A stretch of DNA of 64,000 bases from Paracoccaceae bacterium. GTDB taxonomy: Bacteria; Pseudomonadota; Alphaproteobacteria; Rhodobacterales; Rhodobacteraceae. Made by a program: the position numbers and the translations under genes. This document shows positions 1 through 64,000 of the stretch, piece after piece. Position 1 is the first letter of the stretch. Each line of letters begins with the position of its first letter. Under the pieces are notes generated by a model. It searched no databases. It was not told the origin of the DNA and saw only the letters and a program-made list of their open reading frames with translations. The stretch is taken from NCBI GenBank assembly GCA_017854585.1, contig JAFMHK010000002.1, positions 124,001-188,000 of the forward strand, read 5' to 3'.

Positions 1-833
1 GCCTTGATGTTGAAGTCATCAGCGGCGGTCCGCAGGTCAATAACCGCGCCCTGATGTTGGCTGATCGTATTCAGTTTCACATGGGCGGCGATCTGCTTCA
101 GGCGTTCAATGCCGCCGCAGAAGATATCCCGGTGGTGGCTGTCGCGGCCATTTTCCAGAAACACCCGCAGGTCATCGTGGCCCATCCGGGCGTCGCGGAT
201 ACGTGGGAAGAATTGCGCGACCTGACGCTGCTGATCGGGGATAACGGCTTTTCATCCTATTACCAGTGGATGATTGCAGCCCATGGTTTCACCGTCGAGC
301 AGCGCCAGCCCTACACATTCAACCCCGCACCCTTCCTTGCCGACGATCAGCTTGGCATGCAGGGCTACCTTTCGTCCGAACCCTACGTGATTGAAACGAC
401 AGGCGGCTTCACGCCCAACGTGTTCTTGATCGCGGACGCGGGTTATTCCAGCTACGCCACCACGATTGAAACCATGCAGGCCACGATCGACGAGTCCCCC
501 GAAGTGGTGGAATGCTTCGTGAACGGATCCATTCTGGGTTGGTACAACTACCTCTATGGTGACAACGCCGCCGCGAACGAAATGATTCTGGCCGCGAACC
601 CCGACATGACCCAGGACAAGATCAACTTTGCCATCTCCAAGATGCTCGAATGGGGCATCGTTGACAGCGGCGATGCCTTGGAACTTGGCATTGGCGCGAT
701 GACCGATGAAGTGGTCGGTGGCTTCTATCAGGACATGGTCGATGCAGGCGTCGTCGAAGATGGGCTGAACTGGCAGGCCACCTACACCACGCAATTCGTG
801 AACCAAGGTCTGGGGCGCGAACTGCGGCCTTAA
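1..833 (+). CDS. ABC transporter substrate-binding protein, NMT1/THI5-like (5' partial)
   Basis: The reading frame is open from base 3 and runs to TAA at 831-833. The true start and any signal peptide lie left of the window; the ATG at 54 is internal. The visible part resembles the C-terminal two thirds of the NMT1/THI5 (NitT/TauT) binding-protein family, with GGDLLQAF, the strand IVAHPGVADTWEEL and the helix-rich end typical of the fold. It should capture a small solute in the periplasm for the ATPase and permease that follow. Fold and neighbours support the importer role. The ligand is unknown; pyrimidine or thiamine-precursor-like compounds are an inference from the downstream amidohydrolase. 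Confidence 0.85.
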   Translation, partial: LDVEVISGGPQVNNRALMLADRIQFHMGGDLLQAFNAAAEDIPVVAVAAIFQKHPQVIVAHPGVADTWEELRDLTLLIGDNGFSSYYQWMIAAHGFTVEQRQPYTFNPAPFLADDQLGMQGYLSSEPYVIETTGGFTPNVFLIADAGYSSYATTIETMQATIDESPEVVECFVNGSILGWYNYLYGDNAAANEMILAANPDMTQDKINFAISKMLEWGIVDSGDALELGIGAMTDEVVGGFYQDMVDAGVVEDGLNWQATYTTQFVNQGLGRELRP

Positions 834-849
834 CGGTCATATCTCTTGT

Positions 850-881
850 GGCCGGGGCAAGGTTCACCTGCCCCGGCCTTT
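850..881 (+). terminator. Intercistronic stem-loop after the binding-protein gene
   Basis: A perfect 10-bp stem (GGCCGGGGCA at 850-859 pairing with TGCCCCGGCC at 869-878) encloses a 9-base loop and is followed by only three T residues. It lies between the binding-protein gene and the ATPase gene. The weak T-run suggests partial termination or 3' end protection, which would let the binding protein be made in excess over the membrane parts. Confidence 0.6.
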
Positions 882-903
882 CCCGTGTCTCGGAGCCCGG
901 TCA

Positions 904-1686
904 ATGCCAACGCTGCTGCCTTTGGGCCAACGCCCGCCTCTTTTGCGGATGAACCATGTGGACAAGGTGTTCAACGGCAACATCGTGGCGCTGCGCGACA
1001 TGACGCTGGATGTGAACCAAGGTGACTTCATCTCACTACTTGGGCCATCGGGCTGCGGCAAATCCACGGCACTGCGGGTCATCGCCGATCTCTTGCATCC
1101 GACGCGGGGCAAGGTCGAATGGGAAGGGGCGCATGGTCTGGGCGATCTGGGCGTGGTGTTTCAGGAACCCACGTTGATGCCATGGGCCACGGTGGCGCAA
1201 AATGTCTGGCTGCCCTACCGATTGCGCGGCAATTCCTATTCTTCGGTCCGTGATGAGGTGCGTGAAAGCCTGCGCCTTGTGGGGTTGGAGAACTTTCTTG
1301 ATGCCTATCCGCGTGAGCTGTCGGGGGGCATGAAAATGCGCGTGTCGATCGCGCGGGCCATGGTCACAAACCCCCGGCTGATCTTGATGGATGAACCCTT
1401 TGCCGCGCTGGACGAAATCACGCGTCACAAGCTGAACAATGACCTGCTCAAGTTGAAGGCCAAGATCGGCTGCACCGTGATCTTCGTCACCCATTCCGTC
1501 TTTGAATCCGTCTTTTTGTCTGACCGCATCATCGTGATGGCCGCGCGTCCCGGTCGCGTCCTGCGCGAAGTGCAGGTTGATGCGCCCTATCCCCGCGACG
1601 AGGATTTTCGTACGTCCGCCGGTTATGCTGCACACACCCGCGCCGCGTCCGAAGCCCTGAAAGAAGCGATGGGAGAGCCGGCATGA
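904..1686 (+). CDS. ABC transporter ATP-binding protein, NitT/TauT type
   Basis: A 260-residue ATPase that powers the importer encoded by its neighbours. Visible motifs are Walker [10 protein letters not shown] at residues 47-55, a Q-loop (VFQEP), the signature LSGGMKMR, Walker B LILMDEPFAALD and the H-loop THS. The start at 904 is preceded by GGAG at a spacing of about 8 bases. The gene overlaps the permease by ATGA at 1683-1686, which suggests translational coupling. Length and motif order fit the SsuB/TauB/ThiZ group; the substrate cannot be read from this subunit. Confidence 0.93.
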   Translation: MPTLLPLGQRPPLLRMNHVDKVFNGNIVALRDMTLDVNQGDFISLLGPSGCGKSTALRVIADLLHPTRGKVEWEGAHGLGDLGVVFQEPTLMPWATVAQNVWLPYRLRGNSYSSVRDEVRESLRLVGLENFLDAYPRELSGGMKMRVSIARAMVTNPRLILMDEPFAALDEITRHKLNNDLLKLKAKIGCTVIFVTHSVFESVFLSDRIIVMAARPGRVLREVQVDAPYPRDEDFRTSAGYAAHTRAASEALKEAMGEPA

Positions 1687-2549
1687 CCACAACCGATCAA
1701 GGGCTGCTTTCTTCCCCCGTCGATGCAATCGACGCCGACGAACAACGCCGCGCGCGCGCCGCGCGGACCGAACGGATTGCGAAATGGGCGCTACCCGTCA
1801 TCATGATGGTTCTGGTGATCGCGGCTTGGGCGTGGGTTGTCCGCGCAAACGAGATTCCGCATTATATCTTGCCCGGCCCCGACCGCGTGTGGGGCAGCTT
1901 GCGGGATGATTGGGCCATGCTGATCGATGCCGCTTATCTGACAGGCAGGATCACGCTGCTGGCGCTTTTGCTTGCGGTTGTCGGTGGGGCAGGTCTGGCC
2001 ATCGTGTTCAATCAATCCAAACTGCTGGAGTTGTCTTTCTATCCCTATGCAGTGATCTTGCAGGTTACGCCGGTTGTCTCCATCGCGCCGCTGATCTTCA
2101 TCTACGTCGACAGCAAGGTGGCGGGCATGCTGCTGTGCGCATGGTTGGTGGCTTTCTTTCCTGTCCTGTCCTCAACCACGCTTGGCCTCAACAGCGTCGA
2201 CCACAACCTGCGCGACCTGTTTCGCATCTATGGCGCGACCCGGTGGCAGCGGCTGCGCTATCTGCAACTGCCCTCGGCCTTGCCGTATTTCCTTGGCGGC
2301 CTGAAGATTGCCGGCGGCCTGTCGCTTATCGGGGCGGTGGTGGCCGAATTGGTGGCTGGCACCGGCGGTATCGGCAGCGGTCTTGCGTTTCGCATTCAGG
2401 AGGCGGGGTATCGCCTGAACATCGCGCGCATGTTTGCCGCGCTGTCGCTGGTGGCCGCGATGGGCGTGTTCATCTTTGCGGCGCTGTCGATCTTTTCGCA
2501 TCTGCTGCTGCGCAAGTGGCACGAAAGCGCCCTGAAAAGAGACGGCTGA
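1683..2549 (+). CDS. ABC transporter permease, NitT/TauT type
   Basis: A 288-residue inner-membrane permease of the BPD_transp_1 family. After a charged N-terminus there are about six hydrophobic segments. The EAA-type cytoplasmic loop that docks on the ATPase is visible as IYGATRWQRLRYLQLP. The start overlaps the ATPase stop (ATGA), and the stop overlaps the start of the next gene by one base (TGATG at 2547-2551), so transport and the first enzyme gene appear co-translated. The substrate is unassigned. Confidence 0.92.
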   Translation: MTTTDQGLLSSPVDAIDADEQRRARAARTERIAKWALPVIMMVLVIAAWAWVVRANEIPHYILPGPDRVWGSLRDDWAMLIDAAYLTGRITLLALLLAVVGGAGLAIVFNQSKLLELSFYPYAVILQVTPVVSIAPLIFIYVDSKVAGMLLCAWLVAFFPVLSSTTLGLNSVDHNLRDLFRIYGATRWQRLRYLQLPSALPYFLGGLKIAGGLSLIGAVVAELVAGTGGIGSGLAFRIQEAGYRLNIARMFAALSLVAAMGVFIFAALSIFSHLLLRKWHESALKRDG

Positions 2550-3826
2550 TGGATTTCACTGGCCTTCCTCGCGGCGATTTTACGTTGTCGAACGTCACTG
2601 TTCCCGCCTGCCTGTTGGGTCAGGCGGGCGATCTGGTGCGCACCGATATTTCCATCGTGGATGGCCGGATCGGGCCACCACAGCCCATTACGGTAGATAT
2701 GGCAGGGGCCATGGTGTTTCCCGCCTTCATCGACATGCACACGCATCTGGACAAAGGCCATATCTGGGGGCGCGCGCCAAACCCCGACGGGTCGTTCATG
2801 GGCGCGTTGACCACAGTGGGTGATGACCGGCGGGAAAATTGGTCCGCCGAAGATCTCCGCCGCCGCATGACGTTTTCGCTACGGAGCGCCTATGCGCATG
2901 GCACGCGCGCCATACGCACGCACCTTGATAGTGTGCCGCCGCAAGATGACATCACATGGCCTGTGTTTCGGGACTTGCAGGCAGACTGGGCAGGCCGGAT
3001 CGATCTGCAGGCGGCCTGCCTGATCGGCTGTGAAGGCTGGACCGACGACAGCGGTCCGTTTGGCCATACCGCAGATCTGGTCGCGGCGACACGCGGTGGC
3101 GTGCTGGGCATGGTCACCTACCCGGTTCCCGATCTGCGTGACCGCCTGCGCGGCTTTTTCGCGCAAGCGACCGCGCGCGGGCTTGATGCCGATTTCCACG
3201 TCGATGAAAGCATGGATCCCGCCGTCGAAACCTTGCGCGATATCGCCGAGGTGGCAATGGAGGTCGCGTTTCAGGGCAAGATCACCGTCGGCCACTGTTG
3301 TTCCTTGTCGGCACAAGACGACGCGCGCGCCATGAGCACCCTTGATCTGGTCGCCAAGGGCGGCTTGCAGGTGGTCAGCCTGCCGATGTGCAACCTCTAC
3401 CTGCAGGACCGGACGCCACAGGGTACCAGCCGGACACCCCGCATGCGCGGGATCACCCTTGTGCACGAGATGAAGGCACGCGGCATCCCCGTCGCTTTCG
3501 CGTCCGACAATACCCGTGACCCGTTCTATGCCTACGGTGACATGGATATGCTGGAAGTGATGCGCGAGGCGACCCGCATCGGTCATCTGGACCATTCCGC
3601 CGACGACTGGACACATGGTTTCTTGAAAAGCCCCGCCGCTTCCTGTGGCTTTGACGCCCCGTCGCTGGCCCCCGGATCGCCCGCCGATCTTGTGATCTGC
3701 AAGGCCCGCACATGGACCGAGTTGTTCGCCCGCCCACAGGCCGACCGGATCGTGTTGCGCGACGGTGAACGGATTGACCGCACCCTGCCCGACTACGCCG
3801 AACTCGACGATTTAATGAGGATCTGA
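2549..3826 (+). CDS. Amidohydrolase, cytosine-deaminase-like
   Basis: A 425-residue metal-dependent amidohydrolase related to cytosine deaminase (CodA). The metal-binding HxH lies in MHTHLDKGHIWG (H64, H66), followed by HVDES, GHCCSLS and a late SDNTRDPF that matches the CodA-type SDN-RDP motif. The frame is open far upstream, but that part is a shadow of the permease; ATG 2549 overlaps the permease stop and gives the family's length. Known relatives hydrolyse cytosine, isoguanine or other cyclic amidines and ureides. The importer in the same operon implies the substrate enters from outside. Exact substrate unknown. Confidence 0.85.
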   Translation: MDFTGLPRGDFTLSNVTVPACLLGQAGDLVRTDISIVDGRIGPPQPITVDMAGAMVFPAFIDMHTHLDKGHIWGRAPNPDGSFMGALTTVGDDRRENWSAEDLRRRMTFSLRSAYAHGTRAIRTHLDSVPPQDDITWPVFRDLQADWAGRIDLQAACLIGCEGWTDDSGPFGHTADLVAATRGGVLGMVTYPVPDLRDRLRGFFAQATARGLDADFHVDESMDPAVETLRDIAEVAMEVAFQGKITVGHCCSLSAQDDARAMSTLDLVAKGGLQVVSLPMCNLYLQDRTPQGTSRTPRMRGITLVHEMKARGIPVAFASDNTRDPFYAYGDMDMLEVMREATRIGHLDHSADDWTHGFLKSPAASCGFDAPSLAPGSPADLVICKARTWTELFARPQADRIVLRDGERIDRTLPDYAELDDLMRI

Positions 3827-5239
3827 ATGCAACCGAACATCTCCGCCGCCAAGGCCGCCCTCGCCCACATCGAACAAGACGAAAACCCGGCCACCATCCG
3901 GGCCAAATCCCGCGATTTCTTTTGGTATTCACCCGTGCTCAAGGCGCGGATGGATCATCTGGAGGCCGATTTCGTGGTGAACCCGCGCAATGAGGCCGAG
4001 GTGATCGAGGTACTGCGGGCCTGCTACGCCCATGACGTCCCCGTAACCACGCGTGGCGCGGGAACGGGGAATTACGGGCAGGCGATGCCAATGCGCGGTG
4101 GCTGCGTCATGCACCTGCGCCACATGTCGGCGGTCAAGGAAATTGCGCCGGGCCGCGTGATCTGCGAACCCGGGATTCTTCTGAAAGATCTTGATGCCGC
4201 CTGCAAGGCGCACTCGGGGCAGGAAATCCGCATGTTCAGCTCCACTTGGGCGACTGCGACGATCGGCGGCTTCATCGCCGGCGGTTCGGGCGGTGTCGGA
4301 TCCTGCACCTGGGGGTCGTTGCGCGACCTCGGGAACATCATCCGTCTGCGTGTCGTCACGATGGAGGCAGAGCCGCGCGTGCTGGAATTCCGGGGCGAGG
4401 AACTGGCCCGGGTGAGCCATGCCTACGGCACAAACGGCATCATTACCGAAATCGAAATCCCCCTTGCCCCTGCCTATGACTGGGTCGAGATGTTCGTAGC
4501 CACCAAGGACTTCATGGAGGCCGTGCACTTCACCGATGAGTTGGCCAATCAGGACGGCATCTTGATCAAGCTGGGCAGTGTGTATGAAGCGCCTGCGCCG
4601 TTTGATTATTTCAGCAGGGTCAAACCCCATATCGCGGCGGATGATACGCTGATTGGGCTGATGGTCGCGCCGCATTCCATGGACGGATTCCTGACCTTCC
4701 TTGCACGCCGTCCCTTCGCGCGGCTGATCTATCGCTCGGATGCAAGCACATGGACCAAGACGCCCGGACCGGTTTTCGAATATGGCTGGAACCACACGAC
4801 GCTCAGGGCGCTGAAAGTGGACCCCTCAATTACCTATTTGCAGGTGCGTTACGGGTTTCCCGATCATATCGCCTTGATCAAGAAGATGCGCGATGCGCTC
4901 AACCCCGAGGTGTTGCAGCACCTTGAGGTTCTGCGCATGGACGGAAAAGTTGCCTTTGCCGGCTTGTCGCTGGTGAAGTTCACGACCGAAGAGCGTCTGG
5001 ACGAGATCGTGAAGATGCACGAGGACGCGGGCGCGATGATCTTCAACCCGCATCGCTACACGCTGGAGGAAGGCGGGCGGCAGGCGGTTGATGACAGGCA
5101 GCTTGCCTTCAAGCGCGAAGCGGACCCCAAGGGCCTGCTGAACCCGGGCAAGATGATTGCATGGGACGATCCAGCTTGGGGCTATGAGACGATGTACACC
5201 TACCGCGCCATGACCAAACCGGCACAGGCGGCGGAATGA
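3827..5239 (+). CDS. FAD-binding oxidoreductase, GlcD/PCMH-type
   Basis: A 470-residue flavoprotein of the FAD/FMN-containing dehydrogenase family (GlcD, D-lactate dehydrogenase, alkyl-DHAP synthase relatives). The PCMH FAD-binding fold spans roughly residues 45-220, with the nucleotide-binding loop RGAGTGNYGQAMPM and the glycine-rich IGGFIAGGSGGVGS. The C-terminus ends in the family's usual KREADPKGLLNPGKMI. The ATG directly follows the amidohydrolase stop with no gap, so the two are probably made together. It likely oxidises a hydroxy-acid or hydroxylated product of the pathway; no signal peptide is seen. Substrate unassigned. Confidence 0.85.
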   Translation: MQPNISAAKAALAHIEQDENPATIRAKSRDFFWYSPVLKARMDHLEADFVVNPRNEAEVIEVLRACYAHDVPVTTRGAGTGNYGQAMPMRGGCVMHLRHMSAVKEIAPGRVICEPGILLKDLDAACKAHSGQEIRMFSSTWATATIGGFIAGGSGGVGSCTWGSLRDLGNIIRLRVVTMEAEPRVLEFRGEELARVSHAYGTNGIITEIEIPLAPAYDWVEMFVATKDFMEAVHFTDELANQDGILIKLGSVYEAPAPFDYFSRVKPHIAADDTLIGLMVAPHSMDGFLTFLARRPFARLIYRSDASTWTKTPGPVFEYGWNHTTLRALKVDPSITYLQVRYGFPDHIALIKKMRDALNPEVLQHLEVLRMDGKVAFAGLSLVKFTTEERLDEIVKMHEDAGAMIFNPHRYTLEEGGRQAVDDRQLAFKREADPKGLLNPGKMIAWDDPAWGYETMYTYRAMTKPAQAAE

Positions 5240-5269
5240 CGGTTTCCCCCTGCCGTGCAGGGCGACGCG

Positions 5270-5290
5270 GCGGGGGATTTCATCCCCCGC
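5270..5290 (+). terminator. Stem-loop after the FAD oxidase gene, leading into a dispersed repeat
   Basis: A perfect 9-bp stem (GCGGGGGAT/ATCCCCCGC) with a 3-base loop sits 30 bases after the FAD oxidase stop. There is no T-run directly after it; AGTTTTATT follows 10 bases later and belongs to a repeat. It may act as a weak or Rho-assisted terminator, or as part of the repeat unit. Confidence 0.4.
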
Positions 5291-5299
5291 ACCCCCTGA

Positions 5300-5325
5300 G
5301 AGTTTTATTGCCAAGATGAAGGAGG
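5300..5325 (+). repeat. Dispersed intergenic repeat, copy A
   Basis: A 26-base element with the core GCCAAGATGAAG, preceded by GAGTTTT and ended by GAGG. It matches a minus-strand copy at 62812-62837 at 25 of 26 positions, and its core also occurs at 62618-62653. The GGAGG end lies just upstream of the GTG start of the next gene and may serve as its ribosome binding site. I recall similar intergenic elements in Rhodobacteraceae genomes, but I cannot check copy number here. Confidence 0.6.
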
Positions 5326-5332
5326 GCGGAGC

Positions 5333-5914
5333 GTGAGCCGCGCATTGGTCTTGTTCGCCCACCCCTGCCCCGAGAGTTTCTCGGCGGCGCTTCATGAGAC
5401 CGTGGTGACGCGGTTGACCCGCGCGGGATGGGCCGTGGATGATTGCGATCTGAACGCGGAAGGGTTCAACCCGGTCCTGAGCGAACCGGAACGGCGCGGC
5501 TATCATGAGGTGCCTGAGAATACCGCGCCGGTCGCGGCGTATGTGGAACGGGTGCGCGCAGCCGACGCGTTGGTGATGGTGTTCCCGGTATGGAACTTTG
5601 GCTACCCCGCGATCCTCAAGGGGTTTCTTGATCGCGTTTTCCTGCCCGGCGTCTCCTTCAGGCTGGTCGATGGCAAGGTGAAGCCGAACCTGACGCAGAT
5701 CCGCAAACTGGCCGCGGTCACAACCTATGGCGGCACGCGCACCCGCGCCCTGCTGGTCGGAGACCCACCCCGCAAATGTGTGACCCGTGCCGTCTGGCAT
5801 GTCTGCCGACCGGAAAAGACCCGCTATCTTGCGCTGTACGATATGAACCGTGTGACGGACGCCAAGCGAAACGCCTTTCTGGACAAGGTGGGGCACGAAA
5901 TGGAGGTTTTCTAG
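5333..5914 (+). CDS. NAD(P)H-dependent oxidoreductase, flavodoxin-like fold (first of a tandem pair)
   Basis: A 193-residue protein of the NQO1/MdaB/YwrO flavodoxin-fold family. The N-terminal strand ALVLFAHPCPESFSAALHETV fits the flavin phosphate-binding region, and VFPVWNFGYPAILKGFLDRVF is the usual P-W-Y/F-G-P-LKG segment. The start is GTG at 5333, placed by GGAGG at 5321-5325. It is about one base from the next gene, which encodes a paralogue. Such enzymes reduce quinones, flavins or electrophilic aromatic groups with two electrons. In this operon it could reduce an intermediate or supply reduced flavin; the role is inferred. Confidence 0.82.
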   Translation: MSRALVLFAHPCPESFSAALHETVVTRLTRAGWAVDDCDLNAEGFNPVLSEPERRGYHEVPENTAPVAAYVERVRAADALVMVFPVWNFGYPAILKGFLDRVFLPGVSFRLVDGKVKPNLTQIRKLAAVTTYGGTRTRALLVGDPPRKCVTRAVWHVCRPEKTRYLALYDMNRVTDAKRNAFLDKVGHEMEVF

Positions 5915-5915
5915 G

Positions 5916-6548
5916 ATGCGCGCGCTGGTTGTCTATTGCCACCCGAGGCCACAGAGCTTTACCGCCGCGGTGCGTGATACCGTGATTGGCAAGCTGGAAG
6001 CTGTCGGCGCGGAAACCAAGGTGTTGGACCTTTATCGTGACGGGTTCGATCCGACACTCGGCGCGCTGGAATTGGAGCACTATGCGGATGAGTTGCAGAA
6101 CCAGAAACCCGTTCAGGCCCATGTCGATGCCTTGCTATGGTGCGATACGTTGATCTTCGTCTACCCGACCTGGTGGTACGGATTGCCCGCGATGTTGAAG
6201 GGATGGCTTGACCGGGCGATGGTTCCGGGCGTGGCATTCATGATGCCTGACGCCGTCAATTCCAATATCCGCCCGGGTTTGACCCATATCACACGGCTGG
6301 GCGTGTTCACGACCTGCGGGGCAAGCTGGTGGCTGACCCGGATTGTCGGGGCTCCGGGGCGACGGACGATCTTGCGCGGGGTCGGCCTGCTTTGTGGCAA
6401 GAGATGTCGCAAGGTTTTTGTCGCGCATTACCTGATGGACAGTTCGACGGACAAGAGCCGTGCCGCCCATCTGGACCGCGTCGCCCGCAAGATGGACCGG
6501 CTGTTGGGCGCATCGCCTTTCGCGGCGAAGGCGGAGGTGGCGGAATGA
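5916..6548 (+). CDS. NAD(P)H-dependent oxidoreductase, flavodoxin-like fold (second of a tandem pair)
   Basis: A 210-residue paralogue of the preceding protein, with the same layout: VVYCHPRPQSFTAAVRDTV at the N-terminus, then VYPTWWYGLPAMLKGWLDRAMVPGVAF. Both proteins share a late arginine-rich G-x-P-x-R segment followed by LC or VC, which I do not associate with characterised NQO1-type enzymes. The start is one base after the upstream stop, and the end overlaps the oxygenase gene by ATGA at 6545-6548. The pair could form a heterodimer or act on successive intermediates; the sequence does not decide. Confidence 0.82.
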   Translation: MRALVVYCHPRPQSFTAAVRDTVIGKLEAVGAETKVLDLYRDGFDPTLGALELEHYADELQNQKPVQAHVDALLWCDTLIFVYPTWWYGLPAMLKGWLDRAMVPGVAFMMPDAVNSNIRPGLTHITRLGVFTTCGASWWLTRIVGAPGRRTILRGVGLLCGKRCRKVFVAHYLMDSSTDKSRAAHLDRVARKMDRLLGASPFAAKAEVAE

Positions 6549-7501
6549 TCCCCGTTCTGGATTGGCGCCGTTTTGCAACGGACCCGACCGGCTTTGTCGC
6601 AGCACTTGGCGCCGCCGCGCGTGGGCCCGGTTTCTTCTTGTTGACCGGCCACGACGTACCCGAGAAATTACGTGCCGACATGTTTGCGCAGGCCGATGTC
6701 TTCTTTGGTCTTCCCCTTGACCGCAAGCAGGACATTTCGATCCTCAAGACACCGCATTACCGGGGCTGGGCTCATGATGGTCTGGAATCCCTTGATGAAA
6801 AAAGCGGCCAGAAGGACCGCAAGGAAAGCTTCAACATGGGGCTCGACCTGCCCGCCGATGACCCGCGCGTTATCGCAGGAGAGCCGTTTCGCGGCGTCAA
6901 CCAGTGGCCGGACCTTCCGGGGTTCCGCGAAACGATGCTGGCCTATTACGATGCAGCGCTTGATCTTGGGATCAAGCTGTGTCGCGCCATCGCCCGCGAT
7001 CTTGACCAGCCCGAGGATTTCTTTGATTGCGCGTTTATCGACCCGCTGGCGGCGCTGCGTGTGCTGCACTACCCGCCTGCCACGGGCGCGTCGGGCGAGA
7101 TTGGCGCCGGAGCACACAGCGATTACGGCGTGATCACCTTGTTGATGACGGACGGCGAACCGGGCCTTCAGGTCAAGCCTCGCGGCGGCGACTGGACGGA
7201 TGTGCCGCAGGTGGACGGGGCCTATATCGTCAATATCGGGGACTGTCTGATGCGTTGGACGAATGACATCTATGTCTCCACGCCGCATCGCGTGTTGCCC
7301 CCCAAGCGGCAGCGCCGGTCGGTCGCGATGTTCATCGAGGCGAACCCGGATGTAGTGGTGCAGGCCCTGCCCGGCACTGGTGCGCCGAAATATCCGCCGA
7401 TCCGCGCGGCGGATTATCTGCAATCACGTCTGGACGCGACCTATAATGCCCCGGTTCCCAAAGACCCGGACCAGACGACGCCAGCTGGCGGAATGACCTG
7501 A
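6545..7501 (+). CDS. 2-oxoglutarate/Fe(II)-dependent oxygenase, isopenicillin N synthase-like
   Basis: A 318-residue member of the DIOX_N plus 2OG-FeII_Oxy family. The iron ligands are visible as H191-x-D193 (GAHSDYG) and H248 (STPHRV), and R258-x-S260 or the neighbouring RRS corresponds to the 2-oxoglutarate-binding RxS. The N-terminal DIOX_N part begins IPVLDWRRF. The frame is open upstream to 6329, but ATG 6545 overlaps the previous stop and gives the family's usual N-terminus. It is the last gene of the operon; its 3' end overlaps the convergent GH42 gene by 61 bases. It probably hydroxylates or desaturates the imported substrate or a product. Confidence 0.87.
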   Translation: MIPVLDWRRFATDPTGFVAALGAAARGPGFFLLTGHDVPEKLRADMFAQADVFFGLPLDRKQDISILKTPHYRGWAHDGLESLDEKSGQKDRKESFNMGLDLPADDPRVIAGEPFRGVNQWPDLPGFRETMLAYYDAALDLGIKLCRAIARDLDQPEDFFDCAFIDPLAALRVLHYPPATGASGEIGAGAHSDYGVITLLMTDGEPGLQVKPRGGDWTDVPQVDGAYIVNIGDCLMRWTNDIYVSTPHRVLPPKRQRRSVAMFIEANPDVVVQALPGTGAPKYPPIRAADYLQSRLDATYNAPVPKDPDQTTPAGGMT

Positions 7502-9390
7502 CCTTCGAAATCCACGGGCGCGGGCCCATGGTTGAAGACAAAGCGTGTGGGGCCTGATTGCCGGATGCGGATATCTTGCGGCAGGGTTTGGGTTGCCAGA
7601 CCCTCGGTCTTGGCGGCACGGGTCAGGATACGCGCAAGGAACACGGGGTCCGGCCAGCCGCCAAGGTAATGCGTCTTGCCATTGCCGACCATCAGGGGCG
7701 TGCCGTCCGCAGCGGCGGCCTCCAGCACCCTTTCCGAGGTCTCCAGATGCTCGCGCCAAAGCGTTACGGCCCCACCCCCCGCAACCATCTGCGGCATGTC
7801 CGCGCGAAACGTCTCGACCCGGCTGATCGTCACGTCGATGCCGGGAATATTGGGGGGCAAAGGCAAAGGCACCGCCAATTCCGCGGTCTTCGCGTTGGTC
7901 CGTGGGCCAAGGATCACAGTTCCCTCCGCCTGCGCCACCGCGTCTTTCAATGCCTCAGGCAGCGCCACCAGACCGGGGATCAGGACCAGTTTATAGCCCG
8001 AAAGATCCACCGTAGCCGCCGGCAGGATGTCGATCGACAGACCAAGCTTGCGGCAGCCCCGATAGATGTCCAGCACCAGCCGGAAGTAATCACACCCCTG
8101 CCCCTGCGGCTGAACCTCCCACGCCCAGACACTGGTATAATCGAACACGATCGCCACCGGGGCCTGCGCCGTTTCCACCTGCGGCATCGCCACCAGTTCG
8201 GCCGCGACCTGCGCTGCCTCTGCGTAACCCGGTGCCTCCACGCTGTCGGGGCGCAACAGGCCCGCGTGATATTGTTCTTGCGCGAATGGGGCCTGCCGCC
8301 AGCGGAAATAGCTGACGCATTCGGCCCCGTGGGCGAAGGCTTCCCATGTCCAGAACCTGACCATGCCGGGAAGGGGCGCAGGGTTATGGGGTGCCCAATT
8401 CACGGGACCGGGTTGCTGTTCCATGACCCACCAGCGCCCACCGCCTGCCCCGTGCCCGCCACGCGCCGCACCAACGGCGCGATACAGATCATGGTGCAAC
8501 GCCTGAAAATCCGGGTCACCTTGCCGCGCATAGCGCCGTTTGTGGGCGTCATCCCCCTCCACCCGGTCCTCGAGAAAGCCAAGCGGGTAGCTGTCCCAAG
8601 TCGCAATCTCCATTTGCGCGCCGGTGACGAAATGATCGAAGTCGGTGATCCGGCCCATATAGTTGTGACTGATCGGCGCGTCGGAATGCCGGCGAATGAC
8701 ATCCACCTGCGCGCCATTGAAATGCGCGACCTGATCGCTGCTGAAGCGCCGAAAATCCAGCGCGTGTGATGGGTTCGGTTCGGTCACGGTCAGGTTGGGC
8801 AGGCCAATCTGGTCGAAACTGTCATAATCCATCGACCAGAACACATTTCCCCACGCCCGGTTCAGCGCGTCGACGGATTGATACCGTCGCGCCAGCCAAT
8901 CGCGAAATGCACCCCGCGCGGCGTTGGAAAAGCTGATGACCGTATCGTGGCAGCCGTATTCATTATCGGTCTGCCATGCGGCGACATGCGGGTTGCGGCC
9001 ATAGCGTCTGGCCAATGCTTCGGTGATCTTGACCGCCTCGGCCCGGTATCCTTCGTGGCTGAAGCAATAATGCCGCCGTGACCCGAACCCGCGCGGACGG
9101 CCATCTGCATCAACCGCCAGCATGTCGGGATGCCGGTCCAGCATCCAACGCGGCGGCGTCGCCGTGGGTGTTCCAAGAACAACCTGCAACCCGGCATTGC
9201 CCAACACGTCAATCGCGCGATCCAGCCAGCCAAAGTCATAGCGCCCTTGCGCCGGTTCCAACCGCGACCATGCAAATTCGCCAATACGTACCCAAGACAG
9301 ACCCAGATCTGCCATGCGGGCGGCATCATCGACCCAGATATCTTCGGGCCAGTGTTCGGGATAATAACAGGTTCCAAGCGTCCGCTTCAC
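7441..9390 (-). CDS. Beta-galactosidase, glycoside hydrolase family 42
   Basis: A 649-residue GH42 enzyme. The N-terminus GTCYYPEHWPEDIW is typical of the family. The acid/base Glu is in WQTDNEYGCHD and the likely nucleophile in VMEQQPGPVNW. A trimerisation-type domain and a small C-terminal beta domain follow. The start is GTG at 9390, overlapping the SMP-30 stop as GTGA; the longer open frame upstream is a shadow of that gene. No signal peptide, so it should cut imported beta-galactosides in the cytoplasm to give galactose for the enzymes encoded upstream in the same operon. Confidence 0.93.
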   Translation of the reverse strand: MKRTLGTCYYPEHWPEDIWVDDAARMADLGLSWVRIGEFAWSRLEPAQGRYDFGWLDRAIDVLGNAGLQVVLGTPTATPPRWMLDRHPDMLAVDADGRPRGFGSRRHYCFSHEGYRAEAVKITEALARRYGRNPHVAAWQTDNEYGCHDTVISFSNAARGAFRDWLARRYQSVDALNRAWGNVFWSMDYDSFDQIGLPNLTVTEPNPSHALDFRRFSSDQVAHFNGAQVDVIRRHSDAPISHNYMGRITDFDHFVTGAQMEIATWDSYPLGFLEDRVEGDDAHKRRYARQGDPDFQALHHDLYRAVGAARGGHGAGGGRWWVMEQQPGPVNWAPHNPAPLPGMVRFWTWEAFAHGAECVSYFRWRQAPFAQEQYHAGLLRPDSVEAPGYAEAAQVAAELVAMPQVETAQAPVAIVFDYTSVWAWEVQPQGQGCDYFRLVLDIYRGCRKLGLSIDILPAATVDLSGYKLVLIPGLVALPEALKDAVAQAEGTVILGPRTNAKTAELAVPLPLPPNIPGIDVTISRVETFRADMPQMVAGGGAVTLWREHLETSERVLEAAAADGTPLMVGNGKTHYLGGWPDPVFLARILTRAAKTEGLATQTLPQDIRIRQSGPTRFVFNHGPAPVDFEGQVIPPAGVVWSGSLGTGAL

Positions 9391-10262
9391 AGCAGCACCC
9401 TGTGTTCGGCCTGCCCCGGAGGCATGCCGGAAATCGCGAACGTCTGTCCGGCACCGGTTTCGTCTGCCAGTTTTTGACGTGGCAGTCCCTGACGTGCGCT
9501 GGTCACATACATGACACGCAGCCCAACGCCGCCAAAGGCGGGGCATGTCGGCTGCGATGCGGGTAGACGATATTCATATATAAGATTTCCATCGCCATCA
9601 TACCCGGCAACCCGGGAACCGCTCCACTCGGCACACCAGAAGACGCCGTTGCTATCCACGACCGCGCCATCCGGGTTGATGCCGCTGTCGCGGTGATCCA
9701 GAAAGACCCGTGGCGGTCCCAAGGGCCAGCCCTGATCGTCAAGATCATAGCACCACACCAGATGCTCTGCGGTATCCGCGAAATAGGCGCGTTTGCCATC
9801 GGGCGTGAAGCAAGTGGCATTGGGGATGCTCACTCCGTCCCTGATCTGGCGCAGTTCGCCCTTGTGGAAGCGGTAAAGCGCGCCTGCGCCGGGCTCCGCG
9901 TGCTTGCCCATGGTCCCAATCCAGAACCCGCCATATGGGTCCGCGCGACCGTCATTCGATCGTGTCGCGGTATTGCCCTCTTCCAGCGCCACCACACGCT
10001 CTGACCCGCCATTGCGCAGATCAAATCGGATCAGATCCGTCTCGGTCGCAATCAAAAGATGATCATCATCCAGCCATCCCGCCGCCGATACATGGCGGTC
10101 GAATTGCCATTGCAGCGCTTTGTCGTTCACGCGGCTCAGCAGGCGGTTGCCCAAGATGTCAAACCAGAACAACTGTCGCCGCAGGGGGTGCCACAACGGC
10201 CCCTCACCCAACAGGCAAGGGCGGCTATCGAAAATCTCAACCACCGACCACCGCCGCGTCAT
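9387..10262 (-). CDS. SMP-30/gluconolactonase family sugar lactonase
   Basis: A 291-residue six-bladed beta-propeller lactonase of the SMP-30/gluconolaconase/LRE family. [10 protein letters not shown] carries the first metal-binding Glu; [34 protein letters not shown] and [12 protein letters not shown] give the other ligand-bearing blades (Asn and Asp). I chose ATG 10262 ([11 protein letters not shown]), which overlaps the aldolase end by 26 bases; an in-frame upstream start at 10298 would lie deeper in the aldolase gene. In context it should open galactono-lactone to galactonate in the De Ley-Doudoroff pathway. Confidence 0.9.
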
Positions 10263-10848
10263 ATGCCGCCACCAGCCCTGCGGCCCGCGCCGCGACATCC
10301 GCCACGCTCAGACCCGGCGTATAGACACCCGTTCCAATGCCAAATCCATCCGCGCCAGCCGCAATCCAGTCGCCAAAGTTCTGCGGTCCTACCCCACCGA
10401 CCATGAACACTTGCGTGCCCGCCGGCAAAACGGCGCGCAGGGCCTTCAAGCCTTCAAAGCCCATCAAATGGCTGGGGAAAACCTTCAGGCCATCGGCCCC
10501 CGCCTTCAACGCGGCAAAACACTCGGATGGTGTCAGAACGCCCGGAAAACTTTGCAAACCCAACCGTTTCGTCTCGGTCACGATCTCGGCGTCCACGTTC
10601 GGCGACACGATCAGCCGGCCACCCGCCGCAGCAACCCCGCGCACGTCATCCACCGACAACACAGTGCCCGCACCGATCAGGGCATCATCGCCGAACGCCG
10701 TCGCCATCGCCGCAATGCTGACCAATGGATCAGGAGAGTTGAGCGGCACCTCGATCCGGCCAATACCGGCATCAATCAATGCCTCGGTTATCGGTAACGC
10801 CTCAAGCGGCGTGATGCCGCGCAAGATGGCGATCAGGGGGCGGCTCAT
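10237..10848 (-). CDS. dgoA: 2-dehydro-3-deoxy-6-phosphogalactonate aldolase
   Basis: A 203-residue class I aldolase of the KDPG/KDPGal family. The Schiff-base lysine is K122 in GLKVFPSH, and the catalytic Glu lies in [10 protein letters not shown] near residue 33. AILRGI at the N-terminus is the usual phosphate/substrate-binding segment. The start ATG 10848 overlaps the DgoK stop (ATGA). It cleaves 2-keto-3-deoxy-6-phosphogalactonate to pyruvate and glyceraldehyde 3-phosphate, the last step of galactonate breakdown. Neighbouring dgoK makes the galacto-specific assignment more likely than the gluco-specific Eda. Confidence 0.93.
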
Positions 10849-11762
10849 GTCGTGCGCTCCAAAATACGGGCGGCTGCTTGGCATAGCCCCGCCAATGTGA
10901 GGGGGGAGGCATCGGTGACGCGCGTGGTCAAACCCTGCGCCGCCAAGGCATCACCATAAAGCTGCGCAAGCGGCGCGCTACCGGCGACAACCACGTTCTG
11001 GCCAAGCCAATACGGCCGCGAACCGGCAAGCTCGGCCCCGATCAGATAACCGGACAGCCGCGCGCGCGCGGCAACGCCATCTTGTCCGTTCAGGATACTC
11101 TCCGCCCTCAGCGCAAAAAGCCGCTGCGCCAGACGTTCGGGGCGCGACATGATATCGCCTACCGCCTCGACAAAAATCTCAGGGGCTTCGCCATCTTGCG
11201 CAACCGAATGGCGCAACACGCTTTGGCCCGCCAGCAGGGCGAACATCTCGCCTGTCATGTAGGTTTGAAAACTGACGATCTCGGCGGCGCTGATATGGAC
11301 CCATTTCGTGTGGGTTCCGGGCAGGCACAGGATTCCGTCGAAATCCGGTTCTTTTGCAAGAAATCCGCCGACCTGCGTTTCCTCGCCCCGCATGACATCT
11401 GCCGGACTGGATTGGCTAAGTCCCGGCAAGATGAACAGGCGCAAACGCGGATCTTGCGCCTTTACGGGGCGCGGCTCCAAATCGCCCGGTTTGGCCGGGA
11501 CGGACAGATACGGCATCTCGGCCCAGCCTTGGCGCGACCCGACCATGCCACAAGCCAGCACCAGCATCGGTGTCCCGCCCAGCCACGGCTCGATCAGGTG
11601 CAGCAGCGCAGGCTCGAACCCATCGCGCGACAGGCCGCCCATGCCGTCATCGGACTCTGCCTTTGCCCGCACCGATCCGTCTGCGCCCATCGCCCAGACC
11701 CGCAGGCGCGAGGTGCCCCAGTCGACGGCGATCCAGTCGGCATATGATGCGCGTCCATTCAT
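10845..11762 (-). CDS. dgoK: 2-dehydro-3-deoxygalactonokinase
   Basis: A 305-residue kinase of the DgoK family. The N-terminal [16 protein letters not shown] is the ASKHA-type phosphate-binding loop, and [11 protein letters not shown] is a conserved family segment. It phosphorylates 2-keto-3-deoxygalactonate with ATP to make the substrate of DgoA, encoded immediately downstream. Both ends overlap neighbours by ATGA, so SDR, DgoK and DgoA are probably translationally coupled. Length is normal for the family (about 300 residues). Confidence 0.94.
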
Positions 11763-12523
11763 CCGGTCGTCACCACGCCGCCGTCAATGACCAGCGCCTG
11801 CCCGGTCATCATCCGGCTGATGTTCGAGGCCAGAAACAACACGCCGCCCACGATATCCTCGGGCTTCAGATGTTCCTTCAGGCACATCCTTTCCATGTGT
11901 GCCGCCAGATCCGCGGGCGCGGCCCACTTCTCCAACTGCTTTTCCGTCAGCACCCAACCGGGCATCAACGCGTTCACCCGGATTTTTTCGGGTCCATACT
12001 CGCGCGCCAGACTTCGGGTCATCGCCGTGATGCCGCCGTTCGCCGTGGTATAGGCCGCATAGCCCGCATTCCCCATCATATAGCTGATGGACGAGAAATT
12101 GATGATCGACCCGCCACCGGCAGACCGCATCCCCGCGATCGCCGCCTGACAGGCAAAGAAATATGACTTCAGGTTGATCGCCTGCGACCAGTCCCAGAAT
12201 TCCTCGGTGACGTCCTCGGACCTGTGGCGTTTGTCGTTGGCCGCGTTGTTCACCAGCACGGTCACCGGCCCATGCGCCTTTGCCGCCGTGGCCATGGCAC
12301 CTTGAAGGGCAGGCACATCGGTGATGTCGCAGGGAATGAAAAGCGGGCGGTTGCCCGTCACCTCTTCCATCCGGTCCACGAATTCCGAGGCATCGGACCG
12401 CTGCACAAATGCGACTTGTGCGCCTTGTTCCAGAAACCCGCGGGTCAGCGCCGCGCCGATACCCGAGCCACCGCCGGTGATGAACACCGACGCGCCACCC
12501 AGATCATGAAATTCAGCAGTCAT
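11759..12523 (-). CDS. SDR-family oxidoreductase, probable sugar 1-dehydrogenase
   Basis: A 254-residue classical short-chain dehydrogenase. TGGGSGIG at residues 16-23 is the nucleotide-binding loop, NNAA near 92-95 is present, Ser is in NFSSIS near 144-145 and Tyr is Y158. The position of the catalytic Lys (Y+4) is Asn162 (YTTAN), read directly from the DNA. ATG 12523 overlaps the GH4 stop as ATGA. From its neighbours it should oxidise galactose to galactonolactone, feeding the SMP-30 lactonase. The missing Lys makes this the least certain enzymatic step of the operon. Confidence 0.82.
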   Translation of the reverse strand: MTAEFHDLGGASVFITGGGSGIGAALTRGFLEQGAQVAFVQRSDASEFVDRMEEVTGNRPLFIPCDITDVPALQGAMATAAKAHGPVTVLVNNAANDKRHRSEDVTEEFWDWSQAINLKSYFFACQAAIAGMRSAGGGSIINFSSISYMMGNAGYAAYTTANGGITAMTRSLAREYGPEKIRVNALMPGWVLTEKQLEKWAAPADLAAHMERMCLKEHLKPEDIVGGVLFLASNISRMMTGQALVIDGGVVTTG

Positions 12524-13860
12524 GCAGCTCTCCGGTTTTGGCACCATGCGGGCAGCATTGCCCCATGGGCCGTAATCAAATCATCGACCAGACTGCGGAT
12601 TTGCCGCAGGTCCAGTTCGGCAGCGGTATGGGGATCCATGTATGCCGCGTGGTAAATATGATCCCTGTCTTCTTCGACCAATGCGCGTACCACCAACTCC
12701 TGCACGTTGATCTGCGTCCGCATCAATGCCACCAGTTGCGTGGGAATATCCGTGACCATCGTGGGTTGGCAACCATTGCCGTCAACCAGCGTCGGAACCT
12801 CTACCGCCGCACCCAGTGGCAGTTGGGGGATCTGGCCGCGGTTCGGCAGGTTAGCGGTAATCGTGATCGGGCTGTTGGTGGTGACGGCATTCATCATCTC
12901 CGCGGCAAATTCGTGCGACTTCTCAACCGATACGCGGTCTTGTTGCCGTAAAACCTGCGCCTGCGCGGCCCATTCCGCCATCTGGAGTTCGCAGCGCGCC
13001 GGGTATTCATCCAGCGGGATGCCCATGTCGGCGATGATATCGTCGCGACCAGCCTTGATGAACCACGGGACGTATTCGGCCAGATGTTCACTGCTTTCTG
13101 TGCAGAAATAGCCCAGATGCTCCATCACCTCGTATCGCACCTTGTTTGTGCAATGCGGCCGCTGCACGGGCGTCTTGGGCAAGCGACCGCTGCGGTAGCC
13201 GTCGCGCAATCGCGGATACAGCGATTGCCCCAGATGCGAGACCTCAAGGAAGAATGCCACGTGGTTCACGCCCGCGACGCGGTGCCGGATCTCATGTGCG
13301 GGCAAGTCCAGATCATGGGCGAATTCCGCCACCGTGTTCTGCACCGAATGGCATAGCCCCGCCTGATTCAGATGCGGGAACCGTTCGGCAAGCGCCCACG
13401 TGTTGATTGCCATCGGGTTCACATACTGCATCAGCAATGCATTCGGGCACAGCCGCGCCATGTCCTCGGCCACCGTCCACAGATGCGGCACGGTGCGTAA
13501 CCCGCGCATGATGCCGCCAACGCCCAACGTATCCGCGATGGTCTGGCGCAGCCCATACGTCTTGGGAATGTCGAAATCGATGACCGTGGATGGCCGATAG
13601 CCGCCGATTTGGAATGCCGTCACCACGAAATCCGCGCCGTCCAGCGCGCGGGCGCGGTCTGTCGTGGCCTCGACCGTCGCGCCCGTTCCCATCGCCTCGA
13701 TCATTTTACGCGCGATCAGCGCGCTTTCCCCAAGCCGGACGGGATCAATATCCATCAAGGATATCCGGGCATCGGCAAGCGCCGGAAAATGCAGCATGTC
13801 CCCCACGATATTCTTCATGAAAATCGTGGAGCCCGCGCCAATGAACGCCAGTTTCACCAT
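12520..13860 (-). CDS. Glycoside hydrolase family 4, probable alpha-galactosidase
   Basis: A 446-residue NAD- and metal-dependent GH4 enzyme (MelA/LplD group). The N-terminal Rossmann loop is FIGAGSTIFMKNIVGD. NPMAINTWA, LCHSVQNT and AGVNHVAFF carry the Asn, Cys and His residues that bind substrate and metal in this family. It has no signal peptide and acts on imported sugar. GH4 also contains alpha-glucosidases and alpha-glucuronidases; alpha-galactosidase is favoured because the rest of the operon breaks down galactose. Confidence 0.88.
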   Translation of the reverse strand: MVKLAFIGAGSTIFMKNIVGDMLHFPALADARISLMDIDPVRLGESALIARKMIEAMGTGATVEATTDRARALDGADFVVTAFQIGGYRPSTVIDFDIPKTYGLRQTIADTLGVGGIMRGLRTVPHLWTVAEDMARLCPNALLMQYVNPMAINTWALAERFPHLNQAGLCHSVQNTVAEFAHDLDLPAHEIRHRVAGVNHVAFFLEVSHLGQSLYPRLRDGYRSGRLPKTPVQRPHCTNKVRYEVMEHLGYFCTESSEHLAEYVPWFIKAGRDDIIADMGIPLDEYPARCELQMAEWAAQAQVLRQQDRVSVEKSHEFAAEMMNAVTTNSPITITANLPNRGQIPQLPLGAAVEVPTLVDGNGCQPTMVTDIPTQLVALMRTQINVQELVVRALVEEDRDHIYHAAYMDPHTAAELDLRQIRSLVDDLITAHGAMLPAWCQNRRAA

Positions 13861-13886
13861 GCCTTCGCGCCCCTCCGTTGGCCGCC

Positions 13887-14735
13887 CTATTTCACTGCGC
13901 CAAGGGTCAACCCGGCGATGAAGTGTTTCTGCATCAGGAAGAACATCGCCACCGGCGGAATGGCCGCCACCAGACTACCGGCGCTCATCAGGTGATACAT
14001 CGCCCGATATTGCGCGTTGAAGCTGGTAATGCCCGCCGTCACCGGTTGGCTCTCCGGGCCTTGCGTCAGCACGATCGCCCAGAAGTAATCGTTCCAGATG
14101 AACGTGAAGATCAGCACGCTGAGCGCCGCAATCGCGGGTCGCATCAGTGGCAGGACCACATACCAGAAAATCTGGTATTCGCTGACACCTTCAACGCGGG
14201 CCGCCTCGATCAACTCACGCGGCAGCGCGCGGATGAAGTTACGCATGAACAACGTGCAAAATCCCGTCTGGAACGCGATGTGGAACAACACCAGCCCCGT
14301 TCGCGTGTCGTACAGGCCCATGTCCACCGTCATGTCGCGCACCGGCACCATCAAGATCTGGAAAGGAACGAAATTTCCGGCCACGAACATGAAGAACACC
14401 AGCAGGTTCCCCTTGAACCGGTACACGCCCAGCGCAAAGCCCGTCATGCACGACAATGCCACTGCACCCGCAACGGTGGGCAAGGTGATCATGACCGAAT
14501 TCCACAGGTAACGCGGCATGTCTGACCCCGCGAACACGAGGTAATAGTTGGCGAACCCCTCGAAGCTGGATGGCCAGCCCCAATAGTTGCCAATCGTGAA
14601 ATCGGAAGCCGGCTTGATGGAAAACCACATGACCGCAAGCAATGGCAAAAGCCACATGATCAACGCCAGCGGCAAAAGCGACTGATAGGTGACTTGCCAT
14701 GTGCGTGACGTCTTGGCGATAGGGGTCGGAAACAT
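13887..14735 (-). CDS. Carbohydrate ABC transporter permease, MalG type
   Basis: A 282-residue inner-membrane permease with about six hydrophobic segments. The EAA loop EAARVEGVSEYQIFWYVVLPLMRPAI is typical of the MalG/UgpE/LacG group. It starts 3 bases after the MalF-type gene ends. It forms the translocation pore with that partner and should use the MalK-like ATPase encoded at 18006, the only sugar-type ATPase near by. Confidence 0.94.
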   Translation of the reverse strand: MFPTPIAKTSRTWQVTYQSLLPLALIMWLLPLLAVMWFSIKPASDFTIGNYWGWPSSFEGFANYYLVFAGSDMPRYLWNSVMITLPTVAGAVALSCMTGFALGVYRFKGNLLVFFMFVAGNFVPFQILMVPVRDMTVDMGLYDTRTGLVLFHIAFQTGFCTLFMRNFIRALPRELIEAARVEGVSEYQIFWYVVLPLMRPAIAALSVLIFTFIWNDYFWAIVLTQGPESQPVTAGITSFNAQYRAMYHLMSAGSLVAAIPPVAMFFLMQKHFIAGLTLGAVK

Positions 14736-14738
14736 GGG

Positions 14739-15686
14739 CTACACTCCCCTCTCGTCGCGCCACATCTTCCAAAGGAAGTAGGCAATATAGACCATCATGA
14801 TCATGAACAGCACCACCGCGATCGCACTGCCATACCCCATGCGGAACCCGAACTCGCTCAATGCGACATCCCACATGTAGAAGGCGAGAACGCTTGTCGA
14901 ATAGAACCCCGGCCCTCCGTCCGTCATGATCGAGATCAGGTCGAATGACCGCAGCGCGCCGATGACGGTCACGACGAAGGCAATGAAGGTCGCGGGCCGC
15001 AATTGCGGCAAGATCACATACCACAGCATCCGGAGACCCTTGGCGCCGTCCAGACGCCCGGCCTCCACCTGTTCGGGGTCAACCGCATTCAAACCTGTCA
15101 AATACAAGATCATGCAATACGCGGTCTGCGGCCAAAGGCCGGCGGCGATAATGCCATAGGTGGCAATGTGGCGATCACCCAGAATGTTCACGGGGCCCGC
15201 ACCAAAGAACCCGAGGATTTCGTTAATCAGGCCAAAGGTCGGGTCGTAGAACCACGTGAACACAAGGCCGACAACAACTTGGCTGATCACGAAGGGAAAG
15301 AAGAAAAGGGATTTGTATAACCGTATCCCCGTCACCGTCTGGTTCAGGAACAGCGCAATGAACAACCCGGCCGGAATCGCCAGAAGATACAGGACCAGCC
15401 ATTTGGCGTTGTTCCAAAGCGAGGTCCAGAAATCCGGATCATCCCAGAGATAGCGGTAATTCTCCATCCCGACATAGACGGCGGTGCTGGTGCCGTCGGG
15501 GCGGTCCAGTCCGTTCCAGTCGTAGAAGGATATCTGAAAGCTCTGGAAGATCGGGATAATCACGTAGACCGCGAAAAACAGCAGGCCGGGCAGCAAAAAC
15601 AAGATGGGCGCAACGCTGGTCTGCCGGAACCGGCGCGGGCGGCGCCGCGGGGCGGCGGCGGGATCGGGCAAGGCGGTCACGGTCAT
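14739..15686 (-). CDS. Carbohydrate ABC transporter permease, MalF type
   Basis: A 315-residue permease. A basic, proline-rich N-terminus is followed by a first membrane segment (APILFLLPGLLFFAVYVIIP) and five more. The EAA loop reads EAGRLDGAKGLRMLWYVILPQLRP. It belongs to the MalF/UgpA/LacF group and pairs with the MalG-type permease just downstream. The gene lies 105 bases after the binding-protein gene, from which it is separated by a stem-loop. Confidence 0.94.
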   Translation of the reverse strand: MTVTALPDPAAAPRRRPRRFRQTSVAPILFLLPGLLFFAVYVIIPIFQSFQISFYDWNGLDRPDGTSTAVYVGMENYRYLWDDPDFWTSLWNNAKWLVLYLLAIPAGLFIALFLNQTVTGIRLYKSLFFFPFVISQVVVGLVFTWFYDPTFGLINEILGFFGAGPVNILGDRHIATYGIIAAGLWPQTAYCMILYLTGLNAVDPEQVEAGRLDGAKGLRMLWYVILPQLRPATFIAFVVTVIGALRSFDLISIMTDGGPGFYSTSVLAFYMWDVALSEFGFRMGYGSAIAVVLFMIMMVYIAYFLWKMWRDERGV

Positions 15687-15719
15687 CTCGGGGCCCTTTC
15701 ACGGCGGGGTCTGAGCGTG

Positions 15720-15750
15720 ATTGCCCGCCGGTGCGGGACCAGCGGGCAAT
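15720..15750 (-). terminator. Intercistronic stem-loop after the sugar-binding protein gene
   Basis: A 9-bp perfect inverted repeat (ATTGCCCGC at 15720-15728, GCGGGCAAT at 15742-15750) with a 13-base loop lies between the binding-protein gene and the first permease gene. No T-run follows on the minus strand. It is more likely an mRNA 3' end stabiliser or partial terminator than a full stop. Confidence 0.5.
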
Positions 15751-15791
15751 CATTGTCGTGGGCGGCCGGGTCTCCCCCGCCGCGCGCGGGA

Positions 15792-17057
15792 TTAGTAAGA
15801 CCGTTGGCGGGCTTGCTCGAGGCGAGCCAGCACTTCTTCCAGCGATGTCGGGTCAACCATGAACGTCTGGAAACCCTGCATCGCAACCTGCGCCATCTCG
15901 GCCGGGGCGTCCCGGTCAAAGAATTGCGCGATGCCACCGGGGCTGTTCTGGCTCAGCATCTCGAAACCGGCATTCAGGAACTCGTCATCATCCACGGATG
16001 ACGCCGCGTTGACCGGCAATTGACCAAGGCCATCGCCCCCGTTGATCAGGGTCTGGTTCTCGGCCGAGACCACGAACAGCAGGAATGCGCGCGCCGCTTC
16101 CACGTTCTGCGCTCCTGTGGGAATATGGAACGTGTCTGTGGGCGCATCTTCCGCCATTTCGACATCGGGGTTGATCTGCGGGAACTGGTAAAAGCCCAGT
16201 TGATCGTCAGACAAACCCGCCTCGCGCAGCGGTGCAACGGCAAAGTTGCCCATCAGGTATGCTGCCGCCTCGCCGTTGACCATGAAGGGCAACGCCTCTT
16301 GCCAGCTATAGCTCTGATGGTTTTCGAGGAACGCACCCATATCGACCAGGGTCTGCCAGTTCGCAAAGGTGTCGCGGACGCGTTGATCGGTCCATTCGAT
16401 CTCGCCGTTGGTCAGGGCCATGTGGAAATCATACCCGTTGGTACGCATGTTCAGGTAATCGAACCAGCCACCGGCGGTCCACAGGAACTTGGTCCCGATG
16501 GTATAGCAGGCGCGCCCGCTGTCGACGATGACCTGGCAGTTCGCCAGCTCTTCTTCCCACGTGCTGGGCGCTTCGATGCCCAACTCGGCGAAGATGTCTT
16601 CGCGGTAATAAACGCCCCACTGATAATAGGTGTAGGGCACGCCATAAATGCCGTCGCCAATGGTCATCGACGCCTGCGTCGAAGCCAGCGATTCCGTCAA
16701 TCCACCCTCTTCCCACAGGTCGCTGATGTCACTGAACAGGCCGGCCTCCACATAGGGAAGCATCCGGTTACCGGCATACCAGTTGGCCACATCGGGCGGA
16801 TCGGCCTGCAGGAAGTTACGGATCTGGGTCTTGTAGGCTTCACGGTCAATCACCGTCAGCTCGATGTTCAGGTCGGGATGCATTTCACCGAAACGCTCCA
16901 CCATGCCCTCCATCACTGCACGGGGTGCAGGGTTGGACATGTCCGAGAAGATCACAAGATCGCCGCTCAGTGCAGCGTGGGCATCGGCGAATGCCGCACC
17001 CGATAGCATTGTCGCCGCAGCCAAAGCCGCCGCGCCGGTTCTGAAGATGGACCGCAT
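15792..17057 (-). CDS. Carbohydrate ABC transporter substrate-binding protein
   Basis: A 421-residue periplasmic binding protein (SBP_bac_1/MalE-like). The N-terminus has a signal peptide with cleavage probable after AFADAHA near residue 28. GDLVIFSDMSNP and the long alpha/beta body match oligosaccharide-binding proteins. It is the first gene of the galactoside operon, and its promoter faces the IclR gene across a 132-base spacer. The ligand is inferred to be an alpha- or beta-galactoside from the GH4 and GH42 enzymes downstream. Confidence 0.92.
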   Translation of the reverse strand: MRSIFRTGAAALAAATMLSGAAFADAHAALSGDLVIFSDMSNPAPRAVMEGMVERFGEMHPDLNIELTVIDREAYKTQIRNFLQADPPDVANWYAGNRMLPYVEAGLFSDISDLWEEGGLTESLASTQASMTIGDGIYGVPYTYYQWGVYYREDIFAELGIEAPSTWEEELANCQVIVDSGRACYTIGTKFLWTAGGWFDYLNMRTNGYDFHMALTNGEIEWTDQRVRDTFANWQTLVDMGAFLENHQSYSWQEALPFMVNGEAAAYLMGNFAVAPLREAGLSDDQLGFYQFPQINPDVEMAEDAPTDTFHIPTGAQNVEAARAFLLFVVSAENQTLINGGDGLGQLPVNAASSVDDDEFLNAGFEMLSQNSPGGIAQFFDRDAPAEMAQVAMQGFQTFMVDPTSLEEVLARLEQARQRSY

Positions 17058-17085
17058 GGTATCCTCCCTTTCGGTTCCACTATTT

Positions 17086-17098
17086 GAAACTTAGTTTC
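17086..17098. promoter_or_regulatory. Palindrome in the divergent galactoside promoter, candidate IclR operator
   Basis: GAAACTTAGTTTC is a perfect palindrome (5-base arms around TTA) placed 29-41 bases upstream of the binding-protein start and about 92 bases before the IclR start. IclR-family proteins usually bind short palindromes in shared divergent promoters, which is what this is. Assignment is by position and symmetry only. Confidence 0.4.
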
Positions 17099-17177
17099 TT
17101 ATGTTGAAATCCTACTCCGACTCAGCCTAGGCTTGTCAACACCAAACCTCGACCCGCTCGGGGACAGACCAATTATC

Positions 17178-17183
17178 GGAGGG
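17178..17183 (+). promoter_or_regulatory. Ribosome binding site fixing the GTG start of the IclR gene
   Basis: GGAGGG lies 6 bases before GTG 17190. The alternative upstream start in frame is a TTG at 17133 with no such site, so the shorter protein is preferred. Confidence 0.7.
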
Positions 17184-17189
17184 ATCAAC

Positions 17190-17987
17190 GTGGGCGATAC
17201 ATCGCGGCCCGCAGGCGATGGCACGGTCGGCAAGGCGCTGGACGTGCTGGATGAGGTGGCCCGTTTCGGTCGCCCCGTCCGCTTTGGTGAGTTGCTTGAG
17301 CGCTCTCCCTATCCCAAGGCGACGCTTTACCGATTTGTGCAGGTCCTGACCAATCAGGGCATGCTGGCCTATGACCCCGATCGACAGACCTACACCCCCG
17401 GCATCCGGTTGGTGCGGCTGGCACATGCCGCATGGCAAAGTTCGTCGCTTGCGCCAATCGCAAGGCCGCATCTTGATGCCCTCAGTGCCGATGTCGGTGA
17501 AACCGTGCATCTGGCGCAACTGGATCACGCACAGGTTCTGTATGTGGACAAACGCAACGCGCGCGAACCGCTGGCCATGTATTCGCAAGCGGGAAAAATA
17601 GGCCCCGCCTATTGCACTGGCGTCGGCAAGGCGATGATGGCCTTTCTGCCCGAAGCGGATATTGAGCGCGTTCTTCTACAACAATCATACCATCGCTTCA
17701 CCCCCGCGACCCTCACGAATGAGGCTGCCCTGCGCGCCGAACTGGCCGTCATCCGCAAACGCGGCCACGCCTTCGACGCAGAGGAGCATGAGCCCGGCAT
17801 CATCTGTATCGCGCTGCCCATCCTCACGCGGACGGGTCGTGTGCTCGGCGCGCTTTCGGTCACATCATCCACATCGCGCACCTCGTTGGAGGCGCTGACC
17901 GCGCTTGCACCGCGCATTCGCACCACGGCTCAGGCCATCGCAAACGAAGCACAGGACTGGCGGTTTCCCGACCAGCCCAGTGCCTAA
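17190..17987 (+). CDS. IclR-family transcriptional regulator
   Basis: A 265-residue regulator. An N-terminal winged helix-turn-helix covers about residues 12-70 (RFGELLERSPYPKATLYRFVQVL), followed by an IclR effector-binding domain with TVHLAQLDHAQVLYVDK and GPAYCTGVGKAMMAFL. It is divergent from the galactoside operon and co-directional with the sugar ATPase gene, 18 bases away. It probably controls both in response to a galactose-derived effector. Start chosen at GTG 17190 because of the upstream GGAGGG. Confidence 0.92.
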   Translation: MGDTSRPAGDGTVGKALDVLDEVARFGRPVRFGELLERSPYPKATLYRFVQVLTNQGMLAYDPDRQTYTPGIRLVRLAHAAWQSSSLAPIARPHLDALSADVGETVHLAQLDHAQVLYVDKRNAREPLAMYSQAGKIGPAYCTGVGKAMMAFLPEADIERVLLQQSYHRFTPATLTNEAALRAELAVIRKRGHAFDAEEHEPGIICIALPILTRTGRVLGALSVTSSTSRTSLEALTALAPRIRTTAQAIANEAQDWRFPDQPSA

Positions 17988-18005
17988 ACAAACCGGAGGC
18001 ATGTC

Positions 18006-19061
18006 ATGTCAGGCGTCATTCTGCAAAATGTGATCAAGCGCTATGGCGCGACCCAAGTCGTTCACGGGGTCGACTTGCATATCGAAAACGGCGAGTTCTG
18101 CGTTTTCGTGGGCCCCTCGGGCTGCGGAAAATCCACCTTGTTGCGTATGGTCGCAGGGTTGGAAGAAACAAGCGAAGGCACGATCCGCATCGGCGAACGC
18201 GATGTGACCCATCTGGACCCTGCCGAGCGTGGCGTGGCCATGGTGTTCCAGACCTACGCGCTTTATCCGCACATGACCGTGGCAGAAAACATGGGCTTCG
18301 GGCTGAAGATGAACGGCCACCCCAAGGCCGAGGTCAAGAAAAAGGTCGACGAGGCGGCGCGCATCCTCAAGCTCGGCGATTATCTGGCGCGCAAGCCCAA
18401 GGCGCTTTCCGGTGGGCAACGGCAGCGCGTGGCCATCGGGCGCGCCATCGTGCGCGGCCCAGAGGTGTTCCTGTTCGACGAGCCATTGTCGAACCTTGAC
18501 GCCGAACTTCGGGTGGAAATGCGGGTGGAAATCGCGCGGCTCCACAACGAAATCGGCGCAACAATGATTTACGTGACCCATGATCAGGTCGAAGCGATGA
18601 CCCTTGCGGACAAGATCGTCGTGTTGCGCGCGGGCCGCATCGAACAGGTGGGCCGCCCGCTTGATCTGTATAACGACCCCGACAATCAATTCGTCGCCGG
18701 CTTCATCGGCAGCCCCGCCATGACATTTTTCGAGGGTCATCACGTCGGGGGTCTTGTGACGTTGCCCGGCCTTGGGCGTGCGGAATTGCGCGCGCCCGTC
18801 AGCCTGCAGGCCGATGGGCCTGTGACTGTCGGGTTGCGTCCCAACCAGCTGGAAATCATCGAAGGCGAAAGTCACCGGGTGGAATTGTCCGAGCAATTGG
18901 GCGGCGTCAGCTATCACTACCTGATGGCCCCGGACGGCACCCGCATCACGGTCGAGGCCCGTGACCAGAGCGCGCCGCGGATCGGCAGCATGATCGGCCT
19001 GCGGTTCAATCCAGACGACGCGTTGTTCTTTGCAGAGGCTGACGGCGCGCGGCTGCGTTGA
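18006..19061 (+). CDS. Carbohydrate ABC transporter ATP-binding protein, MalK/UgpC type
   Basis: A 351-residue ATPase. Walker A is GPSGCGKST near residues 37-45, the signature is LSGGQRQR, Walker B is [12 protein letters not shown] and the H-loop is [11 protein letters not shown]. The extra C-terminal OB-fold (MOP-like) regulatory domain from about residue 240 is typical of MalK/UgpC/MsmK. GGAGG precedes the start. It is the ATPase expected by the two sugar permeases encoded on the other strand, but it is transcribed with the IclR gene instead. Confidence 0.94.
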
Positions 19062-19895
19062 TCAGGCCGCAACCTCGCTCAGCGCAGCCTCTAGGTCATA
19101 GCCGAACTGCCGGGCGTGCCAGCCAAGCCGGTTGCGCACGACCCGCACGTCTTGCGCGCTCAAGACTGCACGCCACCGGTTCTGCTCGGCGCGGACATCG
19201 GTGGCTGCATACAGGCCGTCAATCGGATCAAGCCCCATGAAACCAAGGATATCCCGGACCCGGCCCGGCATATCGGCAAGCACATCTTCATACCGCATCT
19301 GCATGACACGAGGCGCGTGTCCGGCTTCAAAGGCGCGCATCATCAGAACCGCCTCGAGCCAGTAATTGCAAGCCCCGTGGATGTCCGGCACACTGACAAC
19401 CTTGCCCAGTTTCATGCTTGCAACCACGTTCAGCGGGTTGCGGACAAGGTGAAGGAACCGCGCCTTGGGATATTCCTGCGCAATCAGGTTCACGCCATAG
19501 ATATTTTGCGGCGTCTTGTCGAACCAACGGTATGTCTTCAGCCCCTGCGCGGCCGCAAAGGCGGCGACATAGCGGCGCTGAAGCTCTCCGCGCGTGCGGC
19601 TGGTGGCAAGGATCTGGCGATAGGTGGCCTCATCAACGCCGTCGATCCGCCGGTGCATCGCCAACACCTTGTTTCCCTGAAGCGGTGCAAGGCTGTGGGG
19701 GGTGCGAAACGGTTCCGCCCAGCGAAAGAAATGCGTTTCCTCAGGACACAGCAGGCCCGGATAACGACGCAATAGGTCCCGCATCAAGGTAGTGCCCGAC
19801 CGGACACACCCGACAATGAAAAGCGGGGTGTCGTCGGCCATTTGCGCCGTGCCGACAAGTGCTGGAACGGCTGATGGGGGGGGCTGATCGGGCAT
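19062..19895 (-). CDS. PAPS-dependent sulfotransferase
   Basis: A 277-residue sulfotransferase (Sulfotransfer_3 type). The 5'-phosphosulfate-binding loop is FIVGCVRSGTTLMRDLL, and the 3'-phosphate-binding segment is HLVRNPLNVVASMKLGK. The start ATG 19895 overlaps the stop of the upstream glycosyltransferase gene (TGATG), so the two are made from one message. It should transfer sulfate from PAPS to a sugar hydroxyl or other acceptor. Coupling to a glycosyltransferase points to a sulfated surface glycan, by inference. Confidence 0.88.
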   Translation of the reverse strand: MPDQPPPSAVPALVGTAQMADDTPLFIVGCVRSGTTLMRDLLRRYPGLLCPEETHFFRWAEPFRTPHSLAPLQGNKVLAMHRRIDGVDEATYRQILATSRTRGELQRRYVAAFAAAQGLKTYRWFDKTPQNIYGVNLIAQEYPKARFLHLVRNPLNVVASMKLGKVVSVPDIHGACNYWLEAVLMMRAFEAGHAPRVMQMRYEDVLADMPGRVRDILGFMGLDPIDGLYAATDVRAEQNRWRAVLSAQDVRVVRNRLGWHARQFGYDLEAALSEVAA

Positions 19896-22174
19896 CACAT
19901 CCTCTTGCGGCGCTGTGGTTGCGTTCCCCGACGGCACCCCGGCAACGCCTGCAAGACGATGGCGGCAAGGTCGGCGTCGGGGTCGAAAGGCAAGGCTGTG
20001 CCATTGGGGGCGGCGCGCACGGCCTCGCCCTGGGCACCAAGATCGAAGGCAAGGACGGGGAGACCGGTCGCCAACGCCTCGTGCGTGGTAAAGGAAAACG
20101 TTTCAGGCCAGATCGACGGGATCAGCCAGACACTCACCCGGTAGCGTGCGGCAATCGCGGGGATATCTTGCGGCGCATAGCTGCCGTGACAGGCCACCCC
20201 TTCGGGCAGGCCAAAAGCCGGATCAATATTGCCGATCAGAACCAGTGCCGGCCCGTTGTCGCGGCCATCCCCCGCCAGATGCCGGGCCAGATCACGCAGC
20301 ACGCCGGCCCCTTTCTGGGCATTGATATTGCCAAGCACGGCCAATACCGGTTTCGGCCCGCGCGGTGGCGACACCGATGAGATCGGAACCCGCAACCGGT
20401 GTGGGGCCAGCACCAGACGGTCCTGCAGGTCGGGGTAAACCTGCGCCACGCGCACGCGGCTATCATCCGAGAAGACTGTCACCTCGCTGCATTGGGTCAA
20501 GAACTCTCGCCACGCGGATTGCCAGTCAACCAGCGACACGGGGCTGCCATCCGGACGTCGCGTGGCCTGTGCCGGGTCCCCTGAAATCGCCCCTTCCCGA
20601 AACCGGCCATCGGCCCCCAAGAGGCAGTATGATGGGCTGATCGGAAGGAAATCATGGATGCGCGCGGCCATCACGTCGGCCCGGCCCGGGCGGCGCAGGC
20701 TGGCCATCGCGGCAGGCAAGGCGACGGGATCTGGGTCGCCAACACCGCAGGAATAAATGATCTGCAGTTGTGCGATCGGGTCCAACAGCCGGCGAATGAC
20801 GGCCAGATCATCGGTCGCGGCCATGCTGGTCTTGCGCAGGTGGTGCAGTTCCAGCCGCCAGCGCTGCGTCCCCCCGACCCGCAATACCAGCGCGACACCT
20901 GTCTGCGCCACCGCACCGGCGATCTCCGCCTCCAGCGCGAATTCCGCTCCACCCCCCATGCCATGGGCAATGAACAGATGCACCGCGCCCCGCGCCGTCA
21001 CCCCCGCATGGGCCAGTGCCAAGGCCATGCGCGGCGTCAGCAACGGGTCAGCGCGGACATAGCGCTGCACTTCCAGATCATAGGTTGGATAACGGGCGGC
21101 GATGATGGCGTTGTGACGGGCAACCAACGCCTTCTTCGTCGCCGCGCCAAAGCTTGCCCCCCCCCGGTGTTCCACGAAAACCGCGGGCTGGCACAGGTGC
21201 ACACCGCCCAGCGCGCGGGTCCTCTGACACCAATCCACTTCTTCCCCATAGCCCTTCCCGAAGGCCCGATCAAACTGCGGAACACGATCAAGAAATACCC
21301 GGTTCATGGCCATGCAGAACCCGACCCCCGTCGGCGCGGCGGGTAGTGGCCCAACCCGGCCCAAGCCGGCGGCAACCGTATCGATGGTGTCGACGGCACC
21401 CGGGGGAATGGGCCGGCCTGTGCAAATCTTAGGGGTCGAGAAAATCTCGGCGTTGTTCGACATGGGCGTAACCGAGGCAACGCGCGGGTCCGCCTCCAAC
21501 GGGCCCAGAAGGCGCGTGGCCCAGCCCCTGGGCACAAAGGCGTCGGCGTTAAGCAGGACCACGTGGCCCGCTCGGTTGCGCGCCACCGCCAGCCCCAGAT
21601 TAGCCGCACCGACAAATCCAAGGTTTGTCGCGTTCTCCAGCAAGGTGACATCGGCAGGTCGCCGCCCCGCCCAGTCGCGCAGCCATGGCCGGACCCTGTC
21701 ATCGGCCGACGCATCTTCCACCAGCACCAGATGCCATGGCAGATTGGTATGCCGGGCGATGCGCGCCAACACCTCCGGCAGCAGGTCAAAGGCATCATAG
21801 ACGGGCATAACGATTGTGATCGGCCCGGTCCCACGCTGAACCTGCCCCCGGAACCAACTGTCATCCAACACGCCGTCAGGGGGCGGCCCGGCAAGACCAA
21901 GCGCCCGTTTCACGGCATCGCGGTCGATTTGCCGACCCCAAAGACCATAGCGGACCAAACCCGGACTGGCCCGCAACAACGCGCGGGCAAACCCGACCGG
22001 GCCGGGCGCGACCTGAGCGTCCGCATAGCGTGAATAAAGCGCGATCAAACGCGCGAACATCGGCACGCGGCGCAGGGGCCCAGACAGCCGGTGAAATGAC
22101 GGCACGTGTTGCGGGCGACGGATTCCGGCGCGAACAGGCGGGGCCGTGGACGATGCTCTGATGCCCTGTTGCAA
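19895..22174 (-). CDS. Two-domain glycosyltransferase (GT2 plus GT4-like)
   Basis: About 759 residues. The middle part is a GT2 domain: ITIVMPVYDAFDLLPEVLARIARHTNLPWHLVLVEDASADD, a later LLNADAFVPRGW (DxD-type) and GYGEEVDWCQR. The C-terminal third resembles the nucleotide-sugar domain of GT4 enzymes (LIPSIWPETFSFTTHEALATGLPVLAF). One polypeptide could thus add two sugars. The longest start is TTG 22174 without a clear ribosome site; ATG 22060 (MFARLIALYSRYADAQ) is an equally possible start. No membrane segments are obvious. Confidence 0.82.
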   Translation of the reverse strand: MQQGIRASSTAPPVRAGIRRPQHVPSFHRLSGPLRRVPMFARLIALYSRYADAQVAPGPVGFARALLRASPGLVRYGLWGRQIDRDAVKRALGLAGPPPDGVLDDSWFRGQVQRGTGPITIVMPVYDAFDLLPEVLARIARHTNLPWHLVLVEDASADDRVRPWLRDWAGRRPADVTLLENATNLGFVGAANLGLAVARNRAGHVVLLNADAFVPRGWATRLLGPLEADPRVASVTPMSNNAEIFSTPKICTGRPIPPGAVDTIDTVAAGLGRVGPLPAAPTGVGFCMAMNRVFLDRVPQFDRAFGKGYGEEVDWCQRTRALGGVHLCQPAVFVEHRGGASFGAATKKALVARHNAIIAARYPTYDLEVQRYVRADPLLTPRMALALAHAGVTARGAVHLFIAHGMGGGAEFALEAEIAGAVAQTGVALVLRVGGTQRWRLELHHLRKTSMAATDDLAVIRRLLDPIAQLQIIYSCGVGDPDPVALPAAMASLRRPGRADVMAARIHDFLPISPSYCLLGADGRFREGAISGDPAQATRRPDGSPVSLVDWQSAWREFLTQCSEVTVFSDDSRVRVAQVYPDLQDRLVLAPHRLRVPISSVSPPRGPKPVLAVLGNINAQKGAGVLRDLARHLAGDGRDNGPALVLIGNIDPAFGLPEGVACHGSYAPQDIPAIAARYRVSVWLIPSIWPETFSFTTHEALATGLPVLAFDLGAQGEAVRAAPNGTALPFDPDADLAAIVLQALPGCRRGTQPQRRKRM

Positions 22175-22272
22175 ACTCTGCCCCTGCCTGTCTCATCACC
22201 GCCTCCGTTTACCGGGCCTTCACTAAGCCATTGTTAACACGGGGCGCAGATCACCTGCCCCGAGGGGAACAC

Positions 22273-23208
22273 ATGCCAGCGACGCGCGCACCTCTGACCA
22301 TTTTGCTGGCAACCCATAACGGTGCCGCGCATCTGCCGGCGCAGCTTGCATCGCTGGCGGCACAGACGCATCGGGATTGGTCCTTGTTGGTCAGCGATGA
22401 TGCCTCACGCGATTCGACGGGTGCTGTTCTGGCGGAATTCCAGGCCGCCCATGCGCACCGCCACGACATCCGCATCATTCAGGGGCCCGGTCGGGGGGCA
22501 GCGGCCAATTTCCTGCATTTGCTGGCCCACGCGCCACCCGATGGCCCCGTGGCACTTTGTGACCAAGATGACGTCTGGCTGCCGGGAAAACTGGCGCGGG
22601 CGATGGTGGTGGCGGGGGGCGCTATCGGCAGTGCAGCGGGGCCAATGGCCTATGGGGCGCAAAGCGTGGTGACCGACGCGCGCCTCCATCCCATCGGGCA
22701 GACGGATGCGCCCCGCCGTCCACCCTCGCTCGGCAATGCGTTGCTGCAGAATATTCTGGGGGGGCATGGAACGGTGTTGAACCCGGCCGCAGTGCGTATG
22801 CTGCAACAAGCCGGTCCCGTTGCGGTGCCATTTCATGACTGGTGGATTTACTTGTTGATGACTGCCGCGGGCGGTCACGTCATCATCGACCGCGCGGTGA
22901 CCACGCTTTATCGGCAGCATCCGGGCAATGCGCTTGGCGCCAGTCGTGGCGGCGCCGCCCGTCTGAACCGGGCCGGGCAATTGATGAATCGCGATTATGG
23001 TGGCTGGTTAAGGGCGAACCTTGCGGCACTGGCCACAGCCGCCCCCTTGTTGACCCCGGCCGCCACCACACTGACACAGGCAACAACGCTGGCCTTGGGC
23101 CGTCCTGGCCCGGCCCGCGCCGCCACCATCGCACGGCTGGGCCTGCATCGTCAGACAGGCGCACAGACCGCTGCGGTTCTTGCGGCGATGGCATTGGGCC
23201 GGGTTTGA
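22273..23208 (+). CDS. Glycosyltransferase family 2
   Basis: A 311-residue GT2 enzyme, similar to rhamnosyltransferase-type proteins. LTILLATHNGAAHLPAQLASLAAQTHRDWSLLVSDDASRDST starts the GT-A fold; CDQDDVWLPGK holds the DxD-like metal site and HDWWIYLLMTAAGG the acceptor region. ATG 22273 is preceded by GAGGGG; the open frame extends further upstream to a TTG without such a site. It is divergent from the two-domain glycosyltransferase, and the shared roughly 100-base spacer probably holds both promoters. Confidence 0.88.
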   Translation: MPATRAPLTILLATHNGAAHLPAQLASLAAQTHRDWSLLVSDDASRDSTGAVLAEFQAAHAHRHDIRIIQGPGRGAAANFLHLLAHAPPDGPVALCDQDDVWLPGKLARAMVVAGGAIGSAAGPMAYGAQSVVTDARLHPIGQTDAPRRPPSLGNALLQNILGGHGTVLNPAAVRMLQQAGPVAVPFHDWWIYLLMTAAGGHVIIDRAVTTLYRQHPGNALGASRGGAARLNRAGQLMNRDYGGWLRANLAALATAAPLLTPAATTLTQATTLALGRPGPARAATIARLGLHRQTGAQTAAVLAAMALGRV

Positions 23209-23258
23209 TCAGTTGCAGGCCGGCGCGGGCCGCAGATGCCGACCAAGCGCACGATCTC

Positions 23259-24209
23259 TCAGGCGGCAATCCAATCGAAGAACCCGTCCCCGGCGCGGTG
23301 CCTTAGCCCACGGGCCATTTCGGCACCCAACGCGGCTCCATCGGCAATGAGCGCGGTCTGATCGTCGGTCAATACCTCGGATCCATCGGGCCGCAAGATC
23401 TCGCCGCGCAGGCGGATCGTCCCGCCATCCAGTTCTGCCAACCCGGCAATCGGTGTCTCGCAAGACCCGTCCAGCCCCCGCAAAAACGCACGTTCGGCCA
23501 CCAACCGCTGGCCGGTTTCGAGATGATGGATCGCCTCCAGCATCATGGCTGCGCGCATGTCATCCGCACGCCGTTCAATGCCGATGGCCCCTTGTGCCAC
23601 GGCAGGCAGCATATCTGTAACCGCAATCGCGGATTTCACCACATCTTCCATGCCCAACCGACGCAGGCCCGCCATTGCAAGAAACGTGGCATCAGCCACC
23701 CCGTCGTTCAGCTTCTTCATGCGCGTCTGCACGTTGCCGCGAAACTCGACCACGGCAAGATCCGGGCGACGCGCCATCAACTGCGCCCGACGGCGCAAAC
23801 TGGATGTGCCGACCTGCGCGCCAACAGGCAAATCCGCCATCGCACCGTGGGTCAGCGACACGAACGCATCGCGCACATCTTCGCGGGGCAGGTACGTATC
23901 CAGCAACAGCCCACCGGGCTGGTCAACGGGCATATCCTTCATCGAATGAACCGCGATGTCGATCTTGCCCGCCAGCATGTCCTCTTCGATTTCCTTGGTG
24001 AACAGGCCTTTGCCGCCAATCTCTTTCAGGGGGCGGTCAAGCACCCGGTCACCTGTTGTCTTGATGACCACGATCTTGAACGCCTCGACCGGCAGATCAA
24101 ATGCCTTCGCCAGCCTTTCCCGTGTCTCGTGTGCCTGCGCCAAAGCCAGCGGAGAGCCACGGGTGCCAATATTCAAAGGGTGAGCGGGAGAGGGCAAATC
24201 AATCGTCAT
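23259..24209 (-). CDS. hemC: Hydroxymethylbilane synthase (porphobilinogen deaminase)
   Basis: A 316-residue enzyme that joins four porphobilinogen units into hydroxymethylbilane in tetrapyrrole synthesis. [14 protein letters not shown] starts the protein, the catalytic Asp is in HSMKDMP, and the dipyrromethane cofactor is attached to C250 in [15 protein letters not shown]. Length and motifs are complete. It is divergent from hemE, so consecutive-pathway genes share a promoter region. Confidence 0.97.
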
Positions 24210-24225
24210 TTCGCATTCCTACATG

Positions 24226-24243
24226 TGTCAACTTGTCTTGACA
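24226..24243. promoter_or_regulatory. Inverted repeat in the hemC-hemE divergent promoter
   Basis: TGTCAA and TTGACA form a perfect 6-base inverted repeat separated by 6 bases. It lies 17 bases upstream of the hemC start and 67 bases upstream of the hemE start. The right arm is a consensus -35 hexamer reading towards hemE, and a second TTGACA lies at 24256-24261. It could be an operator, or -35 boxes that happen to face each other. No regulator is identified. Confidence 0.4.
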
Positions 24244-24309
24244 ACGGGCCTGTGCTTGACAGTTCGGTGCCGCGACAAGACGTTAGGCGCGCAATTAAGG
24301 ACGATCCGT

Positions 24310-25341
24310 ATGACTGACAAGAAAACTCTCCTCCGCAGCCTCTCGGGCGAGGCCCTCGACACGCCGCCGGTCTGGCTGATGCGGCAGGCCGGCCGTTACC
24401 TGCCCGAATACCGCGAAACGCGGGCCGAGGCCGGGGACTTCTTGTCGCTGTGCTACAATTCCGATCTGGCCGCCGAGGTGACGCTGCAGCCGATCCGCCG
24501 CTATGGATTTGATGCGGCCATCATGTTTGCCGATATCTTGCTGCTGCCCGATGCGCTTGGCGCCGATGTCTGGTTTGTCACCGGCGAAGGGCCGCGCCTG
24601 TCCACCATCACCGATGCGGGCGGTCTGGCCAAGATGAAGGGCAAGGATGATATCCACGATCATATGGCCCCCATCTACGAAACCTTGCGGATTCTAACGC
24701 GGGAATTGCCCAAGGAAACCACGTTGATCGGGTTTGCCGGCGCCCCTTGGACAGTCGCCACCTACATGATCGCGGGGCGCGGCACGCCCGATCAGGCCCC
24801 GGCTCACAAGCTACGCCAATCCGACCCCGCCACCTTCGATGCATTGATGGACCTTCTGACCGAATCCACGATAGAATATCTGTCGATGCAGGTGCAGGCC
24901 GGGGCCGAAGTCATCAAGATCTTCGACAGCTGGGCCGGGTCGCTGAAAGGTGATGCATTCACGAAATATGCTTTGGAACCCGCCAAGCGCATCATCACGG
25001 AACTCAAACGCCGCCACCCCGGTATCCCGGTTATCGCCTTCCCGCGCGAAGCGGGCGATGCCTATGTCGGATTTGCCAAGGCGGTTGGCGCCGATTGCCT
25101 GGCCATTGATACAAAGGTCGACGTCACTTGGGCCGCCACGCACCTGCAACCCGATAGCTGTGTACAAGGCAACCTTGACCCCAAGCACATGATCACCGGC
25201 GGGCAGGCACTGGTCGATGAAACGCGCCGCATCGTCGATGCCTTCAAGGGCGGGCCGCATATCTTCAACCTCGGTCATGGCATCACGCCCGAGGCTGACC
25301 CGGACAATGTGCATCTGCTGCTGGAAACGATCCGGGGCTAG
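24310..25341 (+). CDS. hemE: Uroporphyrinogen decarboxylase
   Basis: A 343-residue enzyme that removes four carboxyl groups from uroporphyrinogen III to give coproporphyrinogen III. The signature [18 protein letters not shown] lies near the N-terminus, [14 protein letters not shown] is the second family signature, and the C-terminal [16 protein letters not shown] is conserved. ATG 24310 has AAGGA upstream; the open frame reaches back to 24223, but the family N-terminus is MTDKKTLL. A strong terminator follows directly. Confidence 0.97.
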
Positions 25342-25347
25342 GAATGC

Positions 25348-25378
25348 AAAAGGCCCGGCGCGTCGCGCCGGGCCTTTT
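25348..25378. terminator. Bidirectional Rho-independent terminator between hemE and the barrel-protein gene
   Basis: A perfect 15-bp inverted repeat (arms AAAAGGCCCGGCGCG and its complement) around a single base; in RNA the loop would open to a few bases. It has A residues on one side and TTTT on the other, so it can end transcription from hemE and from the convergent barrel-protein gene. Confidence 0.9.
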
Positions 25379-25395
25379 CCTTGGCTGATCGCCAA

Positions 25396-25986
25396 TCAGA
25401 ACCGATAGTTGACGGAAATCGCGGCCGTCGTCGCCTCGACGTCCAGACCGCCCAGATCGAAGTCTTCGAACCGGTGATACAGCAGCTCCGCACCGACCGA
25501 AACGTTATCGGCCACCAGCATTTCGTAACCCAGACCGACGAAGTAGCCGTTGCTGTCGCCGACAGCAGGGTTTGAGGTTTGGGCGTAGGCGTAGCCAAGC
25601 GTCCCGTATACCCAACTGCGGTTCAGATCGGCACCGGCACGCAGGCCAACGCGCGTGACCGAATCCAACGTGGTCACACCGCCGATATCGATGTCGGAGG
25701 CGTCATATTGCAGGCCGCCACCGACGATGAAGTCGCCGAAGTCATAGTCGTAATAGGCCCGCAAACCATAAAGCGCGCCATCGCCTTCAAGAATGGCGGC
25801 GCCGCTTGTATCGACATTGCCATAACCCAATTGCAGACCGATTGACGGCCCGGTCCAGTCCATCCCGACGGGCGCGGGCTGCACGACGATTGGGGCGGGG
25901 GTGGGCGCAACCACCGGGCCCGATGCAAGTGCAGGCGCCGCCAGCAGGGCAAGCGTCGCAGTCAGTGTCACGAATTTCGTTTGCAT
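25396..25986 (-). CDS. Outer-membrane beta-barrel protein (Opa/OmpA-like porin fold)
   Basis: A 196-residue protein. Residues 1-21 (MQTKFVTLTATLALLAAPALA) are a clear signal peptide. Then come a proline/valine-rich stretch (VVAPTPAPIVVQPAPV) and about eight short amphipathic strands ending in SVNYRF, with the C-terminal Phe expected for outer-membrane insertion. GAAAGGAC precedes ATG 25986. It resembles the small opacity-type barrels common in Rhodobacteraceae. No specific function can be assigned; it is followed by the shared terminator with hemE. Confidence 0.88.
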   Translation of the reverse strand: MQTKFVTLTATLALLAAPALASGPVVAPTPAPIVVQPAPVGMDWTGPSIGLQLGYGNVDTSGAAILEGDGALYGLRAYYDYDFGDFIVGGGLQYDASDIDIGGVTTLDSVTRVGLRAGADLNRSWVYGTLGYAYAQTSNPAVGDSNGYFVGLGYEMLVADNVSVGAELLYHRFEDFDLGGLDVEATTAAISVNYRF

Positions 25987-26177
25987 TATCAATGTCCTTT
26001 CAGAACGTCCCAAGATGGTTTGGAATTCTACACCAGCAGCTAGGGGCACGCGTTGACATCACAACGGCCACACCAATCACGAAACCGCGAACAGGCGGAA
26101 AAGTTCCGATTGGTCGGCAAAGTCCTGCCGACATCGGTGATCTTGCAACACCGCGCCCCGACCGCTAAGCGCGTTGC

Positions 26178-27230
26178 ATGACCCTTCCGGACCCCGCCGC
26201 CCTTGACGTGATCGCGCCCAACTTCAAGCGCCGCCTGTCGGGCGTGACATCCACCGTTGTGCGGTTGGTGCCGTTGCAGGCGCGCAGTATCGGCATTGCC
26301 GCCGTCGCCCCCGCCCTGCCCGACCATGTGCCGCAGATCAGCCTGCGGCAGCTTGTTTTGCTGCCACGCAACCGCCTGCGCGTATGGCACGCCCGGCGCA
26401 ATTCCGAGATGCTGGCCGGACTGGCGTTCAAATACCTGCTGGGCAAGCGGTTCAAGCTGCTGTTCACCAGCGCATCACAACGGGCGCACACCGGATATTC
26501 CAAATGGCTGATCCGGCAGATGGACGCGGTAATATCCACATCTTCGCGGACCGCTGCCTACCTTGATCGCCCGTCAACTGTTATCCTGCACGGCATTGAT
26601 ATCGAAGGATTTTCCGCTCCATCCGACAAGGCCGCGCTGAAGGCGCAGATGGGCCTGCCACCCGGCCCGCTGATCGGGTGCTATGGCCGCATCCGGGCGC
26701 AAAAAGGGACCGACGTGTTTGTCGATGCCATGATCAAACTGCTTGCAGACCGCCCCGACGCCGCCGCCATCGTCATGGGCCGTGCAACCGAGAAACACAT
26801 GGCGTTCGAACGCACGCTGCGCGACCGCGCGGCCGCCGCCGGATTGGCCGATCAGATCCTGTTCAAGCCCGAGGTGCCGGTGCATGACATCGCCAGATGG
26901 TATCAGGTGCTTGACCTGTTCATCGCGCCGCAACGATGGGAAGGCTTCGGCCTGACACCTCTGGAGGCGATGGCCTGCGAGGTGCCCACGGTCGCCACGA
27001 CCGTCGGCGCGTTCGAGGAACTGATCGTGCCCGGCGAAACCGGGGCCCTGATCCCACCCGGCGATGTGGGAGCCATGACCGTAGCCGCCGCGGCCCTGCT
27101 GGATGACCCTGCCGAACGCGCGCGGCAGGCGGCGAACGCCCGGAACCACGTGACGGAGCATTTCCGCATCGAAGGCGAGGCGGCAGCAATCATCGCCGTC
27201 TACCAAGATCTGCTGTCAGACGGGAAATAG
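26178..27230 (+). CDS. Glycosyltransferase family 4, LPS-core type (LpcC-like)
   Basis: A 350-residue GT-B enzyme. The N-terminal domain carries WHARRNSEMLAGLAFKYL. The C-terminal donor domain carries IGCYGRIRAQKGTDVFVDAMIKLL and the GT4 E-x7-E motif in APQRWEGFGLTPLEAMACEVPTVAT. It resembles the lipopolysaccharide core mannosyltransferases (LpcC) of alphaproteobacteria. It stands alone between the barrel-protein gene and hemF, so the context adds little. The sugar donor is not certain. Confidence 0.85.
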   Translation: MTLPDPAALDVIAPNFKRRLSGVTSTVVRLVPLQARSIGIAAVAPALPDHVPQISLRQLVLLPRNRLRVWHARRNSEMLAGLAFKYLLGKRFKLLFTSASQRAHTGYSKWLIRQMDAVISTSSRTAAYLDRPSTVILHGIDIEGFSAPSDKAALKAQMGLPPGPLIGCYGRIRAQKGTDVFVDAMIKLLADRPDAAAIVMGRATEKHMAFERTLRDRAAAAGLADQILFKPEVPVHDIARWYQVLDLFIAPQRWEGFGLTPLEAMACEVPTVATTVGAFEELIVPGETGALIPPGDVGAMTVAAAALLDDPAERARQAANARNHVTEHFRIEGEAAAIIAVYQDLLSDGK

Positions 27231-27267
27231 GTTACAAAAAATCGGCAAATCGCGATTCTTTGTAACC
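27230..27267. terminator. Bidirectional terminator between the GT4 gene and hemF
   Basis: GGTTACAAA (27230-27238) and TTTGTAACC (27259-27267) form a 9-bp stem. An inner pair AATCG/CGATT extends it. The AT-rich flanks give short T-runs on both strands. It overlaps the last base of the GT4 stop codon and lies 20 bases from the end of convergent hemF. Confidence 0.7.
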
Positions 27268-27286
27268 TTTAATGCGCGTTAACCCT

Positions 27287-28165
27287 TCAGGTCCACTTGG
27301 CGATCGGGGGCAGGCTCATCAAAACGGCGTTGGCGTCATGCCCCGTTTCCAGCCCGAATTTCGTGCCCCGGTCATAGACCAGATTATATTCCGCATAGAG
27401 CCCACGATGCACCAACTGCGTCTCCCGGTCGGCCTCGGTAAAGGGCTGATGCCGCCGGCGTTCCACGCACCCTACGAATGCCGGCAGAAACGCGCGGCCC
27501 ACATCTTGCGTGAACGCGAAATCGGCGTTCCAGTCACCGGTGTTCAGATCATCATAAAAGATGCCGCCCACACCGCGGGCCCGCTTGCGATGCGGAACAT
27601 AGAAATACTCGTCGGCCCACGCCTTGAAGCGGGGATAATAATCGTCTGAATGCCGATCGCAGTGGTCCTTCAGAACGTCATGGAAATACTGCGTATCCTC
27701 GGCATATTCGATGGCCGGGTTCAGGTCGGAACCGCCACCGAACCACCACGCCCCCGGGGTCCAGAACATGCGCGTATTCATGTGGACCGCGGGCACCTGC
27801 GGATTTTGCATGTGCGCCACAAGGCTGATGCCGCTGGCCCAGAAACGGGGGTCGTTGTCCATGCCGGGAACGCCGCGCGCGGCCATGGCCTTTTGCGCCC
27901 GTTCGCCCAGCACGCCGTAAACCGTGGACACGTTCACGCCAACCTTTTCGAACACACGACCGCCGCGCATCACGCTCATCAAGCCGCCGCCGGCGTCGCT
28001 ACCGTCGTCCGAACCGCGGGTGGTCTCGCTGACGTCGAAGCGCCCCGGCGCGGCGTCGCCACCTTGGGTATCTTCAAGGCCCTCGAACGCGGCCACGATG
28101 TCATCACGAAGGCTGCGGAACCACGTCGCAACGCGGGACTTCTGGGTTTCGAACTGATCTGTCAT
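27287..28165 (-). CDS. hemF: Oxygen-dependent coproporphyrinogen III oxidase
   Basis: A 292-residue enzyme that decarboxylates coproporphyrinogen III to protoporphyrinogen IX using O2. Conserved segments include NTRMFWTPGAWWFGGGSDLNP, HCDRHSDDYYPRFKAWADEYFY, the His-rich central part, and GLYAEYNLVYDRGTKFGLETGHDANAVLMSLPP at the C-terminus. The window also contains oxygen-independent hemN, so the cell can make haem with and without oxygen. No FNR box is seen upstream. Confidence 0.97.
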   Translation of the reverse strand: MTDQFETQKSRVATWFRSLRDDIVAAFEGLEDTQGGDAAPGRFDVSETTRGSDDGSDAGGGLMSVMRGGRVFEKVGVNVSTVYGVLGERAQKAMAARGVPGMDNDPRFWASGISLVAHMQNPQVPAVHMNTRMFWTPGAWWFGGGSDLNPAIEYAEDTQYFHDVLKDHCDRHSDDYYPRFKAWADEYFYVPHRKRARGVGGIFYDDLNTGDWNADFAFTQDVGRAFLPAFVGCVERRRHQPFTEADRETQLVHRGLYAEYNLVYDRGTKFGLETGHDANAVLMSLPPIAKWT

Positions 28166-28428
28166 GGTTGACCCTTTTCTTGCGTGATCAAGCTTTAGCA
28201 GGCCGCCGCACGGTGGTCACGCGACCGATTGACCGGGGCATTGCTGCAACAGGTAATCCACAGATGTTGGGGAGCGACGGGCAATAATCGCCAAATCTGC
28301 CGCACCGGATTCTTGCTGGTCAGAAAACTGCGCGGTTTGCAGCTTTACCATGGATTTCACTGGGAAATTCGCCTACCGTTGTCCAAACGCCGCAAAAGAC
28401 GGCTCCCCAGAGGCAGTGAGCAGGTCTC

Positions 28429-29916
28429 GTGATACATCGACGGATTTCCTTGGCCCTTTTCGGGTTCGTTGCGCTGTTGTGCGTGGCGCTGACGGTTGGT
28501 GCGCCTGCACGCGCGGCGCCCTACGCAGCTATGGTCATGGATGCCCGCACCGGAGAGGTGCTCCATTCGCGCAACGCCGATACGCGCCTGCATCCCGCAT
28601 CCCTCACCAAGATGATGACGCTATACATCGCGTTCGAGGCCATCCGGCTGGGCGAGATCGAATTGGACACGGTTGTGACGATCTCGGCCAACGCTGCTGC
28701 GGAACCGCCATCCGAACTGGGCCTGGTGGCGGGCTCGAGCATCCGGTTTCGCTATCTGATCCGGGCAGCGGCGATCCGTTCGGCAAATGATGCCGCAACC
28801 GCGATCGGCGAGGCCATCGAGGGGTCCGAGGCCGCATTCGCCCGCCGCATGAACCGCACCGCGCTGGCCCTTGGCATGAGCCGCACCACGTTTCGGAACG
28901 CGAACGGCCTGACCGAAGAGGGGCATCTGTCGACCGCCCATGACATGACGGTCATGGGACGTCGAATTTTCTACGACTATCCTCAGTATTATAACATCTT
29001 TTCGCGGCGGACCGCCGATGCGGGCATCGCCACCGTGCGCAACACCAACCGCGCGTTTCTGGACGCCTATCGTGGTGCGGACGGCATCAAGACGGGCTAT
29101 ACGCGCGCGGCGGGCTTCAATCTGGTCGCATCGGCGGAACGGGGCGAGGAACGGATTATCGCGACCGTTTTCGGCGGGCAATCCACGGCATGGCGAAACC
29201 AGCGGATCATGGAATTGCTGGACATGGGGTTTGAGCGCGCGCCGACCCATGCCGCCGTGCGGCGCCCCACCTTGCCGATCTATGACAACCTGCCGTTCGA
29301 TCCCGACGCGCCACTCGCACCATCGGGCGGCAGCGGCGGCGGGGCCGTCGCGGTCAGCATGCGGCCGATACAACGCCCGTTGCGAACCCCTGCCCCCGCC
29401 CTGTTGGCGGCGATCGAAGATGCCGTTGGCGCGGCGCTTGAAGATATGGACGATGCGTCCGCGTCCGAGGAAACGCCCAGCGTGATACCCGTTCCGGCAC
29501 CCCGCCCCGCCACGCACAACGACGCCGAGGGCGAGCAACCGGCGCCAGAGATCGAAACCGCAGCCGTGCCGCCCGAGCCTGCCGTAACGCCCGCACCGGC
29601 GCCACGTCCGGAACCGACCGTTCTGGTCGCAAGCGCGGAACAGATCGAGCCCGAGATCGTGACCCGCGCCTCCTCAACCGGAAGCCGTCTGTTCGGCGTG
29701 TCGCTGGGGCGCTATCCGTCACACCACGCGGCCGAGCGTTTGTTGCTGCAAACCGCACTGGCCGAGATCGAAACATTCAACGAGGCGCTGCGCCGGGTCG
29801 TCGACAGGTCCGGCGGATACGAGGCGCGCTTTGCCGGAATGACCGAGGATCAGGCCACGCGCGCCTGCGCGCGCCTGTCGGCGCGCAGCATCAGTTGCGA
29901 GCCCTTTGGGCCCTGA
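28429..29916 (+). CDS. D-alanyl-D-alanine carboxypeptidase with C-terminal SPOR domain
   Basis: A 495-residue penicillin-binding protein of the S11 peptidase family. A signal peptide spans about residues 1-29. The active-site motifs are S58-LT-K61 (SLTKMM), S118-A-N120 and K221-T-G223. Instead of the usual PBP5 C-terminal domain and membrane helix, a long Pro/Ala/Glu-rich linker (about 300-400) leads to a SPOR-like domain (about 410-495, VSLGRYPSHHAAERLLLQTALAE). SPOR domains bind denuded septal peptidoglycan, so the enzyme probably trims stem peptides at the division site. The start is GTG 28429. Confidence 0.92.
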   Translation: MIHRRISLALFGFVALLCVALTVGAPARAAPYAAMVMDARTGEVLHSRNADTRLHPASLTKMMTLYIAFEAIRLGEIELDTVVTISANAAAEPPSELGLVAGSSIRFRYLIRAAAIRSANDAATAIGEAIEGSEAAFARRMNRTALALGMSRTTFRNANGLTEEGHLSTAHDMTVMGRRIFYDYPQYYNIFSRRTADAGIATVRNTNRAFLDAYRGADGIKTGYTRAAGFNLVASAERGEERIIATVFGGQSTAWRNQRIMELLDMGFERAPTHAAVRRPTLPIYDNLPFDPDAPLAPSGGSGGGAVAVSMRPIQRPLRTPAPALLAAIEDAVGAALEDMDDASASEETPSVIPVPAPRPATHNDAEGEQPAPEIETAAVPPEPAVTPAPAPRPEPTVLVASAEQIEPEIVTRASSTGSRLFGVSLGRYPSHHAAERLLLQTALAEIETFNEALRRVVDRSGGYEARFAGMTEDQATRACARLSARSISCEPFGP

Positions 29917-30015
29917 GGCAGACCCCGCAGCCAACCGGCCGCCAGCCCGCCATTCATTGATTCTGCAAATATGGCCCCGCCGGAGGCATCAGGGGCCTGC
30001 CGCGCAGCGCCTTGA

Positions 30016-30174
30016 TCAGCCCTTTGGCGTGTCGTCATAATCGTCCCGCAAGATGCGATGCGCGTCACCATCCGGGTCGTCGAACTGTCCGCGCTTCAGC
30101 ATCCAGAAGAAGAACCCCAGCCCCAGGAGCCCAAGGAACAGGGAGGCGGGGATCAAGATGCCAAGCACGTCCAT
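30016..30174 (-). CDS. ccoS: Cbb3-type cytochrome oxidase assembly protein CcoS
   Basis: A 52-residue membrane protein beginning MDVLGILIPASLFLGLLGLG. One hydrophobic helix covers about residues 4-25 (LGFFFW), followed by the conserved KRGQFDDPDGDAHRIL, which is diagnostic for CcoS/FixS. It starts 9 bases after the ccoI stop, the usual position at the end of ccoGHIS. CcoS is needed to insert cofactors into the cbb3 oxidase. Confidence 0.93.
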   Translation of the reverse strand: MDVLGILIPASLFLGLLGLGFFFWMLKRGQFDDPDGDAHRILRDDYDDTPKG

Positions 30175-30183
30175 ACGCAGTTC

Positions 30184-32367
30184 CTATCTGAGCCTGAGGG
30201 CATTGAGCGATACCGTCAACGACGAGGACGACATCGCCAGCGCGGCAATCAACGGGCTGCACAGTCCGGCCATCGCAAAGGGCACGGCCAGCACGTTGTA
30301 GACCGTAGCGATGGAGAAATTCTCGCGGATGCGGGCGCGGGCTTTCACCGCCGTGTCCATCGCATCCGCGATGGGGGACAGATCGCGGCCCATCAAGACC
30401 ATGTCGGATGCGGCACGCGCCGCATCCAGCGCGGACGCCGGCGAGATCGAGACATGCGCTGCCGCAAGCGCGGCCGTGTCATTCAGCCCGTCACCAACCA
30501 TCAGCACCTTTGCGCCTTGCGCGGCCAGATCGGCGATCAACGCCGCCTTGTCTTGCGGCAGCGCCTCGGCGATCACCTCGTCAATTCCGATCTCGGCCGC
30601 GAAACGGCGCACGGCCCCCGCGCTGTCGCCGGAAATCAGCATGACCCGCTTGCCCTGCGCCCGAAGGCCCGCCACGGTCGCGGCGGCCCCGTCGCGCAGT
30701 GTATCGGTAAACCCGAAGGCGCGCGGTGCTGCCGCACCGATCTGCACGAAGGTGGCGGTATGATCCGGCGCATCGGCCCCCAGCCAGATGGCGCGCCCAA
30801 GACGCACAGTCTGATCGCGCCAGCGCCCCTTCACACCATAGCCCGGCACCTCGGTCAGATCGGACACGGCTGCCGGCTGGATGCCCCGCGCGATCAGGGC
30901 GGCGACCAGCGCGCGGGCCAGCGGATGCGCCGTCGCCTGCGCCAAGGCCAATGCGACGGCCAAGTCGTCCGGCGCGTGTTCGTCCAACCCAAACGGCGTG
31001 GGCTGGCCGGCGGTCAGGGTGCCGGTCTTGTCAAACACGACCGTATCAACCTCGGCCAGCCGCTCCATCGCGGTCCCGTCCTTGATCAGCATCCCCTTGC
31101 GAAACAGCCGCCCGGATGCGGCGGTGGTCACGGCCGGCACGGCCAGCCCAAGCGCGCAGGGACAGGTAATGATCAGGACCGCCGCCGCGATATTCAGCGC
31201 AAGACGCAGGTCTTGCGTGTAGATCCACCACCCGATGGCCGCGGCAAGAGACAAGATATGCACCCCCGGCGCATAGAGCTTCGCGGCCTGATCGGCGAGC
31301 GACGTGTAATTGTTGCGCCCCGCCTCGGCCACGGCGACCAGATCGGCGATGCGGTGCAACGCCGTATCGCGGCCCGCAGCGGTGACGCGGATGTTCAGCG
31401 GGCCGGTCAGATTGACCTCGCCCGCGCTGACGATCGACCCCGGACCGGCATAGGCCGGAAGGCTTTCGCCCGTCATCAGGGCGCGGTCGATCTCGGATTG
31501 GCCGTCTGTGACCACGCCATCGACGGGGATACCACCGCCGGGCTTCACGCGCACGATGTCACCGATGGCGATGTCGGCGACCGAGACGGTTTCTTCGCCC
31601 GCCGCCGTGACCCTCAGGGCGCGGGGAACCTCCAGCGCCGTCAGTTCCTGCGCGGCGGACCGGGCAGAGGCGCGGGTGCGATGGTCAAGATAGCGACCGG
31701 CCAACAGGAAGAAGCACAGTGAAATCGCCGCGTCGAAATAGGCGTGTTCACCGGAATGCATGGTTTCATAAAGCGAGGTGCCGACAGCCAGCAGGATGGC
31801 CAGCGATATCGGCACATCCATGTTAAGCCGATGCCCCCGCAACGCCCCCCAAGCCGAGGCATAGAAGGGCCGCCCACAAAAGATGACCGCCGGAATGGCG
31901 ATCGCCGCCGATATCCAGTGCATCATGTCGCGGGTCGCATCCTCGGCACCGGACCAGACGGCAACCGACAACAACATCACGTTCATCATGGCAAAGAAGG
32001 CAACCGCCAGCCGCATCAGCAGGTCGCGCCCGGCCTGATCGGCCGCGGAGGAGGCCAGTTGGCCCGCGTCCAGTTCATGCGCCTCGTATCCGGCGGCCGC
32101 CAGCATATCGGTCAGCATTTTGGCCGTGACCTCGGGGCTGGCGTCAATCGCGGCGCGGCGCAGCGTCAGGTTCACCCGTGCATCACTGACCCCCGGAACC
32201 GCCAGAAGCGCACGTTCCACGCCCGAAATGCAGCCCGCGCAATGGATCCCCGGCAGAGACAGCATCAGCCGCCCGATAACGGGTTTCGCCGCCATGCTTT
32301 CGGCCAGCGGGGCGGCTGCACAGGCCGGGCAAGCGGCGGGGTGGGCGTGTTCGAAGGTCGCGGTCAA
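30184..32367 (-). CDS. ccoI: Copper-transporting P-type ATPase for cbb3 oxidase
   Basis: A 727-residue P1B-type ATPase that supplies copper for cbb3 assembly. An extra N-terminal CPAC (C13, C16) is followed by a heavy-metal-associated domain with GIHCAGC (C43, C46). Then come the membrane CPC motif (ITCPCALGLAVP), the phosphorylation site DKTGTLT, ATAHPLARAL and MVGDGLNDTAAL. TTG 32367 overlaps the FixH stop as TTGA and gives the expected N-terminus; the longer frame upstream lies in fixH. It exports copper from the cytoplasm towards the periplasmic side. Confidence 0.94.
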   Translation of the reverse strand: MTATFEHAHPAACPACAAAPLAESMAAKPVIGRLMLSLPGIHCAGCISGVERALLAVPGVSDARVNLTLRRAAIDASPEVTAKMLTDMLAAAGYEAHELDAGQLASSAADQAGRDLLMRLAVAFFAMMNVMLLSVAVWSGAEDATRDMMHWISAAIAIPAVIFCGRPFYASAWGALRGHRLNMDVPISLAILLAVGTSLYETMHSGEHAYFDAAISLCFFLLAGRYLDHRTRASARSAAQELTALEVPRALRVTAAGEETVSVADIAIGDIVRVKPGGGIPVDGVVTDGQSEIDRALMTGESLPAYAGPGSIVSAGEVNLTGPLNIRVTAAGRDTALHRIADLVAVAEAGRNNYTSLADQAAKLYAPGVHILSLAAAIGWWIYTQDLRLALNIAAAVLIITCPCALGLAVPAVTTAASGRLFRKGMLIKDGTAMERLAEVDTVVFDKTGTLTAGQPTPFGLDEHAPDDLAVALALAQATAHPLARALVAALIARGIQPAAVSDLTEVPGYGVKGRWRDQTVRLGRAIWLGADAPDHTATFVQIGAAAPRAFGFTDTLRDGAAATVAGLRAQGKRVMLISGDSAGAVRRFAAEIGIDEVIAEALPQDKAALIADLAAQGAKVLMVGDGLNDTAALAAAHVSISPASALDAARAASDMVLMGRDLSPIADAMDTAVKARARIRENFSIATVYNVLAVPFAMAGLCSPLIAALAMSSSSLTVSLNALRLR

Positions 32368-32852
32368 TTCTGATCCCGAAGGGTAAAGGTGATGTTGTGG
32401 CGATATTCGGTTCCATCCCGCGCGGTTCCCGTCAGCCGCAGCCGCCAACGACCGCGCGACACCTCGACCGGCGCGGTAAAGCCGCCGTTTACACGCGTCA
32501 GATCCAGCAATTGATCTTCGGTCTGGTTGGTGGGGCGCGTCAACAACGCGGTCAATTCCGCCGGGGCGACCGGCGCACCGTCATCATCGACCAACGTCAG
32601 GGTCAGCACGCCGTCCGCCACCGCGACCGACGCGTTCCAGCCCAAAGCCTCTTGCGCATCGCGGCGCGCGTCAAAGCTTTGGCTATCGGCGTAGGAGGAG
32701 CTGACCTCCAGCCCGGGAAAGGTGCTTATGGCGTTATAGGCCATGAACAGGTTGACCGCGATCATCGTGCCGAAGAAGGCAACCAGAATGGCAAGGAACT
32801 TGCGCCCGGTCAGTTCCCGGACAGGCTTTTGGGTGTCATGTGCCATGGTCAT
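32364..32852 (-). CDS. ccoH: FixH/CcoH cbb3 oxidase assembly protein
   Basis: A 162-residue protein with one N-terminal membrane helix (about residues 20-42, FLAILVAFFGTMIAVNLFMAYNAI) and a periplasmic beta domain. FPGLEVSSSYADSQSFDARRDAQEALGW is conserved in FixH. ATG 32852 overlaps the ccoG stop (ATGA); an ATG two codons later is also possible. The TTGA overlap with ccoI follows. It is thought to act in copper delivery or stabilisation during cbb3 assembly. Confidence 0.93.
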   Translation of the reverse strand: MTMAHDTQKPVRELTGRKFLAILVAFFGTMIAVNLFMAYNAISTFPGLEVSSSYADSQSFDARRDAQEALGWNASVAVADGVLTLTLVDDDGAPVAPAELTALLTRPTNQTEDQLLDLTRVNGGFTAPVEVSRGRWRLRLTGTARDGTEYRHNITFTLRDQN

Positions 32853-34279
32853 TCCGGTTCCCTTCCGAAGAACGTGGTGTCTTGATACGTGCGCGCGGTG
32901 GACCGCAGGTCTTCGACCCAGAAACGGAACTCGGTCCGTTCGGCACTGGCGGGGGCATCTTCGGGCCGCGCCGTGACATAAACCCGCTGCAATTGGATCG
33001 TGTCAGCGGGAACATCGACGGTCAGCTGATTGGTGCCTTCCAGTTCGATTCGCAGCACATCGTCCGCAGCAAGTTCAATGCGGAACGTGCTGTCATCATG
33101 GCTCATGTTGCGGATGCGGATGTCATAGGTGTTGCGGATCGATCCGTCAGACAACATCACGTATTGCGGGTTGCGAACCGGGGCCACGGTCACGTCAATT
33201 TCGGACCGGATGAACAACATGACCACCAGCAGAATGCCAATGCCGGACCAAAGGGTGGTGTAAAGAATCGTGCGGGGCCGAAAGATATGTTTCCACACGC
33301 TGATCTTTTCGTTGCCGGCGCGCTCATTCGCCTCGTCCGTCAGGGCCATATAGTCGATCAGACCCCGTGGCTTGCCGATCTTGGTCATGATGTCATCACA
33401 CGCGTCGATGCAAAGCGCGCAGGTGATGCACTCCAACTGTTGCCCGTCCCGAATGTCGATGCCCGTGGGGCACACGTTCACGCAGGCCATGCAGTCGATG
33501 CAATCGCCCATCTCCGCCGCGTCTTCCGCCTTGCGATGTTTGCCACGTGGTTCGCCCCGCCAGTCGCGGTAGGCGACGGTGATGGTCTGTTCATCCATCA
33601 TCGCGGCCTGAATGCGCGGCCAAGGACACATGTAGATGCAGACCTGTTCGCGCATGAAGCCACCGAACACAAAGGTCGTTGCGGTCAGGACGGCGATTGT
33701 GGCGTAGGCAATGAACGCGGCCTGCCCGGTCAGCAGATCACGCAACAAGGTGGGCGCATCGGCGAAATAGAACACCCAAGCGCCGCCAGTGGCCACCGCG
33801 ATCAGCAGCCAGACGATGTATTTGGTGATCCGCAGGCGGAATTTCTTGAAGTCCCAGTCCGCCTTCCAAAGGCGCAGCCGCGCGTTGCGGTCCCCCTCGA
33901 TCCAGCGTTCGACCGCGAAAAAAAGATCGGTCCACACGGTCTGCGGACAGGAATAGCCGCACCAGACCCGGCCCAGCGCGGATGTGAACAGGAACAGGCC
34001 AAGACCCGCCATGATCAAAAGGCCCGCAACGAAATAGAACTCGTGCGGCCAGATCTCGATCCAGAAAAAGAAGAAGCGGCGATTCGCCATGTCGATCAGA
34101 ACGGCTTGGTCGGGCAAAGCCGGGCCACGGTCCCACCGAATCCACGGCGTGATGTAATAGATCCCAAGGGTCACGGCCATGATGGCCCATTTCAGGTTGC
34201 GAAACCGCCCTTTGACCCGTTTGGGAAAGACGGGCTCACGGGAAGCGTAGAGCTTGGGGGCCCCTTCGGTCACACTCAT
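32849..34279 (-). CDS. ccoG: Cbb3 oxidase accessory iron-sulfur protein CcoG (FixG/RdxB)
   Basis: A 476-residue membrane protein with about five helices and two 4Fe-4S cluster motifs in CIDCMACVNVCPTG and CITCALCIDACD. The other conserved Cys-containing segments GYSCPQTVW and YMCPWPRIQ are also present. A C-terminal immunoglobulin-like domain follows. CcoG is reported to reduce copper during cbb3 assembly. I chose ATG 34279 (MSVTEGAPKLY); ATG 34291 is also possible. An FNR box lies about 70 bases upstream. Confidence 0.93.
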   Translation of the reverse strand: MSVTEGAPKLYASREPVFPKRVKGRFRNLKWAIMAVTLGIYYITPWIRWDRGPALPDQAVLIDMANRRFFFFWIEIWPHEFYFVAGLLIMAGLGLFLFTSALGRVWCGYSCPQTVWTDLFFAVERWIEGDRNARLRLWKADWDFKKFRLRITKYIVWLLIAVATGGAWVFYFADAPTLLRDLLTGQAAFIAYATIAVLTATTFVFGGFMREQVCIYMCPWPRIQAAMMDEQTITVAYRDWRGEPRGKHRKAEDAAEMGDCIDCMACVNVCPTGIDIRDGQQLECITCALCIDACDDIMTKIGKPRGLIDYMALTDEANERAGNEKISVWKHIFRPRTILYTTLWSGIGILLVVMLFIRSEIDVTVAPVRNPQYVMLSDGSIRNTYDIRIRNMSHDDSTFRIELAADDVLRIELEGTNQLTVDVPADTIQLQRVYVTARPEDAPASAERTEFRFWVEDLRSTARTYQDTTFFGREPE

Positions 34280-34349
34280 TTGGAGATTCATCCTTGGGTT
34301 GTTCGTGTCCTGCGCCCGTCCCGTGTAGGACCTTGGGCAAAACATCTCT

Positions 34350-34363
34350 TTGACGTGGATCAA
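34350..34363. promoter_or_regulatory. FNR/FixK-type box upstream of ccoG
   Basis: TTGACGTGGATCAA matches the FNR consensus TTGAT-N4-ATCAA at 9 of 10 fixed positions. Its centre is about 77 bases from the chosen ccoG start, suitable for class II activation of ccoGHIS by FnrL, whose gene is in this window. Confidence 0.85.
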
Positions 34364-34449
34364 GCACGCCCGGATCACTGGGCCACATCAAGGAACTAGC
34401 ACACAAAGACAAGAATTTCACCGGTCTGCGACTGGCTGTCGCGAGATGC

Positions 34450-34650
34450 TCAGGATGTTTTGGCAAACACCAGGAGTGGGGGCGTGGGGTCAACTGCGGT
34501 TAGGGTCGAGAATATCTGACTGTAGCCGTAATAGACCCCACCTGCGGCCCCGAAAATCATCAGGGCACCCACCGCCACGATCACCATCCATTCAATGGTG
34601 ATACGATTCTGGAACTCTTTGAACTCGTGAAACACTACTGCAATAAACAT
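34450..34650 (-). CDS. Possible small single-helix membrane protein in the cbb3 locus
   Basis: A 66-residue frame from ATG 34650 (or GTG 34656). It has an N-terminal amphipathic stretch (MFIAVVFHEFKEFQNRITIEW), one hydrophobic helix at about residues 22-45 (MVIVAVGALMIFGAAGGVYYGY) and a short polar tail. Its base composition is clearly less GC-rich than the neighbours. It lies between the terminator of ccoNOQP and the FNR box of ccoG. I do not recognise a family. The charge and helix pattern look protein-like, but no strong ribosome site is visible; it could still be chance. Confidence 0.45.
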   Translation of the reverse strand: MFIAVVFHEFKEFQNRITIEWMVIVAVGALMIFGAAGGVYYGYSQIFSTLTAVDPTPPLLVFAKTS

Positions 34651-34765
34651 GCGCACTCGTACTCTTTACCAACGGACTAAGCAGTGGCAGGCCAATGTGG
34701 CATCATTAGGCAAAATCTGGGTAATTGTCTGCGCTTCAAGACCTGTTTGGTCGGATCTTGGGGCA

Positions 34766-34819
34766 GAAGAAAGGCACCGATCCTGAAGGAAATGCGCGAA
34801 CAGGATCAGGATCGGTGCC
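34766..34819 (-). terminator. Rho-independent terminator of ccoNOQP
   Basis: A perfect 13-bp inverted repeat (GGCACCGATCCTG at 34773-34785 and its complement at 34807-34819) with a 21-base loop lies 38 bases after the ccoP stop. On the minus strand it is followed by TTTCTTCT. This separates the oxidase operon from ccoGHIS. The rest of 34657-34856 shows no other feature. Confidence 0.7.
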
Positions 34820-34856
34820 GGACCGGCGACCGGGAGGGGCCGCCGGAACCTGCTGT

Positions 34857-35771
34857 TTATTCGCCACCACCAAGGGAGTGGACGTAGACCGCCACGGCGC
34901 GCACTTCTGCCTCGGACAGGCGACCCGCATCTGACGCATCTGCCGACCACGGCGGCATCACGCCAAAGCGGGAATAGCGAACGGTATATTCGATCGCCTC
35001 TTCCGATCCGCCGTAAAGCCAGATTGCGTCGGTCAGGTTGGGCGCACCAAGGAATTGGTCCCCGGTGCCCTGATCGGTATGACACGCCGCGCAGTTGTTC
35101 AGGAAAACCTCTTCCCCTGCGGAAGCCAGCGTGGCCTCGGCCTCTTGCCCCGACATGTTGCGCACGTATTGCACAACCGACGCGATTTCGTCGTTCGTCA
35201 GGATTTCGTCAAAGGCCGTCATCTCCGAGTAATGTGCGTTGGGGTCATCTTCGTTGCGGATCCCGTGGCTAATGGTCAGGTGGATATCGTCAATCGTGCC
35301 GCCCCACAGCCAATCATCATCCAGCAGGTTCGGATACCCCGAGGCCTGCACACCCGCCGCGCCCGATCCGTGGCATTGCGAACACCAGCTTGCAAAGATC
35401 GCCGCGCCGCCCTGCACCGCATAGGCGTAAAGATCGGGGTTGGCATCAGGCGTGATGTCGCCAAGGGCCACCTCCTCCATCCGGGCAAGGATCGGGGCAT
35501 TCGCGGCATCGACCTCGGCGATGTCGGCGGCAACTTCGGCCCGCGTGGAATACCCCAACAGACCGGCAGTCGCGCCGTTGATCAGGGGCCATGCCGGATA
35601 GGCGATGGTATATCCGATGCCCCAGACGATGCAGGCATAGAATGTCCAAAGCCACCAGCGCGGCATCGGGTTGTCGAACTCCTTGATGCCATCCCAGACG
35701 TGACCCGTGGTGTTGGGATCACCTTCTTGCAGGACCTGTTCGTTCGAGGTCTCGATTTTCTGGTCGGTCAT
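34857..35771 (-). CDS. ccoP: Cbb3-type cytochrome c oxidase subunit III (dihaem)
   Basis: A 304-residue subunit. After a soluble N-terminus and GHVWDGIKEFDNPMPRWW there is one membrane helix (about 39-63). Two class I cytochrome c domains follow, with haem motifs C130-SQ-CH and C227-AA-CH. It passes electrons from periplasmic or membrane cytochromes to CcoO. Its start overlaps the ccoQ stop (ATGA). A strong terminator follows. Confidence 0.97.
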   Translation of the reverse strand: MTDQKIETSNEQVLQEGDPNTTGHVWDGIKEFDNPMPRWWLWTFYACIVWGIGYTIAYPAWPLINGATAGLLGYSTRAEVAADIAEVDAANAPILARMEEVALGDITPDANPDLYAYAVQGGAAIFASWCSQCHGSGAAGVQASGYPNLLDDDWLWGGTIDDIHLTISHGIRNEDDPNAHYSEMTAFDEILTNDEIASVVQYVRNMSGQEAEATLASAGEEVFLNNCAACHTDQGTGDQFLGAPNLTDAIWLYGGSEEAIEYTVRYSRFGVMPPWSADASDAGRLSEAEVRAVAVYVHSLGGGE

Positions 35772-35968
35772 GGCCGCGCCTCCGAATGCTGGTCGTCACC
35801 CGCCGGGCGATCGTCATAGAGGAAAGGGATTTGCGCCGTTTCTTGATGCACTTTGCGGCTGCCGGGCCGAAAGATGAAGGCGATCACCCCGACAAAGGCC
35901 GCAAGCATGAACATCATGCCCCAGCTGCCGGCAAAGACCCGCATGATTGTATAGGTATCTTCCATCAC
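35768..35968 (-). CDS. ccoQ: Cbb3-type oxidase subunit CcoQ (FixQ)
   Basis: A 66-residue single-helix protein (GMMFMLAAFVGVIAFIFRPG at about 17-36) with a polar C-terminal tail. Position between ccoO and ccoP and the overall pattern identify CcoQ. It stabilises the complex. The first two codons are both ATG, so the start may be 35968 or 35965. The stop overlaps the ccoP start (ATGA). Confidence 0.93.
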   Translation of the reverse strand: MMEDTYTIMRVFAGSWGMMFMLAAFVGVIAFIFRPGSRKVHQETAQIPFLYDDRPAGDDQHSEARP

Positions 35969-35980
35969 ATAGGTCCTTTC

Positions 35981-36703
35981 TTACCGGCTTTCGTCAGGTG
36001 TGAAGGTCGAGAAATCGACCAACGTGCCCAACATCTGCAAATAGGCGATCAGCGCGTCCATTTCGGTCACGGCAGGGTTGCCGTCGAAATCACGCTGCTG
36101 CGCACCGGGGTAACGATCGATCACGCCGCCATCACCGAAATCCGTGGCTTGCTGGATGAAATCGAGGCTCGCGTTCTCGATCATGTCGGACGTGTAGGGC
36201 ACGCCGACAATACGGTGTGTCGACATCAGATCGGCGATGTAGGTGGGCCGCAGCACGTTATCCGCAAGGAAAGCGTAGGGCGGCATCACCGATTCCGGAA
36301 CCACCGATTGCGGATCCGTCAGGTGATCGACATGCCACGCGTCGGAATAGCGGCCACCGACACGCGCCAGATCCGGGCCCGTACGCTTGGACCCCCATTG
36401 GAACGGGTGATCATACTGCGATTCCGCCGCAAGGCTGTAGTGACCATAGCGTTCGACCTCGTCCCGCATGGGGCGGATCATCTGGCTGTGGCAGACATAG
36501 CAGCCTTCGCGGATGTAGATCTCGCGGCCCGCCAGTTCCAGCGGGGCGTAGGGGCGCATCCCCTCGACATCCTCGATCGTGTTTTCGAGGTAGAAGAGAG
36601 GCGCGATTTCCACGATCCCGCCGATGGTCACGACCAGAAAGCTGAGCGTCAGCAGCAAGGTCGCGTTGGTTTCGATCTTCTTATGACCGTCAAGAATTGC
36701 CAT
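35981..36703 (-). CDS. ccoO: Cbb3-type cytochrome c oxidase subunit II (monohaem)
   Basis: A 240-residue subunit. One N-terminal membrane helix (about 12-35) precedes a periplasmic cytochrome c domain with the haem motif C68-YV-CH in [14 protein letters not shown] and the distal Met ligand in the segment [10 protein letters not shown]. It lies 14 bases after ccoN and 12 bases before ccoQ, in the standard order. It takes electrons from CcoP and hands them to CcoN. Confidence 0.97.
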
Positions 36704-36717
36704 GGTCCGATCCCTTC

Positions 36718-38319
36718 TTATTCAGCCGGAGCCATGGCGGGGGCTTCGGCTTTCGCCGGGCCGCGCGTCACGGTCATCCAGAGGTTATAGGCCATGATCA
36801 GCGCACCGGAGAGGAACATGACCCCACCCAAACCGCGAACCACATACATCGGGAACTTGGCTTCCACCGTGTCGGCAAAGGAGTTCACCAAGAAGCCCTG
36901 CGCATCCACTTCACGCCACATCAGGCCCTCCATGATCCCCGTCACCCACATGGACGACGCATAAAGAACGATGCCGATGGTCGCCAACCAGTAGTGCCAG
37001 CTGACCAGACGCAGGGAATAGAGCCGCTGCCGGTTCCACAATTTCGGGAACAGGTAATACAGCATGCCGAAGGTGATCATGCCGTTCCAGCCAAGCGCGC
37101 CGGAATGCACGTGCCCGATGGTCCAGTCAGTATAGTGCGACAGGCTGTTGACCGCGCGGATCGACATCATCGGACCCTCGAAGGTCGACATGCCGTAGAA
37201 CGCGACCGAGGTCACCATCATCCGCAACACCGGATCGGTGCGCAGCTTGTCCCATGCGCCCGACAGCGTCATCAGGCCGTTGATCATGCCGCCCCAGCTG
37301 GGCATCCACAGGATGATCGAGAACACCATGCCAAGGGTCGAGGCCCAATCCGGCAACGCAGTATAGTGCAGATGGTGCGGGCCCGCCCAGATATACAGAA
37401 AGATCAGCGCCCAGAAGTGGATGATCGACAGCTTGTAGGAATAAACCGGACGCTCGGCCTGCTTGGGAATGAAATAGTACATCATCCCCAGAAAGCCTGC
37501 GGTCAGGAAGAAGCCCACCGCGTTATGGCCATACCACCACTGCGTCATCGCGCTTTGCACGCCCGACATCACCTGCACCGAACGCGACCCGAAGATCGAC
37601 ACCGGAACCGACATGTTGTTGACCACATGCAACATGGCAACGGTCACGATGAAGGCCAGCAAGAACCAGTTTGCCACGTAGATGTGCGGCTCTTTCCGGT
37701 TCAGGAGCGTCCCCACGAAGACGGCCAGAAACGCGACCCAAACAACTGTCAGCCACAAATCGACGTACCATTCGGGTTCAGCGTATTCGAGGCCCTGCGT
37801 TGCGCCCATCACATACCCGGTGGCAGCCAGAACGATGAAGAACTGATACCCCCAGAACACGAACCACGTCAGGTTGCCGCCCCAAAGCCGCGCGGCACTG
37901 GTGCGCTGCACGATATAGAAGGACGCCGCCAACAGCGCATTGCCCCCAAACGCGAAGATAACCGCCGAGGTGTGCAACGGCCGCAAGCGTCCGAAGTTCA
38001 GATACCCCTGCGACCAGTCGAAGTTGAGCTGCGGGTAAGCCAGTTGGAACGCGATGACGACGCCCACCAGAAAGCCCGTAATGCCCCAAAAGACAGTGGC
38101 AATCGCCGCTGCCTTGACCGGGCCATCCATATATTCGTGGGTTGGCACCGGCATCACCGGTTCGCCCGTGCGGCGCAGCTGATACAAAAACAGCCCGCCC
38201 GCAGTGATCATAACCAGGACCATGTGCACCATATACGGCACGTCCCGGGCGTAATTGGCAGCAATGGCGGCGCATAGCGTCACCAGGCCAAGGATCAGGA
38301 GCTTTACGTAATCAAGCAT
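36718..38319 (-). CDS. ccoN: Cbb3-type cytochrome c oxidase catalytic subunit I
   Basis: A 533-residue haem-copper oxidase subunit with about twelve membrane helices. Conserved His-bearing segments include [24 protein letters not shown] and [19 protein letters not shown] for the Cu-B site, and [20 protein letters not shown] for the haem ligands. ATG 38319 (MLDYVKLL) has AAGGGA six bases upstream and matches the usual N-terminus; the frame is open further back to 38385. It reduces oxygen at high affinity and pumps protons. Confidence 0.97.
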
Positions 38320-38416
38320 TGATCGTCCCTTCATCGTGCTCCGGTTCAGGACTGTCAGAGCCATCCGGAGCTGTTCCATCTGCACCCCTCATGGCCCGGA
38401 AGACCCGGCAACGGCT

Positions 38417-38430
38417 TTGATCCATGTCAA
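38417..38430. promoter_or_regulatory. FNR/FixK-type box between ccoN and uspA
   Basis: TTGATCCATGTCAA matches TTGAT-N4-ATCAA at 9 of 10 fixed positions. It lies 98 bases upstream of the ccoN start and 91 bases upstream of the divergent universal stress protein gene, so FnrL could control both. Confidence 0.85.
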
Positions 38431-38520
38431 TCGCGAGGCACGATTGTATTGAGGCACGTCAATGCGTGGCGCGCGCGCAGGGAATAGACTTGGCGCAGAA
38501 CACAAAAGGCGGAGGGTGCC

Positions 38521-39360
38521 ATGAGCTATAAGACAATCCTGACGATCCTGACTGATACCGACCAAGTCGCGGAAGTGCTGCCGCACGCCATCGCTTTTGC
38601 GGAAGACGTCGGCGCGCATCTGGACGTGCTATGCCTTGGCATCGATCGTACGCAGGTGGGGTATTATTACGCCGGGGCAACGGCCGTGATTTATCAGGAA
38701 ACACTGGCCCAAGCGCAGGAAGCGGCGACCGAGGTCGAAGCGGCGGCGCGTACCTATCTGAGCAGGACCGACATACCATGGGGCATCGAGGCGCTGGTGG
38801 CGCAATCGGCCAACATCGGCGTGCTTGTCGCGCGCCATGCACGATTTTCCGATCTGGTGATCTTGCCAAAGCCATACGGAAAGGAACAACCCAGCGATGC
38901 CCCGATCCTGATCGAGGCGGCGTTGTTCCATGGGCGTGCGCCCGTTCTGGTATTGGCGGACAAGGCCGCTCTTACGGCATCCCCGCGCCGGGTCGTCGTT
39001 GCATGGAACGAGTCAGAGGAGGCGCTGGTTGCCGCGCGCCGCGCGCTGCCCCTGCTGAAGGCCGCGGAACTGGTGGACATCTTGATCGTCGCGCCCGAAC
39101 GCCACCCCGCGAACATGACCGATCCGGGTGCGGAACTAAGCCGCATGCTCACTCGGCACGGAGTGAAGGTTGAGGTGACGATCGCGCCCCAGACCCTGCC
39201 GCGCGTGTCCGAGGTGATCAACCGCCACGTCACCGATACCGGTGCCGACATGGTGGTGATGGGGGCCTATGGCCATTCCCGTTTCCGCGAGGCGATCTTG
39301 GGCGGGGCAACCCGTAATCAGTTGGAACATGCCGCCGTTCCAGTGCTGATGGCACACTGA
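38521..39360 (+). CDS. Universal stress protein (two UspA-like halves)
   Basis: A 279-residue cytoplasmic protein. Both halves have the alpha/beta Usp fold; the second ends in VVMGAYGHSRFREAILGGATRNQLEHAAVPVLMAH, whose G-x2-G-x9-G-T pattern is the ATP-binding signature. The first half has a weaker match (LPKPYGKEQPSDAP). GGAGG precedes the start. Divergent from ccoN across a shared FNR box, it is probably induced at low oxygen. Its biochemical role is unknown, as for most Usp proteins. Confidence 0.9.
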   Translation: MSYKTILTILTDTDQVAEVLPHAIAFAEDVGAHLDVLCLGIDRTQVGYYYAGATAVIYQETLAQAQEAATEVEAAARTYLSRTDIPWGIEALVAQSANIGVLVARHARFSDLVILPKPYGKEQPSDAPILIEAALFHGRAPVLVLADKAALTASPRRVVVAWNESEEALVAARRALPLLKAAELVDILIVAPERHPANMTDPGAELSRMLTRHGVKVEVTIAPQTLPRVSEVINRHVTDTGADMVVMGAYGHSRFREAILGGATRNQLEHAAVPVLMAH

Positions 39361-39385
39361 TCTGGCATAAATGCTACACCCGCAG

Positions 39386-39407
39386 CGCCCCGCCGAACCG
39401 CGGGGCG
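39386..39407. terminator. Probable terminator after uspA
   Basis: An 8-bp GC stem (CGCCCCGC/GCGGGGCG) with a 6-base loop, followed by TTCTGCATTTC, lies 25 bases after the uspA stop. The T-run is imperfect. It may also serve fnrL, which ends 119 bases further on. Confidence 0.5.
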
Positions 39408-39525
39408 TTCTGCATTTCAGCGCGGGTAATTGATCAGCCCAAGGCGCGTCAAAACTTGTGGCACCGCACCTCGGCGGGCCGCGACGACAGCCGGCAACGC
39501 AAATACGCCAGTCCCCAAGGTAACC

Positions 39526-40272
39526 CTAGACCGGCATGCCGCCATCGTTGTCATCCCCGGTTTCATCCAGAAGCAGAACGAAATCGGGGATCACGATCAT
39601 GCGCTTGCCCTCCAGCCGGATGACACCGTCGCGCTTCAGCGCAGACATCTGACGACTGACCGTTTCCAGTGTCAGACCAAGGTAATCGGACATAGCTTCG
39701 CGCGTCAGGGGCAGGTTGAACGCCACTTCCCCGCTTGGGTCACTGGATTGGATGGTCGCATCACGGCGGGCGATGATCGCAAGGAAACTGGCGATCTTTT
39801 CGCGCGCTGTCTTGCGGCCCAGAAGCAACATCCACTCCCGCGCGGCGTCCAGTTCATCCAACGTCATTTCCAGCAGGCGCTGGCTGATGTGAGGCGTGTT
39901 GATCAACATGTCCTGAAACGGCACACGGCGGAAACAGCACAGCGTCACATCCGTGGTCGCGGTCACGTCATAGGCCACGGTTTCGCGGTTCGGACGCCCC
40001 AGAAAATCCGACGGCAGCAGCAGGCCCACCATCTGGCGGCGTCCGTCTTCCATGGTCTGGGACAAGGACGCGACCCCGTTCACCACCGATGCCACGAAAT
40101 CCATCTTGTCGCCGGCCCACACGATCGTCTGTCCGGCCGCGTAGCTGCGATAATACTTTATCGCCTCCAGCGTCTCCAGCTCATCGGTTTCACAGCGCGC
40201 GCAAACGGCACGGTGTCGGATCGGGCATTGGGCGCATTCCAGATTAGGAACGGCAAGTTGGCGATTGGGCAT
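39526..40272 (-). CDS. fnrL: Oxygen-sensing transcriptional regulator FnrL
   Basis: A 248-residue Crp/Fnr regulator. The N-terminal cluster ligands C13, C16 and C24 (with C27 near by) lie in LECAQCPIRHRAVCARC, and the fourth is C112 or C113 in DVTLCCFRR. This fits a 4Fe-4S oxygen sensor. The recognition helix contains E203-T-V-S206-R207, the Fnr-type ExxSR that reads TTGAT. ATG 40272 gives the family N-terminus; the frame is open upstream. It is divergent from hemN with one perfect FNR box between, so it may also control itself. Confidence 0.95.
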   Translation of the reverse strand: MPNRQLAVPNLECAQCPIRHRAVCARCETDELETLEAIKYYRSYAAGQTIVWAGDKMDFVASVVNGVASLSQTMEDGRRQMVGLLLPSDFLGRPNRETVAYDVTATTDVTLCCFRRVPFQDMLINTPHISQRLLEMTLDELDAAREWMLLLGRKTAREKIASFLAIIARRDATIQSSDPSGEVAFNLPLTREAMSDYLGLTLETVSRQMSALKRDGVIRLEGKRMIVIPDFVLLLDETGDDNDGGMPV

Positions 40273-40308
40273 GGTCGTTCCCTGCAAGCCATCAAAAAAT
40301 TCGGGTGC

Positions 40309-40322
40309 TTGATCTGTATCAA
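40309..40322. promoter_or_regulatory. Perfect FNR box between fnrL and hemN
   Basis: TTGATCTGTATCAA is a perfect match to TTGAT-N4-ATCAA. Its centre is about 41 bases upstream of the hemN ATG and 43 bases upstream of the fnrL ATG. It should activate hemN at low oxygen and may adjust fnrL expression. Confidence 0.93.
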
Positions 40323-40356
40323 AGCGGTCGCACGTTTCCATTCTGATACTATTCCA

Positions 40357-41712
40357 ATGAATCAGCTTTCGCAACTTCGCCGCCTTGGACTTTTCGATGC
40401 CAAAGTGCCGCGCTACACCAGTTATCCACCGGCCACGAAGTTCTCGAACGACGTGAATGGGGCAAGATATGCTGACTGGATCAGGTCCATACCCGCCGGG
40501 TCACGGATATCGGTCTATGTGCATGTGCCGTTTTGCCGCCGCTTGTGCTGGTTCTGCGCCTGCCGGACCCAAGGTATGCGGTCGGACGGGCCGGTGCACG
40601 CCTATCTGGGCACCCTGAAACAGGAAATCGCCACCCTGTCGCGGATGTTGCCCCCGGATGTTGAGGTTGCGCGCATCCATTGGGGTGGTGGCACCCCGAC
40701 GCTCTTGGCCCCCGACATGATGACGGATCTGTCTCAGGCGCTGCATGCTGCCTTTCCCGTTGCCGATCAGGCCGAATTCTCGGTCGAGATCGACCCGAAC
40801 GAGATCGACGGGGCGCGGCTGGATGCCTTGGCCACGGCGGGGATGAACCGCGCCTCGATCGGGGTGCAGGATTTCGACCCCGAAATCCAACAGATCATCG
40901 GGCGCGTGCAAAGCTATGAGGTGACGCGCAACGCGGTCGAGGGGCTGCGCGCGCGCGGGATCACCTCGTTGAATGCCGATATCCTTTTCGGCCTCCCGAA
41001 ACAGACGCGCACCCGCATTTCCGAAACGGTGCAGATGCTGCTCACGCTCGCCCCTGACCGGGTGGCGCTTTATGGCTATGCGCATGTGCCATGGATGGCC
41101 AAACGCCAATCGATGATCCCAACCGAGACCCTGCCGAGCCCCGAAGAACGGCTGGCCCTGTTCGAGACCGCGCGGCGGCTGTTCTTGTGGGATGATTACG
41201 CCGAAATCGGGATTGACCATTTCGCGCGCCATGATGATGCGCTGGCCCATGCCGCAGGTACGGGAAACCTGCGCCGGAATTTCCAAGGCTATACCGATGA
41301 CGGCTGCGATGTGCTGTTGGGTCTGGGGGCTTCGGCGATTTCCCAATTCCCGCAAGGTTATGCGCAAAACGCCAGCGGCACAGCCGATTACCAGCGCGCC
41401 GTGCGATCAGGCGTCTTGGCAACGGGTCGGGGTCATGTCTTCAAGGGTCAAGACCGCCTGCGCGCCCGCATCATCGAGGCGTTGATGTGCGATTTCCGCG
41501 TTAAGACGACGGCCCTGATGCACGACTTCGACGTCCCCGCCGACACCTTGACTGCGATGTATGCCAAGGCTGCCCAAGCCTTTCCCGGCATGGTCCGGGC
41601 GGATGCAGGCGGGCTGGAAATTTTGCCCGAAGGCAAACCACTGACCCGGATGATCGCGCGTGCCTTCGATGCCTACGAGATGCACGCGGAAGGCCATTCC
41701 TCGGCCATCTGA
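40357..41712 (+). CDS. hemN: Oxygen-independent coproporphyrinogen III dehydrogenase
   Basis: A 451-residue radical SAM enzyme that makes protoporphyrinogen IX without oxygen. The cluster motif C60-x3-C64-x2-C67 lies in HVPFCRRLCWFCAC with the further family Cys. HWGGGTPTLL and the C-terminal HemN domain (about 360-451) follow. ATG 40357 matches the family start; the open frame extends far upstream through the fnrL gene but is a shadow there. The presence of C-x-C after the cluster motif supports true HemN rather than a HemW-like protein. Confidence 0.96.
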   Translation: MNQLSQLRRLGLFDAKVPRYTSYPPATKFSNDVNGARYADWIRSIPAGSRISVYVHVPFCRRLCWFCACRTQGMRSDGPVHAYLGTLKQEIATLSRMLPPDVEVARIHWGGGTPTLLAPDMMTDLSQALHAAFPVADQAEFSVEIDPNEIDGARLDALATAGMNRASIGVQDFDPEIQQIIGRVQSYEVTRNAVEGLRARGITSLNADILFGLPKQTRTRISETVQMLLTLAPDRVALYGYAHVPWMAKRQSMIPTETLPSPEERLALFETARRLFLWDDYAEIGIDHFARHDDALAHAAGTGNLRRNFQGYTDDGCDVLLGLGASAISQFPQGYAQNASGTADYQRAVRSGVLATGRGHVFKGQDRLRARIIEALMCDFRVKTTALMHDFDVPADTLTAMYAKAAQAFPGMVRADAGGLEILPEGKPLTRMIARAFDAYEMHAEGHSSAI

Positions 41713-41740
41713 GCCGTGGCGCACCCGACGCCCGGTGGCC

Positions 41741-43348
41741 TCAACCCGTTGGGCCATCGGCGGCGGGCAACTCGCCAAAGGCCGCGCGCATCAACTCGCG
41801 GGTATAGTCGTTGCGCGGATGACGGAACAACTGGTCGGCATCGCCGGTTTCCACGACGTCACCCTGCTTCATCACGATGACCTTGTGGCTCAGCGCCCGC
41901 ACCACCCTCAGATCGTGCGAGATGAACAGATAGGCCAACCCGTGCCGCCGCTGCAGATCGCGCAACAGTTCCACGATCTGCACCTGAACGGTCATGTCCA
42001 GCGCACTGGTCGGTTCATCCAGAACCACCAGTTTCGGGCGCAAGATCATGGCCCGTGCAATCGCGATGCGCTGCCGCTGCCCCCCCGAAAATTCGTGCGG
42101 ATAGCGGTGCATCATCACCGGATCCAACCCGACCTCTGCCAGAATTTCGGCCACCTGTTCGCGGTGCCTCGCACGCGGCACACCCTGCACGCCAAGGCCC
42201 TCGGCGACGATCTGTTCCACCGTCATCCGCGGGCTGAGCGACCCGTAGGGATCTTGAAACACAATCTGCATGTCACGCCGCAGTGGCCGCATGTCGCGCG
42301 ATTTCAGCCCCTGCAGGTCGCGCCCCATGAACGCGACCGGCCCCTGCGAGGAGATCAGCCGCATGATCGCCAAAGCCAGCGTCGTCTTGCCCGATCCGCT
42401 TTCGCCGACCACCCCAAGTGTTTCACCGGCCCGCACGCTGATAGTGGCCGCGTTCACCGCCTTCACATAGCCGGCAGTGCGCCGCAGCAGCCCGCGCTGG
42501 ATGGGAAACCACACACGCAGGTCGCGCGTGTTGACGATTTCGGGCGCGCCTTCGGGTACCGGATCGGGACGGCCTGACGGTTCCGCCGCCAGAAGCGTGC
42601 GGGTATACGCGTGCGTGGGGTTGGCGAAAATCTCGGCGGTGCGGCCCTGCTCCACGATCTCGCCGCCCTGCATCACGCAAACCCTGTCGGCAATCCGGCG
42701 CACGATACCCAGATCATGCGTGATGAACAGCAGGCTCATGCCTTCGCTGCGTTTCAGTTCGGCCAACAGTTCCAGAATCTGCGCCTGAATGGTGACATCC
42801 AGCGCCGTTGTCGGTTCGTCGGCGATCAACAGGTCGGGTCCATTGGCCAGCGCCATGGCGATCATCACGCGCTGGCGTTGCCCGCCCGACAATTGGTGCG
42901 GATAACTGTCCAGCCGGGTTTCGGGGTCGCGGATGCCCACCTTGATCAACAACTCGATGATGCGCGCCCGCACCGCCGCACCGCGCAGCCCCTGATGCAG
43001 CGTGATGCTTTCGGCCAACTGCTTTTCCAGCGTGTGCAACGGGTTCAGCGATGTCATCGGCTCCTGAAAGATGAAACTGATGTCGTTGCCGCGCACCCTG
43101 CGCAGTTCGCTTTCCTGCGCGCCGATCATTTCCTTGCCGGCATAGGTCACTGACCCGGTCACCGTGGGGTCGCCGGGCACAAGGTCGACCGTCGACAGCG
43201 CGGTGACCGATTTGCCGGACCCGGATTCGCCCACCAGCGCCACCGTTTCCCCCCGGTCCACATGGAACGTCACACCGCGTACCGCATGAGTGGTCTTGCC
43301 GTCCTGGGTGAACGACACGCTCAGGTTGTTGACGTCCAGCAAGGTCAT
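41741..43348 (-). CDS. yejF: Peptide ABC transporter, duplicated ATP-binding protein (YejF-like)
   Basis: A 535-residue protein made of two fused ATPase domains. Walker A GESGSGKS occurs in both halves (about residues 36-43 and 315-322), each followed by a signature ([16 protein letters not shown]) and Walker B ([24 protein letters not shown]). ATG 43348 overlaps the YejE stop (ATGA). Such fused ATPases serve the Yej-type oligopeptide importers. Uptake of peptides, and in enterobacteria of microcin C, is known for this family; the substrate here is not proven. Confidence 0.93.
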
Positions 43349-44544
43349 TGAAAGGTCTTTCGGGGGTCGAATGCATCGCGGATGCCTTCGAAAATGAAGA
43401 CCAGAAGCGACAGCATGATCGCAAAGGTGAAGAACGCGGTGAAGGCCAGCCATGGCGCCTGCAGGTTGTTCTTGGCCTGCAATGTCATTTCGCCCAGCGA
43501 CGGCGCCGATGACGGCAACCCGAAGCCCAGAAAATCAAGGCTGGCCAACGCGCCGATGGTGCCCGTGACGATGAAGGGCAGAAACGTCAATGTCGCCACC
43601 ATCGCGTTGGGCAACACGTGGCGATACATGATCGTGCCATTCCCGACGCCCAGCGCGCGGGCCGCCCGCACATATTCGAAATTGCGGGCACGCAGGAACT
43701 CGGCCCGCACCACACCCACCAGCCCCGTCCACCCGAACAGCACCATCAAAAAGACCAGCAACCAGAAATTCATGGTGAAGATCGCCGACAGGATGATGAT
43801 CACGAACAGCGACGGCGTGGCATTCCATATCTCGATGATCCGTTGAAAGATCAGGTCCGTGATCCCGCCGAAATAACCCTGCACGGCCCCCGCCGCCATG
43901 CCCAGAACGGTGGTGCAGAACGTAACCACCAGCGCAAAGCTGATGGACAGGCGAAAGCCATAGATGACGCGGGCCAGCACATCGCGCGCGGTGTCGTCGG
44001 TGCCCAGCCAATGGTCCGCATCGGGCGCGGACGGGGCCGACCCGCCGATATCGTTCACCGTGTTGTAGCTGTAGGGCACGATCGGCCACAGCAGCCACCC
44101 GGTCGTGATAGCCTGCCCGTCCAACTCGCCGTCCTGCGCATCGGCAATCACGTCTTCGGGGTCATCCCAGCAGGCTTCGGCCCCGGCGGCGATGATCAGG
44201 CATTGCACCTCGATATCGCGGTAGACGGCTTCGGTGCGGAAATCGCCCCCGAACTGGGTTTCAGGGTAGAAGCTGAAGATCGGCGTATACCATTCGCCTT
44301 CATAACTGACGAGCAGCGGGCGATCGTTGGCGATGACTTCCGCGAACAGTGACAGACCGTAAAGGACGGAGAAGATGATCAGGGACCAAACCGCGCGGCG
44401 GTTGGCCCGGAAGTTGCGCAAACGGCGTTTGTTCAGCGGCGATGGTGTGAACCAGCCGCGCGCCGGTTCCGGCGGCACTAGTGGTGATGTGCCACCCGGT
44501 TGCGGTGCGGGCGAGATGTCGGGGGGCGTGTCAGGCATGGCCAT
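43345..44544 (-). CDS. yejE: Peptide ABC transporter permease (YejE-like)
   Basis: A 399-residue inner-membrane permease. A Pro-rich cytoplasmic N-terminus and the segment KRRLRNFRANRRAVWSLIIF precede the first helix. A long periplasmic insertion (about 65-170) with DWLGTDDTARDVLARVIYG is typical of YejE/OppC proteins. The EAA loop reads VRAARALGVGNGTIMYRHVLPNAM. It starts four bases after the yejB stop. Confidence 0.93.
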   Translation of the reverse strand: MAMPDTPPDISPAPQPGGTSPLVPPEPARGWFTPSPLNKRRLRNFRANRRAVWSLIIFSVLYGLSLFAEVIANDRPLLVSYEGEWYTPIFSFYPETQFGGDFRTEAVYRDIEVQCLIIAAGAEACWDDPEDVIADAQDGELDGQAITTGWLLWPIVPYSYNTVNDIGGSAPSAPDADHWLGTDDTARDVLARVIYGFRLSISFALVVTFCTTVLGMAAGAVQGYFGGITDLIFQRIIEIWNATPSLFVIIILSAIFTMNFWLLVFLMVLFGWTGLVGVVRAEFLRARNFEYVRAARALGVGNGTIMYRHVLPNAMVATLTFLPFIVTGTIGALASLDFLGFGLPSSAPSLGEMTLQAKNNLQAPWLAFTAFFTFAIMLSLLVFIFEGIRDAFDPRKTFQ

Positions 44545-44547
44545 GGC

Positions 44548-45699
44548 TCATGTCTCCCGACTGTTGAAATCGATGCGCGGGTCGATCCAGACATACATCA
44601 GATCCGACAGGATGTTCACGATCAGTCCGATAATCCCGAACACGAACAGGGTGCCGAAAATCACCGGGTAGTCACGGCGCACGGCGGCCTCGAACGCCAA
44701 TCGGCCCAGCCCATCCAGCGAAAAGATGGTCTCGATGATCAGGCTGCCACCAAAGAACACGCCGACGAACACGGCCGGAAATCCGGCAATCACGATCAGC
44801 ATCGCGTTGCGGAACACATGACGGTACAGCACCTGCGTCTCTGACAGGCCCTTGGCTTTCGCGGTCATCACATACAGTTTCTTGATCTCGTCCAGAAAAC
44901 TGTTCTTGGTCAGCAGGGTCAGGGTGGCGAATGCCGAAATTGTCGATGCCAGCACCGGCAGGGTGATGTGCCAGAAGTAATCTCCAATCTGGTGCAGCAC
45001 CCCGAAACTGTCCCAGTTTTCCGATGTCAGGCCCCGCAACGGGAAGATCTGGAAATACCGCCCGCCCGCAAACAGGACCAACAGCAGAATGGCGAACAGG
45101 AAACCGGGGATGGCGTAGGCCACGATGATGATCCCGCTTGTCCATGTATCGAACGGGCTTCCGTCGCGCACCGCCTTGCGAATGCCCAGCGGGATCGACA
45201 CGAGGTAGGCGATCAGGGTCGACCACAGCCCCAGAGAGATGGAAACCGGCATCTTTTCGATCACCAGTTCCACAACCGAGGCCGACCGGAAATAGCTCTC
45301 GCCGAAGTCGAACCGCATGTAGTCCCACATCATGATGAGGAACCGTTCACCGGCGGGAATGGGCTCGGCCACGCAATCATCCGACGCCAGATCGGGTTCG
45401 CCTTCATATCCTTCGGCACAGACGATCCGGGAAAAGTTGAACTGCACCTCAAGCTCGGCCAGAAATTGCGGCGGCAGTCCACGGCTTCCTTGGTAGTTGT
45501 TATCCGCCTCACTGATCCCGCCGCTTTCATTGCCCGCCCCTGAGATACCCGCGAACACATCGCCATCGCCTTCAAGCTGGGCAAGCACCTGTTCGATCGG
45601 ACCGCCGGGCACGAACTGCGTCAGAATGAAGTTCACCATCATGACCCCCAGAAGGGTCGGAATGATCAACAACAGCCGTCTGATGATATAGGCGCCCAT
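44548..45699 (-). CDS. yejB: Peptide ABC transporter permease (YejB-like)
   Basis: A 383-residue permease of the DppB/OppB group. [37 protein letters not shown] is the usual N-terminal helix. A long loop rich in Gly and acidic residues follows (about 45-120), as in YejB. The EAA loop reads [25 protein letters not shown]. It lies six bases after yejA. Confidence 0.94.
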
Positions 45700-45705
45700 A
45701 CCGGG

Positions 45706-47613
45706 TCAGAACGCCCCTTGCGCGCGTAACGCGGCCTCGGCTTCGGGATCGATCCACCAGAAGTCAAGGAAACCAAGCGCGAAGGGGGGCAGCGTTTCGG
45801 GATAACGATACATGTCGTAATAGCTGACCCAGTGGTTGGGGTTATACCATTGCCCGATGCGGATCATCTTGGCCCGCAGGACGCGGTCCAGCGCCGATAC
45901 CGCAACGTTCAGTTCGGCCTGCGTTTCCGCGCCGATCACGATTTCCAACAACTGATCGACCCCTTCATCCGCCAGACCGGGCACGTTGAACAACGCCTCG
46001 TCGGCGCCAAGCGTGCCGAAATACTGACGCAGGCCGGATCCGGGCTCATACCCCATCGGGAAATGGTCGGTGACGATATCGAAATCCTGATCACGCTGGC
46101 GCTGGCTCAATTGGGCAGGGTCCACGCGGTTCAGGCTGGCATCGACACCGATGGCGCGCAGGTTTTCGACATAGGGGTTGATGATTCGGTCAAACAGCGG
46201 GCTGGCATTCAGGAACTCCACCGTCAGCAATTCACCGGCCGCGTTGCGGCGCATGCCGTCGCTGTCGACTTCCCAGCCGGCTTCGTCCAGCAAGTTGCCG
46301 GCCCGGCGCGCCTGACGGCGGTCAAGGGTGCGTTCCGGATCCGATGGCGGCACGCTGAACACCTCCTCGGTGAACACGCGTTCGGGCAGCAGATCGCGCA
46401 GCGGTTCCAGAATGGCCAGTTCCGCCTCCGATGGCATACCCGTTGCCGCAAGTTCGGTGTTTTCCCAAAAGCTGATGTTCTGCCGGTAAAGCCCGTAGAA
46501 CAGGGTCGCATTCGTCCACTCGAAGTTGAACATCAGCGTCAGGGCTTCGCGTACGCGCGGGTCGGAAAACCGGTCTTCGCGCAGATTGATCATGAAGCTC
46601 TGCCCGCTGGAGATCGTGCCGTCCGGCAGTTCCTCGCGCAGAACAATGCCCTGATCAAGCTTGGGGAAATCATAGGCCGTGGCCCACGTCGCGCTGCTGC
46701 TTTCCTGCCGGAAGGTATAGTTTCCTGCGGTGAACCCTTCGAAGGCCGCGATGGCATCACCGTAATATTCAACGCGAATGCTGTCAAAGTTGTGCCGCCC
46801 GCGATTGATCGGCATGTCATTGCCCCAATAGTCGCGGTTGCGGGCGATCACGACGCGCTGGCCGGGCACAACCTCGTCCAACACGTAGGGCGCGGACCCC
46901 ACCAGCGGCACAAGGCGGCTTTCGTTGAAGGCCAGCCCCGAGGCCTCATGACTGGCCCGGCTGAAGACGGGCAAACCGCCCGCCGCCTCGATCCGGCCGC
47001 GCAACGGGGCGTCGGGGTTGAAATCGAACCGGATGCGGCGGTCGTCCAGCGTCTGCGCCCCGGCAACCGTCATGGGAAGCGAGGCGCGGAAACTCGGCAG
47101 GCCTTCGTCCCGCTGAATCTCGTAGGAAAACAGCACGTCATCCGCCGTCACCGGCGTGCCGTCCGAAAACATCGCCCCCTCACGGATGGTGAAGATGACG
47201 TAGGATCGATCTTCGGGGTAGGCGATCGTTTCCGCCAACAGCCCATAGGATTCGCCGATGGTGTCCGCCGTCGATTCCAGCAGTGATTCAAAAAAGAAAC
47301 TCGACAACACGGCCGCGTTGCCGATGTTCGTATACGGATGCAGGCTGTCGAACGATCCGCTGGACCACGAAAACGACATCTCGCCACCCTGCGGTGCATC
47401 GGGGTTCACGTAATTCAGATGCGGATAATCCGCCGGGTAGGTCAGTTCCCCGAAGGTCGAAACCCCGTGTGTCACGATCAGATCGTCCTGCGCCCGCAGG
47501 CCAAGCGCGGTCCCGGCCCAGATCAACGCCGCCAGCATCAGGGGCGCGGCCATTGCCCGTGGCATGACGGTGGCGCGCATGGCGCGCGTTGCAGTGGCGG
47601 GGCGGTTATGCAT
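45706..47613 (-). CDS. yejA: Peptide ABC transporter substrate-binding protein (YejA-like)
   Basis: A 635-residue periplasmic protein of the SBP_bac_5 family. The N-terminus has basic residues and a hydrophobic core (PLMLAALIWAGTALGLRAQ), a signal peptide with cleavage around residue 41. GMSTFGELTYPADYPHLNYVNPDAPQGGEMS-like sequence and REGAMFSDGTPVTADDVLFSYE are typical of YejA. It is the first gene of yejABEF. Unlike the other three binding-protein genes in this window, it is not followed by a stem-loop. Confidence 0.94.
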   Translation of the reverse strand: MHNRPATATRAMRATVMPRAMAAPLMLAALIWAGTALGLRAQDDLIVTHGVSTFGELTYPADYPHLNYVNPDAPQGGEMSFSWSSGSFDSLHPYTNIGNAAVLSSFFFESLLESTADTIGESYGLLAETIAYPEDRSYVIFTIREGAMFSDGTPVTADDVLFSYEIQRDEGLPSFRASLPMTVAGAQTLDDRRIRFDFNPDAPLRGRIEAAGGLPVFSRASHEASGLAFNESRLVPLVGSAPYVLDEVVPGQRVVIARNRDYWGNDMPINRGRHNFDSIRVEYYGDAIAAFEGFTAGNYTFRQESSSATWATAYDFPKLDQGIVLREELPDGTISSGQSFMINLREDRFSDPRVREALTLMFNFEWTNATLFYGLYRQNISFWENTELAATGMPSEAELAILEPLRDLLPERVFTEEVFSVPPSDPERTLDRRQARRAGNLLDEAGWEVDSDGMRRNAAGELLTVEFLNASPLFDRIINPYVENLRAIGVDASLNRVDPAQLSQRQRDQDFDIVTDHFPMGYEPGSGLRQYFGTLGADEALFNVPGLADEGVDQLLEIVIGAETQAELNVAVSALDRVLRAKMIRIGQWYNPNHWVSYYDMYRYPETLPPFALGFLDFWWIDPEAEAALRAQGAF

Positions 47614-47733
47614 CGCGGATCTCCGGTGTTGGACGGCTCGTTACCCATTGATGTGGGTCTTGGCAGGTTAAGGACCACCCCCCACACCATTCAAGTTGAG
47701 AATGCGTGATCAGCCGCGATTTCACGTGATGCC

Positions 47734-47763
47734 AAAGAAAAAGCCGCCCCGAAGAGCGGCTTT
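47734..47763 (-). terminator. Rho-independent terminator of the cytochrome c gene
   Basis: An 8-bp stem (AAAGCCGC/GCGGCTTT) with an 8-base loop; on the minus strand it is followed by TTTCTTT. It lies 23 bases after the cytochrome c stop and closes that single-gene unit before the yej operon. Confidence 0.85.
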
Positions 47764-47785
47764 GTTCAGCGGCACGAAACCAAGA

Positions 47786-48304
47786 TCAATTATCAAGGCT
47801 GTCGAGATAGGCGATCAGGTTCGCCCGATCCTCGATATCGGCCATGCCGTTATAGGCCATCGCGGTGCCCGGCGCATACTGGCGCGGGTTCTGGATGAAG
47901 GAAGAGATGTTTTCCGGTGTCCACTCACCCGTCGTGGCCAAAAGACCGTCGGAATAGCTGAACCCTTCAGCCGCGTGCTTGGGGCGGTTCACGACGCCAT
48001 AGAGATAAGGACCAACGCCGTTATCGCCTGCTTCCAGCGAATGGCAGGCGGCGCATTGGCGGAACAGGCGTTCGCCCGCGCCGGCATCGGCAACCGCATA
48101 GACATCGGCAAATGCAACCTCAACCACTTCCTCGGCCGGGCCTTCATCGTCCGATCCCGTATCGATCGAATATCCGGCCACATGCTCTTCGTCATGGCTG
48201 GCGATATCGTAAAGGCCACTGGCTGCCCAGTTACCCAGCAAGAAAATCAACAATGCGGCACACAGGGCGCCGCCGGCTTTGGTGATCGTCATCGTGTCAA
48301 ACAT
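47786..48304 (-). CDS. Membrane-anchored class I cytochrome c
   Basis: A 172-residue protein. One uncleaved N-terminal helix (about 8-30, KAGGALCAALLIFLLGNWAASGLYDI) anchors it in the membrane. An acidic linker leads to a cytochrome c domain with haem motif CAACH (RLFRQCAACHSLE) and a Met ligand in AYNGMADI or GTAMAYNGM. ATG 48304 is chosen; an upstream ATG at 48319 is also in frame. It resembles CycM/CycY, which shuttle electrons from the bc1 complex to terminal oxidases such as cbb3. Confidence 0.92.
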   Translation of the reverse strand: MFDTMTITKAGGALCAALLIFLLGNWAASGLYDIASHDEEHVAGYSIDTGSDDEGPAEEVVEVAFADVYAVADAGAGERLFRQCAACHSLEAGDNGVGPYLYGVVNRPKHAAEGFSYSDGLLATTGEWTPENISSFIQNPRQYAPGTAMAYNGMADIEDRANLIAYLDSLDN

Positions 48305-48410
48305 GGTGGTTCCCGTCACAGTCGCGCGTTTCCCGGTATGTATGGCTTTTCTTTAGGGGGTGGCAAGGGTAGCACTCCGCGACGAAACGCCCATTTGGAA
48401 GAAATTCGCC

Positions 48411-49241
48411 ATGACAGCCCGCATTGCATTCCAAGGAGAGCCGGGGGCCTACTCCCATCAGGCTTGCCACGACGCCCGCCCGCAGATGGAGGCGCTTGCC
48501 TGCGCCACCTTTGAAGATGCGATAGACGCGGTCCGCGACGGACGCGCCGAAATGGCGATGCTGCCCGTCGAAAATTCGACCTATGGCCGGGTGGCCGACA
48601 TTCATCACCTGTTGCCCGACAGCGGCCTGCATATCGTGGAAGAGGCGTTCGTGCGGGTCCACATCAACCTTTTGGGCGTCAAGGGCGCGACATTGGCCGA
48701 TGTGAAATCCGCCATGAGCCATACCGTCTTGCTTGGCCAATGCCGTGGCTTTCTGCGTGAACACGGGCTGCAGGGCGTCATTGGGGCCGATACCGCAGGC
48801 TCGGCGCAGATTGTGGCCGAACGCGGCGACAAGGCGCAGGCCGCGCTAGCGTCGGAACTGGCCGGAGAGATCTACGGCCTTGATGTGCTTGCCCGCCATA
48901 TCGAGGATCACGACCGCAACACCACCCGCTTCCTGCTGATGTCGCCCGAGGCCAACATGACCCGGCGGGCCGATCACATGATGACCAGCTTCGTGTTTCG
49001 CGTCCGCAACATCCCCGCCGCGCTCTACAAGGCGATGGGCGGGTTTGCGACCAATGGCGTCAACATGACCAAGCTCGAATCCTACATGGTCGGCGGCAGT
49101 TTCACCGCCACGCAGTTCTATGCCGATATCGAGGGCCACCCCGAAGACGCGCCCGTGCAGCGCGCACTGGAGGAACTGGCCTATTTCTGTTCCGAACTGC
49201 GCGTATTGGGCACCTACCCGGCAGATCGCGCGCGGGATTGA
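48411..49241 (+). CDS. pheA: Prephenate dehydratase
   Basis: A 276-residue enzyme making phenylpyruvate from prephenate in phenylalanine synthesis. IAFQGEPGAYSHQAC starts the catalytic domain, and HIEDHDRNTTRFLLM carries the catalytic TRF motif. An ACT domain (about 190-270) follows with GALYKAMGGFATNGVN-like sequence and LESYMVGG, the ESRP-type phenylalanine feedback site. ATG 48411 matches the family start. There is no chorismate mutase domain, as is usual for alphaproteobacteria. Confidence 0.95.
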   Translation: MTARIAFQGEPGAYSHQACHDARPQMEALACATFEDAIDAVRDGRAEMAMLPVENSTYGRVADIHHLLPDSGLHIVEEAFVRVHINLLGVKGATLADVKSAMSHTVLLGQCRGFLREHGLQGVIGADTAGSAQIVAERGDKAQAALASELAGEIYGLDVLARHIEDHDRNTTRFLLMSPEANMTRRADHMMTSFVFRVRNIPAALYKAMGGFATNGVNMTKLESYMVGGSFTATQFYADIEGHPEDAPVQRALEELAYFCSELRVLGTYPADRARD

Positions 49242-49257
49242 TCCGGAACGCGCCGCG

Positions 49258-49851
49258 ATGATCACGCCGATCCTTCTGCTTTGCCTGTCACTTGTGGGGC
49301 TGGTCGCCGCGATACTCGTTCCCGGCATGTCCGATCTGTTGCTGCTGGCGGTGCCCAGTACGGTCGCCAGTCTGATCCTTCTGCTGACTGGCTGGCGCAA
49401 GCGCGGCGGGCGCGAGGTCCCGAACTGGGTGGTGCTTGACGGGTCGAACGTGATGCACTGGAAGGACGGGACCGCGCAGATCGAAACCGTGCGCGACGTG
49501 ATCAACGCCCTGACCCGCGCCGGTTTCACGCCCGGCGTCGTGTTCGACGCCAACGCGGGCCACAAGCTGCAGGGCAGTTATCTGAATGACCGGACGCTAT
49601 CGCGACAGCTTGGCCTGCCGCGCGACCGTGTCATGGTCGTGCCGCGCGGCGAACCCGCCGATCCCCGCATTCTGGAAGCCGCGCGCGACTATGGCGCGCG
49701 GATCGTGACCAACGATCGGTTTCGTGACTGGGCGGCGATCCACCCCGAAGTGCACACGGCCGGGCACCTGATCACGGGCGGCTACCATAACGGCAAGCTG
49801 TGGCTGTCGCTGGACGGGGCCGCCGCACCCCAACCGCTTGCGCATTCGTGA
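49258..49851 (+). CDS. Membrane-anchored NYN-domain (Zc3h12a-like) ribonuclease
   Basis: A 197-residue protein. Two hydrophobic segments (about 4-21 and 26-44) form an N-terminal hairpin. A PIN-like NYN domain from residue 56 follows with VVLDGSNVMHW (D61, N64), GVVFDANAGHK (D97) and ARIVTNDRFRDW (D153, D157), the acidic residues expected to bind metal. This matches the RNase_Zc3h12a family. It starts 16 bases after pheA and may be co-transcribed. The active domain probably faces the cytoplasm. Substrate unknown. Confidence 0.85.
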   Translation: MITPILLLCLSLVGLVAAILVPGMSDLLLLAVPSTVASLILLLTGWRKRGGREVPNWVVLDGSNVMHWKDGTAQIETVRDVINALTRAGFTPGVVFDANAGHKLQGSYLNDRTLSRQLGLPRDRVMVVPRGEPADPRILEAARDYGARIVTNDRFRDWAAIHPEVHTAGHLITGGYHNGKLWLSLDGAAAPQPLAHS

Positions 49852-49893
49852 TCAACGGTTTTAGGTGGCCATGTTCCCCGAACGGATGGCCCG

Positions 49894-50820
49894 ATGAACC
49901 CCTTGCGCGGCATTGCCCTCAAAATAAGCTCGGTCTGCGTGTTCATGGCCATGGCGTCATTGATCAAGGCGGTGTCCGACACGATCCCGCCCGGTCAGGC
50001 CGTGTTCTTCCGCTCGCTTTTTGCCACGCCGGTCATCGTCATCTGGCTGTTGTGGCGTCACGAGTTGCACATCGGCCTGCGCACCAAGAACCCGATGGGG
50101 CATGTCTGGCGCGGACTGGTTGGCACGACGTCGATGTTTCTGGGCTTTGCCGGGTTGGGCTTGCTTCCCCTGCCCGAGGTCACGGCCATCGGCTATGCCT
50201 CGCCCTTGTTGGTGGTCATCTTTGCCGCAATGTTTCTTGGTGAAAACGTGCGCGCCTTTCGCCTGTCCATGGTCGCCATGGGCATGGTCGGCGTGCTGAT
50301 CGTGCTTTCGCCGCGCATCGGCATGGACCCGTCCCAAGCTGACGCGCGCGAAACCCTTGGTGCCGTCATCGTCTTGCTGAGCGCGGTCTGCGCGGCCCTT
50401 GCACAGGTTTTCGTGCGTCGACTGGTGAAGACCGAGGGGACTGCGGCAATCGTTTTCTGGTTCTCGATCACCGCAACCCTGATGTCCCTGCTCAGCCTGC
50501 CTTGGGGCTGGGCCATGCCCACAAGCGCGCAGGCGATCATGCTGGTCTCTGCCGGGCTTCTGGGTGGCGTCGGGCAGATCTTGCTGACCTCCAGCTACCG
50601 CCTTGCCGATGCGTCGTTGATCGCGCCCTTCGAATATACCTCGATGTTGCTGGCGCTGACTGTCGGCTATGTCGTCTTTGACGAGGTCCCCACCGTCACG
50701 ATGCTCGCCGGGGCCGCCGTGGTGGTCAGCGCGGGCGTAGCCATCATCTTGCGCGAACACCATCTGGGGTTGGAACGGTCACGCCAGCGCAAGGCGATGC
50801 CGCCTCCCGGCGGGGTCTAG
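49894..50820 (+). CDS. EamA/DMT-family transporter
   Basis: A 308-residue membrane protein with ten predicted helices in two EamA repeats (about 10-140 and 155-290). Each repeat carries the usual Pro/Gly-rich helices, such as PGQAVFFRSLFATPVIVIWLLW and LLLTSSYRLADASLIAPFEYTSMLLALTVGYVVFDEVPT. This family exports amino acids, metabolites or drugs. The substrate is not visible. Its 3' end overlaps the convergent SRPBCC gene by four bases. Confidence 0.9.
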   Translation: MNPLRGIALKISSVCVFMAMASLIKAVSDTIPPGQAVFFRSLFATPVIVIWLLWRHELHIGLRTKNPMGHVWRGLVGTTSMFLGFAGLGLLPLPEVTAIGYASPLLVVIFAAMFLGENVRAFRLSMVAMGMVGVLIVLSPRIGMDPSQADARETLGAVIVLLSAVCAALAQVFVRRLVKTEGTAAIVFWFSITATLMSLLSLPWGWAMPTSAQAIMLVSAGLLGGVGQILLTSSYRLADASLIAPFEYTSMLLALTVGYVVFDEVPTVTMLAGAAVVVSAGVAIILREHHLGLERSRQRKAMPPPGGV

Positions 50821-51290
50821 CCGCGCTGCTGGCGCCGCAACGCCGCCTCGATCGCGTCGCCTTGTCGGGCAAGCACGCCGGTCATGCGTTGCAGCACGCG
50901 CCCACGGGCCAATTTCAGGGTCTGCAAGATCAGCCGGGCAGTCAACGTGTCTGGTCGCAACTCAAGGATCATGCCGACGCGGGTCATGGTGCTGCTCAAC
51001 TCGACAAAAGTCATCTCAAGCTGACAATCCATTCCGCCAACGCGGCTGTCGACAACCACGGTATCTTGTGGCGTCAGGGTCGTGACGCGCGCCGCGATGG
51101 CCCGCGTTTTGCCCCGCACCTGCACCGCGCCACGCCATTCGACACCCGCGCTGGCGCGGGTCCAGTTGTCCACCCGGCGCAATTCCGCCCCGCGCCCCTT
51201 GGCATCCGCCTCGAAGCTGGTGAAATCTGTCATGTGCGCGAACACCATGTCGATGGGCGCGCCGATATCCTCGGCCACCTTGAATTTCAT
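50817..51290 (-). CDS. SRPBCC-family protein
   Basis: A 157-residue protein with the START/Bet v 1 pattern: MKFKVAEDIGAPIDMVFAHMTDF at the N-terminus, antiparallel strands in the middle (WRGAVQVRGKTRAIAARVTTL), and a long C-terminal helix (LILQTLKLARGRVLQRMTGVLARQGDAIEAAL). The fold binds a hydrophobic ligand in a cavity. No specific function can be assigned. It lies upstream-adjacent to nudC on the same strand order (nudC then this gene), 42 bases apart. Confidence 0.8.
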   Translation of the reverse strand: MKFKVAEDIGAPIDMVFAHMTDFTSFEADAKGRGAELRRVDNWTRASAGVEWRGAVQVRGKTRAIAARVTTLTPQDTVVVDSRVGGMDCQLEMTFVELSSTMTRVGMILELRPDTLTARLILQTLKLARGRVLQRMTGVLARQGDAIEAALRRQQRG

Positions 51291-51332
51291 GACTGATGTG
51301 CCCCTGTCATATCTTTTGCCGCAACTTGCCCG

Positions 51333-52304
51333 TCAATCCAGCCGGTCCGCAAGCCAGTTCTCCAAAAGGAAGTGCGCAATCGCCCCTGAGCGCGCAGGCG
51401 CGACGCGCGGATGCGTCCCCGCAAAGACCTCCAACACAGCGCTCCGGTCCAACCACAGGGCATCCTCGATCTCGGTCGGGTCCACAGTAATGTCGGTGCT
51501 GATCGCCTCTCCCCGGCAGCCCAGCATCAATGACGCCGGATAGGGCCACGGCTGCGATGCCAGATAGGTGACCGCGCCAACCCGCACGGCGGTTTCCTCG
51601 AACACCTCGCGGCGCACGGCGGCCTCGACGGTTTCGCCCGGTTCCACGAAACCCGCCAGCAATGAAAACATCCGGTCTGGCCACCCCGGCGACCGGCCCA
51701 GCAGTACCTTGTCGCCGTGCGTGATCAACATGATCACGACCGGATCGGTGCGGGGGAAATGATGCGCAGCACAGACCGGGCAACTGCGTTGCCACCCGGC
51801 ATCGACCATCACGCTTTGCGCCCCGCAACGCGAACAAAACCCATGTGTCTTGTGCCAGTTCATCACCGCGCGGGCCGTCGCGGCCAATTCCGCATCGCGC
51901 GGTGTCAGGCCGGTCATGATGCTCCGCAACTCCCGAAAGGCAAATCTGGGTGCGGCGGGGTGCACCTGCACTGTTGCATCCAGAAACGCGCCGACCTGCG
52001 CTTCGTCCACGTCGTCGGGCACCCATCCCGAGATGTCGGCGGCAAAGCGCGGCGTGCCATTATCAATGCCCAGAAAAACCAGATCAGGCCCGGAACTTGC
52101 CAACACCGGATGACCCTTGGGCAACCACGCCAATGCCACGCCGCCATCGGCCGGGTCGCCCGCGATCAACGGCTTGCCGCGCCACAGCGCCAGAATGGGG
52201 GTTCCATCAGCCAGCGCCTTGGCCCGCGCGATCGGGTCGCGCCGCATGGGCGCGTTCCGGTCAAGACCTGATCCGCCAAAGGTCACCATCTCTGCCCGCT
52301 GCAT
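51333..52304 (-). CDS. nudC: NAD+ diphosphatase / NAD-capped RNA decapping enzyme
   Basis: A 323-residue NudC. A zinc ribbon with two CxxC pairs (FCSRCGAQS and SCPVCAAHHFPRTDP) precedes the Nudix box GFVEPGETVEAAVRREVFEETAVRVG. The SQPWPYPASLM motif after it distinguishes NAD(H) pyrophosphatases. ATG 52304 gives the family length; the frame is open further upstream. It cleaves NAD(H) to NMN and AMP and can remove NAD caps from RNA. Confidence 0.94.
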   Translation of the reverse strand: MQRAEMVTFGGSGLDRNAPMRRDPIARAKALADGTPILALWRGKPLIAGDPADGGVALAWLPKGHPVLASSGPDLVFLGIDNGTPRFAADISGWVPDDVDEAQVGAFLDATVQVHPAAPRFAFRELRSIMTGLTPRDAELAATARAVMNWHKTHGFCSRCGAQSVMVDAGWQRSCPVCAAHHFPRTDPVVIMLITHGDKVLLGRSPGWPDRMFSLLAGFVEPGETVEAAVRREVFEETAVRVGAVTYLASQPWPYPASLMLGCRGEAISTDITVDPTEIEDALWLDRSAVLEVFAGTHPRVAPARSGAIAHFLLENWLADRLD

Positions 52305-52467
52305 GCTCACCCCGATCCGAATTTCATCAGTCCTGCACATGTCTATGACAAAACTGCACCACCTGCCCAAGGGTCCCGTCTTCTCCGGCACTTTGCGCAG
52401 GCAACGCTTTCCAACATGCCTGCCGTGCTGCTTGATTGTCCACAGGGTACCTCTGGGAAAACGCATC

Positions 52468-54357
52468 ATGTCATTGGCAACAGCCACCGCTGCGCCCCAA
52501 ATTGCGGCCGATGTTCGCTTGACGCTTCTGGCGACAAGCGACCTTCACGCGCATCTGATGCCATTCAATTACTATCTCGACAGCGAAGACGACGGCGTTG
52601 GGCTTGCGCGCATTGCCAGCCTGATCGCCGACTGGCGGGCGCGATCCGAGAACTGCCTTCTGATGGATAACGGCGATACGCTGCAGGGGTCGCCATTTGG
52701 CGACATGGCGGCGGAACGTCTGATCCCCGAGGGGCGGGCCCACCCGATGATTGCGGCAATGAACGCGCTTGGTTACGACGCGGCCACGCTTGGCAACCAC
52801 GACTTCGACTTCGGTTTGCCGATGCTGGAAAACGCTTTGTCGCGCGCGCGCTATCCGATTGTTCTGGCCAATGCCGAACGCGCAGACGGCAGCCCATTCC
52901 TGCCGCCTTGGACCGTGCTTGACCGGCGCGTGACCGATGTGCGCGGCCGATCCCACAGGATCGGGGTCGGGGTTCTTGGGGTGGTGCCGCCACAGGTTAC
53001 CCAGTGGAACCGGGCCTTGCTGCAAAACCGCCTGCGCGTCACCGACATGGTCGATGCGGTGCGCGCCGCGGTGCCTGCCATGCGCGCCGCGGGGGCGGAT
53101 GTGATCGTGGTTCTGGCGCATTCCGGCATCGGGCAGGCCGCGCTCTATCCGGGCATGGAAAACGCCGCCGGATGCATCGCCGCGCTGGACGGAGTGGATG
53201 CGGTTGTCGCTGGTCACACCCACAGCCTGTTTCCCGCACCCGAAGCTGCGACCGTCGACTGGCTGGACCGTGTCAGCGGCACGGCCCATGGCAAACCCTT
53301 GGTCCAGCCGGGGTATTGGGGCAGTCATCTGGGGGTGATCAACCTGACCATCCGGCGTGGTGAAAATGGTCCGTGGCGGGTCGCCGATCATACCGTTTCG
53401 GTCGCGCCGATCATTTCCCAGACGGCGATGGGCCAACGCGTGGCCCCCACCTCCAAGGCGCTTGCCGATCTGGCCGCGCGCGACCACGCCGATGCGCTGC
53501 ACTTCATCCGCAGGCCAATCGGCCAGACCGCCGTGCCGTTGCATACGTTCTTTTCCTTTGTCGCCCCCTGCGCCGTGACGCAGGTCGTGGCCGATGCACA
53601 GCGCGCCCATGTGCAATGCGCGCTCTCGGACCGTCCTGATCTGGCGGGGCTGCCGCTGATCTCTGCGGCGGCGCCCTTCAAATGCGGCGGGCGGGGCGGT
53701 GCCCAGAACTATACCGATATTCCGGTCGGGCCGCTGGCCGTCAAACACGCTGCGAATCTTTACATGTATCCCAATTCGCTGGCCGTCATCCGGCTGACCG
53801 GAGCGCAGGTTGCGCAATGGCTGGAACGGGTCGCGTCGGCCTTCCACCAGATCACGCCGGGCAGTGATGATCAGCAACTGATCGACCCCGCCTTTGCCGG
53901 CTACAACTTCGACGTTCTCAGCGGCCTTCGCTATTGCATCGACGTCAGTCAACCGCGCCGCTTCTCCGCCGACGGAGAGGACATATTCGACACCCCCGGT
54001 CGTATCGTATCACTCAGCCATGCCAACGGTCGCCCGGTCGACCCGGACGAACACATGCTCCTCGTGACCAACAGTTACAGGGCGGGCGGCGGCGGCCACT
54101 TCAGCGTCGCCGCCGAGGCCGAAACCGTCTTGCAGGATTCGACCGCACTGCGCGAAATCCTGACCCGCTACATCGCGGGTCGCGACAGACTGGCGATGAA
54201 ACCGGAAGGCGTCTGGCGCTTTCACCATATCGGTGCGACCGTGCTGGTCGATACCGGGCCCGGCGCCTTGGCCAAGACCGATGAGATCCGCGCCCTTGGC
54301 CTGCGCGACCACGGGGACCGCCCGGCCGGATTTGCCCGCTTTTCCATGTCGATCTAG
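52468..54357 (+). CDS. cpdB: 2',3'-cyclic-nucleotide phosphodiesterase / 3'- or 5'-nucleotidase (CpdB-like)
   Basis: A 629-residue metallophosphatase. The N-terminal calcineurin-like domain has the metal motifs LLATSDLHAHL, NGDTLQGS, LGNHDFDFG and VAGHTHS. The C-terminal 5_nucleotid_C domain (about 350-600) has YMYPNSLAVIRLTG and TNSYRAGGGGHF, which stacks the base. ATG 52468 is the best start, but the N-terminus MSLATATAAPQIAADVRL is not a signal peptide, which is odd for an enzyme family that is normally periplasmic. It salvages nucleotides or degrades 2',3'-cNMPs. Confidence 0.9.
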   Translation: MSLATATAAPQIAADVRLTLLATSDLHAHLMPFNYYLDSEDDGVGLARIASLIADWRARSENCLLMDNGDTLQGSPFGDMAAERLIPEGRAHPMIAAMNALGYDAATLGNHDFDFGLPMLENALSRARYPIVLANAERADGSPFLPPWTVLDRRVTDVRGRSHRIGVGVLGVVPPQVTQWNRALLQNRLRVTDMVDAVRAAVPAMRAAGADVIVVLAHSGIGQAALYPGMENAAGCIAALDGVDAVVAGHTHSLFPAPEAATVDWLDRVSGTAHGKPLVQPGYWGSHLGVINLTIRRGENGPWRVADHTVSVAPIISQTAMGQRVAPTSKALADLAARDHADALHFIRRPIGQTAVPLHTFFSFVAPCAVTQVVADAQRAHVQCALSDRPDLAGLPLISAAAPFKCGGRGGAQNYTDIPVGPLAVKHAANLYMYPNSLAVIRLTGAQVAQWLERVASAFHQITPGSDDQQLIDPAFAGYNFDVLSGLRYCIDVSQPRRFSADGEDIFDTPGRIVSLSHANGRPVDPDEHMLLVTNSYRAGGGGHFSVAAEAETVLQDSTALREILTRYIAGRDRLAMKPEGVWRFHHIGATVLVDTGPGALAKTDEIRALGLRDHGDRPAGFARFSMSI

Positions 54358-54530
54358 CGGTATTGACATCACAGTTCACCTGCCGCTCAATAATTGGGCA
54401 ATGTGATGAATATTTCGACTTTATCTCACTCAGGGTTTTTCAGCGGATTGCCATTCATTGACCGGCATGGGCCGGAAGGCCGATCCATGGCTGTCGTGTG
54501 GCATGTCTGCCCCGAATAGCTGCCTCGAAA

Positions 54531-54535
54531 AGGAG
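54531..54535 (+). promoter_or_regulatory. Ribosome binding site fixing a TTG start
   Basis: AGGAG lies exactly six bases before TTG 54542. The upstream in-frame ATG codons would add residues before a perfect signal peptide, so TTG is the start. Confidence 0.75.
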
Positions 54536-54541
54536 ACGCCC

Positions 54542-55555
54542 TTGTTCCCCAAAGCCATCCCAACAATTGCCGCAGCGTTAATCGCCGCGACCCCGGCGCT
54601 TGCCCAAGATATCTCGATTCCCTTCGCGCTTGACTGGCGCTTCGAAGGCCCGTCCGCGCCATACTTCCTTGCCATCGACAATGGCTACTTCGCCGAAGAA
54701 GGGCTGAACGTCGAAGTCACCGCCGGTCAGGGATCGCTTGATGCGCTGCCCAAGGTGGCCTCCGGGTCCTTCCCGCTGGGCTTTGCCGATATCAACTCGG
54801 TCATCCGCTTCATCGACCAGAACCCCGGCGCGCCCGTCACCGCCGTGATGATGACCTATGACAGCCCGCCCTTCGCCATCGTGGGCCGCGTCAGTCAGGG
54901 GATTTCCGGCATCGAAGATCTGGAAGGCTCGATCCTCGGTGCGCCGCCGCCCGATGGCGCATGGGCACAGTTCCCGATTCTGGCCGCCGTCAACGACATC
55001 GACGTGTCCACCATCACGATCGAACCGGTGGGCTTTCCCACCCGCGAGCCCATGCTGGCCGAAGGCAACGTGGACGCCGTGACCGGGTTCAACTTCTCCA
55101 GCTACCTGTCGCTGGCCCGTCTTGGCATCCCCGAAGATGACATCACGACCATCTTGTTCTCGGACCACGGCGTTGAGCTTTACGGCAACGCCGTCATCGT
55201 CAACACCGACTTCGCCGCCGAAAATCCTGCGGCTGTCACCGGGTTCCTGCGCGCCATCGCACGGGGTTGGGCCGCAGCCGCCGCCGACCCCGCCGCAGGG
55301 GCCGCCGCAGTCATCGAACGCAACCCGGCTGGTGATCTGGAACTGGAACAACGCCGTCTCGAACTGGCGCTGGATGCCAACGTGCTGACCGACAATGTGA
55401 TCGCCAACGGCATGGGCCGCATCGACCCCGACCGCTTCGCCACGGCGCTGGAGCAGACCCAACTGGTCTACGAATTCCAGAACCCGATCGATCCCGCCCT
55501 GTATTTCACCGACGCCTATCTCCCCGAGGCAGAGGTGCTGATGATCGCGCCCTGA
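54542..55555 (+). CDS. ABC transporter substrate-binding protein, NitT/TauT (NMT1) type
   Basis: A 337-residue periplasmic binding protein. TTG 54542 with AGGAG upstream gives a signal peptide FPKAIPTIAAALIAATPALAQ (about 1-22). The mature part starts ISIPFALDWRFEGPSAPYFLAIDNGYFAEEGLNVEVTAGQG, typical of THI5/NMT1 proteins, and has QGSLDALPKVASGSFPLGFAD. It is a remote homologue of the binding protein at the left edge of the window. Ligand candidates of this family are pyrimidine or thiamine precursors, riboflavin, taurine and nitrate; nothing decides here. Confidence 0.9.
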   Translation: MFPKAIPTIAAALIAATPALAQDISIPFALDWRFEGPSAPYFLAIDNGYFAEEGLNVEVTAGQGSLDALPKVASGSFPLGFADINSVIRFIDQNPGAPVTAVMMTYDSPPFAIVGRVSQGISGIEDLEGSILGAPPPDGAWAQFPILAAVNDIDVSTITIEPVGFPTREPMLAEGNVDAVTGFNFSSYLSLARLGIPEDDITTILFSDHGVELYGNAVIVNTDFAAENPAAVTGFLRAIARGWAAAAADPAAGAAAVIERNPAGDLELEQRRLELALDANVLTDNVIANGMGRIDPDRFATALEQTQLVYEFQNPIDPALYFTDAYLPEAEVLMIAP

Positions 55556-55574
55556 TACACCAGAGCGTCCATTT

Positions 55575-55602
55575 GCGCGGGCCCGCATGTGCGGGCCCGC
55601 GC
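55575..55602 (+). terminator. Intercistronic stem-loop after the second NMT1-type binding-protein gene
   Basis: A perfect 13-bp GC-rich stem (GCGCGGGCCCGCA and its complement) with a 2-base centre lies 20 bases after the stop and 23 bases before the ATPase gene. No T-run follows. Like the stem-loops at 850 and 15720, it probably limits read-through or protects the binding-protein mRNA. Confidence 0.55.
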
Positions 55603-55624
55603 CACGTTTGCGAAAAGGCGTCTC

Positions 55625-56476
55625 ATGTCCTCTGATTTCCAGATTGAACTGCGTGAGGTAACGCACGCCTATCGCACCGATTCCGGGCCGCTGCCCGTGC
55701 TTGACAACCTGTCGCTCAAGCTGCCGAAAGATACATTTACCGCCGTTGTCGGCCCGTCGGGTTGTGGGAAATCCACCCTGACCCGGCTGGTATCGGGCCT
55801 GATGAAACCCGATGAAGGGCAGGTCTGGTTGGCCAGCAAACTGGTCACCTCGCCCCGTCCCACGGTCGGCATGGCGTTTCAGAACCCCGTGCTGCTGGAA
55901 TGGCGCACCATCCTGCAAAACGTGATGCTGCCGCTGGAGATCGTGAAATCCGGCATGTCCAAGGCCGAAGGGCTGGAACGCGCCCATGCCTTGCTTGATC
56001 TGGTGGGCCTCACCGGGTTCGAGGACAAACGCCCCTCCGAACTGTCGGGCGGCATGCGCCAGCGCGCCAGCCTGTGCCGATCGCTGATCCACAAGCCCGA
56101 AGTGCTGATCCTTGATGAGCCGTTTGGCGCGCTTGATGCCTTCACCCGCGAAGACCTGTGGTGCACCATGCATGACTTGCGCGCGATCGAGCCGTTCACC
56201 TGCCTGCTGATCACCCATGATCTGCGCGAAAGCGTATTTCTGGCCGATCAGGTCGTTGTCCTGTCAGGCCGCCCCGCGCACGCGCAATACGTGCTCAACG
56301 TCGATATTCCCGGCAAGCGCACGCTTGATGACCTCTATACCCCAAAAGCCGTGGCAATGCTGGCGGACCTGCGCCACCAAATTCAGGTGGCACAGGGACG
56401 TACCGATGGCGCGGCAACACCTGCCGCCCACGCGCAACGCGGCGCCAAGGCCCCCACGCCGGAGGCCCAGTCATGA
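55625..56476 (+). CDS. ABC transporter ATP-binding protein, NitT/TauT type
   Basis: A 283-residue ATPase. Walker A is GPSGCGKST near residues 42-50, the Q-loop is AFQNPVLLEW, the signature LSGGMRQR, Walker B VLILDEPFGALD and the H-loop LITHDLRESVFL. A short Ala-rich tail ends the protein. ATG 55625 is the family start; the frame is open 36 bases further upstream. It overlaps the permease start by four bases (ATGA). Confidence 0.93.
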   Translation: MSSDFQIELREVTHAYRTDSGPLPVLDNLSLKLPKDTFTAVVGPSGCGKSTLTRLVSGLMKPDEGQVWLASKLVTSPRPTVGMAFQNPVLLEWRTILQNVMLPLEIVKSGMSKAEGLERAHALLDLVGLTGFEDKRPSELSGGMRQRASLCRSLIHKPEVLILDEPFGALDAFTREDLWCTMHDLRAIEPFTCLLITHDLRESVFLADQVVVLSGRPAHAQYVLNVDIPGKRTLDDLYTPKAVAMLADLRHQIQVAQGRTDGAATPAAHAQRGAKAPTPEAQS

Positions 56477-57240
56477 CCAACATATTCCGCAAGGTCGGCG
56501 TGCCCCTGATCTTCATCGGGGCGGTTCTTGTGCTTTGGGAATGGGCTGTCTGGTTCAACGGCTTGCCCGATTACCGCATGGCGTCCCCGTCGGACCTGCT
56601 GCCGAAATTCTGGCAATTCCGCTGGCTGTTCCTCGAACGCTCCTGGGAGACGCTTTGGCGCACGGTTGCGGGCTTGGGTCTGGCGATCGTGGTGGGGACG
56701 CTTCTGGGCATGATCATGGGCTTTTCGCGCACCGCCCGCGATGGGCTTTACCCGCTTTTGGTCGGCTTCAACGCCATCCCCAAGGCCACCGTGGTGCCAA
56801 TCGTCGCCCTGATCTTCGTCGGTCAGCACGATTTCAACACCATCCTTCTGGCCTTCATGATCTCGTTCTTTCCCATTGCGGTCTCGGTTTCGATCGGGCT
56901 CAGCACGCTGGAACCGGAATACCGGGATATCCTGCGCTCTCTCGGGGCGTCCAAGTTCACGATCTTCTGGAAAATCGCCCTGCCCAAAACCCTGCCCGAG
57001 TTCTTTGGCGCGCTGAAGGTCGCGGTGACGCTGGCCTTCATCGGCACCAACCTGATGGAGATCGTCAGCCCCCATGGCCGGGGTCTGGGCGATCTGTTCG
57101 ACAGCGGGCGGATCAGCGCGGATTATCCGCTGATGTTCGCCGTGCTCTTTGCGCTTGCCGCGTTGGGTATCGTGCTGTTCTACATCGTCGTTGCGCTGGA
57201 ACGCGTGTTCGCCGGGTGGGCCGAACGCGGCCAAGGCTGA
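56473..57240 (+). CDS. ABC transporter permease, NitT/TauT type
   Basis: A 255-residue permease with about six helices. The EAA loop EYRDILRSLGASKFTIFWKIALPKTLPEFFGAL is clear. It is the third gene of a complete binding protein-ATPase-permease unit with no enzyme genes attached. The plus strand has another long open frame across this gene, which is only a shadow reading into rsgA. Confidence 0.93.
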   Translation: MTNIFRKVGVPLIFIGAVLVLWEWAVWFNGLPDYRMASPSDLLPKFWQFRWLFLERSWETLWRTVAGLGLAIVVGTLLGMIMGFSRTARDGLYPLLVGFNAIPKATVVPIVALIFVGQHDFNTILLAFMISFFPIAVSVSIGLSTLEPEYRDILRSLGASKFTIFWKIALPKTLPEFFGALKVAVTLAFIGTNLMEIVSPHGRGLGDLFDSGRISADYPLMFAVLFALAALGIVLFYIVVALERVFAGWAERGQG

Positions 57241-57373
57241 CACCACCGCAGATCACTTGCCCTTCGGGCTTGGCGGGGTGCGCTCAGGCACGTTTGCCAC
57301 GCCGCCAAAGACCTCAATGCCACTTTGGCGCAATGGGTTGCACGACTCGGTCACATTGCCTATGTGACCCTTC

Positions 57374-57467
57374 GAGAGGTTGGCGCGGGCAGGCACCTCG
57401 CCAACCTGGTCAGATCCGGAAGGAAGCAGCCACAACGAGACCCGCTTGGGTCGCTGTCCAGCCTCTC
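57374..57467 (+). ncRNA. ffs: Signal recognition particle 4.5S RNA (small bacterial type)
   Basis: The invariant SRP core GGTCAGATCCGGAAGGAAGC is present at 57408-57427, followed by AGCC. The flanks GAGAGGTTGG (57374-57383) and CCAGCCTCTC (57458-57467) pair to close the hairpin; ACCCGCTTGGGT lies on the 3' side. It binds Ffh and targets membrane proteins to the translocon. The rest of 57241-57557 shows no gene; the mature ends may differ by a few bases. Confidence 0.93.
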
Positions 57468-57557
57468 ACCCCAGCGTGCCGCATTGCGGTGCGCGACGCC
57501 GGAACGAAAGCGAAGAATGTCATCAATCGCTCATCCCCGCGCACAGGCCTGCCGGCT

Positions 57558-58592
57558 TTGACCGAGGTGTCGTTGGACGATCTTGGCTGGTCCGACCATT
57601 TCGCCGCACAAATTACACCCGAACACGCACACCTGACACCCGCGCGCCTGACGACGGTCGCGCGCAGCCGTCTGCGCGCCCTGTCCACCGATGGCCTCAT
57701 CAGCCTGCAACCGCCGCCAGATACGCGCAGCGGCACGTATGCAACCGGTGACTGGGTGCTGTTCGACCCGGCCACCGGCGTTGTCGTCCACACGCTTGAG
57801 CGGACCACGCTGTTGACCCGCCCATCGGCGGCGACGGCGACGGAAACCCAACTGATTGCGGCGAACATCGATACGCTGGGCATCGTCACGTCCTGCAACG
57901 CCGATTTCAATCCGGCGAGGTTGGAGCGGTATCTGGCCCTTGCCGCCGCTGCGGGCACCCGCCCCCTGATCATCCTGACCAAGGCCGATCAGGCGGAGGA
58001 TACCGACCCCTACGTCCAAGCCGCCAGCGCACTTTCGCCCGACGTCACGGTGATTGCCCTGAACGCCAAGGATCCGGCCGCGCCAGACCTGCTGGCGCCA
58101 TGGTGCAGCGATGGCCAGACGCTGGCGCTGGTCGGCTCGTCGGGGGTGGGAAAATCCACCTTGTCGAACGCGCTGACCGGGGGCGCGGCCAAGACCCAAG
58201 ACATTCGTGATGACGACGCCAAAGGCCGTCACACCACCAGCGCGCGGGGCTTGGCGGCCACGCTGTCGGGCGGCTGGCTGATCGACACGCCGGGCATGCG
58301 CGCCCTGCCGCTGGGCGATGTGGGCGACGGCATTGCCGCCGTCTTTGCGGATCTGGCCGAACTTTCCACGCAATGCAAATTCTCCGATTGTGCCCATACG
58401 GTCGAACCCGGCTGCGCCGTGCAGGCTGCGGTGGCCAAGGGTGATGTCCTTGCGGACCGCGTCGCGCGTTGGCTGAAACTCACGCAGGAGGACGCGCGCA
58501 ACACCGCCACCCGCGCCGACAATCGCCAACAGGCAAAATCGCGCGAACGCACCTACAAGAAGGCCCAAAAGGCCAAGAAGAAGCGGAAGTAG
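57558..58592 (+). CDS. rsgA: Ribosome small-subunit-dependent GTPase A
   Basis: A 344-residue circularly permuted GTPase that helps mature the 30S subunit. An N-terminal OB fold (about 25-100) is followed by the G domain in permuted order: TKAD (G4), NAKD, G1 GSSGVGKSTL and the G3 IDTPGMR. The C-terminal zinc-binding CKFSDCAHTVEPGCAV and a Lys-rich tail follow. No ATG fits; TTG 57558 (LTEVSLDDLGWSDHFAAQ) is my choice, with GTG 57567 also possible. No strong ribosome site is visible. Confidence 0.9.
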   Translation: MTEVSLDDLGWSDHFAAQITPEHAHLTPARLTTVARSRLRALSTDGLISLQPPPDTRSGTYATGDWVLFDPATGVVVHTLERTTLLTRPSAATATETQLIAANIDTLGIVTSCNADFNPARLERYLALAAAAGTRPLIILTKADQAEDTDPYVQAASALSPDVTVIALNAKDPAAPDLLAPWCSDGQTLALVGSSGVGKSTLSNALTGGAAKTQDIRDDDAKGRHTTSARGLAATLSGGWLIDTPGMRALPLGDVGDGIAAVFADLAELSTQCKFSDCAHTVEPGCAVQAAVAKGDVLADRVARWLKLTQEDARNTATRADNRQQAKSRERTYKKAQKAKKKRK

Positions 58593-58610
58593 AGCCGAAA
58601 GGGACCTGCC

Positions 58611-59156
58611 ATGGATATCCGAAAGACTTTGCTGCTGACTGAAACGACCGTCACCGACACAAGTGGCAAGCCATGTTCCCCCATTACCCGCGTCGTGGCG
58701 CTGGCTGTGGTGCGCAATCCCTTCGCCGGGCAGCATGGCGAAGACCTCTCGCCGCTTTTCGATCTGGGTGGTGCGCTGGCGCAGCGTTTGATGGGTGATG
58801 CCGTGGCCGCCTTGGGCGGCGCACCTGTCAGCTATGGCAAGGCCGCGATCGTCGGCGTTGCGGGCGACATCGAACATGGTGGCGCCATGATCCACCCGAA
58901 ACTTGGCAAACCGATGCGGGCGGCCGTCGGCGGCGGCAAGGCGCTTATCCCCTCCAACGCCAAGGTCGCCAGCCTTGGCGCTGCCATCGACATCCCCCTT
59001 GGCCACAAGGACGAGGCGTGGTCATTCCCCCATTTCGACACCATCACCGTGGCCGTGGGCGATGCGCCCCGCCCCGATGAAATCGTGCTGTGCATGGCGG
59101 TAACGGATGGCGCGCGCACGCACCCGCGCGTCGGCAGCGGCCCGATCATCGATTAG
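58611..59156 (+). CDS. Amino acid synthesis family protein (DUF1185/AA_synth)
   Basis: A 181-residue protein matching the AA_synth (PF06684) family: RKTLLLTETTVTDTSGKP, VVRNPFAGQHGEDLSPLFDLGGALAQRL and GKAAIVGVAGDIEHGGAMIHPKLGKPMR. The family name comes from an old link to amino acid metabolism; the reaction is not established. It lies 18 bases after rsgA and may be co-transcribed. Confidence 0.87.
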   Translation: MDIRKTLLLTETTVTDTSGKPCSPITRVVALAVVRNPFAGQHGEDLSPLFDLGGALAQRLMGDAVAALGGAPVSYGKAAIVGVAGDIEHGGAMIHPKLGKPMRAAVGGGKALIPSNAKVASLGAAIDIPLGHKDEAWSFPHFDTITVAVGDAPRPDEIVLCMAVTDGARTHPRVGSGPIID

Positions 59157-59238
59157 ACGATGACGGCGGGCGCTGGCGGCTTGGCAACCCTCAGCGCAAA
59201 GCCGACGGGCCGGGTGCGGCAAATCTGATGACAGCCTG

Positions 59239-59574
59239 TTATCGCGCGCTTGGGGTGAACCCGTTGACCAACGACGCATAAAGGAAATTACCTGCCACCC
59301 CCATGATGCAGGCAATGGCGAAATAGACCGTCGCCCCCTTCAGAATCACGCGCCACGGCTGGCCCATCGCGTCGGCATGGGCACGCCACAAGATCACGCC
59401 CGCCGCCAGCGCCGGCATGTGGCCGACCACAAACAACGATACCGCTGACGGCCCCATCGCGGCAAACACCGGGGCGGTCCCCACGACCACGCCAGCGCCC
59501 CAGACGGCAATCGCCATCGCGGTCATTCCGGCCAGAAATGCAACCATGGCCCAATCCACCCAACGCAGCGTCAT
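59239..59574 (-). CDS. Small integral membrane protein of unknown function
   Basis: A 111-residue protein with three hydrophobic segments (about 7-33, 40-57 and 78-101). ATG 59574 has GGAAGAGG six bases upstream on the minus strand, a strong ribosome site that fixes the start; the frame is open 39 bases further back. It is divergent from dnaX. I do not recognise the family, and context gives no hint. Confidence 0.75.
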   Translation of the reverse strand: MTLRWVDWAMVAFLAGMTAMAIAVWGAGVVVGTAPVFAAMGPSAVSLFVVGHMPALAAGVILWRAHADAMGQPWRVILKGATVYFAIACIMGVAGNFLYASLVNGFTPSAR

Positions 59575-59660
59575 CCCGAACCTCTTCCATGTGTCCAAAC
59601 CGGTTGCCGCCAACCGCGCCCCGGCTTACCTTGCCAGCAGCAACAATACCAAGGTCCACC

Positions 59661-61418
59661 ATGTCCGACACCCCCGATACCGGCTACCAGGTTCTGGCGC
59701 GGAAATACCGCCCGGCCAGCTTTGCCGATCTGATCGGGCAAGAGGCGATGGTGCGCACCCTCAAGAACGCCTTTGCCGCCGACCGGATCGCACAGGCCTT
59801 CATGCTCACCGGCATCCGTGGAACCGGCAAGACCACGACCGCCCGGATCATCGCCAAGGGCCTGAACTGTATCGGGCCCGACGGCAACGGCACCCCCACC
59901 ACCGAACCTTGCGGGGTTTGCGAACATTGCGTGGCCATCACCCAAGGCCGCCATGTCGACGTGATGGAGATGGACGCCGCCTCGAATACCGGTGTGCAGA
60001 ACATCCGCGACGCGATCATCGAAACCGTCAGCTACCGGGCCGCCACCGCGCGCTACAAGATCTTCATCATCGACGAAGTTCACATGCTGTCCACCAGCGC
60101 CTTCAACGCGCTGCTGAAAACGCTGGAAGAACCGCCCGCGCACGTCAAGTTCCTGTTCGCCACGACCGAGATCCGCAAGGTTCCGGTGACGGTGCTGTCG
60201 CGGTGTCAGCGGTTCGACCTGCGCCGGATCGAACCCGAGGTGATGATCGCCCACCTGAAATCCATTGCCGCCAAAGAGGGCGCGGCCATCGCCGATGATG
60301 CGCTGGCGCTGATCACCCGCGCCGCCGAAGGGTCCGTGCGCGACGCCATGAGCCTGATGGATCAGGCGATTTCGCATGGCGCTGGCGAAACCACCGCCGA
60401 TCAGGTCCGCGCGATGCTGGGCCTTGCAGATCGGGGTCGCGTGCTGGACCTGTTCGAGGCGATCATGGGAGGCCATGCGGCCGAGGCCCTGACAGAACTG
60501 GGCGCGCAATATGCCGATGGTGCCGACCCTCTGGCCGTTTTGCGCGATCTGGCCGAAATCACCCACTGGCTCTCCGTCATCAAGATCACCCCCGAAGCCG
60601 CGGATGACCCCACCATCGGCCCCGACGAACGCAGCCGTGGCCGGGTCTTGGCCGACCGTCTGGCAATGCGTGTGCTGGGCCGGATGTGGCAGATGTTGCT
60701 AAAGGCGCTTGAGGAAGTGTCGCTTGCGCCCAATTCCATGATGGCCGCCGAAATGGCCGTGATCCGCCTGACCCATGTGGCCGACCTGCCCACCCCCGGC
60801 GATCTGGTGCGCAAACTGGATGGCATGTCGCCGCCGCCCGCCGCCACCGCCGCGCCGACCTCGCGTTCCCCGCAATCCGCCCCGTCGCCAACGCAAGCCC
60901 TGCACCGCGCGCCCGCTGCCCCCTCAGGCCCCATCGGCCAAGGGGCACAGGCCGCGCTGGCGCAGATGCCCGATGCGCTTGCCGCCCGCTACCCGACATT
61001 CGACAGCGTCGTCGCCCTGCTGGAAGAAGCCCGCGACATGAAGCTGCTGATCGAGGTCAAGGCGATGTTCCGCCTTGTCTCCTACAGCCCCGGACGGATC
61101 GAATTTCAACCCACCGAGCGTGCGCCGTCGGATCTGGCCAACCGCCTCAAGCAAACCCTGCGCGCCGCGACCGGACAGCAATGGGCCATTTCCATCGCCA
61201 ACACCGGCGGCGCGGCCACCATCGCCGAGAATGAGGACGCACAGCGAAAGGCGCTGGAGGCGCAGGCCCTGACCCATCCCATGATGCAAGCCGTCCTGTC
61301 CGCCTTTCCCACCGCCAAGATCACCGACATCCGCACCCACGCCGCACTGGCCAGCCAGGCAGCGGTCGAGGCCCTGCCCGAAGTCGACGATGAATGGGAT
61401 CCGTTCGAGGATGACTGA
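59661..61418 (+). CDS. dnaX: DNA polymerase III subunits gamma and tau
   Basis: A 585-residue clamp-loader ATPase. Walker A GIRGTGKT is at 51-58, zinc-binding Cys residues are C70, C84, C87 and C90, Walker B/DEVH lies in IIDEVHMLSTSAFNALLKTLEEPP, and the sensor 1 and SRC motif (LSRCQRFDLRRI) follow. A Pro-rich linker (about 395-435) leads to the tau C-terminal domain and an acidic tail. ATG 59661 is preceded by AAGG. I see no obvious slippery frameshift site for a separate gamma form. It heads the dnaX-ybaB-recR group. Confidence 0.95.
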   Translation: MSDTPDTGYQVLARKYRPASFADLIGQEAMVRTLKNAFAADRIAQAFMLTGIRGTGKTTTARIIAKGLNCIGPDGNGTPTTEPCGVCEHCVAITQGRHVDVMEMDAASNTGVQNIRDAIIETVSYRAATARYKIFIIDEVHMLSTSAFNALLKTLEEPPAHVKFLFATTEIRKVPVTVLSRCQRFDLRRIEPEVMIAHLKSIAAKEGAAIADDALALITRAAEGSVRDAMSLMDQAISHGAGETTADQVRAMLGLADRGRVLDLFEAIMGGHAAEALTELGAQYADGADPLAVLRDLAEITHWLSVIKITPEAADDPTIGPDERSRGRVLADRLAMRVLGRMWQMLLKALEEVSLAPNSMMAAEMAVIRLTHVADLPTPGDLVRKLDGMSPPPAATAAPTSRSPQSAPSPTQALHRAPAAPSGPIGQGAQAALAQMPDALAARYPTFDSVVALLEEARDMKLLIEVKAMFRLVSYSPGRIEFQPTERAPSDLANRLKQTLRAATGQQWAISIANTGGAATIAENEDAQRKALEAQALTHPMMQAVLSAFPTAKITDIRTHAALASQAAVEALPEVDDEWDPFEDD

Positions 61419-61448
61419 CCAAAGGGTCGGCGCGCACCCGCGAGGCCC

Positions 61449-61468
61449 CGGACCGGGGGCCCGGTCCG
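61449..61468 (+). other. GC-rich stem-loop between dnaX and ybaB
   Basis: A perfect 9-bp stem (CGGACCGGG/CCCGGTCCG) with a 2-base centre, 30 bases after dnaX and 77 bases before ybaB. No T-run follows, so read-through into ybaB-recR is likely. Confidence 0.4.
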
Positions 61469-61545
61469 CGACGCCCTCCCTTGTCTGGCCACCGCTGGCG
61501 GCGTATCTCGATGAACAATAACGCAGGAACGAAGGAGATCACCGG

Positions 61546-61890
61546 ATGCTGAAAGGTTTGGGCGGGCTTGGCGACATGGCCAAGCTGATGAAACAGGCGC
61601 AGGAAATGCAGGGCAAGATGGCCGAAATGCAGGACAGCCTGAACGCGATTACCGTCACCGGCGAAAGCGGGGCGGGTCTGGTCAAGGCAAGCGCGACGGC
61701 CAAGGGCGAGTTGACAGGGCTTGATATCGACCCCTCGATCTTTTCCAGCGATGACAAGGAAGTGGTCGAGGACCTGATCCTTGCCGCGATCAAGGATGCC
61801 CAGTCCAAGGCACAAGAGCGGAGCCAGGCCGAGATGGAGAAACTGACCGAGGGCATGGGCCTGCCACCGGGCATGAAACTTCCGTTCTGA
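61546..61890 (+). CDS. ybaB: Nucleoid-associated protein, YbaB/EbfC family
   Basis: A 114-residue protein: MLKGLGGLGDMAKLMKQAQEMQGKMAEMQDSL forms the long N-terminal helix, then a beta sheet (ITVTGESGAGLVKASATAKGELTGLDIDP) and a C-terminal helix ending PPGMKLPF. GGAG lies upstream of ATG. Placed between dnaX and recR as in most bacteria, it is a dimeric DNA-binding protein. Confidence 0.95.
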   Translation: MLKGLGGLGDMAKLMKQAQEMQGKMAEMQDSLNAITVTGESGAGLVKASATAKGELTGLDIDPSIFSSDDKEVVEDLILAAIKDAQSKAQERSQAEMEKLTEGMGLPPGMKLPF

Positions 61891-61902
61891 GGCGTATCTT
61901 TC

Positions 61903-62502
61903 GTGTCGGACGACACCCGTGAAATCGAAGCGCTGATCGACATGATGGCGCGGCTACCGGGGCTTGGCCCCCGGTCGGCGCGGCGTGCCGTGCTGCACCT
62001 GATCAAGAAGCGCGGGCAACTGATGCGCCCGTTGGCGCAAACGATGGCGAACGTGGCCGAAACCGCGCGTGAATGCCTGAACTGCGGCAACATCGGCAAC
62101 GGCGATGTCTGCGGTATCTGCACCTCGGAAAAACGCGGGAACGGGCAGCTTTGCGTCGTGGAGGATGTGGCCGATCTCTGGGCGATGGAACGCGGGCAGG
62201 CCTTTGCAGGCCGCTACCACGTGCTGGGCGGCACATTGTCGGCGCTGGACGCGATCGGCCCAGATGAATTGCGCATTCCCAAACTGCGCGATCGCGTCGC
62301 CGCCGAAGGCATCACCGAGGTGATCCTCGCGCTGAACGCGACCGTCGATGGCCAGACGACGGCGCATTACATCGCGTCCGAACTGGAACACGCGGGCGTC
62401 ACCGTCACGTCGCTTGCGCAAGGCGTACCCATCGGTGGCGAACTGGATTACCTTGATGACGGCACCATTTCCGCCGCCCTGCGCGCCCGCAAATCGCTGT
62501 GA
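61903..62502 (+). CDS. recR: Recombination mediator protein RecR
   Basis: A 199-residue protein. An N-terminal helix-hairpin-helix ([16 protein letters not shown]) precedes a zinc finger [16 protein letters not shown], a Toprim domain with [26 protein letters not shown], and a Walker B-like C-terminus ([15 protein letters not shown]). The start is GTG 61903, 12 bases after ybaB. It loads RecA on gaps with RecFO. Confidence 0.96.
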
Positions 62503-62617
62503 GCGTGATCCAACGGTGCGGGCAAGCCCGCATTCCGTTTTGCACTGCGTGCGGTTGACGCCCGGCATCGACGGTCTGACGCAACACCGACACAGCACCC
62601 GGCATGGCCGTTGCGCT

Positions 62618-62653
62618 GCCTCCGGCGGGAGTTTTCAGCCAAGATGAAGCCGG
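62618..62653 (+). repeat. Dispersed intergenic repeat, copy B
   Basis: A plus-strand copy with a GC part (GCCTCCGGCGGGAG), then TTTT and the core GCCAAGATGAAG ending in CCGG. It shares GAGTTTT and the core with copies A and C but differs in the middle and at the end. Confidence 0.6.
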
Positions 62654-62811
62654 AGTCAGCCCCGCCTCCGTTAACGAAGCATCAAGATCGGTCTGCCAAG
62701 CTCCCACAGCGCCAATAGCTGGAGAGCGACTTGGCGTCCAAGGTGAAGCCCCGTGCCCGGACACACCGGTGGCCAATCCGAAAAAGCCGGGACGGGGTGG
62801 ACCGCGCGCGT

Positions 62812-62837
62812 CCTCCTTCATCTTGGCAAGAAAACTC
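62812..62837 (-). repeat. Dispersed intergenic repeat, copy C
   Basis: On the minus strand this 26-base element matches copy A (5300-5325) at 25 of 26 positions. It faces copy B, so the two form an inverted pair about 160 bases apart. Confidence 0.65.
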
Positions 62838-62897
62838 AAATCTCCACGCCAAAACCGTACCGACCCGGTTTGAGCGGAAGCCGACCCGCGCCGTCAG

Positions 62898-63530
62898 CTA
62901 GCGCATCGGGCTGAAAATCGCCTCGGTCAGCGTGCAGTCGCGCACCGCATCCGCACCGCAGACACGCGGCTCAAGGTCTCGCGACAGGCAGATCCGCACT
63001 TCCTGCACGCGGCCATCACGACAGGTAACGGTCAGCATGTCGGGTTCGAGATCCGGGTTCACCTCGAGAAATGCCTCTTCGATCACGGCGGCGGGCAGGC
63101 GCACCTCGCGCGCCAGGTCGTCAAGCAGCGGTGGGCGCGTGACGCGGCCATACGCCTCTCGCGACAGGGTAAAATAGTCCTCTGCCGGCAGGCCGCTACA
63201 GACCCCGTGCTTGCGCCACTGGTGCCACGCCAACCCGCCCGAGCCCATGATATCCACCATGTCGGCGGTCATGCCGCGCGACGGCGGGCGTTCGGATGTG
63301 GGGCAAAAGCTGGGCCAGCCGCGCGCGTATTGCGGCCAGAGCCCGTGCAGCGTGAATCCGTAGTTCTGGCCCGGATCACATTGGTCGCTGCCGCGTGCAT
63401 CGCCTTCGATTGCGCACCATGTCGGTGTCCAACTCAGGCTGAGCACATAGTAATCGAAGACGCCTGCGGGCTCTCCATCCGCCCGCGCAATTCCCGTCAT
63501 CAGCAGCAGCGCCAGCAGCGTTCGCATCAT
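62898..63530 (-). CDS. Ribonuclease T2 family protein
   Basis: A 210-residue secreted protein. A signal peptide covers about residues 1-17 (MMRTLLALLLMTGIARA). Conserved active-site segment I is GFTLHGLWPQ (H62) and segment II is WHQWRKHGVC (H103, Q104, K107, H108). Cysteines for disulfides fit the periplasm. RNase T2 enzymes normally have Glu where Q104 stands, so catalysis may be altered. Expected role is cleavage of RNA in the periplasm or outside the cell, giving 2',3'-cyclic nucleotides. Confidence 0.9.
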   Translation of the reverse strand: MMRTLLALLLMTGIARADGEPAGVFDYYVLSLSWTPTWCAIEGDARGSDQCDPGQNYGFTLHGLWPQYARGWPSFCPTSERPPSRGMTADMVDIMGSGGLAWHQWRKHGVCSGLPAEDYFTLSREAYGRVTRPPLLDDLAREVRLPAAVIEEAFLEVNPDLEPDMLTVTCRDGRVQEVRICLSRDLEPRVCGADAVRDCTLTEAIFSPMR

Positions 63531-63655
63531 TTGCCCTTCCCCTTGACCCGTTCAGCCCCTATATAGCCGCCAACTTCCCCGAAATCGAGGAACCGCGGAG
63601 ACCCTCCGCAGCCGCTTCCACGGCACAGTCGAATTGCATGTTCAAGGAGCCACCG

Positions 63656-64000
63656 ATGACCAAACCGATCATGGCCAAAGCCACCGCAGTCTGGCTGGTC
63701 GACAACACGACACTCAGCTTCAAGCAGATTGGCGATTTCTGCGGATTGCACGAGCTTGAAGTGCAGGGCATCGCCGATGGCGACGTGGCCGTGGGCGTCA
63801 AGGGCTTTGATCCGGTCGTGAACAACCAACTGACCCAGCAAGAGATCGACAAGGCCGAGGCGGACCCGTCATACAAGCTCAAGCTGAAATTCAACGCCGC
63901 CGCCGTCGGCGAGGAAAAGCGCCGTGGCCCCCGCTATACGCCCCTGTCCAAGCGGCAGGACCGTCCTGCCTCGATCCTGTGGCTGGTCAAGTTCCATCCT
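63656..64000 (+). CDS. trcR: Cell cycle regulator TrcR, DUF1013 (3' partial)
   Basis: The first 115 residues of a protein that continues past the window. KATAVWLVDNTTLSFKQIGDFCGLHELEVQGIADGDVA is a helix-turn-helix-like DUF1013 start, and YTPLSKRQDRPASILWLVKFHP is conserved. AAGGAG six bases before ATG 63656 is a strong ribosome site. In alphaproteobacteria TrcR is linked to cell cycle transcription. The AT-rich TATATAG at 63560-63566 upstream may be part of its promoter. Confidence 0.9.
   Translation, partial: MTKPIMAKATAVWLVDNTTLSFKQIGDFCGLHELEVQGIADGDVAVGVKGFDPVVNNQLTQQEIDKAEADPSYKLKLKFNAAAVGEEKRRGPRYTPLSKRQDRPASILWLVKFHP

Follow-up and report, generated by a model that had tools for sequence, protein, structure and literature searches.

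Predicted membrane-anchored NYN (Zc3h12a-like) proteins with an altered acidic site and a shifting gene context in the Rhodobacterales

What does a nuclease domain of the Zc3h12a type do directly behind a membrane hairpin in an alphaproteobacterium, and does its position after pheA tell us anything about that role? We have addressed these questions for one gene of a Paracoccaceae bacterium (contig JAFMHK010000002.1), lying in the 64,000-nucleotide stretch of DNA that was analyzed as a whole and is called the window here. The open reading frame at 49258-49851 on the forward strand is a real gene, which starts with an ATG at 49258, ends with its stop codon at 49851 and encodes a protein of 197 amino acids. 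An initial annotation, made from the sequence alone, had described a two-helix hairpin directly before a Zc3h12a-like NYN domain, and hydropathy, the PF11977 match and the AlphaFold2 model all agree with that description. The features of the gene are as follows.

49258..49851, + strand: gene for a predicted membrane-anchored NYN (PF11977) protein, 197 amino acids (open reading frame, Pfam, residue conservation)
49261..49317, + strand: first predicted membrane helix, residues 2-20 (hydropathy maximum 2.69; model helix 2-20)
49336..49407, + strand: second predicted membrane helix, residues 27-50, running into the basic linker RKRGGR (hydropathy 2.21; model helix; charge bias)
49429..49755, + strand: NYN/PIN-like nuclease domain, residues 58-166 (Pfam match, fold searches, profile alignment)
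49438..49449, + strand: motif I, D61-G-S-N64, equivalent to Regnase-1 D141 (D61 invariant, profile alignment)
49546..49548, + strand: D97 within FDAN, behind strand 91-96; an invariant residue with no acidic counterpart in the Regnases (conservation, model, alignment)
49657..49662, + strand: A134-D135, at the position of the D225-D226 pair of the Regnases, with Ala instead of the first Asp (conservation, profile alignment)
49714..49728, + strand: D153-R-F-R-D157, with D153 equivalent to Regnase-1 D244 (conservation, profile alignment)

Domain, fold and nearest relatives

A Pfam search of the window protein identifies PF11977 (RNase_Zc3h12a) at residues 58-166 with 40.5 bits (E 2.9e-10), above the curated cut-off of 23 bits, as its sole Pfam domain; a second domain was not found. 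The CCCH zinc finger is absent beside the NYN domain, as judged by the Pfam search and by the single Cys of the protein, at residue 9. An NCBIfam search gave nothing convincing (MerF at E 0.53, not counted), and the one PHROGs match (E 0.43) was likewise not counted. The AlphaFold2 model, for which the 60-row family alignment A4 served as input, has a mean pLDDT of 92 and consists of helices 2-20 and 27-50 followed by an alpha/beta domain. The best solved structures found with Foldseek are ZC3H12C, ZC3H12B, MCPIP1 and KHNYN (E 2.4e-6 to 1.9e-4), and PRORP2 is also among the best matches (E 5.4e-5). When 50 entries from Foldseek's top 1000 were superposed with VIA-align, ten Regnase/KHNYN entries reached Z 13.5-14.0 (rmsd 2.5-3.0 over 126-133 residues) and a further KHNYN entry Z 12.6, with the entries for PRORP and human mitochondrial RNase P below them at Z 8.4-11.9. 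Rae1 (5mq8) scored Z 8.6 (rmsd 3.2 over 116 residues), equal to an unrelated synthase (8.6), and FEN1, Exo1 and ExoIX scored Z 6.5-7.9, a range below 8 that may reflect merely a common arrangement. The family profile also finds KHNYN (4.8e-5) and ZC3H12C (2.6e-4) among PDB sequences; a single-sequence search of PDB with the window protein gave nothing significant (best 0.084), and the PIN protein TTHA0540 (3ix7) is a weak match both to the single sequence (0.084) and to the family profile (0.0078). The modeled protein is therefore assigned a PIN-like alpha/beta fold with conserved acidic residues, and we infer that it cleaves RNA in a metal-dependent manner.

Comparison with known systems places the Regnase family (ZC3H12A-D/MCPIP1) and KHNYN closest, since they share with the window protein the NYN/PIN fold (Z 12.6-14.0), the DGSN motif I, the second Asp of the DD pair and the ND..RD motif. 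Unlike them, the window protein is bacterial, has predicted membrane helices, carries Ala at the D225/D524 position and an extra invariant D97, and lacks the CCCH finger that the Regnases carry. Protein-only RNase P, namely PRORP and the human mitochondrial subunit, also has an NYN metallonuclease domain (Z 8.4-11.9), but these are proteins of about 470 residues with further parts, such as the PPR arm of PRORP, and no tRNA link was seen for the window family. Rae1 (YacP) of Bacillus subtilis is a bacterial NYN-type RNase as well, but its Z score is no better than that of the synthase, the window protein has no NYN_YacP match in Pfam and Rae1, to our knowledge, has no membrane anchor. RNase-type domains held at the inner membrane occur in RNase Y and in YacL-type PIN-TRAM proteins; however, the catalytic domain of RNase Y is unrelated, and the YacL type combines PIN with TRAM. 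NYN domains themselves were reportedly defined by Anantharaman and Aravind in 2006. The initial annotation regarded the characterized relatives as eukaryotic, which is too narrow, since the available text of PMC11346440 describes both Rae1/YacP and a CRISPR-associated NYN enzyme of Bacteroides fragilis as characterized bacterial members. The B. fragilis enzyme is Mn2+-dependent, degrades single-stranded RNA and resembles the window protein as a bacterial NYN RNase with an Asp-centered site, but it differs in its type III CRISPR locus and three-Asp site, and the word "transmembrane" is absent from the main text of that article (PMC11346440). Elsewhere, in the portions available, a table of candidate gene clusters lists an archaeal Zc3h12a-like protein, to which it assigns 0 membrane segments (PMC11915815), and a paper on a Thermus RNase refers to NYN in passing only (PMC4229858). 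Among titles and abstract starts of the open-access literature we found no description of a membrane-anchored bacterial NYN (Zc3h12a-like) protein, which agrees with the earlier view that such a protein is essentially undescribed.

Acidic residues and membrane anchor

The metal ligands are D141, D225, D226 and D244 in Regnase-1 and D443, D524, D525 and D543 in KHNYN, according to the available parts of PMC8306088 and PMC12709174, respectively. In the profile alignment D61 of the window protein pairs with Regnase-1 D141, D135 with D226 and D153 with D244, and the spacing of 18 residues between D525 and D543 in KHNYN is the same as that between D135 and D153. The D225 position is taken by A134, so that three of the four residues of the Regnase tetra-Asp site (D141, D225, D226, D244) have a match, and D97 pairs with non-acidic Regnase residues. 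The initial annotation stated that all acidic residues are kept and listed D61, D97, D153 and D157; these four are at the given numbers and invariant in close relatives, but the list missed D135, and the D225 position is Ala.

In all 104 distinct sequences compared, of which the window protein is one, D61, D97, A134, D135, D153 and D157 are invariant. Because 80 loci within this set were picked by peptide patterns containing some of these residues, the orthologues found by similarity alone form the fairer set, and in these the same six positions are kept in 29 of 29. Among 22 further relatives, mostly distant (24 rows minus the truncated L161 and L163), D61, D97, A134, D135 and D153 are found in 22 of 22, with residue 157 being Glu in 3 and Asp in the other 19. 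Sets chosen by similarity to the window protein overstate conservation across the wider family. Conservation of the acidic residues in orthologues had been chosen beforehand as the point on which the nuclease reading could fall, and the listed residues proved conserved. Since Ala occupies the D225 position in all 104 plus 22 sequences, activity is not assured. D97 may take the place of the lost D225 ligand, as judged from sequence. The 5'-nuclease of E. coli Pol I carries VDGS, VVFDAKG and GVEADD in matching order, and the counterpart of D97 would be what we take to be the motif II ligand of FEN-type nucleases. Because alignment of Pol I with the family profile is not significant (probability 1.8, E 0.027), D97 as a FEN-like motif II ligand is a lead only. 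D157 lies outside the Regnase tetra-Asp set and is, on the alignment, an accessory residue.

This altered site raises the question of whether the protein is an RNase at all, rather than a protein that binds RNA without cutting it, or a structure-specific nuclease of the FEN or Pol I type that acts on DNA. Every sequence checked has Ala at the D225 position and an Asp following strand 2, which would fit such a reading, as would the Pol I motifs VDGS, VVFDAKG and GVEADD in matching order and the presence of FEN1, Exo1 and ExoIX in the fold list at Z 6.5-7.9. We consider it unlikely, however, since the profile alignment with Pol I is not significant (probability 1.8, E 0.027), Z scores below 8 may mark only a common arrangement when the Regnase/KHNYN folds score far higher (about 14), and the acidic residues are invariant, unlike those of a dead enzyme.

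The predicted anchor was examined in the same 104 sequences. By the Kyte-Doolittle scale with a 19-residue window and a threshold of 1.6, two N-terminal helices are predicted in 68 of the 104 sequences, one in 28 and none in 8, giving at least one in 96 of 104. Seven of the eight helix-less sequences gain one helix if the longest open reading frame is used instead of the chosen start, and the same test applied to the nuclease part as a control is positive in 1 of 104. The mean number of Lys and Arg residues is 4.26 after helix 2 versus 0.16 in the loop, with the same direction in 68 of 68 two-helix members, and 25 of the 28 single-helix members have more Lys and Arg after the helix than before it. 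From this bias the nuclease domain is predicted to be cytoplasmic, and the window protein is predicted to be an integral inner-membrane hairpin with N-in/C-in topology. Among the 24 rows of further relatives a helix is predicted in 18. Of the remaining six, two are truncated, two are carried by a Salipiger plasmid and two belong to a single genome (G166). As the Salipiger plasmid and G166 copies have no clear helix, the anchor is common but not universal.

Distribution and gene context

With the window protein as query, matches are found in 48 of 198 genomes of the window's family, Rhodobacteraceae. Profile A4 matches 118 of 292 genomes of the order (about 40%), in 53 of 113 genera, and 4 of 385 genomes in the class sample, all four in the window's own family; in these order and class searches part of the first-pass candidates were scored (e.g. 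11 of 20). PF11977 matches in 5 of 289 genomes of the class, four of them from the window's own family, and in 11 of 349 genomes of the phylum, all from that family, but a Methanocaldococcus jannaschii control that was positive in the PF11977 search of the window's genome was missed in the class and phylum searches, so these counts may miss members. The fifth class match (G474, L123), outside the window's family, was dropped, as it had no match to the family profile. The window's genome (94.3% complete) has no PF11977 match besides the window gene, and one match per genome is the rule in both the family search (46 of 48) and the order search (113 of 118). Ruegeria species are among the carriers. 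Three plasmid records, all large plasmids, hold copies, and 50,697 phage records yielded no match. In a tree that was used to look for genus clustering only, since it has few columns and 32 of its 77 inner branches are open, rows group by genus. The family is thus patchy and accessory in the order.

Several members depart from the simple form. The match is in two pieces at G531:C22:332830-333370 and G697:C15:28817-31119, which may be frameshifted or interrupted copies. Two neighboring NYN genes occur in G166 (L158 2700-5052, - strand), one of which has a long insert between motif I and the remaining NYN domain, and the Salipiger plasmid (L125) also holds two NYN copies. Extra sequence precedes the NYN domain in L160 (1681-2499), L159 (1981-2886) and L125 (5339-6214 and 7692-8375); that of L160 is weakly YbjQ-like (PF01906, E 2.6e-4, 22.0 bits against a cut-off of 23), and that of L159 and L125 has no Pfam name.

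The gene had been placed downstream of pheA, which is true of the window's genome, but pheA is near the NYN gene in 0 of 109 other loci, with flanks of 1.5 kb examined for L003-L031 and up to 4 kb for L032-L111, shorter at contig ends. Among the same-family genomes with pheA, all 18 have a cytochrome c gene upstream of it, and the order cytC-pheA-SRPBCC-NudC, with the SRPBCC-like gene directly after pheA, is contiguous in 8; neither NYN nor EamA is found at the pheA site in any of the 18. Since the pheA neighbors are conserved without them, the NYN and EamA genes of the window sit as an insertion between conserved neighbors.

49242..50816, no strand: stretch that relatives lack between pheA and the SRPBCC-like gene (18 same-family genomes)

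The NYN gene lies within this stretch, as does the EamA gene except for its very end at 50820. A function linked to pheA was therefore rejected, and no meaning of the location is supported. The EamA-type transporter gene (49894-50820, + strand) shows a weak resemblance to YddG, an exporter of aromatic amino acids (39.7 bits against a cut-off of 300). Further upstream, at 43345-47613 on the - strand, open reading frame translations resemble two ABC-transporter permeases and a solute-binding protein.

The other loci reveal no fixed neighborhood either. The 110 loci, counting that of the window, represent 59 contexts, a count that is too high where gene calling failed and that may include some genomes twice as well as four contig ends from one genome, and their 213 immediate neighbors form 134 families, 91 of them singletons. 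No conserved partner gene or widely shared immediate neighbor was found in the 110 loci; because neighbor genes were delimited by a crude rule based on length and GC3, with a floor of 70 amino acids, a very small partner would have escaped notice. The Pfam tallies, which cover 75 proteins on the upstream and 75 on the downstream side and omit the Pseudooceanicola contig-end loci L082, L083, L086 and L087, were considered for the commonest 25 of 96 and 93 families, respectively. Among the families listed, none has more than four members upstream (DnaJ) or more than seven downstream (HATPase_c, followed by gyrase-B-type and UvrB with six each), and they are mainly housekeeping families, such as UvrB, gyrase B type, TrpA, FolE2, carbonic anhydrase and ClpB type. 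The commonest context is a convergent downstream gene common to ten loci, six of them within the downstream tally; this gene is presumably UvrB, the six tallied ones being the six UvrB members and the other four likewise. K-mer counts in 100 upstream regions revealed no common motif, the strongest k-mers, GCTGCAAAA (6 of 100 versus 0.2 expected) and GGCTGCAA (8 versus 0.7), deriving from related sequences, and no LexA-like box was found in these regions. As there are 12 tRNAs in 110 loci, tRNA as a general insertion site was rejected; a tRNA lies within 250 bp of the NYN gene at four loci (L023, L038, L085 and L089), and at L085 (strain SY-2-17) the NYN unit adjoins tRNA-Tyr. The suggested link to the degradosome or the SRP route gains nothing from this survey, in which no degradosome, SRP or defense link was found. 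The sole Rfam match in the window at the gathering threshold is a bacterial small SRP RNA (RF00169, 51.5 bits) at 57374-57470 (+ strand), about 7.5 kb from the NYN gene.

Such a context could also be that of an anti-phage effector, a membrane-held RNase acting as a single-gene defense that cuts host or phage RNA upon infection. The patchy presence of a single gene with shifting location, its copies on three large plasmids and the proximity of four copies to a tRNA gene (within 250 bp) would fit, but PADLOC models give 0 families for the window protein at E up to 1, the commonest immediate neighbor families among those listed are mainly housekeeping and 50,697 phage records hold no match, so that a defense role appears improbable to us.

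A hint of relocation comes from Pseudooceanicola. P. marinus LMG 23705 has four contig ends (L082, L083, L086, L087), apparently from a unit of about 1.1 kb, with NYN as its only gene, that is present twice and in different surroundings; since the two copies are inferred from four contig ends, an assembly artefact is possible. A dispersed repeat carrying the NYN gene was rejected, because the 5' flank of the unit occurs only beside NYN copies and is therefore not a multi-copy repeat. Short direct repeats that resemble one another weakly are found about 355-359 bp ahead of the gene at four loci and 185-186 bp behind it at three. This edge motif, weak and chosen after being seen, deviates at 3 to 4 of 17 positions ahead of the gene (L083, L085, L086, L090) and at 0 to 3 behind it (L082, L087, L090), and was not found after the gene in L085. 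With up to 2 mismatches it has 6 to 8 sites in each of three Pseudooceanicola-type genomes and 3 in the window's genome, whereas the backward control gave 0 or 1. A clean empty site could not be demonstrated in LMG 23705; the flanks of L085 (around 3944-4845) are about 23 kb apart on one of its contigs (G198:C29), a comparison that suggests a variable site. Relocation of the P. marinus unit is thus a post hoc lead, with no demonstrated element. That the gene is a selfish or toxin-like cassette, persisting by relocation with an RNase harmful or neutral to its host, seems quite improbable, for although the 59 contexts in 110 loci, the two implied copies of the LMG 23705 unit with weak direct repeats at its edges and the insertion between conserved neighbors in the window would agree with it, no transposase or antitoxin was seen traveling with the NYN gene, 46 of 48 and 113 of 118 genomes have one match, genus rows cluster as largely vertical descent would give, and the residues are under strong constraint.

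A proposed role at the membrane

The explanation that we favor, and consider reasonably probable, is that the gene encodes a stand-alone, membrane-anchored, metal-dependent single-strand endoribonuclease of the Regnase/KHNYN kind that is accessory to the cell. It builds on computed results, namely the domain and its fold, the conserved residues, the hairpin with its predicted orientation, and a distribution that is patchy in a context that shifts; catalysis, RNA as the substrate, the use of D97 in place of the D225 ligand and a physiological role are extrapolated. The two-helix hairpin, or one helix in some relatives, would hold the nuclease at the cytoplasmic face of the inner membrane, where D61, D97, D135 and D153 would bind a divalent metal that activates water, and single-stranded RNA would be cut near the membrane by the activated water. 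The role would be accessory RNA decay or RNA surveillance, and the gene would be gained, lost and relocated between strains, outside any fixed operon or complex. The stand-alone reading has a precedent, because bacterial LK-nuclease proteins without conserved gene neighbors are suggested as possible stand-alone RNA-degradation enzymes in the available part of the OST-HTH paper (PMC2848206).

A more specific and, in our view, rather doubtful proposal is that this is a Regnase-fold family, restricted to the window's own family in the samples searched, with a rebuilt metal center, in which D225 is lost and an Asp after strand 2 serves as in FEN and Pol I, with an anchor at the cytoplasmic face, spreading as a one-gene cassette and acting in RNA surveillance at the membrane surface. 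We know of no comparable bacterial RNase that combines membrane-surface RNA surveillance with a rebuilt metal center. Bacterial RNA decay is partly organized at the membrane, and few enzymes are known to us for RNA decay located there. If the favored explanation is true, a membrane-held Regnase-type protein would be a case of local RNA cutting, and its altered metal site would show that PIN-like nucleases can move a metal ligand while the fold stays.
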